From positions 186,001-250,000 of the forward strand of contig JALCQD010000001.1 of NCBI GenBank assembly GCA_022651005.1: 64,000 nucleotides of DNA. Direction: 5' to 3'. The DNA is from Bifidobacteriaceae bacterium (GTDB lineage Bacteria; Actinomycetota; Actinomycetes; Actinomycetales; Bifidobacteriaceae). The notes beneath the pieces were generated by a model. It ran no database searches. It had not been told where the DNA came from and saw nothing but the letters and a program-made list of their open reading frames with translations. The stretch's first letter is position 1. The number at the start of each line of letters is the position of its first letter. The position numbers were made by a program, and so were the translations under genes. Shown here piece after piece: positions 1-64,000 of this stretch.

Positions 1-136
1 TGAAATACGAATTGATCTGACGCGCGCGCTTTGCGGCGAAAATGGCGAGTGCGTACTTGGAATCCGCGTGCTTCATCAAATCGTCAATCGGCGGATTGGC
101 AATTCCCAGCGGTTCCGGTTCTGTGCCCAATGGCAT
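1..136 (-). CDS. rpoZ: DNA-directed RNA polymerase omega subunit, 5' part
   Basis: This is the first 45 codons of the RNA polymerase omega subunit; the rest lies beyond the left window edge. Omega binds RpoC and helps assemble the core enzyme. The visible N-terminus contains [14 protein letters not shown] followed by [16 protein letters not shown], the conserved omega signature in which the KRARQI helix contacts beta prime. The ATG at 134-136 is preceded by GAGGAG seven bases upstream, so the start is secure. In related genomes gmk is often next to rpoZ; here ilvD, an endonuclease-like gene and repeats separate them, which suggests insertion between formerly neighbouring genes. Confidence 0.9.
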
Positions 137-493
137 ATGTTCACTCCTCAAGTGTTGACGGTGCTCTGACGGGTTATACCTCTTATACCCATCAAACTGA
201 TTCAGTTTAGCTCAAGAGCGCGAAGTTGTGAAGCTGCGAGCTTGACACGGGCGCGATGGGCGTGCGACGGAAGTGCGATGGGAGCACGACGAGCCCAAAC
301 GGTGATGTGCGTCCGGCAAGCGAACGAGGTGCAAAACTCTCAGACGGCGCGCCGAGTACCGTCCGTTATATGGCTGCTGTTGGGCCGCTGTGTGGCCGCA
401 CTCCGGCGTATAGCCGCGAACAGGGTCACAAACCCTTCCGGATGATGACCAAACCGTAGGCATTCGCAACGTCAATGGTGTACTAATAGCTGT
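137..493. other. Intergenic region between divergent rpoZ and ilvD
   Basis: This stretch must hold the divergent promoters for rpoZ and ilvD. No convincing coding frame is visible; the short frames here have no ribosome binding site or recognisable content. Immediately before the ilvD ATG there is TGTACTAAT at 479-487 and no Shine-Dalgarno sequence, which fits a -10 element of a leaderless transcript. Confidence 0.5.
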
Positions 494-2362
494 ATGAAAA
501 TGAGATCAGACACAGTTATGCAAGGACGAATGTTCGCCGGCGCACGTGCTCTCTACCGCGCTGCTGGTGTCGAAGAGAAGGACTTCGGCAAACCGATCAT
601 CGCCATCGCCAATTCCTTCTCCGAGTTTGTGCCCGGCCACGTCTTCCTCAACAAGGTGGGCCGCGTCGTTTCCAAGGCAATCAAGGAAGCCGGCGGCATC
701 CCCCGCGAGTTCAATACCATCGCCGTTGACGACGGCATCGCCATGGGTCATACCGGCATGCTGTACTCACTGCCGTCCCGCGATCTCATCGCCGACGCCG
801 TTGAGTACTCCGTCAACGCACACTGCGCCGACGCGCTCATCTGTATCTCCAACTGCGACAAGATCACTCCCGGAATGCTCATGGCGTCTCTGCGCCTCAA
901 CATCCCCACGATCTTCGTCTCCGGCGGCCCGATGGAAGCTGGTTCGACCACTTTCGCGGATGGTTCCACCGACAAGAGCACGGACCTCATCGACGTCATG
1001 TACGCCTCCGCTGACGACAACGTCTCCGACGAGGATCTGCTGGCCTACGAGCGCACCGTGTGCCCCACCTGCGGATCCTGCGCCGGAATGTTCACCGCTA
1101 ACTCCATGAACTGCCTCACCGAGGCTCTCGGTCTGGCACTTCCCGGAAACGGCACCACGCTGGCGACGCACACCTCTCGCGAGCAGCTGTTCGTCAAGGC
1201 CGGCCAGAAGATCGTCGAGATGGCGAACAAGTACTACAAGAACGATGACGAGTCGGTTCTGCCGCGCTCCATCGCCACCAAGTCCGCCTTCGAAAACGCC
1301 ATGACCATGGATGTGGCCATGGGCGGATCCACCAACACCGTGCTCCACATTCTCGCTGCCGCACAGTCCGCTGACGTGGACTTCGACCTCAACGACATCG
1401 AGCGCATCTCGCACACCGTGCCCTGCATCTGCAAGGCGTCGCCATCCGGCGACTGGGAGATCTCCGATGTGCATCACGCCGGCGGCATCCCCCGCATCAT
1501 GGGCGAGCTCGACCGTGCAGGCAAGCTCAACCGCGACGTGCACTCCGTGGACTACCCCGACCTCGAGTCCAAGCTCGCCGATTGGGACGTCCGCCGCGAC
1601 ACTGTGCTGGACGAGGCCAAGGACCTCTACCTCGCCGCTCCCGGCGGAAAGCGCACGGTTGAGGCATGGAGCCAGTCCAACAAGTTCGATTCTCTCGATC
1701 TCGACCCCGTCAACGGCGCCGTGCACGACATGGATCACCCCACAATCGCGGAGGGCGGTCTCGCCGTGCTGCGCGGAAACCTCGCGCCTGACGGCTGCGT
1801 CGTGAAGACTCTGGGCGTGGATCCTTCCATCTGGAAGTTCAGTGGTCGCGCGCGCGTGGTGGAGTCGCAGGAGCAGGCCGTCGAGCTGATTCTCGGCGAC
1901 AAGCTCAACCCCGGCGACGCGCTCATCATTCGCTACGAAGGCCCCAAGGGCGGCCCGGGCATGCAGGAGATGCTGTACCCCACCTCCTTCGTCAAGGGCA
2001 AGCACCTCGGCCCGAAGGTGGCGCTCATCACCGACGGTCGTTACTCCGGTGGTTCGTCAGGTCTGGCAATCGGCCACGTGGCTCCCGAAGCCGCAGCCGG
2101 TGGCCCCATCGCACTGGTTGAGGAAGGCGACACCATCCTCATCGATATTCCGAACCGTTCCATCGACGTCGACGTGCCCGCCGATGTGCTGGAAGCCCGC
2201 AAGAAGGCCATCGAGTCCGGTTACGGATTCCGTCCTCACCGCGACCGTCAGGTGTCCCTCGCGCTCAAGGCGTACGCAGCCTTCGCCCGTTCCGCGGACA
2301 AGGGCGCAACCCGCGATCCCGAGCTCATCAACAAGCTCGCGCATCAGGCGGCTGGGTGCTGA
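494..2362 (+). CDS. ilvD: Dihydroxy-acid dehydratase
   Basis: IlvD dehydrates 2,3-dihydroxy-isovalerate and 2,3-dihydroxy-3-methylvalerate to the 2-oxo acids that precede valine and isoleucine. The 622-residue length is normal. Family hallmarks are visible: [28 protein letters not shown] with the iron-sulfur cysteines, GGSTNTVLH, and the C-terminal [12 protein letters not shown]. The start at 494 has no ribosome binding site; a -10-like TACTAAT ends seven bases upstream, suggesting leaderless translation. The next ATG, at 500, gives a protein two residues shorter and cannot be excluded. No other branched-chain genes are in the window, so it appears to be transcribed alone, with a terminator-like hairpin after the stop. 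Confidence 0.97.
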
Positions 2363-2398
2363 GAGGCTTTCTCTTCTCATCCCCATCTAAGTAATCTC

Positions 2399-2438
2399 GG
2401 AGGGGCGTCATCCTACGCGGGTGGCGCCCCCTCTTTGT
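2399..2438 (+). terminator. Terminator-like hairpin after ilvD
   Basis: GAGGGGCG at about 2400-2407 can pair with CGCCCCCTC at about 2424-2432 (one bulge), followed by a short T-containing stretch. It lies about 40 bases after the ilvD stop and is probably its terminator. Confidence 0.5.
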
Positions 2439-2494
2439 GTGCTGTGTGCTGCGTGCTGCGTGCCGTGTGCTTATGCGGAGCCTCCCTCTCCCGC

Positions 2495-2683
2495 CCGAGT
2501 TGTGGGTTGTGCGATTGGGGCTGGAGTTGTGCGATTGGGGCTGGAGTTGTGCGATTGGCGTCTGAGTTATGCGACGATGCTCCAACTTCTGCGATTGGGA
2601 AATCAAGAGTCAGGCGTGTCAGAAGTCCTGGATCCGCTGCAGAACTCCAACCCCAATCGCACAACTCGGGAAACGAGTCACAA
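2495..2683. repeat. Intergenic repeat cluster 1 (TTGTGCGATTGGG family)
   Basis: Three close direct copies of GTTGTGCGATTGGGGCTGGA occur at about 2507-2560, then a 45-bp core at 2586-2630 (CTTCTGCGATTGGG followed by AAATCAAG), then an inverted unit CCAACCCCAATCGCACAACT at about 2647-2666. The same units recur at 3719-3920, 9801-9940 and 54475-54580. The cluster lies after ilvD and before the DUF559 gene. Confidence 0.85.
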
Positions 2684-2823
2684 TTCTCACTGGTTTCCTC
2701 GGGTAAGTTTCCTAAACCCACAAGAACCCACAAGAATCCACAGCAGTTCAGAATTTCCTTGCACTTATCCACAGCCCCTCAAACTTTCTGCCATGATGAA
2801 TGTTCACGCATACTGTGTCATAC

Positions 2824-3684
2824 ATGAACAAGAGGCCTCTTCTTATTCCACAGGGCACGTCGTCGTATTTCGCCAACAACTTGGCGGACGTCCAACGCGT
2901 GACGATGCGACGCTGTCTCAGAACGCTCCAGCAGTCTACTGACCCTGCGAAACTCGTTTTCAGTCACGTGACAGCATTACAACTTCTAGGTGTACCCGTG
3001 CCTGCGCTCGCTCGTCTCAGCACAAAGGAGCTGCATGTCAGCGCCACGAGCGCGGGACAACGACCACGGCCCACTCTCGTGTATCCCCATGTGTGGACTC
3101 ACGGAGATACTCCCTTTCCACTCTTCGAAGGCACCACGTGTGCGACTCCAGTCACCGCATGGGCTCAAATGTCACGTTATTTGAATCTGAATCAATTGGT
3201 AACAGTAGCCGATTCGATGATGTGCGGGAATGCTGATTTGGCTTGGCTCGCTCCCGAAGATTTTAAAGACTACCTCGACACTCACAGATGGTTTCAAGGG
3301 CGGAGCAAATGCCTTAGGGCTCTGACTCTTATGGAAGCGAAAACTGATTCGCCGCAAGAGACTTACCTACGCCTCTATCTACAAGCTTCTGGCATTACTC
3401 CACTTCTTGTGAATCCGGTAGTCCGGGGTTGGAATAAAACGTGGAAAGTAGATTTAGTGCATCCTCCATCTCGTTGCATCTTTGAATACGATGGGAGATT
3501 CCACAATTCGGATTCGCAGCAGTGGGCACGAGATCCAGAAAAAAGACAAGATCTGGAACACGCCGACTGGCGCGTCTTCAATATCACATCTCAGATGCTC
3601 AGCGTCCCGGAGAAAAAGAATGAGCTGACATCGTCCATCATGGCAACGATCGTTGAACGGATGAGTTCGACTCTCAATCGCTAA
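2824..3684 (+). CDS. DUF559 / endonuclease-like protein
   Basis: I recognise the C-terminal half as the DUF559-type, Vsr-like PD-(D/E)xK fold common in actinobacterial single-gene islands. A glutamate in SPQETYLR opens the domain, then WKVDLVHP, CIFEYDGRFH (the E-x-D of the likely active site), QDLEHADWRVFNI and a terminal helix. The N-terminal half may be a DNA-binding or AbiEi-like region, which I cannot confirm. Start choice is uncertain: the ATG at 2824 gives 286 residues, an in-frame ATG at 2800 gives 294; neither has a good ribosome binding site. The gene is visibly richer in A and T than its neighbours and is bracketed by inverted-orientation copies of an intergenic repeat, which points to acquisition. 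Substrate and physiological role are unknown. Confidence 0.7.
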   Translation: MNKRPLLIPQGTSSYFANNLADVQRVTMRRCLRTLQQSTDPAKLVFSHVTALQLLGVPVPALARLSTKELHVSATSAGQRPRPTLVYPHVWTHGDTPFPLFEGTTCATPVTAWAQMSRYLNLNQLVTVADSMMCGNADLAWLAPEDFKDYLDTHRWFQGRSKCLRALTLMEAKTDSPQETYLRLYLQASGITPLLVNPVVRGWNKTWKVDLVHPPSRCIFEYDGRFHNSDSQQWARDPEKRQDLEHADWRVFNITSQMLSVPEKKNELTSSIMATIVERMSSTLNR

Positions 3685-3718
3685 GCTGCTGCTTCTTGAA
3701 ATCTGACGATACGAGCGC

Positions 3719-3920
3719 AATTGTGCCCCACCCTCTCGAGTTGTGCTCCGTTACCTCGAGTTGTGCGATTGGCGTTGGACTTGTGCCTCGATGGCGCCAT
3801 TTATGCCGCGCTTAATCATTGATTTACTAATCGCACAACTCGAGGTAACGGGGCACAACTCCAGGTGGAGTGACACAACTCAGAGCGACGCAGCACAACT
3901 CCAGCCCCAATCGCACAACT
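3719..3920. repeat. Intergenic repeat cluster 2 with 23-bp perfect inverted arms
   Basis: The left arm at 3748-3770 and right arm at 3829-3851 are perfect reverse complements over 23 bases (CCGTTACCTCGAG plus TTGTGCGATT). The 45-bp core lies at 3795-3839 in inverted orientation relative to cluster 1. Further GCACAACT units follow to 3920. The cluster sits between the convergent ends of the DUF559 gene and gmk, so a bidirectional termination role is possible. Confidence 0.88.
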
Positions 3921-4012
3921 ACCCCCGACAACCGTATAAACGCGATCGGCGCACCAGCCCCGCCACCAACTCCACTGCCACCGACACGCCACCAAAGCGC
4001 GAATACTAGAAT

Positions 4013-4642
4013 TTACAGCCCATATTCCTCAGCGATGACGTCCCACAAACGGGACGCGGCCTTCTCAACGGTGTCATTGACAATCACAACGTCGAATTCC
4101 TTCTCAGCCGCCAACTCCACGCGTGCGGTCTCGAGGCGCTTGCGGCGCTGTTCCTCGTTCTCAGTACCGCGGGCCGCGAGACGCGTCACCAAATCCTCAA
4201 AGCTCGGAGGCGCCAGGAATACGGACAGAACGTCCAACCCAAGCTCAGGAGCACGCTCCTTTACTCGACGAGCACCCTGCAAATCAATTTCGAGAATGGT
4301 GGGAATATTCTTCTCCATATGGTCTAAAACCGGCTGTAATGGCGTGCCGTAATGCGCCATGTTGTGCACCACGGCAGTCTCGAGAAACTTATTCTCAGAC
4401 TCCATCGCCTCAAACTCGCCCTCGGTCACAAACAGATATGTTTGTCCGTCGACTTCACCCGGGCGGGGATCACGGGTCGTTGCCGATACCGATACCCACA
4501 CCTCAGGGTGATCCTGTCGCAGCTTCGCCTCCACGGTCCCCTTTCCCACAGCCGTGGGGCCGGTGAGAACAATGAGGCGCCGAGCCGAAGAAGATCTAGA
4601 CGGCACTGTGGAAGAGGAGGAATCAGCGGTATTCGTAGGCAT
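4013..4642 (-). CDS. gmk: Guanylate kinase
   Basis: Gmk phosphorylates GMP to GDP. The P-loop GPTAVGKGT lies near the N-terminus, followed by SVSATTRDPRPGEVDG (GMP-binding region), HYGTP and EIDLQGARRVK. I chose the ATG at 4640-4642, which has GGAAAG about eight bases upstream and gives 209 residues. A GTG at 4693 would add 17 residues not shared by known homologues. It lies downstream of carB in the same direction, separated by about 150 bases and a hairpin. Confidence 0.96.
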   Translation of the reverse strand: MPTNTADSSSSTVPSRSSSARRLIVLTGPTAVGKGTVEAKLRQDHPEVWVSVSATTRDPRPGEVDGQTYLFVTEGEFEAMESENKFLETAVVHNMAHYGTPLQPVLDHMEKNIPTILEIDLQGARRVKERAPELGLDVLSVFLAPPSFEDLVTRLAARGTENEEQRRKRLETARVELAAEKEFDVVIVNDTVEKAASRLWDVIAEEYGL

Positions 4643-4709
4643 AACTTCATCTTTCCGAACCCCCTCGACGGGTGCCGGCCCAGAGAGTGTCACACGTCCA
4701 TTTAACGGC

Positions 4710-4755
4710 GAAATCCCGCTGCGGCCGCCTCGAGGACGGCCACAAACGGGATTTC
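4710..4755 (-). terminator. Hairpin between carB and gmk
   Basis: GAAATCCCG at 4710-4718 pairs with CGGGATTTC at 4747-4755; a second GC-rich stem (GGCCG with CGGCC) nests in the loop. It lies about 40 bases after the carB stop. There is no strong U-tract, so it may be a weak terminator, an attenuator or an mRNA-processing element. Confidence 0.5.
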
Positions 4756-4791
4756 AGCGCCACTAGAACAGCAAAACCAGCACAAACGAAC

Positions 4792-7700
4792 CTACGCCGC
4801 GTCCTTCTCTTCGAGCGCGAACAGCTTCGTGGCGTGCTCCTGGATACTCATAATCTGGTAGTCATTCTTCTTGACCGCCTCGATTGCGAGTAGGGCTGCG
4901 GAGAACTCTGTCAGCGTGGTGAACTGCGGCAGATCCGCCGCAATGGTCGCGGAACGAATCGCGTATCCGTCGGAGCGAGAATCGCGCGAGCTCGGGGTGT
5001 TGACGACCATATCGATCTGGCCGTCCTCGATGAGCTGCACCACGTTCTTCTGCGTGTCCGCCTTGGGAGAATTAGGAGAGGACGAAGAAGCCGAAGTCTC
5101 CCCTTCCCCGCTCTCAACGTTCAGCTTGTTGACCAGCTTCACGTCGATTCCGTACCGGCGCAACACCGATGCCGTACCCGCGGTGGCCCAAATATTGAAT
5201 CCGAGCTCGTTGAGCTTGACGGCCAGCAGCGGCAGATTGCGCTTGTCGGCATCGTTGACGGAGATAAACGCATTGCCGGAGGTCGGTAGTCCGCCGTCGT
5301 ACGCAGCCAGCTGACTCTTGGCAAAGGCGTGCGGGAAGTCGCGGTCAAAGCCCATGACCTCGCCGGTGGAACGCATCTCGGGTCCCAGCAGGATGTCGAC
5401 GGTCTTGCCCACGGGAGTGCGGAAGCGCTTGAACGGCAGCACCGACTCCTTCACGGCAACCGGCTGGCCTTCGTGGATCACGCCACCGTCGCCTGTGGGC
5501 AGCAGCAGCCCGCGTTCACGCTGCTGAGCGATGGTCTCACCCGCCATGATGCGTGATGCAGCACGAGCCAGCGCCACTCCCGTCGCCTTGGAGGCGAACG
5601 GAACAGTGCGGGAAGCACGCGGATTGGCTTCGATGACGTACAAAGTGTTGCTCATCAGCGCGTACTGCACGTTGATGAGGCCCTGCACGCCGACGCCCTT
5701 CGCGATGCCGTAAGTTGCCTTGCGCAGGCGTTCCACCTGCTCGTCGCTCAGTGTGGAAGGCGGCAGCACGCAGGCCGCGTCACCGGAGTGCACACCGGCC
5801 TCCTCCACGTGCTCCATGACGCCGCCGATGTAGAGATCGGAACCGTCGAAGAGCGCGTCGACGTCAATTTCGATGGCGTCGTCGAGGAATTTGTCGATGA
5901 GCAGCGGTGATGCAAGGCGTCCGGTCATGGCGGTGTCGGCCTCTGCAGCCTTGAGCGCACGCTTGACGTAAGTGGTGAGCTGCTCGTTGTCGTACACGAT
6001 TTCCATGCCGCGTCCGCCGAGCACGTAGGAAGGCCGCACCAAAACGGGGTAACCGATGGTGTGCGCAGCCTCGAGCGCCTCGTCGAGTGAGTGAGCAGTA
6101 CCGTACTTCGGCGCAAGCAGTTTGGCGTCTTTGAGGACGTCACCGAAGAGCTCGCGGTTTTCAGCCAGATCGATGGACTCAGGGCTGGTACCCAGAATCG
6201 GAACTCCGGCTTCCTTGAGGCGTGCCGCAAGCGAGAGCGGTGTCTGGCCGCCGAGCTGCACGATGACGCCCTTGACTGGCCCCTGCTTGAGTTCTGCCTC
6301 GTAGATTTCGAGAACGTCTTCGAAGGTCAGCGGCTCAAAGTAAAGACGGTCGGAGACGTCGTAATCAGTGGACACGGTCTCGGGGTTGCAGTTGACCATG
6401 ATGGTGTCATAGTCCTTGCCGAGCTCCTGCACGGCGTGGACACACGTGTAGTCGAACTCGATGCCCTGACCGATGCGGTTTGGCCCGCTTCCAAGGATGA
6501 TGACGGCCTCGCGGTCACGTGGCTTGAGTTCGGATTCGTCTGCGTAGCAGGAGTAGTAGTACGGCGTCACTGCGTCGAATTCAGCAGCGCAGGTGTCAAC
6601 GGTCTTGTACACGGGACGGATTCCCAAGCCCCAGCGCATTTCGCGTACAACGTCCTCGCCCTTATCCCCCAGGCCACGCAGATGGGCGATCTGCAAATCA
6701 CTGAGGCCGGTTTTCTTGGCGTTGCGCAGCAATTCGGGGGTCAGAGTCTCGGCGGCCTTGAGATTGAGGGCTGCTGCGTTGATCTCAGCGAACTGCTCGA
6801 TGAACCACGGGTCAATCTTGGTGGCATCGAAGATCTGCTCGTTGGTGGCGCCGCCCCACATGGCGCGCATCACCTGAAGATAACGGTGCTCGGTGGGAGT
6901 GTGCATATCGGCCAGAAGTCCGCGGACTTCTTCCTCGTGCGGCTTCTCGCCATCCCAGCTGAACTTCATGTCGCGCTTGTCGATGGAGCGCATGGCCTTG
7001 CCCAACGACTCCTGGAAGTTTCCAGCCAATGCCATGGCCTCGCCCACAGACTTCATGGACGTGGTGAGCGTGGTGTCGGCGCCCGGGAACTTCTCGAAGG
7101 CGAAGCGCGGAATCTTGGTGACCACGTAGTCGATGGTGGGCTCGAAGCTCGCCGGCGTGGACTGCGTGATGTCGTTGCGAATCTCGTCGAGCGTGTAGCC
7201 CAAGGCAAGCTTGGTGGCGATCTTGGCAATCGGGAAGCCCGTAGCCTTCGATGCCAGGGCCGAGGAACGCGACACGCGCGGGTTCATCTCGATGACGATG
7301 ATGCGACCGTTATTGGGATTTACGGCGAACTGGATGTTGCAGCCGCCTGTATCCACTCCCACACCGCGGATGATGGCGATGGAGATGTCGCGCATGCGCT
7401 GGTATTCGCGATCGGTCAGGGTGAACAGCGGTGCCACGGTGATGGAGTCGCCAGTATGCACGCCGACAGGATCCACGTTTTCGATGGGGCACACCACCAC
7501 CACGTTGTCCTTCGAGTCGCGCATGAGCTCGAGCTCGAATTCCTTCCAGCCCTCGATGCCCTCTTCGACGAGAACTTCGGAGGTGGGTGAATAGTGCAGA
7601 CCCGCACCTGCGATGCGCGCGAGTTCGGCCTCGTTGTGGGCAATGCCTGAGCCGAGACCACCCATGGTGAAACTCGGGCGGATGACGACGGGGAAGCCGA

Positions 7701-8184
7701 GATCTGCAACCGCAGTCTTGACCTCGTCCATGGTGTGAGCGATCAGCGACCGAGCGGATTCACCGCCCGCCACGTCGACAACCTTCTTGAACTGCTCGCG
7801 ATCCTCACCGCGGTCGATGGCCTCGAGGCTGGCACCAATGAGTTCCACATTGTACTTGTCGAGGACTCCGGCAGCCCCCAGCGCTTCCGCTGCGTTGAGT
7901 GCGGTCTGGCCGCCCAACGTCGGCAGCAAGGCATCGGGGCGTTCCTTGGCGATGATCTGCTCGAGAATCGGCACAGCGATGGGCTCGATGTACGTGGCGT
8001 CGGCAACCTCGGGATCGGTCATGATGGTGGCCGGGTTCGAGTTGACGAGGATGACGCGGATGCCTTCCTCTTGGAGAACACGGCACGCCTGAGTTCCCGA
8101 GTAGTCGAATTCGGCGGCCTGCCCGATGACGATGGGGCCGGAACCGATGACCATGACGGACTTAATGTCAGAACGCTTAGGCAT
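4792..8184 (-). CDS. carB: Carbamoyl-phosphate synthase, large subunit
   Basis: CarB uses ammonia from CarA, bicarbonate and two ATP to make carbamoyl phosphate for arginine and pyrimidines. The 1130 residues show the duplicated ATP-grasp architecture: an N-terminal half starting [22 protein letters not shown] and a second half starting [19 protein letters not shown], then a C-terminal MGS-like regulatory domain (FISVNDADK to [15 protein letters not shown]). An unusual serine-rich stretch ([18 protein letters not shown]) interrupts the regulatory domain between KLVNKLNV and [13 protein letters not shown], around 5060-5120. The gene overlaps carA by eight bases, consistent with translational coupling of the two subunits. 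Confidence 0.98.
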
Positions 8185-9448
8185 TGTGCTGCTCCTTCTG
8201 TGCCTTCTGGGCCTGTTCCTTCTGGGCGCCAGCGGCGTGCGCCTTCATGAGATCCACGAAACGATCAAACAGGTACGCCGCATCGTGCGGTCCTCCTGCA
8301 GCCTCGGGGTGGTATTGGACAGAGAAGGCAGGAATATCGAGGCATTCGAGGCCTTCCACCACTTGGTCGTTGAGATCTACGTGGGAGACCGTGGCCTTAC
8401 CGAAATGGCCGTTGTCATAGGGGGTTGCCACCGGATCACCGATGGGCGCGTCCACGGCGAAACCGTGATTATGCGCAGTAATCTCGACCTTGCGAGTCTT
8501 CAAGTCCATCACCGGCTGATTGACACCTCGGTGACCGAACTTCAGCTTGTAAGTTCCAAAGCCCAGCGCGCGGCCGAGCAACTGGTTGCCGAAGCAGATA
8601 CCAAAGAAGGGATATCCGGCGTCGAGAATCTGACGCAGCAGAGTCACCTCAGCATCCGCAGTGCTCGGGTCTCCCGGGCCATTTGAGAAGAAGACGCCGT
8701 CAGGTGCGAGCGCCTCAATGTCGCTCAGCGTGACAGTTGAAGGGACCACGTGAACGCGTACGCCACGCTCAGCAAGACGATGCGGAGTCATTCCCTTGAT
8801 GCCGAGATCCACTGCGGCGACGGTGAAGAGCGGTTCCTTGCCTTCGTAGTCACCGCAAGGCTCGACTGTGTACGTTTCAGTGGTCGTCACGTCTCCCACG
8901 AGATTCTGGCCGGCCATTTCGGCACTTGCGCGCACGCGTGCCAGAAGATCTTCCACACTCACAAGACCGTTGCGAGCCGCAGAATCCTTCAGCGCGTCAC
9001 CGGAGAAGATTCCGGCGCGCATGACACCGGCGGAGCACAGATGACGCACGAGTTTACGAGTATCAATCTTGCTGATTCCTACGATCGACTGGTCCTGGAG
9101 ATCGTCAGTGAGGCTGCGTTGTGCGCGCCAATTGCTGACGACCGGACTGGGCTCGCGAACCACGTACCCCGCCACCCAGATGCGCGACGACTCGGGATCC
9201 TCAGAATTCACACCGGTATTGCCGATGTGCGGGAAAGTCTGAATCACGATCTGCTTGTCATAGCTAGGATCTGTCAGAGTTTCCTGGTATCCGGTCATGC
9301 CCGTCGAAAAGACGATTTCGCCGGTTGTTGTGCCGAGCGCACCGAACGGGGCTCCCACGTAAACCTGGCCATCTTCCAAAACAAGAACGGCATCTGAATC
9401 CGAAAAATGAATATCCATCGACGTGGCTTCCGCAGCGTTCAGGCTCAC
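8177..9448 (-). CDS. carA: Carbamoyl-phosphate synthase, small (glutaminase) subunit
   Basis: CarA hydrolyses glutamine and passes ammonia to CarB. The class I glutamine amidotransferase domain shows the nucleophile motif [14 protein letters not shown] and the His/Glu motif [14 protein letters not shown]. The N-terminal CPSase domain includes [17 protein letters not shown]. The GTG at 9446-9448 is preceded by AAGGGGG five bases upstream, which favours it over the internal ATG eleven codons later. carA follows nusB in the same direction, but a 560-base gap with a repeat cluster and the nusB terminator makes separate transcription of carA-carB likely. Confidence 0.97.
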
Positions 9449-9800
9449 GAATCCCCCTTAAAGAGATTGGATTTTCTCCTAGATTAGTGATCGGTCTGGA
9501 TAAGCGTGCCACATTGGACCCACCCTGTCCACCAATCGGATCGACCTTTACGAAACGCCCCGCGCGTGTGCCGCATACCCGGATTCCCAGGAACAGTGGC
9601 CACTTCTCGGGACATCTCCATTGGTGTCACCTCGGGCCGTACATATCTCTGCGACCCGCTCTATTATCCACGCCCCATGTTTCGTATGTTTCCGGCGTGG
9701 CGCGAAGTGATCTCCTCCACTTCCTCCTCTCCTCTCTCTCCTTACGCCCCTTCGCCCCTTCGCCCCTTACGCCCCTTCGCCCCTTCGCCCCTCTCCTCTA
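9449..9800. promoter_or_regulatory. carA upstream region with a duplicated 25-bp C-rich unit
   Basis: This non-coding stretch should contain the carA promoter (minus strand). It also holds two perfect adjacent copies of a 25-bp unit, 9742-9766 and 9767-9791, each made of TTACG-CCCC-TTCG-CCCC-TTCG-CCCC, a pattern able to vary by slippage. No coding frame is convincing, and no known pyrimidine or arginine operator is recognisable. Confidence 0.5.
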
Positions 9801-9940
9801 AGTTGTGCGACGCCTTTTCGAGTTGTGCGATTGGGGTTGGAGTTGTGCGACGTTCCCCGGACTTGTGATACGGGTTACCCACCATTTTCCAATCGCACAA
9901 CTCTTGGATTTGTCGCACAACTCCAACCCCAATCGCACAG
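9801..9940. repeat. Intergenic repeat cluster 3 with 27-bp perfect inverted arms
   Basis: The arm at 9824-9850 (TGTGCGATTGGGG followed by TTGGAGTTGTGCGA) is a perfect reverse complement of 9913-9939. The 45-bp core at 9857-9901 is in the inverted orientation relative to clusters 1 and 4. The cluster lies between the nusB terminator and carA. Confidence 0.88.
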
Positions 9941-9959
9941 CCGCAAAGGAAAAGGATAA

Positions 9960-9993
9960 AAAAGACGGCAGCCGCGCGAGCGACTGCCGTCTT
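9960..9993 (-). terminator. Rho-independent terminator of efp-nusB
   Basis: AAAGACGGCAG (9960-9970) pairs with CTGCCGTCTTT (9983-9993) over eleven bases. On the minus strand it ends in a run of Ts (complement of 9955-9961). It lies 18 bases after the nusB stop. Confidence 0.88.
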
Positions 9994-10010
9994 TATCGGA
10001 AATCTGAATA

Positions 10011-10697
10011 TTATTCTGCGAAATCGGAGAGATTGATGTCGGCCAGATTGGGACCGTCTGCATCTGCATCCGTAGCATGAGCCGCTTCAGAAGAAGCCTC
10101 TGATACACCACTGTCAGCCGCCTGCCCAGAATCAGATTCAGGGGCAGCTTCGGAGGTGTCGTCCGCCTCGTCACTAGGAACAGCCGGAACCTCAGCAGTC
10201 TCAACCGAATCCTGTTCAACAGACTCAGCCTTTTCGTCCTCTTCCGACGACTCCCCAGTCTCTTCAGGAGTCGCCTCGGGAGTCTCTTCAGGCTTTGCCT
10301 CGGGGTCATCCGCGATTGCGCTCAGGACGCCATGGACGAAAGCAGGAGCATCGTAATCAGAGAGCTTCTTGGTCAGCTGAAGCGCTTCGTCAATGGCGAC
10401 GCGCGGCGGAATCTCGTCGTTATACACGATTTCCCAGGTGCCAATGCGCAAAATGTTGCGGTCAACAACCGGCATCCTGCGAACCTTCCACGTCTCGGAA
10501 TGAGCGTCAAGCAGCTCGTCAATGTGAAACCTGTGAGCCGCCACTCCCCTGACGATGTCCTGCGCGTAATCCGGAAGTGGGGTCTGTGCGCCGGGATTGG
10601 CGATGCGCTCAGAAAGAAGGGACAGGATGTCCTGCCCCTTCTCGTCCGCTTCATAGAGTGTGTTCAACGCCCTTTTGCGGGCAGTAGATCGCGCCAT
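10011..10697 (-). CDS. nusB: Transcription antitermination factor NusB with acidic tail
   Basis: NusB binds boxA RNA with S10 (NusE) and supports rRNA antitermination. The helical domain spans residues 1-130: ARSTARKRALNTLYEAD, DYAQDIVRGV, VVDRNILRIGTWEI and IPPRVAIDEALQLTKKL are typical. Residues 131-228 form an unusual low-complexity tail rich in Glu, Asp, Ser and Ala that standard NusB (about 140 residues) lacks. It starts three bases after the efp stop, so the two are cotranscribed. The tail has no visible homologue and looks disordered; its function is unknown. Confidence 0.95.
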   Translation of the reverse strand: MARSTARKRALNTLYEADEKGQDILSLLSERIANPGAQTPLPDYAQDIVRGVAAHRFHIDELLDAHSETWKVRRMPVVDRNILRIGTWEIVYNDEIPPRVAIDEALQLTKKLSDYDAPAFVHGVLSAIADDPEAKPEETPEATPEETGESSEEDEKAESVEQDSVETAEVPAVPSDEADDTSEAAPESDSGQAADSGVSEASSEAAHATDADADGPNLADINLSDFAE

Positions 10698-10700
10698 ATC

Positions 10701-11264
10701 TCAGTTCTCGCGACCGAGGTACGAACCGTCGCGAGTATCAACCTTGACGTGCTCACCCTCGCCAACAAAGAGCGGAACCTGAATTTCAGCGCCTGTCTCA
10801 ACGGTGGCGGGCTTTGTGCCTGCGTTGGAACGGTTGCCCTGGAGGCCAGGCTCAGTGTGCTCGACTGTGAGAATAACGGACGCGGGGAGCTCAACGCTCA
10901 GCGGGTTGCCATCGTGGAAGCTGATGATGCAGTCGGTGCCTTCAAGCAGGTACTTCTCGGAGTCGCCAATGAGCGTCTCAGGAATGTTGACCTGATCGTA
11001 GGTGTTCATATCCATGAAAACGAAATTGTCGCCGTCGCGGTAGGAGTACTGCAGCGTGCGGTTGTCAACCGTCTCAAAGTCCATCTTCATACCGGCGTTG
11101 AACGTGCGCTCAACGATCTTTCCGGTGAGGACGTCCTTGATGGTCGTACGGACGAATGCGGGTCCCTTGCCCGGCTTGACGTGCTGGAACTTGATAACTG
11201 CCCACAGTTTTCCGTCAAGATTGAGGACGGAACCATTCTTAATATCATTGGACGTTTGTGCCAC
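10701..11264 (-). CDS. efp: Elongation factor P
   Basis: EF-P rescues ribosomes stalled on polyproline. The three-domain protein has the tip loop KPGKGPAF. The PGKGP form is the actinobacterial subfamily, in which the loop lysine is reported to work without modification, and no modification enzyme genes are seen here. I set the start at the GTG 11262-11264: AGGTGG lies eight bases upstream and homologues begin with the following [10 protein letters not shown]. The upstream GTG at 11276 overlaps that ribosome binding site and is unlikely. Expression is coupled to nusB downstream. Confidence 0.96.
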
Positions 11265-11353
11265 TTTTGTATCCACCTACCAAAATCGATTTTTTACCTT
11301 GATTATTATGCCACAGACCCCACACAGCCACGCAACCATGCAACCTGCGCAAA

Positions 11354-11385
11354 AAGAAGCCCGAGGACGAATCCCCGGGCTTCTT
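11354..11385 (-). terminator. Rho-independent terminator of the str operon (after tuf)
   Basis: AAGAAGCCCG (11354-11363) pairs with CGGGCTTCTT (11376-11385); on the minus strand the stem is followed by CTTTTTGCGC. It lies 36 bases after the tuf stop and closes rpsL-rpsG-fusA-tuf. Confidence 0.9.
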
Positions 11386-11420
11386 CGCTGGTACTGCTTC
11401 AGACTACTGAATAATCGAAA

Positions 11421-12620
11421 TTACTCAACAATCTTGGTCACACGACCGGAACCAACGGTACGGCCACCCTCGCGCACTGCGAAGGTGAGGCCTTCCTCCA
11501 TTGCGATCGGCTGAATGAGCTCGACCTTGAAGGTTGCGTGATCGCCGGGCTGAACCATCTCAACGCCGTCAGGCAGTTCGATGACGCCGGTGACGTCGGT
11601 GGTGCGGAAGTAGAACTGAGGACGGTAGTTCGAGAAGAACGGCGAGTGGCGGCCACCCTCGTCCTTGGTCAGAACGTAGACCTCAGCCTCGAACTTGGTG
11701 TGAGGAGTCACGGAGCCGGGCTTCGCAACAACCTGGCCACGCTCGACCTGGTCGCGGTTGATGCCACGGAGCAGCAGACCGGTGTTGTCGCCAGCCTCTG
11801 CCTCGTCCATCTGCTTGTGGAAGGTCTCGATGGAGGTGACCGTGGTGGTCTGCGTAGGACGCAGGCCGACGATCTCGACCTCGGTGTTGATCGGGAGCTT
11901 GCCGCGCTCAACACGACCGGTGACGACGGTTCCACGACCGGAGATCGTGAAGACGTCCTCAATCGGCATCAGGAACGGCTTGTCGAGATCGTGAACAGGC
12001 GTCGGGATGTAGGAATCGACGGCATCCATGAGATCCTTGACGGTCTGAACCCACTTGTCGTGATCCGGAGCGTCATCGTGCAGTGCGCCGTAAGCGGAGG
12101 TGCGGATGACCGGGCAGTCGCGATCGAAGCCGTTCTCCTCGAGGAGGTCGCGGACTTCTTCTTCGACGAGCTCGATGAGCTCTTCGTCGTCGACCATATC
12201 GCACTTGTTGAGTGCAACGAGGATCTTCGGGACACCGACCTGCTTTGCGAGCAGAACGTGCTCACGGGTCTGAGCCATCGGGCCATCAGTGGCGGCGACA
12301 ACCAAGATTGCGCCATCCATCTGAGCGGCGCCGGTGATCATGTTCTTGACATAATCAGCGTGGCCGGGAGCATCGACGTGAGCGTAGTGGCGCTTCTCCG
12401 TCTGGTACTCGATGTGAGCGATGTTGATGGTGATGCCGCGGTCCTTCTCTTCAGGAGCGGAATCAATCTGATCGAAATCGTACTCGGGGTTGAGATCCGG
12501 GTATTCCTCGTGCAGAACCTTGGAGATTGCTGCGGTGAGGGTGGTCTTGCCGTGATCAACGTGACCAATGGTACCGATGTTAACGTGCGGCTTAGTGCGC
12601 TCGTACTTGGCCTTTGCCAT
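11421..12620 (-). CDS. tuf: Elongation factor Tu
   Basis: EF-Tu delivers aminoacyl-tRNA to the ribosome. G-domain motifs [17 protein letters not shown] and NKCDMV are present, followed by the beta-barrel domains. The start is the ATG at 12618-12620 ([12 protein letters not shown]), preceded by AGGAGG with ideal spacing; longer frames upstream are not used. The protein has 399 residues. It is the last gene of the str operon, 188 bases after fusA. Confidence 0.98.
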
Positions 12621-12808
12621 GTGTGTCCTCCTGGACGTCTCGTAGTTTGCTTCTGCTCTATGAGCCGGAGCCCCGCTACATTTTACTGGGTATTTGAACT
12701 TTTTACCACTCATGTCCCTATCCCCGGTCAACAGAAACAGTTTATACCGTCGGCCGGCGACAGGGCGGCGACGATAGCGCGTGTTGCACTATCGGCCGAA
12801 ATTACTTG

Positions 12809-14935
12809 TTACTCACCACGCTGCTGCTTGATGATTTCGTCGGCAACGGCCTTCGGGACCTCTGCATACGAATCCATCTGCATGGTGTACATTGCGCGAC
12901 CCTGCGTCCTGGAACGCAGATCGCCGATGTAACCGAACATCTCGGAAAGCGGGACCTTCGCGTCAACGACCTTGACACCAGTGGCGTCGGTCATCGACTG
13001 AATCTGGCCACGGCGAGAGTTGAGATCGCCGATAACGTCGCCCATGTACTCCTCAGGAGTACGGACTTCCACGGCCATGATGGGCTCGAGGATGACGGGC
13101 TTCGCCTTGGGAGCAGCTTCCTTGAACGCCATAGAACCGGCGATCTTGAAGGCCATTTCGGAAGAATCGACTTCGTGCATCTGGCCGTCGGTGAGCTCCA
13201 CCTTCACGCCAACCACAGGGAAGCCTGCAGTGATGCCGGATTCCATTGCTTCCTTGATACCAGCCTCGATGGAAGGAATGAATTCCTTCGAGATGTGACC
13301 ACCAGTAACCTGGTTGTCGAACTCGAAGTCCTTGCCCTCGGCGGTGTCCAGAGGAAGAAGGTTGATCTGGATCTTTGCGAACTGACCAGAACCACCGGTC
13401 TGCTTCTTGTGGGTGTAGCTGAAGTTCATCACGGGCTTGCGGATTGCCTCGCGGTAGGCCACCTGAGGCTTGCCGACGTTGCACTCCACGTGGAACTCGC
13501 GACGCATACGATCAACCAGAATGTCGAGCTGGAGCTCGCCCATGCCGGAGATCAGCGTCTGGCCGGATTCCTCATCCGTCTTGACCTGGAACGTCGGATC
13601 CTCATCGGACAGACGTGCCAGAGCCACGCTCATCTTCTCCTGATCGGCCTTGGTCTTAGGCTCAACCGCGACCTCGATAACGGGGGTCGGGAAGGTCATG
13701 GACTCGAGAGCGATCGGGTTCTTCTCGTCGCAGAGCGTGTCGCCGGTGGAGACGTTCTTCAGTCCCACGAAGGCGTAGATGTTACCCGCGACGGCTTCGT
13801 CAACCGGAATCTCCTTGTCGGAGTGCATCTGGAAGAGCTTGCCGACGCGCTCACGCTTGTCCTTGGTGGAGTCGAGCACGGACTCGCCGGGCTTGACCGT
13901 ACCGGAGTACACGCGAACGTAAACGAGCTTGCCGTAGAAGGGGTGAGCCGCGATCTTGAAAGCGAGTGCCGAGAACGGAGCGTCTGCGGTGGGCTTGCGA
14001 TCAATCTCGATGGACTCATCCTGAGGATCGTAACCTTGAATTGCGGGAACGTCCTCGGGGCTGGGCAGGTAGTCAACGACGGCGTCGAGCATGGGCTGAA
14101 TGCCCTTGTCCTTGAACGCTGAGCCGCAGAATACCGGGTAGGCCTCGGAAGCGATGGTGAGCTTGCGGACGGCCTTGCGGATCTCGTCCTCAGTGATCTC
14201 TTCGCCCTCGAAGTATTTGTTCATGAGCGCGTCATCGGTGTCGGCGACGGTCTCGAGCAGCTCTGCGCGGTACTTATCGCAGGTCTCCTTGAGGTCGGCG
14301 GGGATCTCGGTGGTCTCGTAGGTTGCACCCTTGTCGGAGTCGTCCTTCCAGACGTAAGCAACCATGCGCACCAGATCGCACATGCCGATGAAGTCGTTCT
14401 CGGCGCCAATCGGCACCTGCATCACGATCGGCTTAGCCTTCAGCTTCTCCTTGATGGTGTCCACCGAGTAGAAGAAGTTCGCGCCGAGCTTGTCCATCTT
14501 GTTGATGAAGCAGATGCGGGGAACGTCATACTTGTCGGCCTGACGCCACACGGTTTCAGACTGGGGCTCAACGCCCTCCTTGCCGTCGAAGACAGCCACA
14601 GCGCCGTCGAGCACGCGAAGCGAACGCTCGACCTCTGCCGTGAAGTCCACGTGGCCAGGAGTATCGATGATGTTGACCTGGAAACGATCCTCGGGATCGT
14701 GTGACTGACGGTTCCAGTAAGCGGTAATTGCGGCAGACGTAATGGTGATGCCGCGTTCCTTTTCCTGGTCCATCCAGTCCATCGTCGAGGCGCCATCGTG
14801 GGTCTCGCCGATCTTGTAGTTGACACCGGTGTAGTAGAGGATGCGCTCTGTCGCCGTTGTCTTGCCGGCATCAATGTGGGCCATGATGCCGATGTTGCGG
14901 ACCTTGGTGAGGTCCTTGAGCACGTCTTGTGCCAT
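12809..14935 (-). CDS. fusA: Elongation factor G
   Basis: EF-G catalyses ribosomal translocation and, with RRF, recycling. The 708-residue protein starts [27 protein letters not shown] (P-loop AHIDAGKT), with DTPGHVDF and NKMDKLG, then domains II-V ending in [15 protein letters not shown]. It lies 30 bases downstream of rpsG in the str operon; AGG-containing sequence precedes the ATG. Confidence 0.98.
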
Positions 14936-14965
14936 CCTAAATTCCTAACTTTCGCTTTGCCGAAA

Positions 14966-15436
14966 TTACCAGCGGTAATGAGCGAAGGCCCTGTTGGCCT
15001 CTGCCATCTTGTGGGTGTCTTCGCGGCGCTTCACAGAAGCTCCGAGACCGTTGGAAGCGTCGAGAATCTCGTTGGCGAGACGCTCGGCCATGGTCTTCTC
15101 GCGGCGTGCGCGGCTGAAGTCGGTGAGCCAGCGCAGCGACAGAGTGTTGGCGCGGTTGGGCTTGACCTCAACAGGAACCTGGTAGGTTGCGCCACCGACG
15201 CGGCGGGAGCGAACCTCAAGGCTCGGACGAATGTTGTCGAGTGCGCGCTTGAGCACTGCAACGGGCTCCTGATCGGTCTTTTCCTTGACCTGATCGAGGG
15301 CACCGTAGACGATCGACTCGGCGATGGACTTCTTGCCATCGAGGAGGATCTTGTTGATGAGCTGAGCAACTACCGTCGAACCGTAGATGGGATCTGGCAG
15401 AAGAGCGTGCTTTTTAGCTGGTCCTTTGCGTGACAT
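14966..15436 (-). CDS. rpsG: 30S ribosomal protein S7
   Basis: S7 nucleates assembly of the 3' domain of 16S rRNA and sits at the E site. The 156 residues match the family: [27 protein letters not shown], the [14 protein letters not shown] hairpin and a C-terminal [15 protein letters not shown]. The ATG lies two bases after the rpsL stop without its own strong ribosome binding site, implying translational coupling. Confidence 0.98.
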
Positions 15437-15438
15437 TT

Positions 15439-15810
15439 TTACTTAGCCTTCTTTGCACCGTAGAGGGAACGAGCCTGCTTGCGGTCCTTGACACCCTGGG
15501 TATCGAGAGCACCACGAACGATGTGGTAACGCACACCGGGAAGATCCTTCACACGTCCGCCGCGAACGAGGACGATGGAGTGCTCCTGGAGGTTGTGGCC
15601 CTCACCGGGGATGTAGGCCGTGACTTCGATGCCAGAGCTGAGCTTGACACGAGCGACCTTACGAAGTGCCGAGTTCGGCTTCTTCGGTGTAGTGGTATAG
15701 ACACGGGTGCACACGCCGCGGCGCAGCGGGCTTCCCTTGAGCGCCAAAGTCTTGGACTTCTTCGACTTCGGCTTACGTCCTTTGCGGACGAGCTGTTCAA
15801 TAGTTGGCAA
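15439..15810 (-). CDS. rpsL: 30S ribosomal protein S12
   Basis: S12 monitors codon-anticodon pairing in the decoding centre. The 123 residues start [12 protein letters not shown] and contain [11 protein letters not shown] (Lys43, Lys44) and [14 protein letters not shown] (Lys88), so the classical streptomycin-resistance positions carry the sensitive-type lysines. The start codon is TTG (15808-15810) with AAGGA six bases upstream. It is the first gene of the str operon. Confidence 0.98.
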
Positions 15811-16274
15811 TGCAATTCCTTCATGAAGGGTGTAAATCCTGTTTGTGCCTTAAGGCTGCCACACTGCAGCCATGACACCGAAGAAATCGGAAGTCAGCCA
15901 CAGTCCACCGGCCCGATGGCCCCGCGCTCTCCGCTTGCCATTACTGGCAACCTTCCACAAGTGAGGGGATGTTCCGCACACGACCCGAGAGTCACGCACG
16001 GCACACACAAGGGTTTAGTTTATCACACGTCTCGACAAGGAACGGCATGAGATGAGTGCGGCCCGAAAGGTGAGTACTTCCGCAACGGCTACAGCGGACA
16101 CGCCCGAGGTGTTGATTCGAGATTCCATTCTTCCACACCCCAAGGTCTCGATGGTTTTCCCATCACGTCAACACTACCGTTGCTCCCATCTCACCGATTA
16201 TGCCACCAGTCCACTGACCGCAGACCCTCACTATCCGATCCGCCCCCCCCCTCTCCGGAAGAAAGGAGTCGCAG
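15811..16274. promoter_or_regulatory. Divergent control region of the str operon and the kinase/FN3 operon
   Basis: The rpsL leader on the minus strand has a small hairpin (GGCTGC 15854-15859 with GCAGCC 15866-15871). TTAGTTTATCACACG at 16015-16029 is nearly identical to a site upstream of rpoB and probably marks the str promoter (TGTGATAAACT on the minus strand). Toward the kinase there is a run of nine Cs at 16243-16251, then AAAGGAG six bases before the ATG at 16275. No credible small gene is seen. Confidence 0.55.
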
Positions 16275-17714
16275 ATGCCGTCACCGCCTTCTCTCCACGG
16301 CTATCACTACGTCCGGGACATTGGTACCGGGGGCAGTTCCTGCGTCTATCTCTATGAGCAGAGCATTACGGAGCGTCTTGTGGCAGTCAAAGTCGGCACC
16401 CGTCTGCTGAATGACGCAGGGGCACAAGATCGCTTTCGCACAGAAGCGAGCGCGATGGCACGCATTGCCGATCACCCCGGGATCCTCTCGATTTACGACG
16501 CGGGCATTACCAGCGATTCCCACGGTTATCTCGTTCTCGAGTATGCAGCAAACGGTACTTTTGCTCATCCCCCACACGACATGCGCCCCGACACCGAACA
16601 ACTGCTTTCTGTCGCCATCACGCTCTGTTCCGCTCTGCAAACGGCCCATGCTCATGGCATTCTCCACCGTGACATCAAGCCCAGCAATATCCTCATCTCG
16701 GACGCAAGGACTCCTCTTCTCGCAGATTTCGGCATTGCGTCTTCGCTCTACTCCTTCTCTTCCATTCCTGGATACTCCGTTGCGTGGGCTCCACCAGAAG
16801 TACTGCGAGGAACAGATCTGCACACTGCGGGCGAGTCCAGCGATATTTACTCTCTCGCGGCGAGCCTCGTCGGCATTCTCACCGGCAGTTCCCCTTACGA
16901 ACTCGCGTATGGTCCACACAATAAAGCACAGCTAGCGGAATATATCCGCACACGGCAGCTTCCTCCGTTCTCGCATATGGGAGTGCCCTCGTTTTTAGAA
17001 CCCGCGCTGAGCCAGGCCTTGGCGTTTGATCCCAATGAGCGCTATTACTCTGCACTCGATTTCGCTCGTGCACTGCAACGCACTCAGCAGAGGACCTATG
17101 GATGTCAGACTCCCGTCATAGTGCGCGGAAGCGTGCCGTACGCTTCAAGTAACGACGAGATTCTTTCCACGCCGCAGCAATTGCCTTCCACAGCCACGCT
17201 TCTCGCTCCGGTAAACGGCAACCGGAGCAATACGCCGCCCACCAAGAACAGTTCTCGGAGAAAGAGTCCCAGCGTCATTTCTCACACTTCCACTTCGTTA
17301 CGAGTGGCAGTTGTTCTCGTTCTTGTTCTTTTTTTCTGCTGTGCATTCTATTTTTCCCTGAAATCACAGACACGTACCATGCTCACTTCCCAGAGCACCT
17401 CCCAAATGGACGTCCGCAGACTTTCAAATGACGATGAGACTCCCGTTCCCTCTCCTGTTGGGGCAGCAGGAAAAATTATCGGGACCACTGCCGTTTTCAC
17501 GTGGAAAGATTCGGGCGAGGACCACGACTCTTATTCCTGGACTCCGACTGGCGATACCCAGCATTCGAATGCCACGCATACGGACGCTCCTTCTGCAACG
17601 CTGCGCGGCGTAACGGGCAAGCAAGTCTGTATCAATGTCAGCATCGTGACGGCCTCCCACCGCATGAGTCAGACTCCCACAACAATCTGCGCCACACGAG
17701 GCGACGGATCATGA
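16275..17714 (+). CDS. Membrane Ser/Thr protein kinase (Pkb2-like)
   Basis: Hanks-type kinase in the cytoplasm with a single membrane span. Visible motifs: glycine loop GTGGSSCVYL (about 18-27), VAVKV with the ATP-binding lysine, catalytic HRDIKPSN (about 131-138), DFG (about 150) and the APPEV activation-segment end. A basic linker leads to a hydrophobic segment VVLVLVLFFCCAFYF (about 344-360), after which about 110 residues should lie outside; the outer part resembles a beta-sandwich, not PASTA repeats. The ATG is supported by AAAGGAG. The stop overlaps the next start (ATGA), so the kinase and FN3 protein are translationally coupled. Gene order matches the bifidobacterial PFNA cluster, whose kinase is called Pkb2; I assign the name by context and domain, not by alignment. 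Confidence 0.9.
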   Translation: MPSPPSLHGYHYVRDIGTGGSSCVYLYEQSITERLVAVKVGTRLLNDAGAQDRFRTEASAMARIADHPGILSIYDAGITSDSHGYLVLEYAANGTFAHPPHDMRPDTEQLLSVAITLCSALQTAHAHGILHRDIKPSNILISDARTPLLADFGIASSLYSFSSIPGYSVAWAPPEVLRGTDLHTAGESSDIYSLAASLVGILTGSSPYELAYGPHNKAQLAEYIRTRQLPPFSHMGVPSFLEPALSQALAFDPNERYYSALDFARALQRTQQRTYGCQTPVIVRGSVPYASSNDEILSTPQQLPSTATLLAPVNGNRSNTPPTKNSSRRKSPSVISHTSTSLRVAVVLVLVLFFCCAFYFSLKSQTRTMLTSQSTSQMDVRRLSNDDETPVPSPVGAAGKIIGTTAVFTWKDSGEDHDSYSWTPTGDTQHSNATHTDAPSATLRGVTGKQVCINVSIVTASHRMSQTPTTICATRGDGS

Positions 17715-20700
17715 AAATCCCTGCCATTTTTCAACGGTGTCACCGTTTTCGCCTCAGTCTCTCCTCAATACGGGTTCTCTCACCCGGCGGGATCTTTCTT
17801 GCACTGTGCGCGGCCGCGCTGTTTTCCATAGCGATAGCGGCCATCATTTTTACGTCCGTCACACGTCAACGCCCTCTCCTCGACAACGGTTCCGTCTGGG
17901 TCGCTTCGCAAAATGACGGAAAAATTGCACGAGTCAATCCTGCACTCCACCAGATTGATGCGACTCTATCGGCCACGGGCTCAGACTTCGACGTCCTCCA
18001 ATCTGCCGATTCCACGCTTCTCACCACTGGAACAACGCTTCATGGCATTGATGCCGCCACACTTGGCACAGGGCAATCCGTCACCATCCCATCGACAACC
18101 TCAGCGTTCATGGGTGCCGAAACGGTGGCACTTTTCGACCATGCCTCCGGGGAAGTTCGCCTCACGCACGCATCCGCCGAAACGGACTCTCTTGGGAATG
18201 CACTCACTCGTATTCTCGCCGAGCCCGCTGCGCTGACGCTTCCCCACGGAAGTCAGATAGCCCTCACAGCCGACGGAACTACCTATGCCTACCGGGCGTC
18301 GGACGGCATGGCTTTGCGTTTTTCCTCCACTCCCTCCGCGCAATCACGTCCTGAACAGCTCGGGTCTCTCACGGACGGGCACGCGGTTGAAGCACAGGGA
18401 ATGACGATCATTGACAAAACACCAGTCATTCTCACCGGTACCTCCGTACGATGGCCGGGAAAAATCGCACATGTGCCGTCGGACTCGCACCTTCTTCTTC
18501 AATCGACTCCCACAGAAGGTGCTTCCGGCAATGTTCAACGCAATACGGTGGTCGTTGCGTCTGATGAGGGAGTCAGTGTCATCTCACTCGCAAGCGGAAA
18601 GATAACTTCGTTGCACAGCGGTGTCACAGCACTTCCAGCAACTCCCGTATCTGCTAACGGGTGTGTTCACGCGGGATGGTCGGCACCGACGCATAACTAT
18701 TGGATGATGTGCGAGGGAAGGAAGACTCCCACTCCTCCAGAATTTCGCACTCTCACAGGAATTTCTTCAACAGCACACCTGATATTTCGCACCAACCATC
18801 GCAGCGTCATCCTCAACAATATTGTCGACGGTAGCGTATGGAACCCCAACGATTCTGACGACGCCATCGCCCTGTCATGGAAAACGTCAAGTCCTGCAGT
18901 CCATTCACGGAAAGACTCAGCGCAAGAGTCTGCACGCACTCACGAGAACTTCTCACGCTCCTGCTCCACCAAGAACGATCAGATCTCCGCCCATGACGAT
19001 TCCTTCGGAATCCGCCCCGGCAACGAACAACTTCTTGATGTGCTGCGCAACGACCATCAGACCTCGTGCTCCGTGCTGAGAATCGACACCGTACAATCCG
19101 TGGACTCCTCACAAGGCCGTCTCAGCATTATCTCCGACGGTCGATATCTCAAATTCGCTGCCGCTCCAAAAGCTCATGGGGCTCTGACTGTTGCCTATTC
19201 CATAACGGACGGCCGAGGCGCACCATCGTCTGCGCTTCTGCGCATCACGGTAGTGCCACCGCGTGTCAGGCACGCACCGAGGCAAAATGACATTCCTCCT
19301 GTCACCGATGTGGAGCGAGATGCCAGCGTGGAGATAAACGCTCTGGAGAGCTTTTCGGATCCAGATGGCGATCCACTTGCACTCGTCTCCGCACACGTCG
19401 AGAATTCCACACACGTCAGCGTCGTCACACGTGCCGATGGCTTCCTGAGTTTTGCGGCAAGCTCAGCCCCTCCAGGCCGTGTCAGTGTCAGTATTCGCGT
19501 CAGCGACGGAACAGACGTGACGTCCGGAGTGGTATATTTCTCCGTGAAACCGTCGGAAAGTCTCGCGCCACTCACCGATCCTCTTCTACGCACACTCGCC
19601 CCCGGAGCCGTCACAACAATTTCACTGGCTCATGCCGTTCATTCATCGTCGGCCACAATGCCGCACCTCACCACTGTCGATTCCGATGCGTCAAGCACTG
19701 TATCCGACGTCACCCGCAGCAACGACGATGATCCCACGCTCTCCTTCTCTTCTTCCGTTCCAGGAACCCATTACGTGACGTACTCAGTAGAGCAAAACGG
19801 CAATAGTTCATTAGGACTCGTACGGGTGGAGGTACAGGCCATCCCATCGCACACCTCAGTTCCCATTACAAAGGGAGACACTGCGCTTCTCAACGCGTCG
19901 GGCACTGCCATCCTCGACCCACTGATCAACGACGTCGATCCGCTGGGCGGCGTCCTCGCCCTAGCCGGAGCCTCTGTGTCGTCTTCCGCCGCGCAGTCAA
20001 CAGGTCTGAGGGTCAGCGTGGTTGACCACCGGAGACTGTATATCACCGTTGCCCACATGCCGAAGACCACGCAACGTATCACCTACGTGGCAGCCAACGC
20101 GCATGCTCGTTCCACGGGAATCATCACCGTGATGCCGCATGTGTCTCCGGCAACCTCCACGGTTCACACGCGCACTCTTGAGGCGAATGTCCGGCAAAGG
20201 GGCATCGTCACCATTCCCGTCGTTGAGCGTCTGAGCGAAAACGGAATGAATCTCAGCCTAAAACCCAAACTCGCAACGAATCCCGCCACTTTTAAAGGCA
20301 TGGCCTTTGTGTCCGGTGACTCAGTGAGGTATCAGGCAGCATCGGCACAGGGACGTTTCCCCATTACCTATACCGTGTCGAACGACACCGGCGCCACAGC
20401 CTCTGGAACCATCCTCATCACCGTTCACTCGAAAGAGGCATCAACCAAGCAAAAGCCTCGGCCTCGCGCAGTTGAGGCTCAAACTGTTGCCGGGCACACG
20501 GTAAAGATTCCGATCAATCTCTCTGGAATCGACAATGACGGTGACGACGTGGCACTGCTTGGCCAGGCAGTGCCCTCCCCCACGAAGGGACGCATCACAA
20601 AAGTCGGAGCCGATTATGTGGAGTACGAAGCATATTCAGACGCAAGCGGCACCGACACCTTCCGCTATGCAGTAGAAGATTGGAGCGGGCAACGTGTCAC

Positions 20701-23515
20701 CGCCAGCATCCGTGTGGGAATTCTCGATGCGTCTACGCCTGTCACCGGCGTCACCGCACGAGACGACACCATCCAACTCCGTCCTGGGAGCACTGCCAAC
20801 GTTGCGGTGCTCCGCAACGATCTGTGCGATGAGAATGACACACTCACCCTGTCTCCTCACGTAGAAGCACACGGCATCAGCACAGTAAGCGTAGGAAGGT
20901 CCACGCTCAGATTTACCGCTCCTCAGAGAAGCGGCACCTCCATCATTTCTTATACAGCTCTCACGCCTTCTGGTCTTTCGGATTCCGCAACGTTGACCGT
21001 CATCGTCAGCAGATCCGCCGCCCTCCTACCTCCAACTGCTGCTGACACCGCGGTGTCACCCGAGCAATCAGTGAATCGTCGCAGCGTCAACGTTGACGTG
21101 ACGACATTCATTTCCAATCCCTCCGGCGCTCTCGACGACCTTGCCGTGGCAGTTCATCCTTCTGCCAAAGACCACGCGTACGTCACGGCGAAGAAATCCA
21201 CGGTCATCACCGTCGAATTGACAGAAGAAGCACGAGCTGTGCCCTACACCGTTACGAACACGAGATATCACCTCACCTCCATCGCCTTCATTCAAGTTCC
21301 AGCGTATGGAGTCTTTCCTCCACTCCTCCGCCCGAAGACTCCAAAACTCAGTGTCCTCGCAGGCTCATCTCTCATCATCAGGCTCGCTGACTACGTCCGA
21401 GTGGGTGCCGGGAAGAGTCCCTTTATCCGATCATCTGGTGACGTCAGCGCCACACGAAGTGATGGAAGCAGTCTGCTCATCAATCACACCACTCTGAAGT
21501 TCCGATCCTCAAAAGACTATTCGGGGCCTGCCTCTATCAGCTTTACCGTCTTCGACACCGATGCAGCGAGCGCTCACGCAAACTCGTCGACGCTGACGCT
21601 ACCCATTACAGTGCGAGGAAGGCATTCTTCGCCGCCTCTCTTTTCTCCGCTCGCACTCACCCTCGGCGCAGGGGATGGCGCTCACGTTCTTTCACTTGCC
21701 TCCCTGATAACATCGCCCGCCGGAACCGGTAAAGCAAAGACTTCATATTTGTATTCTTTCGCCTCTAAGAACGTCACCTCAGAGGCACAGTCGCGTGGTT
21801 TCGAGATAACGCTGGCTCGAAATGGCATATTCCATGCCGCGGCACGCGCCACAGCAGCGCCCGGAGCCATGATGACAATTCCTCTCCTCGTAACGTATGA
21901 CGGAATTCACACAATTCGAGGGGACATTCTGCTTACCGCGACCATCACCACGCGTCCTCTTGCACATATACCAAATGCTGATGTGACAGCCATCGCCGGA
22001 ACGCCCACGCGTCTCGCTCTCCTCACGAATGTCTATAACCCCTTTCCCAATACTCCATTGAAACTCACAGGAGCCGCAGGGACAGCCCCGGGAGTCCGCG
22101 TGACATGGACGCCAACGGGCATTATCACCATATCTGTCAAGAAAGGATTCGGGGGCGGAACCGTCTCTGTTTTGGCAACCATAAGCGACGCCACAAAACT
22201 CGCCTCGAGAACGGTAAACGCCACGATAAGCGTCAGCGTACGCGATCTTCCGGAAGCACCGCGCCTCGATGTTCCCCGGAATGACGCCATAGGAAATAGA
22301 CACGTCACACTGTCCTGGACAACTAATTCGAATGGCGGGATTTCGATCAGCGAATATCAAGTGACATGGAAGTCCGATCACTCCTCCGGATCCCAGACGT
22401 GTGGAACATCGGCTGTATGCGCCATAGCCAACCTGAGAAATGGAATCTCCTATTCCTTCAGAGTAAGGGCACGCAATGCTGTCGGATGGTCACCGTTGTC
22501 GTCTCCGGTGACCGCGACTCCCGACACCCCGCCATCCAGTCCGCTTCCTCATCTCACTGCCGTCGGGATTGGCACATTGCGCATTGAGTGGAAGGAGCCC
22601 CTCTCCCCAGGGTCACCCATCACTTCCTACAAGATTCAGGCTCGATGCGCGGAGCTCACACGTGAGATCACTGTTGGTAAAGTTCACTCCACGACCCTGA
22701 ACGATTTGCCGCCGTCGCCCTGCTCCGTGTCGATCTACGCGAAAAACGGTGCAGGCTGGTCAACGGAAACGCACACCGCCACGCTCACACCACTCGGCAC
22801 GCCCGACGCTCCCCATATCACCATTTCTAATACCAAGAACGGTGTTGTCACGGGAACGGCCACCGTGAATCCTCATGGCCAAAGGCTCGCCGAGTGGCAT
22901 TGCACCGCCGCAGGAAATCCCTGTTCCATTCATTCGGACAACACCACCGAGTCTGTTGCGACAGCCATATTTTCCATTTCAGTCGCCCCATCAACGTGGT
23001 ATGCAGGAAATACAGTTCCAGTGACAGTCACATCGTCCTTCGACCACGCGCGTTCCACGGTCTCCCCACAGCTTGACGTCGCGATGACGCCCCTTGACAT
23101 CGGTCCCATCACACTGCAGTCCGTGCGTCGCAACAGCGCAACGGGACGCTTGCACTACAGTTATGCCGTTCACAATGGCACGAACCCTGCAATCGCAACC
23201 CTTGCTTCTTCCGACGTCGCCACTCTGCTTCATCTACAAGGGTGCGCCTGCACGCAACAGCGATATTCTCCCGGTGTCACCGTCTCAGAACACGTAAACG
23301 CCACGTGCACCGGGGTAACTGCCACCATCGATCTCATCGTCTTCGGGCACGTCATGACAACGAGCGTGCCGTTCACCGTGGAAGAAGAAACAGACGCAGA
23401 CGCCTCTTCGGGAAACGCCACCACCACAGCCGCACTCATTCTCCCCGGGCACTATTCCCCCTGGGAGGTGACACCATCATGGAGACAACCGCCGTCGACG
23501 ATGTCACACAACTAA
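17711..23515 (+). CDS. Giant FN3 / Ig-like repeat surface protein
   Basis: The 1934-residue protein has a basic N-terminus and one membrane segment (about residues 27-50), with the bulk outside the cell. After the membrane segment there is a propeller-like region (SVWVASQNDGKIARVNP and similar). Next come tandem cadherin/Ig-like domains marked by repeated D-x-x-x-x-x-x-G-x-x-x-x-x-V-L-x-N-D patterns, for example IRPGNEQLLDVLRND, LRPGSTANVAVLRND, and DNDGDDVALL. Two fibronectin type III domains lie at about 1515-1690 (VTLSWTTNSNGG, ISYSFRVRARNAVGWSP; LRIEWKEPLSPGSPI, VSIYAKNGAGWS). There is no LPxTG sorting signal, so it is anchored by the N-terminal segment. The ATG at 17711 overlaps the kinase stop. 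In B. longum the FN3 domains of the corresponding protein have been reported to bind human TNF-alpha; whether this one does is unknown. Confidence 0.88.
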   Translation: MKIPAIFQRCHRFRLSLSSIRVLSPGGIFLALCAAALFSIAIAAIIFTSVTRQRPLLDNGSVWVASQNDGKIARVNPALHQIDATLSATGSDFDVLQSADSTLLTTGTTLHGIDAATLGTGQSVTIPSTTSAFMGAETVALFDHASGEVRLTHASAETDSLGNALTRILAEPAALTLPHGSQIALTADGTTYAYRASDGMALRFSSTPSAQSRPEQLGSLTDGHAVEAQGMTIIDKTPVILTGTSVRWPGKIAHVPSDSHLLLQSTPTEGASGNVQRNTVVVASDEGVSVISLASGKITSLHSGVTALPATPVSANGCVHAGWSAPTHNYWMMCEGRKTPTPPEFRTLTGISSTAHLIFRTNHRSVILNNIVDGSVWNPNDSDDAIALSWKTSSPAVHSRKDSAQESARTHENFSRSCSTKNDQISAHDDSFGIRPGNEQLLDVLRNDHQTSCSVLRIDTVQSVDSSQGRLSIISDGRYLKFAAAPKAHGALTVAYSITDGRGAPSSALLRITVVPPRVRHAPRQNDIPPVTDVERDASVEINALESFSDPDGDPLALVSAHVENSTHVSVVTRADGFLSFAASSAPPGRVSVSIRVSDGTDVTSGVVYFSVKPSESLAPLTDPLLRTLAPGAVTTISLAHAVHSSSATMPHLTTVDSDASSTVSDVTRSNDDDPTLSFSSSVPGTHYVTYSVEQNGNSSLGLVRVEVQAIPSHTSVPITKGDTALLNASGTAILDPLINDVDPLGGVLALAGASVSSSAAQSTGLRVSVVDHRRLYITVAHMPKTTQRITYVAANAHARSTGIITVMPHVSPATSTVHTRTLEANVRQRGIVTIPVVERLSENGMNLSLKPKLATNPATFKGMAFVSGDSVRYQAASAQGRFPITYTVSNDTGATASGTILITVHSKEASTKQKPRPRAVEAQTVAGHTVKIPINLSGIDNDGDDVALLGQAVPSPTKGRITKVGADYVEYEAYSDASGTDTFRYAVEDWSGQRVTASIRVGILDASTPVTGVTARDDTIQLRPGSTANVAVLRNDLCDENDTLTLSPHVEAHGISTVSVGRSTLRFTAPQRSGTSIISYTALTPSGLSDSATLTVIVSRSAALLPPTAADTAVSPEQSVNRRSVNVDVTTFISNPSGALDDLAVAVHPSAKDHAYVTAKKSTVITVELTEEARAVPYTVTNTRYHLTSIAFIQVPAYGVFPPLLRPKTPKLSVLAGSSLIIRLADYVRVGAGKSPFIRSSGDVSATRSDGSSLLINHTTLKFRSSKDYSGPASISFTVFDTDAASAHANSSTLTLPITVRGRHSSPPLFSPLALTLGAGDGAHVLSLASLITSPAGTGKAKTSYLYSFASKNVTSEAQSRGFEITLARNGIFHAAARATAAPGAMMTIPLLVTYDGIHTIRGDILLTATITTRPLAHIPNADVTAIAGTPTRLALLTNVYNPFPNTPLKLTGAAGTAPGVRVTWTPTGIITISVKKGFGGGTVSVLATISDATKLASRTVNATISVSVRDLPEAPRLDVPRNDAIGNRHVTLSWTTNSNGGISISEYQVTWKSDHSSGSQTCGTSAVCAIANLRNGISYSFRVRARNAVGWSPLSSPVTATPDTPPSSPLPHLTAVGIGTLRIEWKEPLSPGSPITSYKIQARCAELTREITVGKVHSTTLNDLPPSPCSVSIYAKNGAGWSTETHTATLTPLGTPDAPHITISNTKNGVVTGTATVNPHGQRLAEWHCTAAGNPCSIHSDNTTESVATAIFSISVAPSTWYAGNTVPVTVTSSFDHARSTVSPQLDVAMTPLDIGPITLQSVRRNSATGRLHYSYAVHNGTNPAIATLASSDVATLLHLQGCACTQQRYSPGVTVSEHVNATCTGVTATIDLIVFGHVMTTSVPFTVEEETDADASSGNATTTAALILPGHYSPWEVTPSWRQPPSTMSHN

Positions 23516-24750
23516 GTCATGCCATGCAGCTAGGTGATGTCACACAATTAAGCGACGCTACACATGCCGCCTCAGCACGGGAACCCGCATCTGCGCCTCT
23601 GCCCATGGCCGCACCCACGCCCATGGCCGCACCCACGCCCATGGCCGCACCCACGCCCGTGTCCGCACCCACGCCCGTGTCCGCACCCACGCCCGTGTCC
23701 GCATCGAAGCTCCTACCATTGGCCGCATCCCCATCGATGCCTGCAGATACGTCTGCGGATACACTCGCCCCTCCAGCTATGCCTGACTTTTCTCGTTTCG
23801 CCCACACTTTTCATTCCATTGTGTCCGCCATCTCCCGCGTCATCCTCGGCAAGGACGATGTTATCGAAAAGGTGGTCACGGCCCTTTTCGCCGGAGGTCA
23901 TGTACTTCTCGAAGACACTCCGGGAACAGGAAAGACCCAACTTGCTTTAGGACTCGCCCACTCACTGTCCTCCAGTTTCGCCCGTATTCAATTCACACCT
24001 GATCTTCTACCGTCAGATGTCATCGGCGTCACCATCTATGACCAAAAGGATTCTCGCTTCACTTTTCGGAAGGGACCTGTTTTTGCCTCCATCGTGCTCG
24101 CAGATGAAATCAACAGAGCATCTCCCAAGACCCAGTCGGCCCTGCTGGAAGTCATGGAGGAGGGAAAAATCACCGTCGATGGGGTCTCACACCCTGTGGA
24201 ACAACCATTCATGGTCATCGCAACACAGAATCCCACGGAACTGATAGGAACATACAGGCTTCCTGAAGCGCAACTTGATCGTTTTCTTCTCAAGACCTCG
24301 ATTGGTCCGCCAGATCACGCAACGAGCATGAAAATTCTACGGAAGGCCCATGTTCTTCGCGATACCGAGGACATTCTTCCCGCCGTGAGCGGCGACGAAA
24401 TTCTCGCCTTACGTCAGTCTCTCTCCGCAGTTTTCATTGCAGACTCTATTCTTGAATACATCACCCGAGTGGTGGAAGCGACTCGTCACAACGATGATGT
24501 GGCCCTCGGCGTCTCCGTCCGGGGAGCTTTGGCTCTGATGAAATGCGCCACGGTTCACGCAGTGGCACAGGGACGTGGCTATGTTATCCCAGACGACGTC
24601 ATCACCTTTGCCGGCGCAGCACTCGCCCACCGTCTCACTTTGACACCCGATGCCCTCTTTGCTCAAAAGCGCCCCGAGAAAGTCATCGAGGAAATTCTCG
24701 ACACAGTTGTTGCCCCGCAGAATAGCAGCAGTCTGAGGGGCTCCTCATGA
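23479..24750 (+). CDS. MoxR-family AAA ATPase with repeat-bearing N-terminus
   Basis: MoxR ATPases act as chaperones for membrane or secreted complexes, usually next to DUF58 and transglutaminase-like genes as here. Walker A is EDTPGTGKT, Walker B is VLADEINRASPKTQSALLEVMEE, and sensor 1 is ATQNPTE; the C-terminal helical lid follows. Before the ATPase domain lie about 110 low-complexity residues including six near-identical hexapeptides, PMAAPT three times then PVSAPT, encoded by an 18-bp tandem repeat. I set the start at the ATG 23479-23481, after GGGAGG, giving 423 residues and overlapping the FN3 gene end. Its stop overlaps the DUF58 start. Confidence 0.92.
   Translation: METTAVDDVTQLSHAMQLGDVTQLSDATHAASAREPASAPLPMAAPTPMAAPTPMAAPTPVSAPTPVSAPTPVSASKLLPLAASPSMPADTSADTLAPPAMPDFSRFAHTFHSIVSAISRVILGKDDVIEKVVTALFAGGHVLLEDTPGTGKTQLALGLAHSLSSSFARIQFTPDLLPSDVIGVTIYDQKDSRFTFRKGPVFASIVLADEINRASPKTQSALLEVMEEGKITVDGVSHPVEQPFMVIATQNPTELIGTYRLPEAQLDRFLLKTSIGPPDHATSMKILRKAHVLRDTEDILPAVSGDEILALRQSLSAVFIADSILEYITRVVEATRHNDDVALGVSVRGALALMKCATVHAVAQGRGYVIPDDVITFAGAALAHRLTLTPDALFAQKRPEKVIEEILDTVVAPQNSSSLRGSS
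23602..23709 (+). repeat. 18-bp in-frame tandem repeat (six units)
   Basis: Three perfect units of CCCATGGCCGCACCCACG (23602-23655) are followed by two of CCCGTGTCCGCACCCACG (23656-23691) and one partly degenerate unit (23692-23709). Because the unit is a multiple of three, copy-number change alters the linker length of the MoxR protein without a frameshift. Confidence 0.95.
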
Positions 24751-25997
24751 CCCCTCATCTTCCGCTTTCTCTTTCGAACATGACGGCACGCGGCCACACC
24801 CTGGCAGTAGGATGCCTCGTCTGCTGCAGCATCTTTGCATGTCTAGGATGGAAGGAGATGCTCGCTCTCGCCGTGTTCTTCGGCTTACTTCTCATAAATG
24901 CCGTCATTGCATCCCGAAACACGTTCCGCGTGACGGCGACAAGCACGCTCATTCCACGCCGCATTCATGCCGGGGAACGCGCCACCCTCTCGCTCCGGTG
25001 CGTCAACGAGAGTGAAAGAACTTCTCCCCGCTGCGGCGTCGCCATCGATGTGGCAACGGTAAAAGACACACGCCACAGAAGGCTTTCACTTCCGAGAATT
25101 AGCCCTCAGGAAGAATCTTCAGTGACTCTCGAGGTGACGCCATCCACTCGAGGCATCGTGCAGATCGGCCCGTCGACACTGGTAAGAGGTGACTCGTTCA
25201 GCCTGATTCTTCGGCAAGAACGCCTCGCACCACCCAATACTCTTTTCGTCCATCCACGCACCATCGATCTGCCCTCGTTTATCTCAAAGTCTCAGCACGA
25301 TTCCGATGGAATGCCTGACACTTCTTATGCGATGGACGATCTCATTTTTCACGATCTCCGTGATTACGCACCGGGAGATGATATACGTGCCATACATTGG
25401 CCGAGCACGGCCAAAACAGGGCATCTCATGGTGCGCCAATTTCACGCGAGTCATGACATGTCAACGTTGCTCATGTTTGACGGCATCGCTTCGTATCGAT
25501 CTGACGCCGATTTCGAGCTGGCAGTCAGCTGCTACGCCTCCCTCGGACTGTGCCTCTTACGCGATCAACGCACCCTAACTGTTCTGCAACCTCGTTTTCC
25601 GGTCACAGATACGGTGCACAACAACGAAGCCGCACAACCCCTGTCTTTCTCCCTAACATCGCCGACGGCCTTCCTCGACTCGTGTTGTCTTTTTCAGAGA
25701 GACCATGCAACCGCGCCACAGCCCTCGATGAACCTCTCCCTTACACCGCCCATATCTCACACGTCGCCCGCTGCAAGTGTTGCCGTCATCGTCACCGGTC
25801 CGTCACCCGGGGCCAGCGACTCCAGAGACTCGCTTCTCTCTCAGTCTCCTGGAGTCCGGAGCAATGCAACATTCCAGATTCATATTGATTCCGAGGCCAC
25901 ACCGTCCCTTCGCAAGCTCGGAGGGAATACACCCACTACGGCAATCGCCGTCCCCTCACTGTCCGCGTTGCCCTCTCTCATAAGGGCTCTCACATGA
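24747..25997 (+). CDS. DUF58 domain membrane protein
   Basis: The 416-residue protein has two closely spaced N-terminal membrane segments (about 18-50), a beta-rich middle and the DUF58 signature FHDLRDYAPGDDIRAIHWPSTAKTGHLMVRQF in pieces around residues 205-235, followed by a von Willebrand A-like fold (LLMFDGIAS). DUF58 proteins partner with MoxR ATPases. Start and stop both overlap neighbours by four bases, so all members are translated in a coupled chain. Confidence 0.9.
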   Translation: MTPHLPLSLSNMTARGHTLAVGCLVCCSIFACLGWKEMLALAVFFGLLLINAVIASRNTFRVTATSTLIPRRIHAGERATLSLRCVNESERTSPRCGVAIDVATVKDTRHRRLSLPRISPQEESSVTLEVTPSTRGIVQIGPSTLVRGDSFSLILRQERLAPPNTLFVHPRTIDLPSFISKSQHDSDGMPDTSYAMDDLIFHDLRDYAPGDDIRAIHWPSTAKTGHLMVRQFHASHDMSTLLMFDGIASYRSDADFELAVSCYASLGLCLLRDQRTLTVLQPRFPVTDTVHNNEAAQPLSFSLTSPTAFLDSCCLFQRDHATAPQPSMNLSLTPPISHTSPAASVAVIVTGPSPGASDSRDSLLSQSPGVRSNATFQIHIDSEATPSLRKLGGNTPTTAIAVPSLSALPSLIRALT

Positions 25998-28669
25998 AAC
26001 ATCCGCGTTTCAACATCCCATCACCAAGAATTACGGCGGGTTTCTCTGTGACTCTTTGCGCAATTTTGGCGTCCCTTCCGCTCCTTGGCGTCTACGAAAG
26101 CTTCGCAGTGTGGACGAGGGGAGCGCTTCCTAGCGCCTGTCTCGGAACCATTGTGGGAACAGTCATAACGGGCTCGAAAACACTGCAACCGCGCCACCGG
26201 AAGCCTTCCTCGGAGTCTTCGCTGCGATTCCTTCTCTCTGCACTTCTTTTTCTCACATCGCAATGCGTTATCGGACCAGTCGTCGCACTGCCCTCGACCA
26301 CTGTGGCGGGCATCATTCCTACGGCCGCCACGGTGGTCCGCGGCGTGACCGCCACTGTCACCTCTTTCGCGTCTGTTATCACGCTTCCCACACCATTGAG
26401 TTCCACAGACGGCAGTCTTATGGCACTTTGGACGCTCACACTGTTGTGCGCCACTGCCGCGAGCGCTTGCGCCACAGCCACAACTCAATCCGCAGCTTCA
26501 GCACATTCTCATGCATCGGTGTCAATTCTGGTGCTGCAGGCTTGCATCGGTGCCTTCTTAGGAACGCACGAGGGCTTCCCGTTTCACGTCGCTGGCACAT
26601 TTCTCGGTCTTGGATTGTTGACGCTCCTCTGCCTACTGCCCCGTACAACTGCAACCCAAACAATGACAGGCCATCGCTTCGTGGTCTCCACGGAGGGCAT
26701 GAGACAAGAAATCGCTCGAAGGAGTATCAAAGCAATGGCCGTACTTCTCATTGCTGCTGTCGGCGCACTACTGATGAGCACTCTGACGTCAGCACACCGA
26801 GTGCTTGCACGTGATATCTATCAGCCCCCGTTACGAGTGCTCCACAGTACGAGTCCCTTATCTCGCTTGCGGTCTTATGTTGCAGAGCACAAAACCGATG
26901 ATCTTCTCACCGTTACCGCGGCCCCTGAGAATAAACCGATTCGTCTCGCAGCCCTCAATTCCTTCGATGGCGTGGTGTGGAGCCTTTCATCGGCGAACTC
27001 CTACAGACAAGTCGCGAATGTGCTACCTCCTGCAAATTCACACCCAATTTCAACAGCAGTGCCATTTTCCACCACTTTCACGGTAAGTCCCCTTCTCGAT
27101 CCCTTCTGGCTGCCGACTGCGGGGACTCCCGAGAGCATCACGCTTGAAGGCGGTTCGGATAGAACACCCACCGCGTCTGCATCCACATCCGTATACTTCG
27201 ATTCCACCACCACTACTTTGTTCAGAAACGACGAACACGCCATCGATGAGCCATTCACTTACACGCTCGCCGGGAAAACACACTCTCCTCCGTCTGAGAA
27301 AGACTTAGCGAACGCTATCCCCTTGCAACGGAACAATTCCGACGACATTGAAGAGGTAGTCTCTCCAGACGGTGCACGGCATAGTGCGCTTCCTTCCATC
27401 GTCGCGACGCTTGCCGCGTCATGGCTGGCGTCACCACAAGCTGCACCATCATCGACCGATCTCTCCTCATCCATCACACCACTCTCCGTCAACACTCCAC
27501 TGTCTGCAAGGTCTTCCCTCAGAGGGAAGGATCTGCTCCACCTTGCTCAGCACCTCAGCTCAACAGGCTGGTTCTCTCATGGCCTTGGCAATGAATATCC
27601 CTCTCTTCCGGGGCACAGTTCTTCTCGTATCGCAGCGTTCCTCGAGAGCTCTGTCATGGTGGGAGATTCCGAACAATATGCCTCTGCCTTGGCACTCATG
27701 GCGCGTGGCCTTGGCTGCAAGTCTCGCGTCGTCATTGGATTCAGGGTGAAGAAGCCCATCACTAGTACCCGACCTCGAACAACGACCTTCACTGGAAACG
27801 ACATCGAGGCGTGGGTTGAAATACCATTTGAGAAATACGGATGGGTGAGTTTCTTCCCCACACCTCCCTCCTCAAAAACGCCCGACAAGAACACCGCTCC
27901 CGCCGAGTCAAAGCCTCAGACTCTGGTGAGGCAACCTCCCCCTCCCCTAGCAACTCCTTTGAGAGACATAGTGACTCCCCCGAATTCATCTCTCAACGGA
28001 GCACGCGAAGCGAACACGCTGCCGATTCATCCCGCGTGGCCGCAGCATTTTGCCGCGGCGGCGCACGATGTGTTCGTCTACGGCAGTCCGCTCTGGTGCG
28101 CGCTGATCCTTGTCGCCTGCATCCTTTCCTTCAAGCGGCTGAAGCGATGGCAATGGGAAACGCGAGGCACCCCATCGCGCAGAATCGAAAATGGATGGAC
28201 ATATCTCACACGCAGTCTTCTGTGGCATGGTATTCACAATGGAATCGCGCCCCGCGGTGCCTCTCCACCTGGCATGCCGCCCTGTCGCACGAGAAGAGAA
28301 TACGCACGCAGCATCAGTGCTTCTCTTCACCACCGCGATCATGGTCACAGCGGCCTGCGTGCCCGGCAATTTCATCATTCCTCTGTGCTCGCCACCTCTG
28401 TGCTCACTACCTCCGTGCTCACTACCGCGCTCATCTCTGCACAAATACTCGAAGCCTGCAATCGCGCAGATGCCGCATTTTTCTCGCGCACCCCGCCCTC
28501 ATCCACCGACGCTGCAGAATACTGGAAATTACTGCGTTCCCTTGATGCACTCATGTCAATCGGTCAAACTCCGCGGCATCGATGGCGGGCTGCGCTCTCC
28601 CTCTCCGGCATCTTTGACTTTCCTCGTCTGTCGAAATCATCGCCAAGAAAAACGACTCCAGCGGCGTAA
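25994..28669 (+). CDS. Transglutaminase-like membrane protein, catalytic residues replaced
   Basis: TgpA-type layout: several N-terminal membrane segments (to about residue 270), an extracytoplasmic transglutaminase-like core, another membrane segment (PLWCALILVACILSF) and a C-terminal cytoplasmic region with an alpha-helical DUF4129-like end. The core is recognisable in GDSEQYASALALMARGLG and DIEAWVEIPFEKYGW plus FFPTP. In active members these positions read C-E-Q, H-A-W-V-E and D-P-T. Here the nucleophile is Ser (about 558), the His is Glu (about 602), and the Asp is Phe, so the domain is probably a binding or structural module. I recall similar losses in other actinobacterial homologues. 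It is the last member of the overlapping chain; the phosphatase gene follows after 43 bases. Confidence 0.87.
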   Translation: MKHPRFNIPSPRITAGFSVTLCAILASLPLLGVYESFAVWTRGALPSACLGTIVGTVITGSKTLQPRHRKPSSESSLRFLLSALLFLTSQCVIGPVVALPSTTVAGIIPTAATVVRGVTATVTSFASVITLPTPLSSTDGSLMALWTLTLLCATAASACATATTQSAASAHSHASVSILVLQACIGAFLGTHEGFPFHVAGTFLGLGLLTLLCLLPRTTATQTMTGHRFVVSTEGMRQEIARRSIKAMAVLLIAAVGALLMSTLTSAHRVLARDIYQPPLRVLHSTSPLSRLRSYVAEHKTDDLLTVTAAPENKPIRLAALNSFDGVVWSLSSANSYRQVANVLPPANSHPISTAVPFSTTFTVSPLLDPFWLPTAGTPESITLEGGSDRTPTASASTSVYFDSTTTTLFRNDEHAIDEPFTYTLAGKTHSPPSEKDLANAIPLQRNNSDDIEEVVSPDGARHSALPSIVATLAASWLASPQAAPSSTDLSSSITPLSVNTPLSARSSLRGKDLLHLAQHLSSTGWFSHGLGNEYPSLPGHSSSRIAAFLESSVMVGDSEQYASALALMARGLGCKSRVVIGFRVKKPITSTRPRTTTFTGNDIEAWVEIPFEKYGWVSFFPTPPSSKTPDKNTAPAESKPQTLVRQPPPPLATPLRDIVTPPNSSLNGAREANTLPIHPAWPQHFAAAAHDVFVYGSPLWCALILVACILSFKRLKRWQWETRGTPSRRIENGWTYLTRSLLWHGIHNGIAPRGASPPGMPPCRTRREYARSISASLHHRDHGHSGLRARQFHHSSVLATSVLTTSVLTTALISAQILEACNRADAAFFSRTPPSSTDAAEYWKLLRSLDALMSIGQTPRHRWRAALSLSGIFDFPRLSKSSPRKTTPAA

Positions 28670-28712
28670 GGTTGGCACAGGGCGAATGACGCGCCCACGA
28701 GGAGGGATCACT

Positions 28713-29825
28713 ATGACCCAGGTTTCAATCACCAGTGCCGCTTTGAGCGACGTGGGATTGCGTCGGGAAGAGAACCAAGACAGTTATCTTGTGTCGGACG
28801 GCGTTTTCCTCGTGGCCGATGGCATGGGCGGCGGCGTGAGTGGCCAGGTGGCGAGCGCCACCACACTCGAGAAGATGAACGCACTGACAACCATTGCCAC
28901 GCGCACACGCACTGACATTGACACATGCCTCGCACAGGCGCAGTATGCGGTGCGCGACATTGGTGAGCGTCAAAACGCCGTGTCGGGGACTACGCTCACG
29001 GGATTAATTCTCAAGGATCTCACCACTCTGGACTCCGATAAGAACGCATGGTACGTGGTGAACGTGGGCGACTCCCGAACGTATCATCTCAACTCACTCA
29101 CCTCGGGAAACCCCGAAGCACAAAGGCAATGGGACATCGACAGCTTCCTTCAGATCACGCACGATCATTCGGAACGGCAGGAGGCCATTGATTCCGGCCG
29201 CTTATTGCCGGATGTCGCCAATCGCATAGTTCCGCGTAACATCATCACGCAGGCCATCGGCTCCCCCAACGGCGTCTCGCCCGATTATTTTCAGGCGGAT
29301 CTCACGGGACGTTTCGTAATATGTTCCGACGGCGTCCACTCTGAGCTCGATGATGCACAGATTGCCGTTATCACAAGTCAGTCTGGCTCGCCGTCGGACA
29401 TCACGCATGCGCTCATGGACGCGGCCATTGCCGAAGGAGGACACGACAATATCACTGTCATCGTCGTCGATGTCATCCCCGTTCCTTCTCTCGATTCCTC
29501 ACTTTCCGACGACACGACTCACCTCGCCATATCGAACGCCACCGATTCCAATTACGCCACCATCGACAATGACGACGAACCTTCCACCGTTTCTTTGCCG
29601 CAGACGGCAGGCAGCATTCCCCGGTCTCCTGCCCACTCACCTAGTGAAGAAAATACAGAGGCCGAAGATACAGAAGATAACAACGCTCATCACGAGTGGA
29701 CTATGAATGCGATCGGCCCGGGAGAAGACATCGATTCGATGAACGACTCAACACTGGAAACACTGCGCACGACGCAAGCACAAAACGAGACCTCCGATCC
29801 TGATGCACCAAGCCCCGAAGCGTGA
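28713..29825 (+). CDS. PP2C-type Ser/Thr protein phosphatase
   Basis: PPM-family, metal-dependent phosphatase that probably reverses phosphorylation by the kinase at the start of the locus. Motifs: RREENQDSY, VADGMGGGVSG, VNVGDSRTY, CSDGVHSELDD and GGHDNITVIVV. The catalytic domain covers residues 1-255; the last 115 residues are acidic and disordered. It lacks a membrane segment, so it is cytoplasmic. The ATG at 28713 follows GGAGGG; a longer frame starting at 28191 overlaps the transglutaminase gene and is not real. Confidence 0.92.
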   Translation: MTQVSITSAALSDVGLRREENQDSYLVSDGVFLVADGMGGGVSGQVASATTLEKMNALTTIATRTRTDIDTCLAQAQYAVRDIGERQNAVSGTTLTGLILKDLTTLDSDKNAWYVVNVGDSRTYHLNSLTSGNPEAQRQWDIDSFLQITHDHSERQEAIDSGRLLPDVANRIVPRNIITQAIGSPNGVSPDYFQADLTGRFVICSDGVHSELDDAQIAVITSQSGSPSDITHALMDAAIAEGGHDNITVIVVDVIPVPSLDSSLSDDTTHLAISNATDSNYATIDNDDEPSTVSLPQTAGSIPRSPAHSPSEENTEAEDTEDNNAHHEWTMNAIGPGEDIDSMNDSTLETLRTTQAQNETSDPDAPSPEA

Positions 29826-29911
29826 GAAGACCTTCATAGCCACCGCATCAGAGTGAACACGCACCCTCTAAAATGAGGAAAAGATAAAGACATCGACGAT
29901 TGCGAGGACAT

Positions 29912-30535
29912 ATGGTTGATTACGATTCGGCTGCTCACGCCGTTCAAGACGAAAATGCCGATCCTGCGTTTCTCGCACGTATCGCTTACGAAAATCCCGA
30001 GTTCGGGCCAAACGTGGCGGCACATCCCCATGCGTATCCTGGTCTTCTCGCGTGGCTCTCGCAATTCGGCACGCGCGAAACGCAACGCATCGTGCAACAG
30101 CGCGAACAAGATCTTCCTGCCTCTGCACGCGGCGCGTCGCACTCACTCTTGCAATCTGACGTACAACCCTTTGCGCAACCATCCGCACACGCCCCTGCAC
30201 AAACTCCCCTACAGCCAGCCGCGCAGCCAGACGCCCAATCCGTGGTGGCCGCGCACTCGTCCTCTGTTATTCCGCAGTCACAAATCTCACAGCCACAAAT
30301 CTCACAGCCAAGGTCTCTTCAACAGCCTCAGGCGTCACAACCGGCTCACGGTTTTACGCCTGCGCAGGCGCTGGATCCCAACACCGATCCCATGACGCAG
30401 CATAATATTGCCGAATACGCTCCCGAACTGCGCGTCTATTTAGCGCAAAATCCGAATATTTATCCCGAACTGCTGACGTGGCTGGGAAGTCTGGGAAATG
30501 CAGGCATCGACGCCGCCATAGCCGCCAGACCGTAG
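29912..30535 (+). CDS. Variant leucine-rich repeat protein (two LRV_2-like domains)
   Basis: Two similar modules flank a Gln/Pro/Ala/Ser-rich linker. The first (residues about 10-58) is DENADPAFLARIAYENPEF then HPHAYPGLLAWLSQFG; the second (about 160-207) is NTDPMTQHNIAEYAPEL then NPNIYPELLTWLGSLG. The N-x-x-x-Y-P-x-L-L-x-W-L core matches the variant leucine-rich repeat domain found in bifidobacteria and other actinobacteria, often beside FHA or kinase genes. The linker has direct repeats SQPQIS. ATG 29912 has GAGGA upstream. Function unknown; a scaffold role is a guess from context. Confidence 0.75.
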   Translation: MVDYDSAAHAVQDENADPAFLARIAYENPEFGPNVAAHPHAYPGLLAWLSQFGTRETQRIVQQREQDLPASARGASHSLLQSDVQPFAQPSAHAPAQTPLQPAAQPDAQSVVAAHSSSVIPQSQISQPQISQPRSLQQPQASQPAHGFTPAQALDPNTDPMTQHNIAEYAPELRVYLAQNPNIYPELLTWLGSLGNAGIDAAIAARP

Positions 30536-30550
30536 GAGAAACTGCAAGAA

Positions 30551-30580
30551 TAAGCCCTCTCCACTCGCCTGAGAGGCTTT
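30551..30580. terminator. Bidirectional terminator between the LRV and FHA genes
   Basis: TAAGCCCTCTC (from 30551) pairs with GAGAGGCTTT (30571-30580) with one bulged C. The genes on both sides converge here. Confidence 0.65.
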
Positions 30581-30584
30581 ATGT

Positions 30585-31223
30585 TCAGACGCTGGGTGCA
30601 GAAGAATTCTCAGTGACGGAGCTCTCTGACGTGGCATCCGACTCGCCCGGATCAACTGCGTAGAATTCGTCGCCGATGCGCAGAGTCACGCCGATGGCTA
30701 GCGGCACCTCGGCATCTGGCCCCACCGTGACTTCATTGCCACGGTCAATAACGTACGTTCCGTTCAGCGATCCAAGATCGCGTAGCGTCATGGAACCGTC
30801 AGAAGCCACACTCACCACTGCATGATTGCGCGATACCGTTCGCGTTGAGTCGGTGAGCACAGCGACCTTCATCCCAGCAGGGACGTTTTTTGAGGGTTTG
30901 CGACCAAGCAGCGTCGTCGCAGAGATGGGTATTTCCTGTCCATTGGCCGTATTGCGCAGGATGCCTACAGGATGGCGGTGGATTGGCGCGTCCTCCGAGA
31001 TGACCGTCCGATCAGTATCCGTGTCCGTATTCCTCACGGGCGCAGAAGCCTCAGACCGTACTACAGGTGCACCGATGAGCGATGACTCATGTGACAAACT
31101 CTGCGAGGAGGAGCTCCCGGTTGATACTTCTGGCATGACGATTCCCTCTCGCCTGCACCACTCGGCGTCTTCGGGATACCATCCGAGCTCGGGTGGCGGT
31201 GGAAACGCGGTCATGTTCGTCAT
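30585..31223 (-). CDS. FHA-domain protein
   Basis: FHA domains bind phosphothreonine peptides. The domain occupies about residues 85-195, with the key residues in LLGRKPSK, TVSRNHAVV and LGSLNGTYV. The N-terminus (PPPPELGWYPEDAEWCRREG) is a short motif seen in actinobacterial FHA or membrane proteins, followed by a Ser/Thr-rich linker that contains possible phosphorylation sites. It is convergent with the kinase/phosphatase operon and is a natural reader of that system. Start is uncertain between the ATG at 31223 and one three codons later at 31214, which has better spacing from GGAAG. Confidence 0.9.
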   Translation of the reverse strand: MTNMTAFPPPPELGWYPEDAEWCRREGIVMPEVSTGSSSSQSLSHESSLIGAPVVRSEASAPVRNTDTDTDRTVISEDAPIHRHPVGILRNTANGQEIPISATTLLGRKPSKNVPAGMKVAVLTDSTRTVSRNHAVVSVASDGSMTLRDLGSLNGTYVIDRGNEVTVGPDAEVPLAIGVTLRIGDEFYAVDPGESDATSESSVTENSSAPSV

Positions 31224-31305
31224 GCTTCCAGTGTAGCTGCGCTCATTTCACAAGCCTCAGATTTCACAGACCTCAGAAGCGAAGAAAATAACGGCGCACG
31301 TATGC

Positions 31306-31344
31306 AAAGGGCACCGGAGGACTCTCGTCACTCCGGTGCCCTTT
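31306..31344 (-). terminator. Terminator hairpin after the luciferase-like gene
   Basis: A perfect 14-bp stem, AAAGGGCACCGGAG (31306-31319) with CTCCGGTGCCCTTT (31331-31344), loop of eleven. It lies about 40 bases after the stop of the minus-strand gene at 31385. Confidence 0.85.
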
Positions 31345-31384
31345 ATTACCACTGCACTTTTGGTACCGCTCTCACTCCCGCTCT

Positions 31385-32689
31385 TTACAGACGCGGCAAA
31401 GTGATATCAATGTTCTCGTCGGTATCTTCGTACGGGCTTGTGCCGGTCACGTTGTCGCCGCGGTTGGCGTTCGGACGCGGCTGGCGCGGTTCGGCATCGC
31501 CATACTTCGCCTTGACCATGTCTGCGTGCGTTGGAGTGCGAACGGCCTGCGGATCGCGCACGGACTTGAGTTCCTTGCGCAGAACAGGCAGAACGTCGGA
31601 GCCAAGAATGTCGAGCTGCTCGAGAACCTGTTCTCCGGAAAGGCCACCGTGGTCGATGAGGAAGCCTTGACGCGCGTAATCGCCGTAAATCTCGTGCTGC
31701 GCCATGATGCGATCAACAATCTGCTGCGGCGAACCAATCAGCAGCGGCGTTTGATCCATCATCGTCTCCATGGAAGGTCCTCCCATGTACAGCGGTGAAT
31801 TGTCGAAGTACGGGCGATACTCGCGAATGGCATCCTGCGAGTTCTTCTTCACATACACCTGAGCCGACAGTCCCACGACTGCCTGCTGGCGCGTGCCATG
31901 ACCCCAGTATTCGAAGCGTTGACGGAACAGCTCAACGAGCCTGCGGAAATGGTCCACCGGCCAGAACATGCCGTTTGCGTAGAAACCGTTGCCGTAGAAC
32001 GCTGCCTGCTCAGCGATTTCGGGGGTGCGGATGGAACCGTGCCAGATGAAGGGCGGAACGTCGTCCAGCGGACGTGGAATTGAGGTGAAGCCCTCGAGCG
32101 GGGTGCGGAATTGACCCTTCCAGTTGACGACGTCCTCGTGCCACAGGCGGTGCAAGAGGTTGTAGTTTTCGAGTGCCAGCGCGAGGCCCTGACGAATGTC
32201 CTTGCCGAACCAGGGGTACACGGGCGCGGTATTGCCGCGGCCCAGCATGAGGTCGAGGCGGCCGTCGGCGATGTGTTCCAGAACGGAATACTCTTCGGCA
32301 AGACGCACCGGATCGTTGGTTGTGGTCAGTGTGGTGGAGGTTGACACCGTCAACGTCTTGGTCTGCGCGGCGACGGCTGCGAGGAACGTTGTGGGTGAGC
32401 TCGACCAGAAGGGAGGATTGTGATGCTCGCCGATGGCGAAGACGTCGAAGCCCACTTCTTCAGCATGAACGGCCTCTGCCAATTCAGCCTTGAGGCGCTC
32501 CCCCTCGGAAGGTGTGACTTTGGTGACGGGGTTGCGGGTGACGTCCGACACGCTCATCACCATGAAATCCATGTCACCAGGAACGGCTACTACACGTGAT
32601 GCCTTGTTGTGCTCGATGATCTTTTGGACCGCTTCGTCATCCGAATCTTGTCCGGAAGACTGTGACGCATCCTGACGTGGTTCACTCAT
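31385..32689 (-). CDS. FMN-dependent luciferase-like monooxygenase (CE1758-type)
   Basis: A TIM-barrel flavin monooxygenase of 434 residues. GEHHNPPFWSSSPTTFLAAVAA, TTNDPVRLAEEY, DGRLDLMLGRGNT, YPWFGKDIRQG and PPFIWHGSIRTPEIAEQAA match the CE1758 family of Corynebacterium and bifidobacteria. Substrate unknown. The start is the ATG at 32687-32689 (MSEPRQDAS) with GAGGAG upstream; the first 30 residues are acidic. Members are often paired with an FMN reductase (CE1759 type); none is adjacent here. Confidence 0.88.
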   Translation of the reverse strand: MSEPRQDASQSSGQDSDDEAVQKIIEHNKASRVVAVPGDMDFMVMSVSDVTRNPVTKVTPSEGERLKAELAEAVHAEEVGFDVFAIGEHHNPPFWSSSPTTFLAAVAAQTKTLTVSTSTTLTTTNDPVRLAEEYSVLEHIADGRLDLMLGRGNTAPVYPWFGKDIRQGLALALENYNLLHRLWHEDVVNWKGQFRTPLEGFTSIPRPLDDVPPFIWHGSIRTPEIAEQAAFYGNGFYANGMFWPVDHFRRLVELFRQRFEYWGHGTRQQAVVGLSAQVYVKKNSQDAIREYRPYFDNSPLYMGGPSMETMMDQTPLLIGSPQQIVDRIMAQHEIYGDYARQGFLIDHGGLSGEQVLEQLDILGSDVLPVLRKELKSVRDPQAVRTPTHADMVKAKYGDAEPRQPRPNANRGDNVTGTSPYEDTDENIDITLPRL

Positions 32690-32880
32690 GAACTTCTCCT
32701 CATCTTCGTAGGTGTCACAGCACACAACAAGAAGCTCATCTTGCCTCCGTGCTGCTGGAGCGAGAGACCTCCCCCGCACCTTTGCTTCCTTCAAGATTAC
32801 ATTTAACGAAGTTATTCCCGTGAAGCAGCGTCCGCCGACGGCGTGTCGGCAATCTCTTCACATGAGTACGTACAAATACG
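32690..32880. other. Intergenic region upstream of the monooxygenase gene
   Basis: This is the promoter side of the luciferase-like gene and the downstream side of rpoC. I see no gene and no recognised operator here. Confidence 0.4.
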
Positions 32881-32920
32881 AGAGGATCCCGCATCCTGAC
32901 AATGTCAGAAGCGGGATCCT
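32881..32920 (-). terminator. Hairpin after rpoC
   Basis: GAGGATCCCG (32881-32890) pairs with CGGGATCCTC (32911-32920); an inner CTGACA/TGTCAG stem extends it. It lies 38 bases after the rpoC stop. There is no long U-tract, but position and strength support a terminator. Confidence 0.75.
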
Positions 32921-32958
32921 CTCGCAGTACGGCAGGTTTATGCTGCCATCCTCAGTGC

Positions 32959-37059
<4,101 letters not shown>

Positions 37060-37113
37060 TGTTGTTTTCCTTGCTTTTAAGTAAGTCTTCTTGTTCTTCG
37101 GCTACGCGCGGAC

Positions 37114-40100
37114 TCAGTAGGTTACTTCGTCTGCGGGGAGGGATGCGCCTGCATCCGGGCGAGCTCCAATGTTGAAGCCGAGATCGTCGGAGGAGGACTC
37201 GGGGTCATCCTCGTCGTTGTTCATGTCGATGGCGACGCCGTCGGCATTGAGGACTTCGACGTTGAGCGAGAGCGACTGCATTTCCTTGAGCAGCACCTTG
37301 AAGGACTCCGGAATACCTGCCGCTGGCAGGTTGTCACCCTTCACGATGGCACCGTAGGCACGCACGCGGCCGTCCACGTCATCGGACTTGATCGTCATCA
37401 TCTCGTGCAGCGTGTACGCGGCACCGTAAGCCTCCAGAGCCCAGACCTCCATCTCGCCGAAACGCTGACCGCCGAACTGAGCCTTACCGCCCAGGGGCTG
37501 CTGCGTAATCATCGAGTATGGGCCAGTGGAACGAGCGTGAATCTTGTCGTCCACGAGGTGGTGGAGCTTCAGCATGTACATCACGCCCACCGAAATCGGC
37601 TTGGGGAACGGTTCGCCGGTGCGGCCGTCGAACAGCTGAGCCTTGCCATGGTGACCGACAAGGTTGTTGCCGTCACGGTTCGGCAGCGTGGTGTTGAGCA
37701 GACCGTTGAGCGCGTCCTGGCGAACACCGTCGAACACCGGCGTTGCCACTGGCGTGTTAGGTTCGGCCTTCTCTGCGCCTGCAGGAATGTGCTTCTTCCA
37801 CTCGGCCTCGAGATCGGGATCGATGCTGATGTCCCAACCGGACTTTGCAATCCAGCCGAGGTGCAGCTCGAGCACCTGTCCGAGATTCATTCGGCTCGGC
37901 ACGCCCAGAGGGTTGAGCATGATGTCAACCGGGGTTCCGTCAGCGAGGAACGGCATGTCCTCTTCGGGAAGAATGCGGGAGATGCAGCCCTTGTTGCCGT
38001 GACGGCCCGAGAGCTTGTCGCCCACTGTGATCTTCCTGTGCTGAGCGATGTAGACGCGAATCATGCGGTCAACGCCGGTAGGCAGCTCGTCGCCGTCTTC
38101 ATCGGCATCTTCCTTGGTGACTTCGCGAATGGAGATGACCGTTCCGGTCTCGCCGTGAGGCACTCGCAGGGAGGTGTCACGCACTTCGCGGGACTTCTCG
38201 CCGAAGATGGCACGCAGAAGGCGCTCTTCCGGAGTGAGTTCCGTCTCGCCCTTCGGGGTGACCTTACCGACGAGGATGTCGCCAGCCTCAACCTCGGCGC
38301 CCACGCGGATGATGCCGCGCTCGTCGAGATTTGCCACTGCTTCTTCGGAGACGTTCGGCAGGTCGCGAGTGATTTCCTCGGCGCCCAGCTTGGTCTCGCG
38401 CGCATCGATTTCGTATTCCTCGATGTGGATGGAGCTCAGGGTGTCATCCTGCACCAGACGCTGCGAGATGATGATGGCGTCCTCGTAGTTGTAGCCATTC
38501 CAAGGCATGAAGGCCACGACGAGGTTCTTACCCAGAGCCATTTCGCCCTGCTCGGTTGCGGGACCGTCGGCGAGGACGGAACCCTTTTCAACGCGGTCAC
38601 CGTCATTGACGATCGGAACCTGGTTGTAGCAGGTGGTCTGGTTGGAACGCTGGAACTTGGCCAGCTTGTAGCTGGACTGAGTGCCATCGTCGTTCATCAC
38701 GCGAATCATGTCGGCGCTCACGTAGATAACAACGCCCGGCTTGTTGGCCAGAACGACGTCACCGGAGTCAACAGCTGCGCGCCACTCGGAGCCGGTTCCC
38801 ACCAGAGGAGCTTCCGACTTGATGAGCGGGACAGCCTGACGCTGCATGTTCGCGCCCATGAGTGCACGGTGGCCCTCGTCATGCTCCAGGAACGGAATGA
38901 GCGAGGAACCGACGGACACCATCTGACGCGGGGAGACGTCCATGTAGTCGACCTGATCGACCGGGACATCGTCCGCCTCTTCGATGCCGTCTCGCACCAG
39001 CGCGGTGTCTTCGACGAAGCGACCGTCGGAGTCGAGCTCCTGATTCGCCTGGGCGATGACATGGTTTGCCTCTTCGTCAGCCGTCATGTAGACGACGTCG
39101 TCGGTAACCTGACGATCGACGACCTTGCGATACGGCGTCTCGATGAAGCCGAAGGGGTTGACGCGGCCGAAGGTTGCTAGAGAACCGATGAGGCCGATGT
39201 TCGGTCCCTCAGGAGATTCGATGGGGCACATGCGGCCGTAATGGGACGGGTGCACGTCGCGGACTTCCATGGACGCACGGTCACGGCTCAGGCCGCCGGG
39301 GCCCAGAGCGGAGAGACGGCGCTTGTTGGTGATGCCTGCGAGCGGGTTGTTCTGATCCATGAACTGCGAGAGCTGGGACGTTCCGAAGAACTCCTTGATG
39401 GTGGCAGCAACAGGGCGAATGTTGAGCAGGGACTGAGGCGTGATGGCCTCGGCGTCCTGCGTGGTCATACGCTCGCGCACCACGCGCTCCATGCGGGACA
39501 GACCCGTACGCAGCTGGTTCTGGATGAGCTCGCCTACCTGGCGGATACGACGGTTTGCGAAGTGATCGATATCGTCCACGTCAACGATGAGGTCGACGTC
39601 TTCGCCGTTGCGCTTGCCGTGGAACTTCTCGGCGCCCTCGTGCAGAGACACGAGATACTGAATCGTGGCGACGATGTCTTCCTTGGTGAGGGAACGGTTT
39701 TGCGGATCGATTTCGAGACCGAGCTTGCGATCGATCTTGTAGCGACCGACGCGAGCGAGGTCGTAGCGCTTGTTGTTGAAGTAGAAGCTCTGCAGCAGGT
39801 TGCGGCCGGCCTCGGGCGTAGGAGTATCGCCGGGGCGAATCTTACGGTAGAGATCGGTGAGTGCTGCGTCCTCAGACTCGGCAGCCTCCTTGTCAATGAG
39901 ATCGAGCACGAGCGGGAAGTCCTTGAAAGCCTCACGGATTTCGGGAAGTCCCATGCCGATGGCCTGCAGGAAGACGATGGCGGACTGCTTGCGCTTGCGG
40001 TCGATGCGCACGCCGAGAACGTCACGCTTATCAATCTCGAACTCGAGCCATGCGCCACGAGACGGAATGATGCGGCCGCCGAAAACTTCCTTGTCGGAAG

Positions 40101-40665
40101 TGCGGTCGGTGTTGCGCTCGAAATACACACCAGGAGAACGCACGAGCTGCGAGACGATGACGCGCTCGGTTCCTCCGATGATGAAGGTTCCGTGCGGAGT
40201 CTGCAGCGGGAAGTCACCCATGAACACGGTCTGCGACTTGATTTCGCCAGTGTCCATGTTGGTGAACTCTGCGTTCACATAAAGAGGTGCGGAGTAGGTG
40301 TAATCCTTTTCCTTGCACTCCTGAACCGTGTGACGCGGTTCCTCGAAGTACGGATCGGAGAAGGTGAGCTCCATGGTGTCGGCGAAGTTCTTAATCGGGG
40401 AAATCTCCTCGAAAACTTCCGCCAGACCCGAGGTGTGCGGCGTGGTAACGGTGCCGTCTTCCTCGTCACGAGCGACGTGTTCCTTCCAGCGATCGTTGCC
40501 GATCAACCAGTCGAAGGAATCCGTCTGAACGCCCAGCAAATCTGGGACCTCGATGGGCTCACGGATTGAAGCGAAGTTGACGCGCTTCGGCGCCTTGTGC
40601 AACTTGATATCATCTTCGTTTGCACGAGCGAAGGTCTTTGTTGTGCTCTTTGCAGATGCAGCCAA
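37114..40665 (-). CDS. rpoB: RNA polymerase beta subunit
   Basis: Forms the active-site cleft with RpoC and is the target of rifamycins. The rifampicin region reads [19 protein letters not shown] then [14 protein letters not shown]. The position equivalent to E. coli His526 is Asn (codon at 39325-39327); other key positions (Ser/Gln513, Asp516, Ser531) look sensitive-type. I chose the TTG at 40663-40665, with AAGGA about eleven bases upstream, giving 1183 residues starting at [12 protein letters not shown]; another TTG at 40716 would add 17. No ATG fits, so the start is only moderately sure. Confidence 0.96.
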
Positions 40666-40716
40666 GGTCTTATTCGTCCTTACCCTGTTGTCACTAACTG
40701 TGTCGTTTAATAGCAA

Positions 40717-40941
40717 AGTGCCGGAACAGGACCGCTATATTTCCCGTTTTTCATTGCGGATGGCCGCTATATGCCACTCCACAGGCACCTCTTACTCGAC
40801 GCATGCCCGCAATATGACATACCCACAAGCAAATTGTTAGCTTATCACACGCTACAAAATTTCACAACTATACTTCATTCCCGGTGTCGCTGCCACACAA
40901 TGCGCTCACTCAGGGAACCGCACCTCTCAGGCTCGCAATTA
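40717..40941. promoter_or_regulatory. rpoB promoter region
   Basis: On the minus strand TTGTGA is followed after 17 bases by TAAGCT, a plausible -35/-10 pair. The -10 region, forward TTAGCTTATCACACG at 40837-40851, is identical at 14 of 15 bases to a site before rpsL. No gene is seen in the gap. Confidence 0.55.
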
Positions 40942-41316
40942 TCAGATCTTCTGCTGCACGTCCTCGATGGTGACGACGAGCATGCGCGTCAGCCACGGGA
41001 AACTCGCCTTCTTCGCGTCGAAATCAGGGCCCTCCTCCACGAAATGCCCCGTTCCATGCACGTGGAATCCGGCGCCGGACCCTACTGTTCCCATGACCTC
41101 TTTCGACCCGAAGGTCAACGTCACGTGATTGTCGGTGGGGAAATCTCCCTCGATGCTGTGCATGCCGGCGGCCGGGATGAACAATTGATTGTCCTTCAAT
41201 GACACGTATGACATCCATGTGTTCACTACGTGTGCCGGGTGTGCGTTGACCGTGATAATAGTCACTGGCCCTTCGTGCTTAAGCACTTCCAAAAAAGTTT
41301 CATCCAGCTGGACCAT
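40942..41316 (-). CDS. FMN-binding split-barrel protein (Desulfovibrio FMN-bp-like)
   Basis: The 124-residue protein resembles the small Desulfovibrio vulgaris FMN-binding protein. Shared features are ETFLEVLKHEGPVTI, VNTWMSYVSL, PAAGMHSIEGDF, VTLTFGSKEVMG, GSGAGFHVHG and a final W-x-x-x-x-LVVTI. It probably binds FMN non-covalently as a homodimer in the cytoplasm. ATG 41314-41316 has AGGAGG at good spacing. It is the third gene of a PAS-ApbE-FMN-bp operon, 29 bases after apbE, so it is a candidate redox partner of the flavinylated PAS protein. A general pyridoxamine-phosphate-oxidase-like label would also be correct. Confidence 0.85.
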   Translation of the reverse strand: MVQLDETFLEVLKHEGPVTIITVNAHPAHVVNTWMSYVSLKDNQLFIPAAGMHSIEGDFPTDNHVTLTFGSKEVMGTVGSGAGFHVHGTGHFVEEGPDFDAKKASFPWLTRMLVVTIEDVQQKI

Positions 41317-41345
41317 GACGGCCTCCTCTTGATTGTTTCTTATTT

Positions 41346-42284
41346 CTATGGTTTCAGAAGAGTGATGCCATCGGACACCACTCTCCCATCGGCGTATACG
41401 AATACAGCGCCGAACACTGCGGGAGCATGCGTCCATCCATCGATAGGACCACCCGCAAAGAATAGGCGCTTGGCCTCAATTTCACCGGCGATGGAATCAC
41501 GCGTGAAAACGGTGACGCCTGCGAGGTCTGTGTCTAGAGGCCTGCCCGTCCTCGGATCGAGGAGGTGATGGTATTTATGACCGTCGATTTCAAGATAACG
41601 TTCATAGATGCCGCTCGTAACAGCGGAGCACGACGGCAGAACGGCCATACCGAGATCCGTGTGACGAGAGCGCACGGGATCCTGCACGCCGATGACCCAG
41701 CGCGCATCGTCTCGTCTCGGCGACTCCCCCACAAACAGCAGGTTTCCACCGAGGTCGACTATCCCCGCAGCCACGCCATACGCCGTCCACATGTCACGAA
41801 TGCGATCGGCAATATAGCCTTTTGCAATGCCGCCAAGGTCCAACTCCATGCCGGGCTTGGTCAGCTTGACCGCGTGAGTAGCTGCGTCGAGGTCCACAGC
41901 CTCCGGCGATATCTCACCCATGCGAGCGGCAATTTCATCGTCGTGTGGCACCCGTGCGCCTGTGAAGCCGATTTTCCACAGCTTCACAAGCGGCCCTATC
42001 AGCGCGTCATATCCGAAGTTGCCGCGGCTTGCAGCGACGGCAGCCGAGATGAGCTCATACGTCGAGGTCGACACCACAACGGAGCTCTTCCCCGCCGCAT
42101 CATTGACCGCCATGACTTCAGATACCGGCCGGTTGACGGTGAGGCGATCCTCATAGTCAGCGATGAGCGCGAAGGCAGCATTGAGCGCACGATCGTCCTG
42201 TTCACCAAAAACCGTCAGTGTGATGGTGGTTCCCAGACCGTGCCGCTGCGCGCTGCGTTTCATCGCGCTGATAGTGGATGCCAT
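41346..42284 (-). CDS. FAD:protein FMN transferase (ApbE family)
   Basis: ApbE enzymes split FAD and attach FMN through a phosphoester to the last Thr/Ser of a D-x-x-[ST]-G-A-[ST] motif. Visible signatures: DLGGIAKGYIAD (residues 149-160) for flavin binding, SGIYERY (224-230), and YHHLLDPRTGRPLDTD (238-253) near the metal site. The 312-residue protein has no signal peptide or lipobox, so it should act in the cytoplasm. The ATG lies six bases after the stop of the upstream PAS gene with no ribosome binding site of its own, implying translational coupling. That upstream gene encodes four copies of a perfect target motif, the obvious substrate. Confidence 0.93.
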   Translation of the reverse strand: MASTISAMKRSAQRHGLGTTITLTVFGEQDDRALNAAFALIADYEDRLTVNRPVSEVMAVNDAAGKSSVVVSTSTYELISAAVAASRGNFGYDALIGPLVKLWKIGFTGARVPHDDEIAARMGEISPEAVDLDAATHAVKLTKPGMELDLGGIAKGYIADRIRDMWTAYGVAAGIVDLGGNLLFVGESPRRDDARWVIGVQDPVRSRHTDLGMAVLPSCSAVTSGIYERYLEIDGHKYHHLLDPRTGRPLDTDLAGVTVFTRDSIAGEIEAKRLFFAGGPIDGWTHAPAVFGAVFVYADGRVVSDGITLLKP

Positions 42285-42290
42285 TGCGAG

Positions 42291-43241
42291 TCACATACCC
42301 GTCGCAGACGCGCCAGACGTGGCATCAGGAGTGTCTGCTTCCTCTGCCGGTGCCGGCGACTGCGATTCTACTGGTACTGTGGGCGCACTCTGTGCAGGTT
42401 CAGTTGAAGGAGTTACTGAAGGAGTTTCGGAGGCGCCACTCGTGGCATCCGGCAGGGGGCTTGTGGGAGCAGCAAACGGCGACTCAGACTGAACGGTCGG
42501 CTGTGTTTCCACAGGTGGAGCTGACGGAGCAACGGGAGCGAACGGCGACGAAGCGACAGGCGTCACGGTCGACGTTGCAGCGGACGTTTCCTGGGCCGAG
42601 GGATAGTCAGTATCCGATGCACCACTCGTAGCGTCAGGGGCAAAGGGTTCTGGCTGTTCTGCAGCCGGTGCACCGAAGTTCGTTGTTGCGTCGGCAACAG
42701 GAGCGCTGTCAGCGGGCCCTGAAGTCTGCGACGCTCCGGAGGTCGCATCGACTGTTCCGGAAGCCGAAGGAGCCGCTGGGGCAGCAGACGCATTCGGAGT
42801 GTTCTCGCTCCAAGCGCCCTTCTCATAGAATCCGAGAATGTCTTCAACGCTTCCCGTGAACTCTATGGTGCCCAGGTAGGTGCCGTCCACGTCACGCAAC
42901 GCATAGTACTGGATGAGGCAACGGTGACCGTTCATGAACAGCGGCACGCGCACGACGTCCTTCGTGCCGTCTTTGAAAGCGTTGATGATGCCCATCACAT
43001 GCGGCAAAACACGTGCGGGATGGCACTGCTGCACCGTCTCCCCCACCTGGTCTACCGAGCGCTTATGCTCACGATTCGGCTTGTTGGAAAACCACGCAAA
43101 GTGATCCGTGCGGTCAATCAAGTCGAGCTCAAACGGAATGGTTGTAAAAATCTGCTGAACTTCCGTGAGGGTCAAACGGCCTGTAGGAAAGTTGATATAT
43201 ACATCCGTATTGTCTACATACGGCTTTTGTGCTGTCGTCAT
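42291..43241 (-). CDS. PAS protein with four C-terminal flavinylation motifs
   Basis: Residues about 17-137 form a PAS-like domain of the DUF438/PAS_10 type: FPTGRLTLTEVQQIF, IPFELDLIDRTDHFAWFS, the conserved Q-x-C-H-P (QQCHPARVL) and YYALRDVDGTYLGTIEFTG. Residues 150-316 are low-complexity Ala/Pro/Ser/Thr and contain exactly four DATSGAS motifs at 165-171, 203-209, 265-271 and 306-312, the last six residues from the end at most. Each fits the ApbE target consensus, so up to four covalent FMN groups are predicted. No signal peptide or membrane segment is present. AAGGAG lies seven bases before the ATG. It heads an operon with apbE and an FMN-binding protein and is divergent from an AraC gene. 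The PAS ligand is unknown. Confidence 0.88.
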   Translation of the reverse strand: MTTAQKPYVDNTDVYINFPTGRLTLTEVQQIFTTIPFELDLIDRTDHFAWFSNKPNREHKRSVDQVGETVQQCHPARVLPHVMGIINAFKDGTKDVVRVPLFMNGHRCLIQYYALRDVDGTYLGTIEFTGSVEDILGFYEKGAWSENTPNASAAPAAPSASGTVDATSGASQTSGPADSAPVADATTNFGAPAAEQPEPFAPDATSGASDTDYPSAQETSAATSTVTPVASSPFAPVAPSAPPVETQPTVQSESPFAAPTSPLPDATSGASETPSVTPSTEPAQSAPTVPVESQSPAPAEEADTPDATSGASATGM

Positions 43242-43310
43242 AGCAACACTCCTTAGTGATTCATCTCATAAAGACTTTAGTTGAATGAAGCCAAATGTTA
43301 GGGTTCTTAT
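43242..43310. promoter_or_regulatory. Divergent promoter between the AraC gene and the flavin operon
   Basis: Only 69 bases separate the two starts. On the plus strand TTTAGT (about 43276) is followed after 17 bases by TAGGGT, six bases before the AraC ATG, with no ribosome binding site: a likely leaderless promoter. Two TTAGT-containing half-sites about 24 bases apart could bind the regulator. Overlapping promoters would let it control both genes. Confidence 0.5.
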
Positions 43311-44186
43311 ATGTTCCAGGCCTTCGATGCCACCGAGCAGGTGACCTTCAGTCTCGATCCCTTCCTTTCAAAAGCCGGCAACGACGCCTCTGATATTCCT
43401 TTCGGAATTCTCCAGTGCCGCACCAACTGCCACATGCGCCTCAACGACCGTGATCTCACTCTCAAAAAGGGTGACATCGCGCTCATCAGCTCTACCGTCC
43501 CCATCACGCTGTCAGTCTTGCCAACTGATCGTCAGGATCGCCCCGCGTTTGTTGATGCGCACCTCTTTCTGCTGCCCATCACCATGAACAGCGGAATGGG
43601 GCCGAATTCACTTATTGACTCGTTAGTGCAGAACAGAAACAACGCGCACATTGTGTTTCGCCGCATCAATCACGACCTCACCAACGGATATTGCGATCAA
43701 CTTGAGCGCCTGGCAACCACCACCCCGCGTGACAATCTGCTGGACTACCAACAATCAGTTCTCGCTGGTCTGCTGCTCACCGAGCTATCTCGCTCTGATC
43801 TCGATGCCATGATGATCATCGAATCCGATTTTCCCGAAAACGATCTGCGTCGCACCCCAGCTGCCCGGCAAGAGGCCCTGATCCTCAACTACATCATGGC
43901 CAACATCTCCCATGTGAGCATGACGGCCGCCGCCGCTCACTTCGGCTACGACACGAATTACTTCTCGCGCCTGGCTCGACGCCTGTTCGGAAAGACTTTC
44001 TCCGAACAGGTGCGCTTCATCCGCATGAATCAGGCGAAGAAGCTTCTCGAACTGAGCTCCCAAAGCATCAACGGCATCGCCGCCGGACTCGGATACAGGA
44101 ACGTCGCCACCTTCGACCACAACTTCAAGGCCTTCACGGGCCTCACTCCCTCGGAATACCGAGAAAGCGCAGCCCGTGAACAGTAA
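43311..44186 (+). CDS. AraC-family transcriptional regulator
   Basis: The 291-residue protein has an N-terminal sensing half with a cupin-like opening (CHMRLNDRDLTLKKGDIALIS) and a C-terminal pair of helix-turn-helix motifs: VSMTAAAAHFGYDTNYFSRLARRLFGKTFSEQVRFIRM, split here as VSMTAAAAHFGYDTNYFSRL and ARRLFGKTFSEQVRFIRM, then INGIAAGLGYRNVATFDHNF and KAFTGLTPSEYR. It is divergent from the flavin operon and convergent with pyruvate oxidase, so either could be a target. The ATG follows a -10-like TAGGGT at six bases without a ribosome binding site, suggesting a leaderless mRNA. Effector unknown. Confidence 0.92.
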   Translation: MFQAFDATEQVTFSLDPFLSKAGNDASDIPFGILQCRTNCHMRLNDRDLTLKKGDIALISSTVPITLSVLPTDRQDRPAFVDAHLFLLPITMNSGMGPNSLIDSLVQNRNNAHIVFRRINHDLTNGYCDQLERLATTTPRDNLLDYQQSVLAGLLLTELSRSDLDAMMIIESDFPENDLRRTPAARQEALILNYIMANISHVSMTAAAAHFGYDTNYFSRLARRLFGKTFSEQVRFIRMNQAKKLLELSSQSINGIAAGLGYRNVATFDHNFKAFTGLTPSEYRESAAREQ

Positions 44187-44211
44187 CGGATTCCAGAGCG
44201 TTCGGAGCACC

Positions 44212-44232
44212 TAGCCGTTAGCATCGGCTAAC
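44212..44232. terminator. Small hairpin between convergent AraC and pyruvate oxidase genes
   Basis: TAGCCG (44212-44217) with CGGCTA (44225-44230), or GTTAGC with GCTAAC around ATCG, can form competing short stems. Without a clear U-tract it is a weak candidate terminator. Confidence 0.4.
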
Positions 44233-44237
44233 TGTCA

Positions 44238-45965
44238 TCAGTGCTGAGCTGCCGCAGCCTGCTTGAGGAAGTAGCTGAAGGGCTTCAGCGCCTGAGCCTG
44301 GTACTTCGTCACAAACTCCTCGATCTGCTTGGGATCCTGCCAGCTTGGGTCAAGGAACATGTGCTCCGTGGTGAGCGGCATCTCGTGCGTGAGCTTGACG
44401 TCGATCACGACGGGCTTGTCAGCTGCCGTGGTCTCCGCGTCCTTGAGCGCCGCCTCGAACTCTGCCTTCGTACGCACGGTGTAGCCCTTGGCACCCATTC
44501 CGTTGGCGACGGTTGCCCAGTCGGTATCCGGAATGTCGACTCCGGAAAGCGGCTGATGGCTGTCGTCGCGCTGCTCCGCCTCGATGTAGCCCAGCGTCTC
44601 GTTCGAGAACACGACGTTGATGACGTGCAGCTTGTACTTCATCTGCGTAAGGATCTCCTCACTCAGCATGGCGTAGCCACCGTCTCCGGACAGGCTGTAC
44701 ACATCGCGATCCGGGTACGTGACCTTGGCAGCGATGGACGCCGGCACACCGTACCCCATGGTGGCGTACTTACCGGAGGTGGTCCACAACTGGTCATCGT
44801 GCAAATCGAGCAAGCGCTCGAAGTTGATGTTGACGTTGCCCACATCAACCGCGAACACGGCGCGAGGAGACGCAACCTTGTTGAGCACGTCGAAGATCGG
44901 CTCAGGACGAACCGGCATCTGCGTGGAGTCCTTGAAGGAGTTTTGCCACGCAACCCAGTTCTTCTTGTCCTCCACAGCTGCCGTATAGAAGGCGGAAGCA
45001 GTGCGGGGTTCACCCGCAGCGATGATGGCACGAAGAGCCTTCTTGGCGTCCGCGAGCATCGGAACGTCTGCGCGACGACGCTTACCGAGCTTTGAGCTCT
45101 CAACGTCGATCTGAATGATCTTTGCCCTCGGGTTGAACAGGAAGATGGAGAACGGAACGTCGTTGCCCACCCACAGAATCAGATCTGTGGAGAAGCCAAC
45201 CTCCGCACCGGGCTTCGGAGCAACGCGGCCCGCCGATCCCAAATATGCCGGGTAGCCTTCGTAGAGAATGCCCTTGGCGAGAACTGAAGATACCAACGGC
45301 ATCTTGAACTTCTCGGAGGCCTCCTTGAGCTCTGCCACAGCGTTCTTGGCACCAACGCCGAAGTAGATCATCGGGGACTTGGCCTCAGCGATGAGAGCAG
45401 CTGCCTTGCGCACGTCCTCAGGATTTGGTTCGGGAGCGATGGGCGCAACATAGGTGTTGGCGTTGGTCTGGTAGGTGTCGTTGATTTGAGCCCAGCCCAG
45501 ATCCTTCGGAACGGTGAGCACGGCGACGCCACGCTTCTCGATGGCCTGGCTGATGGCCTCGTCAGTGAGCTTCGGAATGCTCTCCGCCGTCATGGCAGTG
45601 CGATTCCACACGGACACATCGTCAAAAATGGGTTCTTCGTCCATTGCCTGGAAGAAGTCGATATTCATGCGCTTGGTGGGAACCTGAGCGACAATTGCGA
45701 GGACAGGGACACGGTCGGTCTTCGCGTCGTACAAACCGTTGAGAAGGTGCACCGCACCCGGGCCTGCAGAGCCAAAGCACACGGCGATCTTGCCGGTGAG
45801 CTTAGCGTCCGCCGAAGCCGCCAGGGCACCCGCCTCTTCGTGACGCACCTGAATGAACTTCAACTTATCCTGCTGATTATGCAGAGCATTCATCGTCGAA
45901 TCAAAAGAACCACCAGGAAAACCATAAATATGATCGACACCCCACGATTCAATGACCTTGAGCAT
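44238..45965 (-). CDS. Pyruvate oxidase (SpxB/Pox type), N-terminus interrupted by a stop
   Basis: The enzyme converts pyruvate, phosphate and oxygen to acetyl phosphate, CO2 and hydrogen peroxide with thiamine diphosphate and FAD. GVDHIYGFPGGS, QVRHEEAGALAA (activating Glu44), GKIAVCFGSAGPGAVHLLNG, and the cofactor motif GDGG (427-430) ending FSN match lactobacillar and streptococcal oxidases rather than acetolactate synthases. The best start signal is not this ATG: ATG at 45995 has AAGGAGG seven bases upstream, but codon 3 (45987-45989) is TAA. The frame then continues KISGSDA into MLKV, and these residues align with the N-terminus of SpxB, so a substitution seems to have created the stop. 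Translation may restart at 45965. Confidence 0.85.
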   Translation of the reverse strand: MLKVIESWGVDHIYGFPGGSFDSTMNALHNQQDKLKFIQVRHEEAGALAASADAKLTGKIAVCFGSAGPGAVHLLNGLYDAKTDRVPVLAIVAQVPTKRMNIDFFQAMDEEPIFDDVSVWNRTAMTAESIPKLTDEAISQAIEKRGVAVLTVPKDLGWAQINDTYQTNANTYVAPIAPEPNPEDVRKAAALIAEAKSPMIYFGVGAKNAVAELKEASEKFKMPLVSSVLAKGILYEGYPAYLGSAGRVAPKPGAEVGFSTDLILWVGNDVPFSIFLFNPRAKIIQIDVESSKLGKRRRADVPMLADAKKALRAIIAAGEPRTASAFYTAAVEDKKNWVAWQNSFKDSTQMPVRPEPIFDVLNKVASPRAVFAVDVGNVNINFERLLDLHDDQLWTTSGKYATMGYGVPASIAAKVTYPDRDVYSLSGDGGYAMLSEEILTQMKYKLHVINVVFSNETLGYIEAEQRDDSHQPLSGVDIPDTDWATVANGMGAKGYTVRTKAEFEAALKDAETTAADKPVVIDVKLTHEMPLTTEHMFLDPSWQDPKQIEEFVTKYQAQALKPFSYFLKQAAAAQH

Positions 45966-45986
45966 CGCGTCCGAACCGCTAATCTT

Positions 45987-45995
45987 TTAGACCAT
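45987..45995 (-). promoter_or_regulatory. Two-codon minigene (ATG-GTC-TAA) at the pyruvate oxidase start
   Basis: AAGGAGG at about 46003-46009 with seven-base spacing should load ribosomes on the ATG at 45993-45995, which ends after one further codon. The stop is in frame with pyruvate oxidase, 21 bases before its next ATG. Expression would need reinitiation, readthrough or a reversion. Confidence 0.75.
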
Positions 45996-46242
45996 CGCAC
46001 TACCTCCTTCATGTATTACGACTCATTCACCCTTAACTTGAAAGAGCCGCCAGTATTCCGAGCAGAGTCAACTTTGTCCTCTCAGCTCAGTCAAAACCTC
46101 GTGCACATGAAGAAATCTAAACGAGTGGCCGGCGAAAAAGAATACCTAGATTTATCCCCTTTGTTGCGTCAATCTATCCGAATTACCCAAACGAGAGAAG
46201 GGTCACAGTGAAACTATTGACAAGCCATTCTTCCGCATATTA
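45996..46242. promoter_or_regulatory. Upstream region of pyruvate oxidase
   Basis: About 250 bases without a gene. On the plus strand two AGTCAA elements begin at 46066 and 46089, 23 bases apart, compatible with AraC-type half-sites on one helix face. No firm promoter can be assigned; TTGACT on the minus strand in this area is a possible -35. Confidence 0.4.
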
Positions 46243-46286
46243 AAAAGGGCTTCGGTGGCAAAGTATGCCTTCCGAAACCCTTCTTT
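46243..46286 (-). terminator. Terminator after ribF
   Basis: AAGGGCTTCGG pairs with CCGAAACCCTT (one G-U type mismatch), and on the minus strand the stem is followed by TTTTTAATAT. It lies about 40 bases after the ribF stop and ends the nusA-infB-rbfA-truB-ribF transcript or its last part. Confidence 0.82.
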
Positions 46287-46324
46287 TACAACGCTAGTTG
46301 TGACTTATCTCACTTCTCTGTGTC

Positions 46325-47425
46325 TCACTTCTCTGCGTTCCCACACTGAGACACCGAGGCGGCAACGTCTTTCTTCATCTGCCCCACGAGCTCGTCCACG
46401 GAAGCGAACTTCATCTGACCCCGCAACCGATCTATGAATTCAACACGAATGTGATGACCGTAAATGTCGATCCACTCGTCCGTGACGGCGTTCGCCTCGA
46501 GAAGCCGCGTCTGTTTGCCAATCTGGTCCTCGAACGTTTCCTTGGTTCCAATGGAGATGGCGCTGGGATAGCGATGCACCTCGGTCCCCTGCTCGTCGCA
46601 GTCCACAAGCCATCCGGAATACACACCATCCGCGGGCATGAATCCTTCGATGGAGCCACCGAGATTCGCCGTGGGATACCCCAGGGTGCGCCCGCGCTGC
46701 TCTCCGTGAACAACTGTGCCCTCCATGATGTGAGGACGTCCGAGAATGCTGGCAACCTGTTTCACGTCGCCCAGTTCCAGAAGATGACGAATGTTGGAGG
46801 AACTCCAGATGCGCACCTGCTTGGTGACCTCGATAGTTCCACCCTTGCCATCCGGAATGGTCCCGTTGGGAATGTGCGTGAAACCGGGGCCACGATCATC
46901 CACCACGTCAAGTTCGAACATGCGCGTGGCCTGGGCGAGACGATCTATGGCCTCTACATCGCCTTTGAGTCCCTTGCCCATGCGTGCATCGGCGCCGAGC
47001 ACCAACGTACGCATGCCAAGCTTTGCCGTGAGTTGCCCTAGGAAGAACATGTATGACTGCGCGCCGAACGCCAACGTGTAGTGCACCACAATGAGATGCT
47101 CGATGCCGAGCTCCTCGATCCACTGAGTGCGCTGAGAGACTCCAGAAATCACTTCGTCGTCGAGCGCCGCATCGTCATCGGTAATTTCTGCCCCACTGTG
47201 TGCAGCAGCATAACTATGGACGAGCGCCGGGCGAGGATCAAAGAGAATGGCGACCGAAAGAGCCCCATAGCTTTTCGCGAGATCCACGGTGCGCTTCAGC
47301 ACGGAACGGTGTCCCAGATGCACACCGTCGAATGTTCCGACGGTGATGACGGAGCGCTGCTTGATGCGCAGCGTAGGCCACGTCACAACGCCTTTTTCGT
47401 CTGGGGTCACGGTGTAAATCTTCAT
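46325..47425 (-). CDS. ribF: Bifunctional riboflavin kinase / FAD synthetase
   Basis: RibF converts riboflavin to FMN and FAD. The nucleotidyl-transferase domain starts with VITVGTFDGVHLGHRSVLKR; the riboflavin kinase domain includes MEGTVVHGEQRGRTLGYPTANL and YSGWL. I chose the ATG at 47423-47425 (MKIYTVTP), with AGAGG upstream, seven bases after truB; a longer frame starting at 47452 would overlap truB. The protein has 366 residues. It supplies FAD, the substrate of the ApbE enzyme encoded nearby. Confidence 0.95.
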   Translation of the reverse strand: MKIYTVTPDEKGVVTWPTLRIKQRSVITVGTFDGVHLGHRSVLKRTVDLAKSYGALSVAILFDPRPALVHSYAAAHSGAEITDDDAALDDEVISGVSQRTQWIEELGIEHLIVVHYTLAFGAQSYMFFLGQLTAKLGMRTLVLGADARMGKGLKGDVEAIDRLAQATRMFELDVVDDRGPGFTHIPNGTIPDGKGGTIEVTKQVRIWSSSNIRHLLELGDVKQVASILGRPHIMEGTVVHGEQRGRTLGYPTANLGGSIEGFMPADGVYSGWLVDCDEQGTEVHRYPSAISIGTKETFEDQIGKQTRLLEANAVTDEWIDIYGHHIRVEFIDRLRGQMKFASVDELVGQMKKDVAASVSQCGNAEK

Positions 47426-47432
47426 CTGCCTC

Positions 47433-48491
47433 TTACCTCTTGGAATCATCACTACGAGTGTCTCGCGGGAAAACGGCTATGGGATGCGCTGTTCCTCTCA
47501 TGCTGCCAGGCTCAACGATAGCGCAGAGGCGAGGAGCCGAATGCGCGGAGCGGAAAATGGCTGCCGTGGGTGCAGCCACAGTAGCGTCGATGTCCCGACC
47601 GAAGCCGATTTCGCGCAGCTGCGCCTCGTCGATATCCACAACGGGTAACACCTCTCCGATGACCTCGGTGACATCGCGGGCAGCCTTTGCCACATCTTCG
47701 GCGTCGATATTCGCCTTCAAGCGATGCTGGACCACTCCTTGACGGTCAGTGAAAGTCTTGACTTTCGTTGCCGCCACAGTTGCCGACTCCACGGTGAAAG
47801 CGCCGATACGGGTTCTGCGCAAATAGGTCAGATAGCCGCCTACTTCGAGAAGGGCACCCAGATCACGCGCAAGGGCGCGAATGTAGGTTCCCGCCGAACA
47901 CGTCACGGAAACCGTCACCTCGAGATAATGGGCGTCCGTTTCTGAATCCGTCACAGCGCGCACATCGTTACGGGTGAAGTCGGATATCGTGATTTTTCGA
48001 GCGGCAAGCTGCACATCCTTGCCCTCCCGCGCCAAGTCGTAGGCACGTTCCCCGTTCACCTTGATGGCGGAGAATGTGCTGGGAATCTGGTCGATGGTGC
48101 CTGTCAGGTGATCTGCTATTGCGGCATCTATGGGAGTCGGATCCGAGCTCAAGGCATCGATGCGAGCCGCAGCCGCCTCGGTCTGAGGACCCGCGATATC
48201 TCCCTCGGCATCATCTGTAGAAGTGGAGGCACCCAAGCGAATGACGGCCTCATACGTTTTCGACGTGCCCACAACGTATTTCAACAGGCGCGTGGCGCTC
48301 CCGAATCCGATGACCAACAGTCCTGTGGCCATGGGATCAAGCGTGCCAGCGTGCCCAACGTGGCGCGTGTGAAGGACGCCTCTGCACGCCGCAACAATGT
48401 CGTGACTCGTGACGCCCTTAGGCTTGTCAACCAAAAGAAAACCGGCCGATGGAAGCCGGTTTTCCTCATTCACAGAATCGTAGTCATTCAC
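47433..48491 (-). CDS. truB: tRNA pseudouridine(55) synthase
   Basis: TruB makes pseudouridine 55 in the T-arm of tRNA. The catalytic Asp lies in HVGHAGTLDPMATGLLVI; LLVDKPKGVTSHD at the start and AGTYIRALARDLG are typical. The 352-residue length includes a PUA-like C-terminal region. The start overlaps the rbfA stop by four bases. Confidence 0.96.
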   Translation of the reverse strand: MNDYDSVNEENRLPSAGFLLVDKPKGVTSHDIVAACRGVLHTRHVGHAGTLDPMATGLLVIGFGSATRLLKYVVGTSKTYEAVIRLGASTSTDDAEGDIAGPQTEAAAARIDALSSDPTPIDAAIADHLTGTIDQIPSTFSAIKVNGERAYDLAREGKDVQLAARKITISDFTRNDVRAVTDSETDAHYLEVTVSVTCSAGTYIRALARDLGALLEVGGYLTYLRRTRIGAFTVESATVAATKVKTFTDRQGVVQHRLKANIDAEDVAKAARDVTEVIGEVLPVVDIDEAQLREIGFGRDIDATVAAPTAAIFRSAHSAPRLCAIVEPGSMRGTAHPIAVFPRDTRSDDSKR

Positions 48492-49012
48492 TCTTGCGTG
48501 GACTCCTCGGAATCATCGGAATCATTGAAATCCTCGGAATCTTCAGAATCTTCCGATTCGTCAGATTCTTCGTCGTCCTGCGCCTCATCTGGGTGCTTGT
48601 ACGGATCCTCGTCACCGGCGTACTGCGCGGTGGCTCGGGCCTTTGCCAACTCCTCATCGCGTTTACGAGCGACAGTGAGAATGTCTTCAATCTCAGTGGC
48701 CTCACCCGGAACCTCGTCGAAACGGAACTCCAGAACGGGAGTCAGGCGCAAACCGGCCTTTGCCCCCACATGGGAGCGCAACCGACCCTTTGCCTGCTGA
48801 AGAGCCTGCGCGGCGCGATGCCGCTGACCCTCAGCCTTGTCGGGATCGCCCAGCTGCGTCCAGAAGACGTGGGCAATCTGCATGTCGTTGGTGACGCGCA
48901 CATCGGTGATCGTCACGCCCGCAAGGCGCGGGTCATGCAGCTCAGTCTCAATGGACTGAGCGATGACCCGCTTGACGAGCCCTGCAATGCGAACAGCGCG
49001 TGGATTTGTCAT
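48488..49012 (-). CDS. rbfA: Ribosome-binding factor A with acidic tail
   Basis: RbfA helps mature the 16S 5' end of 30S subunits. The KH-like core (residues 1-125) includes [29 protein letters not shown] and [10 protein letters not shown]. The last 35 residues are almost all Asp, Glu and Ser, a low-complexity tail like the one on NusB in this window. Four-base overlaps with infB and truB indicate coupled translation. Confidence 0.95.
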
Positions 49013-51909
49013 GCGCGAGGCTTCTCCTGCATTTCGAAGGTCTCGATGACGTCGCCCACCTGAAGGTCGTTGAAGGAGCCGAGGTTGATACCAGCCTCGA
49101 AGCCTTCCTTGACCTCATTGACGTCGTCCTTGAAGCGACGCAGCGAGGAGATTTCGAGATCGTTGACAGTGACAACTCCATCGCGGGTAATGCGAGCCTT
49201 GGTGCCGCGCTTGACGACACCATCGCTGACCATGACACCTGCGATATTGCCGAACTTGGAGGAGCGGAAGATCTCGCGGATTTCTGAGTGGGACGTAACG
49301 ACCTCTTCGAATTCCGGCTTGAGCATGCCCTTGAGGGATGCCTCGATGTCCTCGATCGCCTTGTAGATGACCGAGTAGTACTTGATCTCCACGCCTTCTT
49401 GTTCAGCGAGATCCGCCACCTGACGGTTCGGGCGAACGTTGAAGCCGATGATGACGGCCTTATCGACCGTGGCAAGGTTGACATCGTTCTGGGTAATGGC
49501 ACCGACGCCGCGGTGGATGACCTGAATGCCGACCTCGTCGGACACCTCGATCTTCATCAAGGAATCTTCCAGCGCCTCGACGGAACCAGAGGAATCGCCC
49601 TTGATAACAATGTTGAGCATGTCGATCTCGGACTTTGCGAACTGCTCCTTGAGGCTCTCCAGAGACACGACCTTGCGGCGCTTGGCCAGCATGGCGGCGC
49701 GCTCGGTGGCCTCGCGCTTTTCGGCGATCTGGCGGGCGGAACGGTCATCGGGGGCAACGAGGAAGAGGTCGCCTGCGGTAGGAACCGAAGTGAGACCCAG
49801 CACCGCGACAGGAGTCGACGGTGTCGCTTCCTTCATCTGCGTGCCGTTTTCATCCAGCATGGCGCGCACACGGCCGTAAGCGGTTCCCGCAACGATGGCG
49901 TCTCCCACATGGAGAGTTCCCTGCTGCACCAGAACAGTGGCAACGGCACCGCGGCCCTTGTCAAGGCGAGCCTCGACGGTGGCTCCGCGGGCGTCCATGT
50001 TCGGATTGGCGCGGAGGTCAAGCGTCGCGTCGGCGGTCAGGAGGACCGCTTCGAGCAGCTTGTCGATGTTGGTGCCCATCTTCGCGGAGATGTCGACGAA
50101 CATGGTGTCGCCGCCGTACTCCTCTGGAACCAGACCGAATTCGGTGAGCTGTCCGCGCACCTTCTCCGGGTTGGCACCGGGAACATCGATCTTGTTGACA
50201 GCCACCACAATCGGGACGTTGGCCGCCTGCGAGTGGTTGATGGCCTCAACGGTCTGCGGCATGACGCCGTCATCCGCTGCAACGACAAGGATCGACACGT
50301 CGGTGAGCTCGGCACCGCGGGCACGCATAGCAGTGAACGCCTCGTGGCCAGGAGTATCGAGGAACGTGATCTTGCGTTCTTCCCCGTTGAGCTCCTTGGT
50401 GACCTGATAGGCGCCAATGCGCTGCGTAATGCCGCCGGCCTCGCGCTCGATGACGTTGGTCTGACGAATGGTGTCCAGCAAGCGAGTCTTACCGTGATCG
50501 ACATGGCCCATCACAGTGACGACCGGCGGACGCGGCCTCAGCTCGGAGTCATCCATGTCCTCTTGCTCTTGCTCGAGGTTGATGTCGAACTGCTCCAGCA
50601 GCTCCTTGTCCTCTTCCTCGGCGGAGACGATCTGGATGTTCCAGCCGATTTCATCGCCCAGAATTTGGAAAGTAGCCGCGTCGAGGGACTGAGTTGCCGT
50701 CGCCATCTCACCGAGATGGAACAGAACCGTCACCAGAGATGCCGCGTTGACGTTGATCTTGTCAGCAAGATCCGCCAAGGTGGCGCCCTGACGGAGCTTC
50801 ACCGTCTGACCGTTGCCCGAAGGAATGCGAACGCCGCCGATGCTCGGGGCCTTCATCTCCTGGAATTCTTGACGCTTCGCCCTGCGTGACTTGCGCGACT
50901 TGGACGACTTGCCTCCCTGACGACCGAACGCTCCAGCAGCACCGCCACGGCCTCTGCCGCGACCGCCGCCATTGCTAGGCCCGGAATTGCTTGCGGGAGC
51001 GTTGGGGCCGAAGCGATTCGGACGCCCGGTTCCTGCGCCTGCTCCGGTTCCCTGGCCGCCCTGACGGTGTCCCCACTGCCCTGGACGCCCCGTGGACGCT
51101 CCACCGCGACCTGGCAGATTGCCTCTGCCGCCGCCACGACCTGGACGACCCCTGTGGCCGCCGACGCTGGGACGCGCCATGGGATGCGGGCGAGGAATGT
51201 CACCCGGAGTGGGTGCATGCATGCCCTGCTTGGAAGCGTAGGGATTGTTGCCGGGGCGAGGACCACTCTGACGACCACGAGCGGGCGTTGCGCCCGATCC
51301 GGTAGGGAGTCCGCCGGTTTGACCCGGACGAGGTGTTCCTGGACGCGCCGGACGCTGTGCGCCGGGACGTGGAGTTCTTTGAGCACCGCCACGACCCTGC
51401 TCTGACTGGCCGTGGGCCGGACGAGCACCAGGACGTGCCGGACGCTGTGACGCGCCGTTACGCGGCTGCGGCTGCGCTCCCTGAGCGCCACGAGGCGAGG
51501 CATTGCGTGGCCTGCGCTCTGTATGCTCGGAACGCGATTCCTGTTCCATGCGCTCTGCAGGATTCATGTGAGACGGAGTGGCAGACCCACGACGCGGCGT
51601 CGATGAAGACTGCTGAACCGCACCGGGACGCGCTCCCTGCATCGGAGCATGAGGAGCCGGATGCGATGCACCTGGCTTATGGGCGGCAGATGCTGCCGCA
51701 CCATGTGAAGCATTCTTAGACTGCGGCTTTGCCGCTGTGGTGTTCCCGTCTGCTGCGGGGAAAGCTGCTTGCAGCTTCCTCACCACGGGTGCCTCCACTG
51801 TGGAGGATGCGGACTTGACGAATTCGCCCATGTCCTTCAATTTATCGAGGACGGTTTTGCTGTCGACTCCGAACCTCTTCGCCAACTCGTAAACGCGTGC
51901 TTTAGGCAC
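49009..51909 (-). CDS. infB: Translation initiation factor IF-2
   Basis: IF-2 places initiator tRNA on the 30S subunit. The N-terminal IF2N motif ([21 protein letters not shown]) precedes a long Gly/Arg/Pro-rich disordered region (about residues 70-340), then the G domain with [16 protein letters not shown] and NKID, and domains II-IV. I set the start at the GTG 51907-51909 (V-P-K-A-R-V-Y), with GGAGA upstream and agreement with homologue starts, giving 966 residues. It is separated from nusA by 370 bases containing two hairpins. Confidence 0.96.
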
Positions 51910-52282
51910 TAATTCTCCATTCTGGACCACGCGCGAGTCGGCGCGGTCACATTATTTTTCTACTCCGAAATGACGTGTACTGAGCATTGTCAGTCTCATC
52001 GTGTGGCCATCTCTGATTACCTCATCTCGTAATTATGGGACCGCACGCCTCACGGCATGCATATTCCAACGTCACAGCATACTCGCTGGGTGTATAAAAG
52101 CCCACCACGTTGTGTTGTGAGTGGAAAAGATCGAAGACGTGCAGGTGTTCACAGGAGTTTCTGCGAAACACCCGCACGTAATGGAAGTGTCGTCACAAAT
52201 GGTGCATTTGTGACGACACGATAAATCCTCTAAAAATCAAATCCCCCCGAATATCAGGAATCTTAATCTTTTTAAATCTTTA
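51910..52282. promoter_or_regulatory. Long nusA-infB intergenic region with two hairpins; no ylxR
   Basis: The ylxR (DUF448) gene that usually sits between nusA and infB is not seen. Instead there is a perfect 14-bp stem with a five-base loop, GTGTCGTCACAAAT (52187-52200) with ATTTGTGACGACAC (52206-52219), and a second stem of eleven bases with one mismatch (52139-52149 with 52167-52177). On the minus strand these follow the nusA stop. A possible infB -10 (TATACA on the minus strand, about 52093) lies further down. Confidence 0.65.
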
Positions 52283-53401
52283 TTAATCTTTCTTTTCTTC
52301 GGCCTGCTCCTCGGTGGACGTCTCGGCACTCGAGTCGTCGGGCGCTACCGACGCGGCTTCGGACTTGCCGGTCTGCTCGAGACCTGCAGCTTCCTGGGCG
52401 GCGCGCGTCTCCTCGGATTCCACGCCAATCTTCCACCCTGTGAGCTTTGCGGCGAGGCGAGCGTTCTGGCCCTCCTTGCCGATGGCGAGGCTGAGCTGGT
52501 CATCGTGAATGAAGGCAAGTGCCGTCTTGTTCTTTTCGCTCACCACGTGTACCTGCGTGGTGTGTGCGGGCGACAGCGCGGCGGCGATGAATGCGGCCGG
52601 GTCCGCTGAATAATCGACAATATCGATCTTTTCCTCGCCCAAATTCTCCATGACGGCACGCACGCGGGAACCAGCGGGCCCAATGAGAGCCCCCTTCGGG
52701 TTGACACCCTGAGCATTGGCACGAACGGCAATCTTGGTGCGGGCGCCGGCCTCACGGGCAATGGCCATGATGGACACGGCTCCGGACACAAGTTCAGGAA
52801 CCTCACGCTCGAAGAGCAGCTTCACGAGGTCGGGGTGCGAGCGAGACACGATGATCTCCGGCCCCTTGAGACCACGCGCCACGGAGACGACGAACACGCG
52901 AACGCGCTCACCGTGAACGTACTTCTCGCCGGGAACCTGCTCGCGGCGAGGCAGAAGCGCCTCAACGTCGCCGACCTGAATGTGAACGTTATTGGGATCA
53001 CGCAGGTTCTGCTGCACGACGCCTGTAATGAGCTTGCCCTTTTGACCGGCGAAAGCTCCGAACACCTTGTTGTCGGCGGCTTCGCGGAAAAGTTGAGAAA
53101 TGACTTGGCGGGCAGTCGATGCTGCCATTCGGCCAAAGTCCTTGGGAGTGTCATCAAACTCATCGCTGAGTTCAGGACGGGGATACGGATCTTCCTCCGT
53201 AGCCTCTTGCGGAATTTCCTTGCGTGCCCACACAGTGAACGTGCCCGCGCGCTGATCCAGCTCTACACGAGCGTGCTTCTGCGCGTGAGGGGTCTTCAGA
53301 TATGCCAATCGCAGCGCTTCTTCGAGTGCCGCGTCGAGAGTCTCAGCATCAATTCCCTGTTCGGCCGCAAGCTGTCGGATACTCGTCAGGTCCAGTTCCA
53401 T
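52283..53401 (-). CDS. nusA: Transcription factor NusA
   Basis: NusA controls pausing, termination and antitermination. N-terminal domain, S1 domain (about 135-200) and KH domains are visible; GVNPKGALIGPAGSRVRAVMENLGEEKID and AIGKEGQNARLAAKLTGWKI carry the KH G-x-x-G loops. It has 372 residues with an acidic C-terminal tail. GGAGG lies eight bases before the ATG. The rimP gene that normally precedes nusA is absent; a lipoprotein gene is divergent instead. Confidence 0.96.
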   Translation of the reverse strand: MELDLTSIRQLAAEQGIDAETLDAALEEALRLAYLKTPHAQKHARVELDQRAGTFTVWARKEIPQEATEEDPYPRPELSDEFDDTPKDFGRMAASTARQVISQLFREAADNKVFGAFAGQKGKLITGVVQQNLRDPNNVHIQVGDVEALLPRREQVPGEKYVHGERVRVFVVSVARGLKGPEIIVSRSHPDLVKLLFEREVPELVSGAVSIMAIAREAGARTKIAVRANAQGVNPKGALIGPAGSRVRAVMENLGEEKIDIVDYSADPAAFIAAALSPAHTTQVHVVSEKNKTALAFIHDDQLSLAIGKEGQNARLAAKLTGWKIGVESEETRAAQEAAGLEQTGKSEAASVAPDDSSAETSTEEQAEEKKD

Positions 53402-53484
53402 GCCATGACCTCCATATGAAGTTATCGCGCAACGAGCCCGGTGCTCAGTGCGTCAGTCGTCGACGGCTATTAGTGTACTGATTC

Positions 53485-54399
53485 ATGCAGACACCTCGCA
53501 TCCCCAGTCCTCGGCGACACCACCGTGGGAGGGGCTCCGTTTCAGGCATCACTGCCGCTCTTCTGGCGACGATGATGGCTGTTTCTTTCAGCGGATGCGC
53601 AGGATTACCGCATATTGCGCGCAAGGACGCACTCACCGCAGCCGACACCTGCACCGCATCTGTCTTGACAGCACAAGCAGCCCAGTCTTCAGCAGATGGC
53701 GGACCGACCTTCGCTGTGCGAGCAGGCGGCGCACTAGCTGCCTCTTCTGCGTGGCTAAAGGTTTCCACGGCATGTTCCACCCGCTTTTCAGAGGGCATCA
53801 TCCGTGCCGCCGCCGCGCACTCGATTGCCGTCAGCTCGGCGAATCGGGCGCATGTGGGCTCAGCGTTCACTTCCGCGATGTCACATGCTTCTCTTGGTTC
53901 CGCATCACTCTCTGGGCCGGAGGTGTCATCCATCGATAAGACCGTTGTGCGCACCATGGCGGTGTCGCAGGACAAGGCGGCCTACGCCCTAGAGATTTTG
54001 GCGGCCCGCATACGTCCCACGGACGCAGACGATGAAACGCTGAGCCTCGCGCACCGCGCACGAGCCGCATCTCTCGCAGAGCTCGCCATGACGTGCAGCT
54101 CAGCCGAGAAGAAAAACGACAGTTGCACCACCACCGATCCTCGGAAAAAAATGTACTCCGTGGAAACACTCCTGAAAGACACCGGAACGGTGACAGACAG
54201 ATCATCAGGCCTCACCATGACCACTCGTGCAAGCCTTGAAATGACCTGTGCTCTCGAGGAAATTGAAGCAGCCGCCGACGTATCGAGCGCACAAAATAGG
54301 GCAGCACTCGCACACTTCATTGTTGTTGACGCCGCTCACGCCTATGAATATGGCTATCCCAGCACTCCCCTGCCCCTGGTGGAGCAGGCTGCCGAATAA
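53485..54399 (+). CDS. Putative lipoprotein, possibly ferritin-like (DUF4439-like)
   Basis: A basic N-terminus and hydrophobic segment end in a lipobox-like FSGC (Cys38), so it is probably a membrane-anchored lipoprotein. The rest is alpha-helical and Ala/Ser-rich. The segment SQDKAAYALEILAARI followed by SLAHRARAASLAEL resembles DUF4439 ferritin-like proteins, which in other actinobacteria are encoded beside rimP/nusA; this is a context-based suggestion. Start ATG at 53485 lacks a clear ribosome binding site. Function unknown. Confidence 0.7.
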   Translation: MQTPRIPSPRRHHRGRGSVSGITAALLATMMAVSFSGCAGLPHIARKDALTAADTCTASVLTAQAAQSSADGGPTFAVRAGGALAASSAWLKVSTACSTRFSEGIIRAAAAHSIAVSSANRAHVGSAFTSAMSHASLGSASLSGPEVSSIDKTVVRTMAVSQDKAAYALEILAARIRPTDADDETLSLAHRARAASLAELAMTCSSAEKKNDSCTTTDPRKKMYSVETLLKDTGTVTDRSSGLTMTTRASLEMTCALEEIEAAADVSSAQNRAALAHFIVVDAAHAYEYGYPSTPLPLVEQAAE

Positions 54400-54474
54400 G
54401 GACGCACTTCAGTACTCACATTTCAGATTCAGGCTCAGTCGTACCTCGTTATCTCGCGTCATGCCTCGCATTCC

Positions 54475-54580
54475 CGACTTGTGCGCTTCCCCTCGGACTT
54501 GTGCCTCGTTCCCACCAGTTGTGCTACTGGGAAATCAAGGGACAAGCGCCGCAGAACTCTCGTCCCAATCGCACAACTGA
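54475..54580. repeat. Intergenic repeat cluster 4 (TTGTGCGATTGGG family)
   Basis: Degenerate GACTTGTGC units at about 54477 and 54497 precede the 45-bp core at 54518-54562 (GTTGTGCTACTGGG then AAATCAAG), in the same orientation as cluster 1. An inverted CCCAATCGCACAACT unit follows. The cluster sits between convergent genes. Confidence 0.82.
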
Positions 54581-54600
54581 GGGGGGGATAATAAAACTAA

Positions 54601-54630
54601 ATGGAGGCGAAGCATGTGCTCCGCCCCCAT
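54601..54630 (-). terminator. Terminator after proS
   Basis: ATGGAGGCGAAGCA can pair with TGCTCCGCCCCCAT with two mismatches; on the minus strand it is followed by TTTAGTTTTATTAT. It lies 20 bases after the proS stop. Confidence 0.72.
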
Positions 54631-54650
54631 TATGAAATACGAAGAAATCC

Positions 54651-56438
54651 CTACTTGATGCGCTTCAGGACCTCGGCAACGGCCTCGGCAGCTGGAACGG
54701 ACTCGGAATTGGATCCATCGCGGTCTCGAATCTCGATGGTGCCGTTATTCGCGAAGTCACGGCCCACAACGGCCACAACGGGAACTCCCAGCAGCTCGGA
54801 ATCCTTGAACTTCACGCCAGGAGACACCTTGGGACGGTCGTCGAAAAGCACTTCGACGTTGGCGGCCTCAAGCTCGCTGACGAATTCCTCCGCCTTGTCC
54901 CACGCGGACTGATCCTTGCCCGTCACCACCACGTGCACGGCGGCCGGCGCAATCTCGGCAGGCCACGCGAGGCCACGCTCGTCGTGGTGCGATTCTGCGA
55001 TGCACGCCATAACACGGGACACACCGATTCCATAGGAGCCCATCCACACGGGAACGGCCTTGCCGTTTTGATCCAGCACCTTGAGATCCAACGACTTCGA
55101 ATACTTGAGCCCAAGCTGGAACACCTGACCGATTTCCACGCCGCGCTCGAAACTCAGAGGGCCAGAACCATCAGGGCTCATGTCACCATGACGAATCTGG
55201 GCAGCCTCGATGACACCATCGGCCTCAAAATCGCGGCCGTACACGAGGTTGAAGAAATGCACGCCGGACTTGTCGGCGCCCGTGATCCACGAGGATCCCT
55301 TGGCAACGTGCGCATCCATGAGGTAACGGACACCGTTCTTGATGCCCTTTGCCTCTGCCTGAGGCCCGAGCACCATAGGTCCGATGTAGCCCTTCACCAG
55401 CTCGGGATGCTGCGCCAGATCTTCCGGCGTCGCCTCCTCCACCTCGGCAGGAGAAAGCCCTGCCTCGAGACGCTTCATGTCCACCTGACGATCGCCAGGA
55501 AGGCCCACCGCCACAATCTCGCGGTGCCCATCCGGATACTGCGCTGCGGCAACGAAATTCTTGAGAGTATCGGAAGCGGCCCATGTGCGTCCATCGGTGC
55601 GCGGGTGCTGTTCGTTGGCCTGATCCACCAACGAATCGATCGTCGGAGAGCCAGGAGTCGGCAGAGCCGTAGCGGCAGGGACCTCAGAGAAATCGACATC
55701 AGCAACCGGCGGAGTCGTCAGCGCCTCAACGTTCCACGCCTTGCCCGACGGAGCCTGCGCAAAAGTGTCCTCGCCAATCGGCAACGGTGCCAGGAATTCC
55801 TCGGATTCGGAGCCACCCATTGGGCCGGAGAAGGCGTGCACGATGATGTAGTCAACACCAAGACGCTTGTAAATGCGCTCATACGCATCACGCTGATCGC
55901 GGTAGGCCTTCTTGAGACCCTCCTCGTCAACCGTGAACGAGTACGCATCCTTCATGATGAACTCGCGGCCGCGAATGAGCCCTGCGCGCGGACGCGCCTC
56001 GTCGCGGTACTTGGTCTGAATCTGGTACAGCAACGCCGGAAGATCCTTGTACGAGGAGTACATGTCCTTGACCAGCAAAGTGAACATCTCTTCGTGCGTT
56101 GGCGCAAGGAGATAATCCGCGTCATGACGGTCCTTGAACTTGAACATGTTGTCGCCGTATTCTTCCCAGCGACCGGTGGCCTCATACGGCTCACGCGGCA
56201 GCAGCGCAGGGAAATGCACCTCTTGCGCACCGGTCTTTTCGATCTCTTCGCGCACGATGGCCTCAACCTTGTTGAGAACCTTGAGGCCCAACGGTAGCCA
56301 AGTGAAGACGCCAGGAGCGGCCTTGCGGATATAGCCAGCTCGAATGAGCAATTTGGCGGAATCCACATCCTCTCCGGCGGGGTCGTCGCGCAGAGTGCGC
56401 AGGAAGAGCGTGGACATGCGAAGAGCTTTAGAAGTCAT
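54651..56438 (-). CDS. proS: Prolyl-tRNA synthetase
   Basis: Charges tRNA-Pro. The class II core ([55 protein letters not shown]), a bacterial INS editing domain (roughly 220-400) and the anticodon-binding domain are present. I set the start at the ATG 56438 ([16 protein letters not shown]), matching homologues; upstream frames add unrelated residues. There is no obvious ribosome binding site. Length 595. Confidence 0.96.
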
Positions 56439-56498
56439 GGTTCTAAAGGTATTCAGTTCAGGCGACAACACCGGGGGTGAATCCACGCTCACGCCGCA

Positions 56499-57869
56499 TC
56501 AGAACAGAGAGATTTCCTCCGTCGAGAACGACTCGCTTCCCTTATCTGCCAGCTGAGCGTCGGCTGCCTTCGATCCGGCACGCAGATCCGCGTCGAGGGA
56601 CACTGCCTCAGGAGACACAAGGAACGCGTTCTCCGAAATATCGTCCAGATATAGCCCATCGAGCGCCTCCACTCGGGACAGCGCCACATAGCCCATGCCC
56701 GGGGCGAAAGTGCGACGCAGGTTCATCACCGCGCGATCAAGCGTCATGCCTTGAGACTTGTGGATCGTAATCGCCCACGCACAGCGCAACGGCACCTGCG
56801 ATACGGAGGCAAGCACGGTTTCGCCGTCCATCATTTGCCAATCTGCCGGCTTCATGATCACCGTGTGCCCGTTGTCGAACTCCACAATGGGCCAGCCGCC
56901 CTTGCTCTCCTTTGCAAATCCTGTGACCTTGCCGAGAGAGCCGTTGACGAACTGATGCTCCTGATCGTTCCTCAGCGCCATCACTGCCGCGCCCTTCTTG
57001 AGCACGAGGTGCTCGGGAGCGAGGACGTTCTTGCGAAGCCTGTCGATGAGCGGACCAGGACCGGCGAAGGTGGCGTCAAAAGCGTGCTCGGACTCGCTCA
57101 AGTCCGCGAGCTTGGCGTCATTGAGCGTATCCGCCTGCCGGTTGACAGGGAAGAGATGCACTGCCACCAAATCGTCCTTGGGACGCACCCCGATGCGCTC
57201 GCGCAGCACGTTGTGATCCTCTTGGGTCACGCCGCCTTCGCGAATGTCCGTGAGCACGGTGAGGAGCTGGCCGTCGTCCTGACGATGCTGCTCGGTGAGG
57301 TAGCACACCTGCACGTTCATCTGATCCCATGCAAACGACTGCGTCACGAAGCCGTCGGGGTTCTTTCCGGCGTCAAAATACGTTCTGCGCAGCTGTTCCG
57401 TGAGCGGATCAACGAGCGTCCCCGCGCGAGAACCGCGCGTCACAGGAGGCAGCTGAAAGAAGTCGCCCGATAGCACCACTTGGAGCCCTCCAAAGGGCGT
57501 GGGATTATTGCGCAGGTTGCGGCACACGTGATCCACCATGTCCAGCAGCCATGCCGACATCATGGACACCTCGTCGATCACGAGAACGTCCGTATTGGTG
57601 ATGGCCTTCTTGCGACGAGGCCGAATGCGCTTGAGTAGCTCGTCAGTGAGCGCAGTCGCCACACCTACGCCACTCCAGGAGTGAATGGTCTGGCCGTTGA
57701 TATGCGTCGAGGCGATGCCCGTGGACGCGGTCACAGCCACGGAGCGACCGCGCTGACGGGCGGCGCCAATGAACTTGTTGAGCACGTAAGTCTTGCCCGC
57801 TCCCGGCGCACCCGTCACGAAGACGTTGGCACCCGAGTTCAGGATTTCAAGCGCATGATCCTGCTGCAT
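56499..57869 (-). CDS. PIF1-like DNA helicase / AAA ATPase
   Basis: A superfamily 1B helicase of 456 residues. Motif I is VFVTGAPGAGKTYVLN, Ia is TASTGIASTHINGQTIHSW, II is VLVIDEVSMMSAWLLD, III is LSGDFFQLPPV, and the late motifs are AWAITIHKSQGMTLDRAV and GMGYVALSRVEALDGLYL. PIF1 relatives unwind 5'-3' and resolve G-quadruplexes or R-loops; the bacterial role is poorly known. It begins 17 bases after orn in the same direction, so the two are probably cotranscribed. Confidence 0.9.
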   Translation of the reverse strand: MQQDHALEILNSGANVFVTGAPGAGKTYVLNKFIGAARQRGRSVAVTASTGIASTHINGQTIHSWSGVGVATALTDELLKRIRPRRKKAITNTDVLVIDEVSMMSAWLLDMVDHVCRNLRNNPTPFGGLQVVLSGDFFQLPPVTRGSRAGTLVDPLTEQLRRTYFDAGKNPDGFVTQSFAWDQMNVQVCYLTEQHRQDDGQLLTVLTDIREGGVTQEDHNVLRERIGVRPKDDLVAVHLFPVNRQADTLNDAKLADLSESEHAFDATFAGPGPLIDRLRKNVLAPEHLVLKKGAAVMALRNDQEHQFVNGSLGKVTGFAKESKGGWPIVEFDNGHTVIMKPADWQMMDGETVLASVSQVPLRCAWAITIHKSQGMTLDRAVMNLRRTFAPGMGYVALSRVEALDGLYLDDISENAFLVSPEAVSLDADLRAGSKAADAQLADKGSESFSTEEISLF

Positions 57870-57886
57870 GGTGTACGAATCCGCCT

Positions 57887-58585
57887 TTAATAATCAGACT
57901 TCGAGGGAGTCTCGGGATCGGAGAGAGGATTCCCGGCTGCCTCGTATTTGCGCAGCAGGCTCGTCGCCTCGATTTCCTTGGCGCCCGCCTTGGCTTCGGC
58001 ATCGGTGGCACCGGGGCTGGGGACGAAGAACATCTTGCGGTAGTAGCGCAGCTCGTCGATGGACTCGATGATGTCCGCGAGCGCGCGATGGCCGCCGTGC
58101 TTTGCGGGCTTATTGAGGTAAACGTTGGGATACCAGCGGCGCGAGAGCTCTTTGAGCGTGCTCACGTCGATGCTGCGGTAGTGCAATTTGCCCATGAGGG
58201 TGGGCATGAAATGATCGAGAAACTTCTTGTCGGACCCGATGGTGTTGCCCGCGAGATGCGCCTTGCCATTGACCGGGAGGAACTTCTGGACGTAGTCGAT
58301 CACCTGCTTTTCCGCGTCGGCCAGCGCCAGACCCGTCTTCATCTCTTCGATGAGGCCGGAGCTCGTGTGCATATGCCGCACAAAATCGTTCATGTGATCG
58401 AGCGCCGCCTGGGAGGGCTTGATGACCAGATCGATGCCTTCGTCGAGCACGTTCATGTCGAAGTCAGTGGGGACCACGCTCACCTCGCACAACTCGTCAT
58501 TGAAGATGTCCAAACCCGTCATCTCGCAGTCAATCCAGATGAGGCGGGATTCGCTCGAAGTAAACGTCACGTCGTCTTTTGCCAT
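57887..58585 (-). CDS. orn: Oligoribonuclease
   Basis: Degrades short oligoribonucleotides (mostly dinucleotides) to nucleotides. DEDD catalytic motifs are visible: [16 protein letters not shown]-like [16 protein letters not shown], and [10 protein letters not shown]. The ATG at 58583-58585 has AAGGAT upstream and gives 232 residues; the longer upstream frame is not supported. A C-terminal extension of about 40 residues is charged. Confidence 0.95.
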
Positions 58586-58672
58586 ATCGATCCTTCCGTG
58601 GTCCTCCATCCGCCGGGGTGCCCCGCGAACATTTGAGATTACCTCACAGACTTGACGCACTCCGTCGTCGTT

Positions 58673-60028
58673 CTATGCGAAGTAGCCGAGATCGCTAGCG
58701 GGACTCGGGTAAGCGTAAATCGGCGCCGTCGAATCGCTCGGCGTCTCCCCCTGGGCGAACTTCTCCGCGTACTGATTGATGATCTCGTCGGCCACGGAAG
58801 ATAGTGCAGCCACGCCCACCACGGCGTTGTTGCGCGTGGAATCCTCCACCACCATCACAGTGGCCTGCGGATCCTGAACACGGTTGTAGGTGTACCAATG
58901 TGTGGTGTCAAAAGTTTTCACGGCATACCGCGAGCTCTTGTTCGCCTCGTCAATAGTGACACCGATCTGGGCAAGTTTCTCGGTGCCGAAAACAATGGTG
59001 GGGATGTCCGGGTACTCAATTGCCGCGCTCGTTGTCTCCAGAATCCTCGCCGCCACGTACCGTCCCTCGAATCCGGCCACGGGAGTCAACTTCGGCTGGA
59101 CACGTGCCACAACGTCCCCGATGGCGGAAATGGTTGCCGTGCTGGTGCGCAAGCGGTCGTCCACCACGATGCCCCGCGCGGTAGTATCGACGCCCGCGGC
59201 TTCCAATCCCAAGCCATCGACGTTGGGAATGCGCCCGGTCGCATTGATGACGGCGTCGGCAACAATGACGCCATTGTCCGTATCGAGCCGAACCCTGCCA
59301 TTCGTGTCGCGAGCGGCACCGCTCACCTGAGTGCTCAAGCGAATGTCGATGCCGCGCGCGGTCATCAATTCCATAAGCTGATTCACCAAAGTCTCCGGGA
59401 ATGCACGCAACGGGCGATCGTTGTGATGGATCAGCGTCACTGTGCTTCCCGCTTCCGCTGCGATATTGGCAAGCTCGAAACTGATGTACCCGCCGCCAAT
59501 AAAAACAAGACGCTTGGGCAGCTCGTCAAAATCGAGAAAATCGGTGCTCGTTCCCAGCAACTCCGCCCCGGGAATATCAAGCGGGCGCGCACGCTCCCCC
59601 GTGGCGATGATAAACGTCTCTGCCTGGTAGGTATGAGCGCTGTCGCCTTCTCCGGCCTCGCTCACCGTTATCGTATGAGCGTCGAGGAAGCGCGCTTGGC
59701 CATGTGCCGTGGCAATGGCAGAATTTTCCAAACCCTGCTGCGTTCCCTGCGGGACCTTGCTCGTGTAGGCGCGTTTGAAGGCCATGAGATCTGGCCAGTC
59801 CACCGAGACGTCGCCGTCGATGCCGTGATCACGCATACGGCCTACCGCCTGCTTAGTCTCCACTGCTGAATACAGCATCTTCTTGGGGTCGCACCCACGG
59901 TTCGGGCATGTGCCGCCCCACAGATCGGATTCCACGACGAGCACTTTCTTGTGCGCGGCTGCCAGCGGGTATGCGGCAGCAAGACCTGCAGGACCGGCTC
60001 CTATGACGATAGTGTCAAAATTTTCCAT
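58673..60028 (-). CDS. Disulfide-oxidoreductase-like flavoprotein
   Basis: A 451-residue member of the glutathione reductase / dihydrolipoamide dehydrogenase superfamily: FAD motif VIGAGPAGLAAAY, redox pair Cys41-x4-Cys46 in GGTCPNRGCDPKKML, NAD(P) motif FIGGGYISFELA, and FAD motif II around ISAIGDV. At the C-terminus, where the family has H-P-T-x-x-E, this protein reads YPSPASD, so the His-Glu catalytic pair is missing. That matches a poorly characterised subfamily in Gram-positive bacteria. Substrate unknown. GGGGAA precedes the ATG. Confidence 0.85.
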   Translation of the reverse strand: MENFDTIVIGAGPAGLAAAYPLAAAHKKVLVVESDLWGGTCPNRGCDPKKMLYSAVETKQAVGRMRDHGIDGDVSVDWPDLMAFKRAYTSKVPQGTQQGLENSAIATAHGQARFLDAHTITVSEAGEGDSAHTYQAETFIIATGERARPLDIPGAELLGTSTDFLDFDELPKRLVFIGGGYISFELANIAAEAGSTVTLIHHNDRPLRAFPETLVNQLMELMTARGIDIRLSTQVSGAARDTNGRVRLDTDNGVIVADAVINATGRIPNVDGLGLEAAGVDTTARGIVVDDRLRTSTATISAIGDVVARVQPKLTPVAGFEGRYVAARILETTSAAIEYPDIPTIVFGTEKLAQIGVTIDEANKSSRYAVKTFDTTHWYTYNRVQDPQATVMVVEDSTRNNAVVGVAALSSVADEIINQYAEKFAQGETPSDSTAPIYAYPSPASDLGYFA

Positions 60029-60173
60029 ATTTCCCCGTTCTCCATGAGCCCATTCGATGCGTTCTGCATACCTCCGGGCCTACGTACCGGACACAATCTT
60101 GTGTCCACTCAATCACCTTTGCCTGTGTGATTTTCCCTAATTTGCAGTCAGCGAAGCTCCTAAAATAATAGGA

Positions 60174-61085
60174 ATGAACACTACCGCCGATGTCAGTGTC
60201 GTCATCACGTGCTTCAACCAGGGCGCCACCATCGCCCATGCCGTCGCCTCTGCGTGCCGGCAGACGGTGACGCCGCGATGCATCACAGTGGTTGATGACG
60301 GTTCTAAGGATCTCGTGACATCTTCCGTTCTCGAGGATCTCCTCGACGAGAACTCGGCCGTCAGCACGACTCGCACGGGCATTCCTCTGCGCATCATTGA
60401 GCAGGACAACGCCGGCGTGAGTGCCGCACGCAACGCAGGAATAGACGCGGCGCATGGTTCTGTCATCGCCGTCCTAGACGGTGACGATGCGTGGGAACCA
60501 GAGTTTCTGGAGTACGCGAGCGCAGCACTTGAGACACCGGACGAGACGAGCGGCACCCCTCCCGTCGCCGTGTCATCGTGGCTGCAGACTTTCGGAGTGC
60601 TCGACACTGTGGTGAGGCCCACAGGCGGCGAGCTGACGGCCTTTCTGTCACATAACTGTTGCCCGGCATCATGCGTCTTTCGTAAGGCCTCCTGGCAGGC
60701 CGCTGGCGGATACGACGAGACGATGCGATCCGGCTTCGAGGACTGGGATTTTTCGCTGCGGCTGTTGGAAAGCGCGGCAGGAACCGCTCGCATCGATATC
60801 GTTGCCGAACCGCTGATTCGCTATCGTACGGCGCCCATCTCGCCCAACATCACAAGCATGAATCACCGGCTCGATCTCATGCGGCTCCTCATTGACCACC
60901 ACAGTGCGAGCTATCGCGAGAACATCGCCGAGGCCGTCACAGGCGTCGAAGCCATTTCGATGGCGCGTCTCGCCGAGCTCGAAAGCGCGTTGGCTCAGAT
61001 TCCCCAAGGAACTTTCGCAGAAGCAACTTTCGGAGACGGAGGCATGGCGGCCGCCGTACGCCTGGCAAGTCGGAGAGCTTCCTAG
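60174..61085 (+). CDS. Family 2 glycosyltransferase
   Basis: A GT-A fold enzyme with DVSVVITCFNQGATI, DDGS (41-44), DNAGVSAARNAGI and the metal-binding DGDDAW (102-107), then GGYDETMRSGFEDWDFSLRLLE with the likely catalytic ED. There is no membrane segment. No sugar-nucleotide or polysaccharide genes lie nearby, so the acceptor is unknown. The ATG follows TAAAATAATAGGA and has no good ribosome binding site; a leaderless start is possible. Confidence 0.9.
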   Translation: MNTTADVSVVITCFNQGATIAHAVASACRQTVTPRCITVVDDGSKDLVTSSVLEDLLDENSAVSTTRTGIPLRIIEQDNAGVSAARNAGIDAAHGSVIAVLDGDDAWEPEFLEYASAALETPDETSGTPPVAVSSWLQTFGVLDTVVRPTGGELTAFLSHNCCPASCVFRKASWQAAGGYDETMRSGFEDWDFSLRLLESAAGTARIDIVAEPLIRYRTAPISPNITSMNHRLDLMRLLIDHHSASYRENIAEAVTGVEAISMARLAELESALAQIPQGTFAEATFGDGGMAAAVRLASRRAS

Positions 61086-62473
61086 TATCCGAACGTCGCA
61101 TTCACGCTCTGAATGATCCAATCGGGATTTGCGAAGCCCACAATCACGTACACCACCAGTCCCAGCCCCACGCATACCGCCACAAGAGGAATACGCGACG
61201 TCATCACCCGCACCACACACAGAATCAGCACCACGCACAGGTATCCGATGAACACGAGTGAAATGAGCCGCAACCACGTCAGCCCATACGCCGCAACGTA
61301 GAGCGACAACCTCGTCGACGCAGAGGCAAGAATAACGCCAGTGAGCGCAATGAGGATCATGCCGAGAATGGACACCGGCCGAGAACGCTGCCATAGCGGG
61401 ATCCGCAAGCCCTCCGGATCGTCGTTCCCTCGTCGCGCTTGTTCCCCATGTGTCACACATGCTCCAAACACTGCGAGGTTGATTGCCGTCACCGCAATCA
61501 GCTGTCCAAATCCCTGCCGGGCATATGAGGAATACGTTAAGCCGTCGGGCAGCCCCTCACCCGCAAAGAGATAGGTGAACTGGATGGCGCAGAACGCTGC
61601 ATATACACCGTCGAGGATTCCCAGTACAACGCCGGCAACCGTGGTATCGGCGGCAGAAGAAGAAATGGCATCGGTCGTGACGTCGATTTCGGATGTCTCA
61701 CTCTTCTCTGATGCGTGAGTAACGGTTCCGAAATTCCACAGCAGAGAGAAAACAAGCAATGAGATCAGAACCACCACCATGAAGTGCGGCAAAAAGTGTG
61801 CGAACACCGCGCCGGAAAATATCTGAGACACAATGCCGTTGAACACCGGATCTGCCGAGGCGAGTAACGGCACCAGTATGCACAGCAACACTGCACCCGC
61901 CGCCACTCCGACGCCTATGCGAGCCCACCGAGATCTGCTTTGGGGAAGGTTACCTGTCACTACACGTCCCAGCCTGGAAATGCGCGTGAAAGGCAGCACA
62001 AACCACCCACGGAACCACAGCCCCACCACACTCAACGGCTTATAGAGCGACCGGCGCTCCACGCCAAGCTGTGCCACAAGCATCGAGAGAACGCACATCA
62101 ACGGCATCGTCGTCAGAGTGAATCCCACATTGGAATACCTGGGACTCAGCACCGTGACCTCCCATATGAGCCAGCCACACAGAGCCACGAAAATCACCGC
62201 ACAAAACAGTGACGCTCGTGAACCGACCTCGCGCAGTTGACGCCAGAAGAGTGCGCCAAAAGTCGCAAGAACGATCAGCCAAAAGACGCTGAACGCAATC
62301 ATGATCGGGCCCTCGCTCTGAGCATCCTCGAGCGTCGCAATAATGACGCGGTCAAAAACGAGTGCAAGCCACAGTGCCGCAAGCGCATAGAGCACTCCTC
62401 GCTGAGGGGATGGCTCTTGCTCGGTTTTCGACATTGGAAGAGAGGGCAATGGTAATGGTTCGCGTGACGTCAT
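61082..62473 (-). CDS. DUF4153/DUF4173-like multispanning membrane protein
   Basis: At least ten hydrophobic segments across 463 residues. TYSSYARQGFGQLIAVTAIN, STRLSLYVAAYGLTWLRL and the end FANPDWIIQSVN resemble the DUF4153/DUF4173 family. AAGGGGAG precedes the ATG at 62473, which overlaps the stop of the Cro-type regulator by four bases. Function unknown. It overlaps the glycosyltransferase end by four bases on the opposite strand. Confidence 0.85.
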   Translation of the reverse strand: MTSREPLPLPSLPMSKTEQEPSPQRGVLYALAALWLALVFDRVIIATLEDAQSEGPIMIAFSVFWLIVLATFGALFWRQLREVGSRASLFCAVIFVALCGWLIWEVTVLSPRYSNVGFTLTTMPLMCVLSMLVAQLGVERRSLYKPLSVVGLWFRGWFVLPFTRISRLGRVVTGNLPQSRSRWARIGVGVAAGAVLLCILVPLLASADPVFNGIVSQIFSGAVFAHFLPHFMVVVLISLLVFSLLWNFGTVTHASEKSETSEIDVTTDAISSSAADTTVAGVVLGILDGVYAAFCAIQFTYLFAGEGLPDGLTYSSYARQGFGQLIAVTAINLAVFGACVTHGEQARRGNDDPEGLRIPLWQRSRPVSILGMILIALTGVILASASTRLSLYVAAYGLTWLRLISLVFIGYLCVVLILCVVRVMTSRIPLVAVCVGLGLVVYVIVGFANPDWIIQSVNATFGY

Positions 62474-62730
62474 CGCGCGTCTCCCCTTCTGGAGGTGCTC
62501 TCCGCCCCGCTTCCTTCTTCTACCGTGCCGTCCGCCGCATACTCGAGGATGTCTCCTGGTTGGCATTCCAAGACTCTGCACAGCGCGTTCAGGGTTGAGA
62601 AACGGATGGCCTTGCCCTTAGAGTTCTTGAGGATCGAGAGGTTGGCAGGCGTCACGCCCACGCGTTCCGACAGCTCGTTAAGGCTGATCTTGCGCTGTGC
62701 CATGACGACGTCGAGAGTAATGGAAATCAT
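62470..62730 (-). CDS. Small Cro/C1-type regulator (YozG-like)
   Basis: The 86-residue protein has one helix-turn-helix: MAQRKISLNELSERVGVTPANLS followed by ILKNSKGKAIRFSTLNALC and CQPGDILEY, typical of the YozG/XRE family encoded beside DUF2975 membrane proteins. It probably represses its own operon; an AT-rich inverted repeat upstream of the DUF2975 gene is a candidate operator. Confidence 0.92.
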   Translation of the reverse strand: MISITLDVVMAQRKISLNELSERVGVTPANLSILKNSKGKAIRFSTLNALCRVLECQPGDILEYAADGTVEEGSGAESTSRRGDAR

Positions 62731-62744
62731 GTGTATCGCTCCCC

Positions 62745-63197
62745 TCAGATCGTCAAATCGTTTTCGGCTTTGATAGCAGCAGCTTGCGCCACCACCTGCG
62801 ACAGCGTAAAGCAGGCGAGGCCGATGAGAACCGCGGCCACTACCACGAGAACGGACGTCGCGTCAGGATAGAGAATCGTGCGAAGCGTGAACAACGCCGC
62901 CGTCACCATAGACAGCCATCCGGCACGCGTCAGCGCTCGGGAATTGCGCTTTGTGAAAGCTCCATCGGTCGCGACCATCGCCTGCGCCTCACCCAGACCC
63001 CAGATCACAAGAACACCTACCAGCATGTAAAAAACGGTGATGAACACAACGTACGTGCCGCTGCCAGCTCTTTCATCGGCGAAGATCCTCATAAGCGCCC
63101 CCGCCGTCCACGGCAGCGTCACGACGAGAACGCCTCCCACCGCCATGACCACTCGAATGACAATGACCAGCGTTCGCGTCAAAGATTTTGTAGACAT
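62745..63197 (-). CDS. DUF2975 membrane protein
   Basis: Four hydrophobic segments in 150 residues (about 11-33, 48-67, 92-110 and 115-137) and the pairing with a YozG-like regulator 14 bases downstream identify the DUF2975 family. Function is unknown; the arrangement suggests a membrane-sensing or stress module together with the DUF4153-like protein. Confidence 0.85.
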   Translation of the reverse strand: MSTKSLTRTLVIVIRVVMAVGGVLVVTLPWTAGALMRIFADERAGSGTYVVFITVFYMLVGVLVIWGLGEAQAMVATDGAFTKRNSRALTRAGWLSMVTAALFTLRTILYPDATSVLVVVAAVLIGLACFTLSQVVAQAAAIKAENDLTI

Positions 63198-63282
63198 GCC
63201 ACGTCCCTCTCTTTTCGTGGGGCGTGCCCGGTGCGGACCACTGGCAGCCCCACGAAAATAGCTTGCGTATCTCCTTCATTAT

Positions 63283-63309
63283 TTATCGATAATCAATAAA
63301 TAATTATCG
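63283..63309. promoter_or_regulatory. AT-rich palindromes upstream of the DUF2975 operon
   Basis: TTATCGATAA (63283-63292) is a perfect palindrome, and CGATAAT (63287-63293) is repeated inverted as ATTATCG (63303-63309). In this GC-rich region they stand out and are plausible binding sites for the Cro-type regulator. Confidence 0.5.
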
Positions 63310-63407
63310 TTTTAAAGGAAATATGCGTGACATTCACATTTGCGCCGAGTCCACATCCGTTCCTCGCCGCACTCAGGCCGCACCGTCCTCACCTCTCGGC
63401 CTCACTC

Positions 63408-64000
63408 CTATCGGCGAGCCTCAGAAGACAGCGGGAAGCGCAGTGCCATCACCGTGCCCTGCGGCCCCGTGCTCTCCACATCGACAGTGCCACCGTAGCG
63501 GTGGGCAATATCGCGCACGAGCGCGAGTCCGAGTCCGTATCCGCGCCGATGAGCTCCACCCGCTGCCCGAGCATTACCGCCCTCTTCTCGATTGCTCGTC
63601 AAATCCTCACGCACGAACCGGGTGAAAAGCCTCTCGGGATCTCCAGAGATCCCCGCACCTCGGTCCTCCACCCGAACAACGGCACGATTCTTCGACACCT
63701 CGAGAGAAAGCCTCACCTGCGAGTCCTGGGGAGAATGCGCCACGGCGTTATCCAGCACGGCGACAAGGCAACGCGTCAACCCGGTCTCACCGCCATTTAC
63801 CACCGCCTGCTCATTCTCCGGGAGCACCTCCACGTGAATGCTCACGTTCCGTTCCGCTCCCAATGGCTCCACTGCCGACGCCGCCTTGCGCATCGACACA
63901 GCAACACGTGACGTCTCTCCGCTCGCCGCCGACTGGGTGGCCGAAAGCAAATCGTTGACAACGGCGTCCATGCCATCCACATCCTCACGTAACTGCCGTA
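63408..64000 (-). CDS. Sensor histidine kinase, C-terminal part
   Basis: The reading frame is open to the right window edge, so the N-terminus is missing. The visible 197 codons hold the ATPase domain: N box LVAVLDNAVAHSP, G1 VEDRGAGIS, F-box RLFTRFVRED, G2 GYGLGLALVRDIAHRYGG and G3 GTVMALRFP. The dimerisation helix leading to the ATPase starts at the edge (LREDVDGMDAVVNDLLSATQ). The paired response regulator should lie further right. Confidence 0.93.
   Translation of the reverse strand, partial: RQLREDVDGMDAVVNDLLSATQSAASGETSRVAVSMRKAASAVEPLGAERNVSIHVEVLPENEQAVVNGGETGLTRCLVAVLDNAVAHSPQDSQVRLSLEVSKNRAVVRVEDRGAGISGDPERLFTRFVREDLTSNREEGGNARAAGGAHRRGYGLGLALVRDIAHRYGGTVDVESTGPQGTVMALRFPLSSEARR

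Follow-up and report, generated by a model that had tools for sequence, protein, structure and literature searches.

ApbE-dependent flavinylation is mainly viewed as a safeguard outside the cytosol that keeps flavins from being lost. A minimal motif of seven residues, D-x-x-[S/T]-G-A-[S/T], suffices for ApbE, which attaches FMN to the last Ser/Thr (PMC12052999). Multi-flavinylated proteins hold several covalent FMNs each and have been proposed as carriers; they contain two or more FMN-binding domains, and the survey covered them as extracytosolic proteins (Meheust et al. 2021, PMC8238504; PMC10339131). The ApbE-dependent fumarate reductase of K. pneumoniae is cytosolic (PMC12052999), and HcrAB of L. 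plantarum, for which no flavinylation was reported, is a relative in layout (PMC10295242). In Lactococcus, FMN_red proteins with C-terminal tags were found experimentally to be flavinylated by ApbE (Huang et al. 2024, PMC11334425); the main text of that study does not mention PAS domains.

Here, we analysed a stretch of 64,000 nucleotides (the window) from a host in a small Bifidobacteriaceae genus (3 of 189 family genomes) that is apparently not Bifidobacterium itself. The window encodes P0001, a PAS domain joined to a tail with four ApbE motifs, hereafter a PAS-tag protein. P0001 resembles the flavinylated Lactococcus proteins in its linear ApbE motifs, unstructured C-terminal extension, cognate ApbE and lack of FMN_bind, and differs from them in having PAS_10 instead of FMN_red, four tags and a tie to pyruvate oxidase (POX). 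Several covalent FMNs per protein would also be common to P0001, where the sites are predicted, and the multi-flavinylated proteins, but P0001 has neither FMN_bind nor a signal peptide and, like the K. pneumoniae fumarate reductase, appears cytosolic.

A PAS protein with four predicted flavinylation sites and its ApbE

The PAS-tag gene (42291-43241, minus strand; 316 aa) is followed on the same strand by genes for ApbE, a FAD:protein FMN transferase of 312 aa (PF02424; 41346-42284), and for a PNPOx-like FMN-binding protein of 124 aa (40942-41316). The gaps of 6 and 29 bases given in the preliminary description were confirmed on the coordinates, as were the ribosome binding sites 5' of the PAS-tag gene (AAGGAG) and of the FMN-binding gene (GAGGAGG); no clear ribosome binding site was present upstream of the ApbE gene. 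The divergent regulator was likewise confirmed as an AraC-family protein (HTH_18; 43311-44186, plus strand), separated from the PAS-tag gene by an intergenic region of 69 bases (43242-43310). A consensus promoter/terminator scan, whose output was at shuffle level, detected no terminator-like site on the minus strand inside the three-gene operon, and the GC content of the cluster showed no clear departure.

PAS_10 (PF13596) was the sole domain found in P0001, at residues 29-128 (42858-43157, minus strand; E = 2.1e-15); an FMN_red domain was absent, and FMN_bind (PF04205) had no match in P0001 or elsewhere in the window genome. AlphaFold predicted a confident PAS fold at about residues 15-140, for which the nearest solved folds were two uncharacterised PAS_10 proteins (2qkp, 3cax), and a disordered tail mostly below a pLDDT of 50. 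The tail comprises 171 residues, is acidic (net charge -20) and rich in Pro, Ala, Ser and Thr. It contains four DATSGAS sites on the minus strand, at residues 165-171 (42729-42749), 203-209 (42615-42635), 265-271 (42429-42449) and 306-312 (42306-42326), with FMN predicted on Ser171, Ser209, Ser271 and Ser312, respectively. All four fit the ApbE consensus exactly. Four consensus sites occurred in 0 of 200,000 tail shuffles, with a maximum of 2 per shuffle, which rules out an origin by chance or low complexity. Moreover, the copies are encoded by differing codons, so that the tags are not a recent DNA repeat; together with the shuffles, this makes selection at the protein level likely. In the tails of relatives, the tag residues were among the few nearly invariant columns.

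Based on hydropathy, none of the PAS-tag, ApbE and FMN-binding proteins has a hydrophobic signal segment, and an extracytosolic carrier was rejected on these grounds. Assignment as an ordinary DUF438 protein was also rejected, given that the DUF438-type relatives (L051-L087) are without tags. By analogy with the established biochemistry of ApbE on the tagged FMN_red proteins of Lactococcus (PMC11334425), the PAS-tag protein is very likely to carry covalent FMN attached by ApbE.

The ApbE gene product matched PF02424 with E = 1.7e-65 (221.6 bits, cut-off 25.6) and was the single ApbE match in the window genome, encoded directly after the PAS-tag gene. Since this genome encodes no FMN_bind protein, the only candidates found in it for an ApbE substrate are PAS-tag proteins. 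In an alignment to FmnB (7esa), the catalytic residues corresponding to S257 and H273 were kept and the catalytic Asp (D301) was replaced by Glu, as in most lactobacillar ApbE homologs of the clade, with L014 as an exception. The same Glu is found in the ApbE of L049, a Streptococcaceae locus with a tagged FMN_red, so we would expect the window enzyme to be active despite it. The window ApbE is likely the maturation enzyme of the PAS-tag protein.

Distribution and gene arrangements of PAS-tag proteins

As a single-sequence query of genome contigs P0001 gave no match, whereas an alignment of the PAS domain retrieved 42 close loci (L009-L050), nearly all from Lactobacillaceae, of which 397 genomes were searched and their neighbourhoods compared. 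Identity outside the genus of the window reached 76%. Among 189 Bifidobacteriaceae genomes, standalone PAS-tag genes were confined to the window genome and L009 of the same genus, none was found in 346 further genomes sampled from the order, and plasmid records yielded distant PAS relatives only. The rarity of PAS-tag genes in both order and family favours import from lactobacilli, as judged from these sequence searches. The POX tree points in neither direction of transfer, as the bifidobacterial pair branches beside and not inside the PAS-linked POX of Lacticaseibacillus.

The loci showed several arrangements. In arrangement A, POX is accompanied by a PAS-tag gene (4-7 tags) and ApbE, often with a short FAD synthetase and often with an opposed AraC gene; the window locus is of this kind with the FMN-binding protein added. 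Arrangement B consists of a PAS-tag gene followed by a lactate-oxidase-like gene, and arrangement C, typical of Limosilactobacillus, of FMN_red, FMN_red-PAS-tag and ApbE. Arrangement C also occurs in the window genome, which lacks a second ApbE (L008; L148 = G000:C1:508931). Its FMN_red-PAS-tag paralog carries the tags DATSGAS and DATSSAS on a protein whose PAS domain is 66% identical, and combines the FMN_red domain and C-terminal motif of the flavinylated proteins of Huang et al. 2024. In arrangement D, FMN_red, PAS-tags, FMN_bind and FAD_binding_2 form one chain of about 1020 residues (for example L012:9434-12502, also L014). This combination of FMN_red, FMN_bind and FAD_binding_2 is comparable to the K. 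pneumoniae fumarate reductase and HcrAB, but those enzymes reduce C=C substrates and the PAS-linked enzymes oxidise pyruvate and lactate. In arrangement E, FMN_red bears 5-9 tags and a PAS protein without tags is encoded separately after it (L119, L120, L123), a layout implying that PAS and tags belong together even as separate proteins. Arrangement F has a PAS protein with 1-4 tags among unrelated genes, and many PAS-tag genes of other lactobacilli were not near POX or lactate oxidase (LOX).

L120:51-1232 and L123 have nine tags on FMN_red in a near-periodic tail, and L009:5706-7415 encodes a duplicated PAS-tag protein of 569 aa with two PAS domains and seven tags. In L151 and L152, an untagged PAS gene overlaps by 4 bases a putative pyruvate:ferredoxin oxidoreductase gene (named by eye), and a flavodoxin-like gene adjoins the pair; this would be a further pyruvate enzyme neighbouring the PAS family.

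PAS-tag genes accompany one clade of pyruvate oxidases

The partnership of the PAS-tag protein with one POX clade is well supported. The window POX (44238-45965, minus strand; 575 aa counted from an internal ATG) lies beyond the AraC gene and matched the SpxB/POX model TIGR02720 with 859.5 bits, far over the cut-off of 637.85, yet it belongs to a separate clade that had a PAS-tag gene in every sampled case. This clade was set apart from other POX in a tree with a support of 1.0, and a few residues were diagnostic of it. A PAS-tag gene stood beside a member of it in 13 genomes from two phyla (ten Lacticaseibacillus, L094 and two bifidobacterial), which include gut and dairy bacteria. The 30 Lacticaseibacillus genomes contain two POX classes. 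The class about 70-75% identical to the window POX was present in 10 of them, with a PAS-tag gene adjacent in 10/10 (L010, L011/L128, L016, L018, L025, L033, L038, L042, L045 and L050/L207); the usual class, about 50-55% identical, occurs in most of the 30, including most of the PAS-linked ten. At 18 sampled loci of other POX, five from Bifidobacteriaceae and several from the same genomes as a PAS-linked POX, neither PAS-tag (checked within about 4 kb) nor ApbE nor FAD synthetase was found nearby. The species compared are kin and these counts are not independent, so the same gene order across phyla is the stronger argument: POX, opposed AraC, PAS-tag and ApbE follow each other in the window and L009 and, in another phylum, in L025, L038, L042 and L045.

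PAS-tag/POX loci usually also contained ApbE, together with an AraC regulator, a stand-alone FAD synthetase or both. In several lactobacilli the short gene between POX and PAS-tag encodes FAD_syn only, with no flavokinase, which fits a need for FAD of both ApbE and POX. The gene adjoining the window POX is RibF-like (riboflavin kinase/FAD synthetase; 46325-47452, minus strand), matches a RibF query and is probably a housekeeping gene. The conserved unit is POX, PAS-tag and ApbE, with FAD synthetase and/or AraC, joined by a lactate-oxidase-like gene where a second PAS-tag copy is present. In the preliminary description, pyruvate oxidase appeared only as one possible electron source for an assay; the neighbourhoods place it within the unit.

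The POX frame of the window contains a TAA at codon 3 (45987-45989, minus strand; ATG at 45995-45993), just after a good ribosome binding site, where the close relative L009 has CAA; the proteins are otherwise 94% identical. Translation may restart at the ATG of codon 12, which has no clear ribosome binding site, or the enzyme may be lost in this strain, so that the POX partner may be weakly made or missing in the window genome. In Lacticaseibacillus camelliae (L050/L207), the PAS-tag, AraC and ApbE frames of the record are broken and the POX frame is intact. Most lactobacillar PAS-linked POX (L010, L016, L018, L025, L033, L038, L042, L045) end in a Lys-rich C-terminus that was absent from the other POX sampled, from the bifidobacterial PAS-linked POX and from L094; docking of this tail to the oppositely charged acidic PAS tail is possible.

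In five species, a second PAS-tag copy lies directly upstream of a lactate-oxidase-like FMN_dh gene, and one array reads PAS-tag, LOX, POX, FAD synthetase, PAS-tag. The encoded protein scored 368.1 bits against TIGR02708, below the L-lactate oxidase cut-off of 645.5, yet matched FMN_dh strongly and had lactate oxidases as its nearest PDB structures; we therefore call it lactate-oxidase-like.

The FMN-binding protein and the AraC-family regulator

The likeness of the third gene product to the D. vulgaris FMN-binding protein, noted earlier from short motifs, held over residues 4-122 (3vy5, E = 1.5e-25; 1axj/1flm, 3e-25). The homology to the protein of Desulfovibrio vulgaris Miyazaki F (1axj/1flm) is full-length, but host and regulatory context differ. 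Adjacency of this gene to PAS-tag and ApbE was restricted to the window and L009, and in L094 (Lactobacillaceae) it lies a few genes downstream. In Lacticaseibacillus, the FMN-binding protein was encoded in 10/10 PAS-tag genomes (nine with POX-linked copies and G525 with the FMN_red fusion only) versus 2/20 others (Fisher 2.2e-6, with kinship ignored). It was missing from most genomes with the FMN_red-PAS-tag, ApbE arrangement.

The window AraC protein is 47-75% identical, over most of its length, to a Lactobacillaceae subfamily linked to PAS-tag or FMN-binding genes; the next AraC protein in the set, outside the subfamily, showed 32% identity over 98 aa. In L176, L177, L179 and L180, the FMN-binding gene is divergent from an AraC gene with 48-50% full-length identity to that of the window. 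In the genomes compared, the subfamily was located at the PAS-tag locus or the FMN-binding protein locus, never at both (in G189 and G468 at neither), and it is missing at the PAS loci L010, L011, L016, L018 and L033. This distribution suggests one regulator for both proteins, which in the window share one operon. Inspection by eye gave no clear DNA motif shared between AraC and its divergent partners. The FMN-binding protein is part of the same regulatory and phyletic group as PAS-tag and ApbE.

The preliminary description had treated the PAS-tag, ApbE and FMN-binding genes as one redox unit. What stands is a PAS-tag protein that is likely a multi-FMN substrate of ApbE, an ApbE that likely matures it, and an FMN-binding protein that co-occurs with them and shares the AraC subfamily. 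As a conserved unit the trio did not hold up, since its genes are rarely neighbours: they adjoin only in the window and in L009, with L094 as a looser case.

Discussion

On balance, we lean towards the PAS-tag protein being a soluble cytosolic multi-FMN electron relay for a specialised POX and, in some lactobacilli, also for a lactate-oxidase-like enzyme. ApbE would draw on FAD supplied by the neighbouring FAD synthetase or by RibF and link FMN through a phosphoester to the final serine of each DATSGAS, which would place about four FMNs on the flexible acidic tail. The PAS domain would dock this tail to partner flavoenzymes. The tethered FMNs would take up electrons from the FAD of POX and, in species that have it, from the lactate-oxidase-like enzyme. 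Their next acceptor would be the FMN-binding protein, O2 or, on the NAD(P)H side, the FMN_red-PAS-tag paralog, and the AraC-family regulator would coordinate the gene set. Here we infer docking by the PAS domain as well as electron transfer and its direction. In arrangement D, the PAS-tags have an NAD(P)H flavin reductase on one side and an FMN_bind-FAD reductase on the other, and a relay of electrons is therefore the most likely role of the module. Against a relay stands that pyruvate oxidases of the SpxB/POX family normally pass electrons directly to O2; the early stop in the window POX, the Glu at the catalytic Asp position of ApbE and the many PAS-tag genes distant from POX and LOX also count against it. 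A further step, which we put forward only tentatively and doubt somewhat, is that the PAS-linked POX clade, with its lactate-oxidase-like partner in some species, no longer mainly uses O2 and hands its electrons to the cytosolic multi-FMN PAS protein. If true, lactate and pyruvate would yield acetyl-phosphate without stoichiometric H2O2, and electrons would reach NAD(P) or other flavoenzymes via FMN_red-PAS and the FMN-binding protein.

The PAS flavins could instead sense redox state or O2 and tune AraC or POX without carrying flux. The structural matches of the PAS fold include the flavin and heme sensors NifL, LOV and Aer2, and an AraC gene adjoins many PAS-tag loci; however, an output domain is absent, a sensor would hardly need 4 to 9 flavin sites on a disordered tail, AraC is missing at the loci named above, and L012 holds the module within an oxidoreductase chain. 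We regard sensing as unlikely. A reading in which the PAS-tag and FMN-binding proteins form an obligate redox pair and pyruvate oxidase is a bystander seems quite unlikely to us: their common operon in the window and L009, their co-occurrence in Lacticaseibacillus and the shared AraC subfamily speak for such a pair, but adjacency is confined to the genus of the window and loose in L094, most genomes of the Limosilactobacillus type lack the FMN-binding protein, and the linkage to POX is far tighter.

Free reduced flavins react quickly with O2, and the tail could thus be a flavin brush in which tethered FMNH2 and O2 give H2O2, so that POX and LOX are reoxidised faster under aeration. In L. rhamnosus, aeration induces Pox, LctO and a PNPOx-type flavoprotein together, though these are possibly other paralogs (PMC9963975). 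Such an electron sink is nevertheless improbable, as POX and LOX reduce O2 on their own and the FMN_red fusions indicate specific flavoprotein partners. A flavin store or chaperone supplying FMN or FAD to POX and LOX, to which the adjacent FAD synthetase and the flavoenzyme nature of both would point, can practically be set aside, since attachment by ApbE is reported to be irreversible (PMC12052999) and ordinary POX paralogs manage without a PAS-tag.

We return to the relay. In a literature search mainly of open-access journals, we found no description of a PAS domain combined with ApbE, of ApbE in Bifidobacterium, or of a flavinylated partner of POX or LOX; provisionally, we take a PAS-based ApbE substrate with several sites, located in the cytosol and serving a POX clade, to be undescribed. 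Surveys based on FMN_bind would overlook this PAS-type class of ApbE substrates. A cytosolic PAS-tag protein with several sites and a link to pyruvate and lactate oxidases is at odds with the flavin-loss rationale and suggests that flavin tails serve electron transfer itself. For one branch of pyruvate oxidases, the PAS-tag protein is a candidate for the natural acceptor, which bears on the H2O2 output and the acetate/ATP yield of lactic acid bacteria.

Follow-up and report, generated by a model that had tools for sequence, protein, structure and literature searches.

Candidate multi-flavin tails on a cytoplasmic PAS protein encoded beside ApbE and related to the NADH:flavin reductase system of lactobacilli

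The 64,000-nucleotide stretch of Bifidobacteriaceae DNA analysed here (the window) encodes a PAS protein with a long tail bearing four copies of one heptapeptide, directly followed by an apbE gene. This raises the question of whether the tail is a cytoplasmic carrier of covalent FMN and, if so, which redox system such flavins would serve. The original prediction proposed a flexible flavin wire or a PAS-gated flavin sensor. We thus examined the locus, its relatives and the flavin reductase genes of the same genome.

A tagged PAS protein and a soluble ApbE

The relevant features of the window are as follows.

42291-43241 (-): PAS_10 protein with multi-tag tail, 316 aa (ORF and Pfam)
42858-43157 (-): PAS_10 domain, residues 29-128 (Pfam PF13596, E 2.1e-15)
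42294-42803 (-): Ala/Pro/Ser/Thr-rich tail, residues 147-316, predicted to be disordered
42729-42749 (-): tag 1, DATSGAS, residues 165-171, predicted FMN site Ser171
42615-42635 (-): tag 2, DATSGAS, residues 203-209, predicted FMN site Ser209
42429-42449 (-): tag 3, DATSGAS, residues 265-271, predicted FMN site Ser271
42306-42326 (-): tag 4, DATSGAS, residues 306-312, predicted FMN site Ser312
41346-42284 (-): cytosolic-type ApbE (FAD:protein FMN transferase), 312 aa (PF02424, E 1.7e-65)
40942-41316 (-): small FMN-binding split-barrel (PNPOx-like) protein (PF01243, E 2.6e-5, a weak match under the curated cut-off)
43311-44186 (+): divergent AraC-family regulator (HTH_18, E 5e-19)

The open reading frame and the Pfam match to PAS_10 bore out the predicted PAS-like N-terminus and the four exact DATSGAS copies, each of which fits the ApbE substrate motif D-x-x-[ST]-G-A-[ST], known to work as a seven-residue transplantable tag (PMC12052999). 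PAS_10 was the sole Pfam domain; the protein has no FMN-bind domain, and no DUF438 or hemerythrin-like domain was found ahead of PAS_10, which begins at residue 29. In the AlphaFold model, pLDDT was mostly 66-95 in the PAS core and mostly below 50 in the 170-residue tail, which had no secondary structure and on which the tags are spaced 38-62 residues apart. The closest solved folds in a structure search were 3cax (Z 13.8) and 2qkp (Z 13.6), both from the group of DUF438 and hemerythrin-PAS proteins, whereas the window protein lacks the DUF438 and hemerythrin-like domains of that group. As to the PAS ligand, the search returned general PAS folds only. DATSGAS had also been called the only recurring element of the tail; no other repeat was apparent, although short repeats were not systematically excluded.

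The next gene, 6 bp away, is indeed an ApbE without a signal peptide, as predicted: its N-terminus contains neither a hydrophobic stretch nor a lipobox. No other apbE was found in the genome, and this one matched Listeria FmnB (7esa) with an E-value of about 9e-56 (8.8e-56), with VTSGIYERYL and YHHLLDPRTG kept. The assignment of the PAS protein and the adjoining ApbE to a cytoplasmic system is supported. The PNPOx-like gene is the third gene of the presumed PAS/apbE operon, and also follows the PAS/ApbE system in the sister genome G001, in Lacticaseibacillus absianus and on L. paracasei plasmids; this protein is tied to apbE across phyla, and is possibly a further flavin-binding partner. A close AraC homologue lies beside a PAS or apbE gene in G001 and in five lactobacillar loci (L025, L220, L223, L227 and L228). 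On the other side of the AraC gene, a pyruvate oxidase (SpxB type, TIGR02720, 860 bits) is encoded at 44238-45965 (-), another H2O2-forming, lactobacillus-like enzyme near PAS/apbE that is also present in G001.

We then asked whether the tags could have arisen by chance. In 20,000 shuffles of the 170-residue tail, the mean was 0.031 motifs and the maximum two, against four observed. The four DNA copies differ pairwise at 4-8 of 21 nucleotides while encoding the identical peptide, and their flanks are unlike, which excludes a recent DNA duplication. Scanning the window's own genome (G000) with relaxed motifs gave 34 matches versus 37 for the reversed pattern, and 42 versus 46 in a second scan; being at chance level, such genome-wide counts prove nothing alone. 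We treated as background the in-frame matches in FtsH, GyrA, a RecG-like helicase, an aminotransferase, DNA polymerase IV and surface proteins. DA[ST][ST]GA[ST] was the sole enriched motif class: of 189 Bifidobacteriaceae genomes, G000 and G001 have eight matches each and no other has more than four. Judged from sequence, the four DATSGAS motifs are very probably ApbE sites.

Relatives in lactobacilli, enterococci and Bifidobacteriaceae

The family survey covered 97 distinct PAS relatives, mostly from Lactobacillaceae, drawn from 201 Lactobacillaceae genomes and other loci, and tags matching D-x-x-[ST]-[GS]-A-[ST] were counted in the tails. The tails of the 97 relatives contained 279 tags, against 1.4 in shuffled tails. 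A relative usually has 2-5 tags (mode three, maximum seven; at least two in 86 of 97), and in 271 of the 279 the acceptor at the final position is Ser. A lack of motif conservation among relatives, which would have refuted the original prediction, was not observed, as several tags are kept in relatives from two phyla; their number and position vary. The strict tag is absent in seven relatives, six of which have degenerate D-A-x-A-S-A-S-like repeats. Such repeated units replace the tags in the FRedB:PAS tails of L177, L209, L221, L222, L230 and L231, where they perhaps reflect a shifted ApbE specificity.

A full-length ApbE was found in all 79 Lactobacillaceae genomes with a close PAS relative, versus 26 of the 122 without one (n=201; Fisher p 1.8e-33, with phylogeny ignored), and the ApbEs that adjoin PAS genes are without a lipobox. 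The same operon (AraC, a stand-alone PAS protein with 4-5 tags, and ApbE) recurs in four Lactobacillaceae genomes (L220, L223, L227 and L228). Stand-alone proteins of 246-247 aa, the size of LjPAS, have two or three tags; these LjPAS-like proteins were assigned by size and family, not by comparison with the published LjPAS sequence.

Close relatives of the window ApbE, with 54-70% identity, occur in Lacticaseibacillus, Limosilactobacillus and Lentilactobacillus, and those on L. paracasei plasmids share 60% identity. A contig search gave no match with the window PAS protein as the query, and gave matches with the ApbE. The window ApbE is nested among the lactobacillar non-lipoprotein ApbEs, separate from the lipoprotein type. 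Since the AraC/PAS-tag/ApbE operon recurs in lactobacilli and the window ApbE nests among theirs, the system was likely acquired from lactobacilli by horizontal transfer, which is the simplest reading.

Lactobacilli, Enterococcus and two Bifidobacteriaceae also have the PAS-tag unit as part of a FRedB fusion that adjoins FRedA, often together with apbE. On Enterococcus faecium plasmids, genes for ApbE, an FMN reductase and an FMN-reductase:PAS fusion are flanked by IS1216 copies; on plasmid p1 (L032), ApbE, FRedA and an FRedB:PAS with three DAV[ST]SAS tags have IS1216 on their flanks. PAS relatives occurred on 92 Enterococcus plasmid records, a number counted by PAS relative and not by full module. 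In Lentilactobacillus parafarraginis, a PAS-less FMN reductase with three tail tags is encoded directly before apbE (L029, 5223-5972, +).

The genome of the window itself also encodes flavin reductases: a FRedA-like gene (C1:510145; PF03358, E 1.3e-34) and, next to it, a FRedB-PAS-tag fusion (C1:508730-509932; FRedB match at C1:509489, PF03358, E 3.3e-29) with the tags DATSGAS and DATSSAS. The window PAS domain is 62% identical to that of this fusion (L012) and to that of a Limosilactobacillus fusion (L028). This genome, which encodes the reductase as well, thus has a second PAS-tag carrier in the stand-alone window protein. In two other Bifidobacteriaceae, the genes for ApbE, FRedA and FRedB:PAS are consecutive. 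In G001, the contig of which is the same as that of Bifidobacteriaceae MAG UW_DM_BIF4_1, the homologue of the window protein combines two PAS domains with seven tags; its PAS core is 86% and its tail 55% identical, and the tags still align.

Single tags were seen in further proteins of these genomes. An acetolactate synthase in G000 (C4:141064-141963, L283) and in G001 (C48:9608-10480, L284) has a divergent tail with DATSGAS or DATTGAS just before the C-terminus, a tag that is absent in G002, of the same genus, where the PAS protein was not found, and in the other Bifidobacteriaceae examined. In G000, a ferredoxin-NADP-reductase-like flavoprotein has one DATTGAS in an inserted loop (C3:143682-143701, L084), and FrdB has one DAVTGAS in an N-terminal extension (C2:124885-124904, L149). 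Either may be due to chance, and we do not claim these two as tags, as no matching tag was seen in the incomplete assembly of G001.

Tail flavins and the FRedA/B reductase

In work by Hertzberger from 2014, the FRedA and FRedB genes are reportedly lj0548 and lj0549. FRedA/B is a heterodimeric NADH:flavin reductase that forms H2O2, reduces FMN with a Km of about 20 uM, binds FMN with a Kd of about 2 uM and is partly empty when purified (Valladares et al., PMC4500961). In the same study LjPAS, treated as a PAS regulator, slows FRedA/B activation and affects its assembly, its expression responds to oxygen, and other species have it as a fusion with FMN reductase. Searching the text of the paper for 'covalent' gave no match, and among the papers searched we found none linking LjPAS with ApbE or flavinylation. 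In Lactococcus, ApbE acts on FMN_red proteins whose unstructured tail has one or two tags, as Huang et al. (PMC11334425) proved by mutation. Joined together, these two lines of work suggest that the PAS-tag tails may be flavinylated arms of the FRed system.

A PAS domain with short linear tags is not a one-off architecture, since LjPAS and the FMN-reductase:PAS fusions form a large family already known (PMC4500961); nor are tail tags wholly new, given the proven substrates in Lactococcus. LjPAS and these fusions share the PAS_10 family with the window protein, stand-alone or fused to FRedB, with FRedA and FRedB homologues in the same genome. The window protein differs in its tail, of about 170 residues versus about 17-134 in the surveyed relatives, and in that its gene adjoins apbE. 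The Lactococcus proteins have in common with it the FMN reductase system and ApbE tags on an unstructured C-terminal tail, but their one or two tags are on FMN_red itself, and a PAS module or tails with 3-7 tags are not described in the passages of PMC11334425 examined. Several ApbE sites on one polypeptide also occur in the multi-flavinylated FMN-bind proteins (PMC8238504, PMC10339131), where, however, the sites lie inside folded domains of generally exported proteins, whereas the window protein is cytoplasmic and its linear tags are bare. In Klebsiella, the fumarate reductase and its signal-less ApbE (described in PMC12052999) likewise form a cytoplasmic pair of substrate and enzyme, but the reductase is an FMN-carrying enzyme without a PAS domain or a multi-tag tail. 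What is new, as predicted from sequence and apparently unreported, would be a family of cytoplasmic multi-flavin carriers with linear tags, linked to an NADH:flavin reductase.

We regard it as probable that the window protein is an ApbE-flavinylated PAS protein whose tail FMNs are tethered electron acceptors for FRedA/B. In each DATSGAS, the adjoining ApbE would move FMN from FAD onto the final Ser, so that a long disordered tail holding as many as four FMN would extend from the folded PAS domain; attachment of FMN to these tags is very likely. The PAS domain would be a docking module holding the tail beside the FRedA/FRedB encoded elsewhere in the genome, and such docking is rather likely. 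The tail FMNs may then be mobile swinging arms, present at high local concentration, which accept electrons from the FMN of the reductase itself and hand them on to O2, forming H2O2, or to another acceptor, so that NADH would be reoxidised without dependence on free flavin; this tethered-acceptor role is a finely balanced proposal. Several points count against the overall reading: the window gene is not adjacent to the FRed genes in its own genome, other ApbEs preferred a Thr acceptor in tests (PMC12052999), the strict tag is missing from the seven relatives mentioned above, and LjPAS slowed FRedA/B activation apparently without added ApbE, so that the PAS domain alone may be a regulator.

Among the alternatives, the tail FMNs might instead be catalytic cofactors, a tethered FMN filling the shallow FMN site of the FRed dimer and preventing cofactor loss. 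The same was proposed for Lactococcus FMN_red, for which PMC11334425 gives both flavinylation and models with tail tags by the FMN site, and the FMN Kd and partly empty state of purified FRedA/B (PMC4500961) agree with it. We nevertheless consider it rather unlikely, as the heterodimer has two FMN sites while tails have up to seven tags, and the protein that bears the window tags is a separate one that lacks an FMN reductase domain. We give similarly limited credence to a broader reading in which cytoplasmic flavin tagging is general, with a single soluble ApbE modifying redox proteins of several unrelated kinds on their disordered tails (multi-tag PAS carriers, FRedB-PAS, FMN_red and, within this genus, also acetolactate synthase) to give swinging flavin arms that, comparably to lipoyl or biotin arms, route NADH electrons through the cytoplasm.

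A PAS-gated redox or oxygen sensor, whose tail flavins would signal redox conditions to a partner, be it the PAS domain or another, while carrying little catalytic flux, seems less likely still: the PAS fold, the divergent AraC regulator, and the oxygen-responsive expression of LjPAS and its slowing of FRedA/B assembly (PMC4500961) favour it, but an output domain is absent, most relatives are fused to a reductase, and the variable number and spacing of tags fit carriers better than a tuned switch. As for the flavin wire, with electrons hopping from one tail FMN to the next towards a distant acceptor, the multiple sites on one chain recall the multi-flavinylated extracytosolic proteins discussed as wires (PMC12052999); with the tags this far apart on a predicted disordered chain, however, fixed hopping distances are implausible, and the operon has no membrane or acceptor partner. 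The wire is accordingly improbable, and an NADH:flavin reductase served by tethered flavins is the better fit. That the tags are a low-complexity artefact, or have a function other than flavinylation, is the most improbable of all. The Ala/Pro/Ser/Thr-rich tail and the single degenerate chance matches elsewhere in the genome speak for it, but the shuffle tests, silent codon differences, cross-phylum conservation and ApbE co-occurrence argue against it, as does the richness in DA[ST][ST]GA[ST] of G000 and G001 only.

ApbE flavinylation has so far mostly been described as an extracytosolic electron-transfer device of FMN-bind domains. The family considered here is, in contrast, cytoplasmic and widespread, in Lactobacillaceae, on Enterococcus plasmids and in some Bifidobacteriaceae, with disordered tails that carry two to seven bare predicted flavin tags. 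Should these be filled, the published work on LjPAS and H2O2 formation by FRedA/B may have studied a cofactor-less regulator, since LjPAS-sized relatives carry tags too. Filled tags could also explain the soluble ApbEs without an exported substrate in many lactobacilli.
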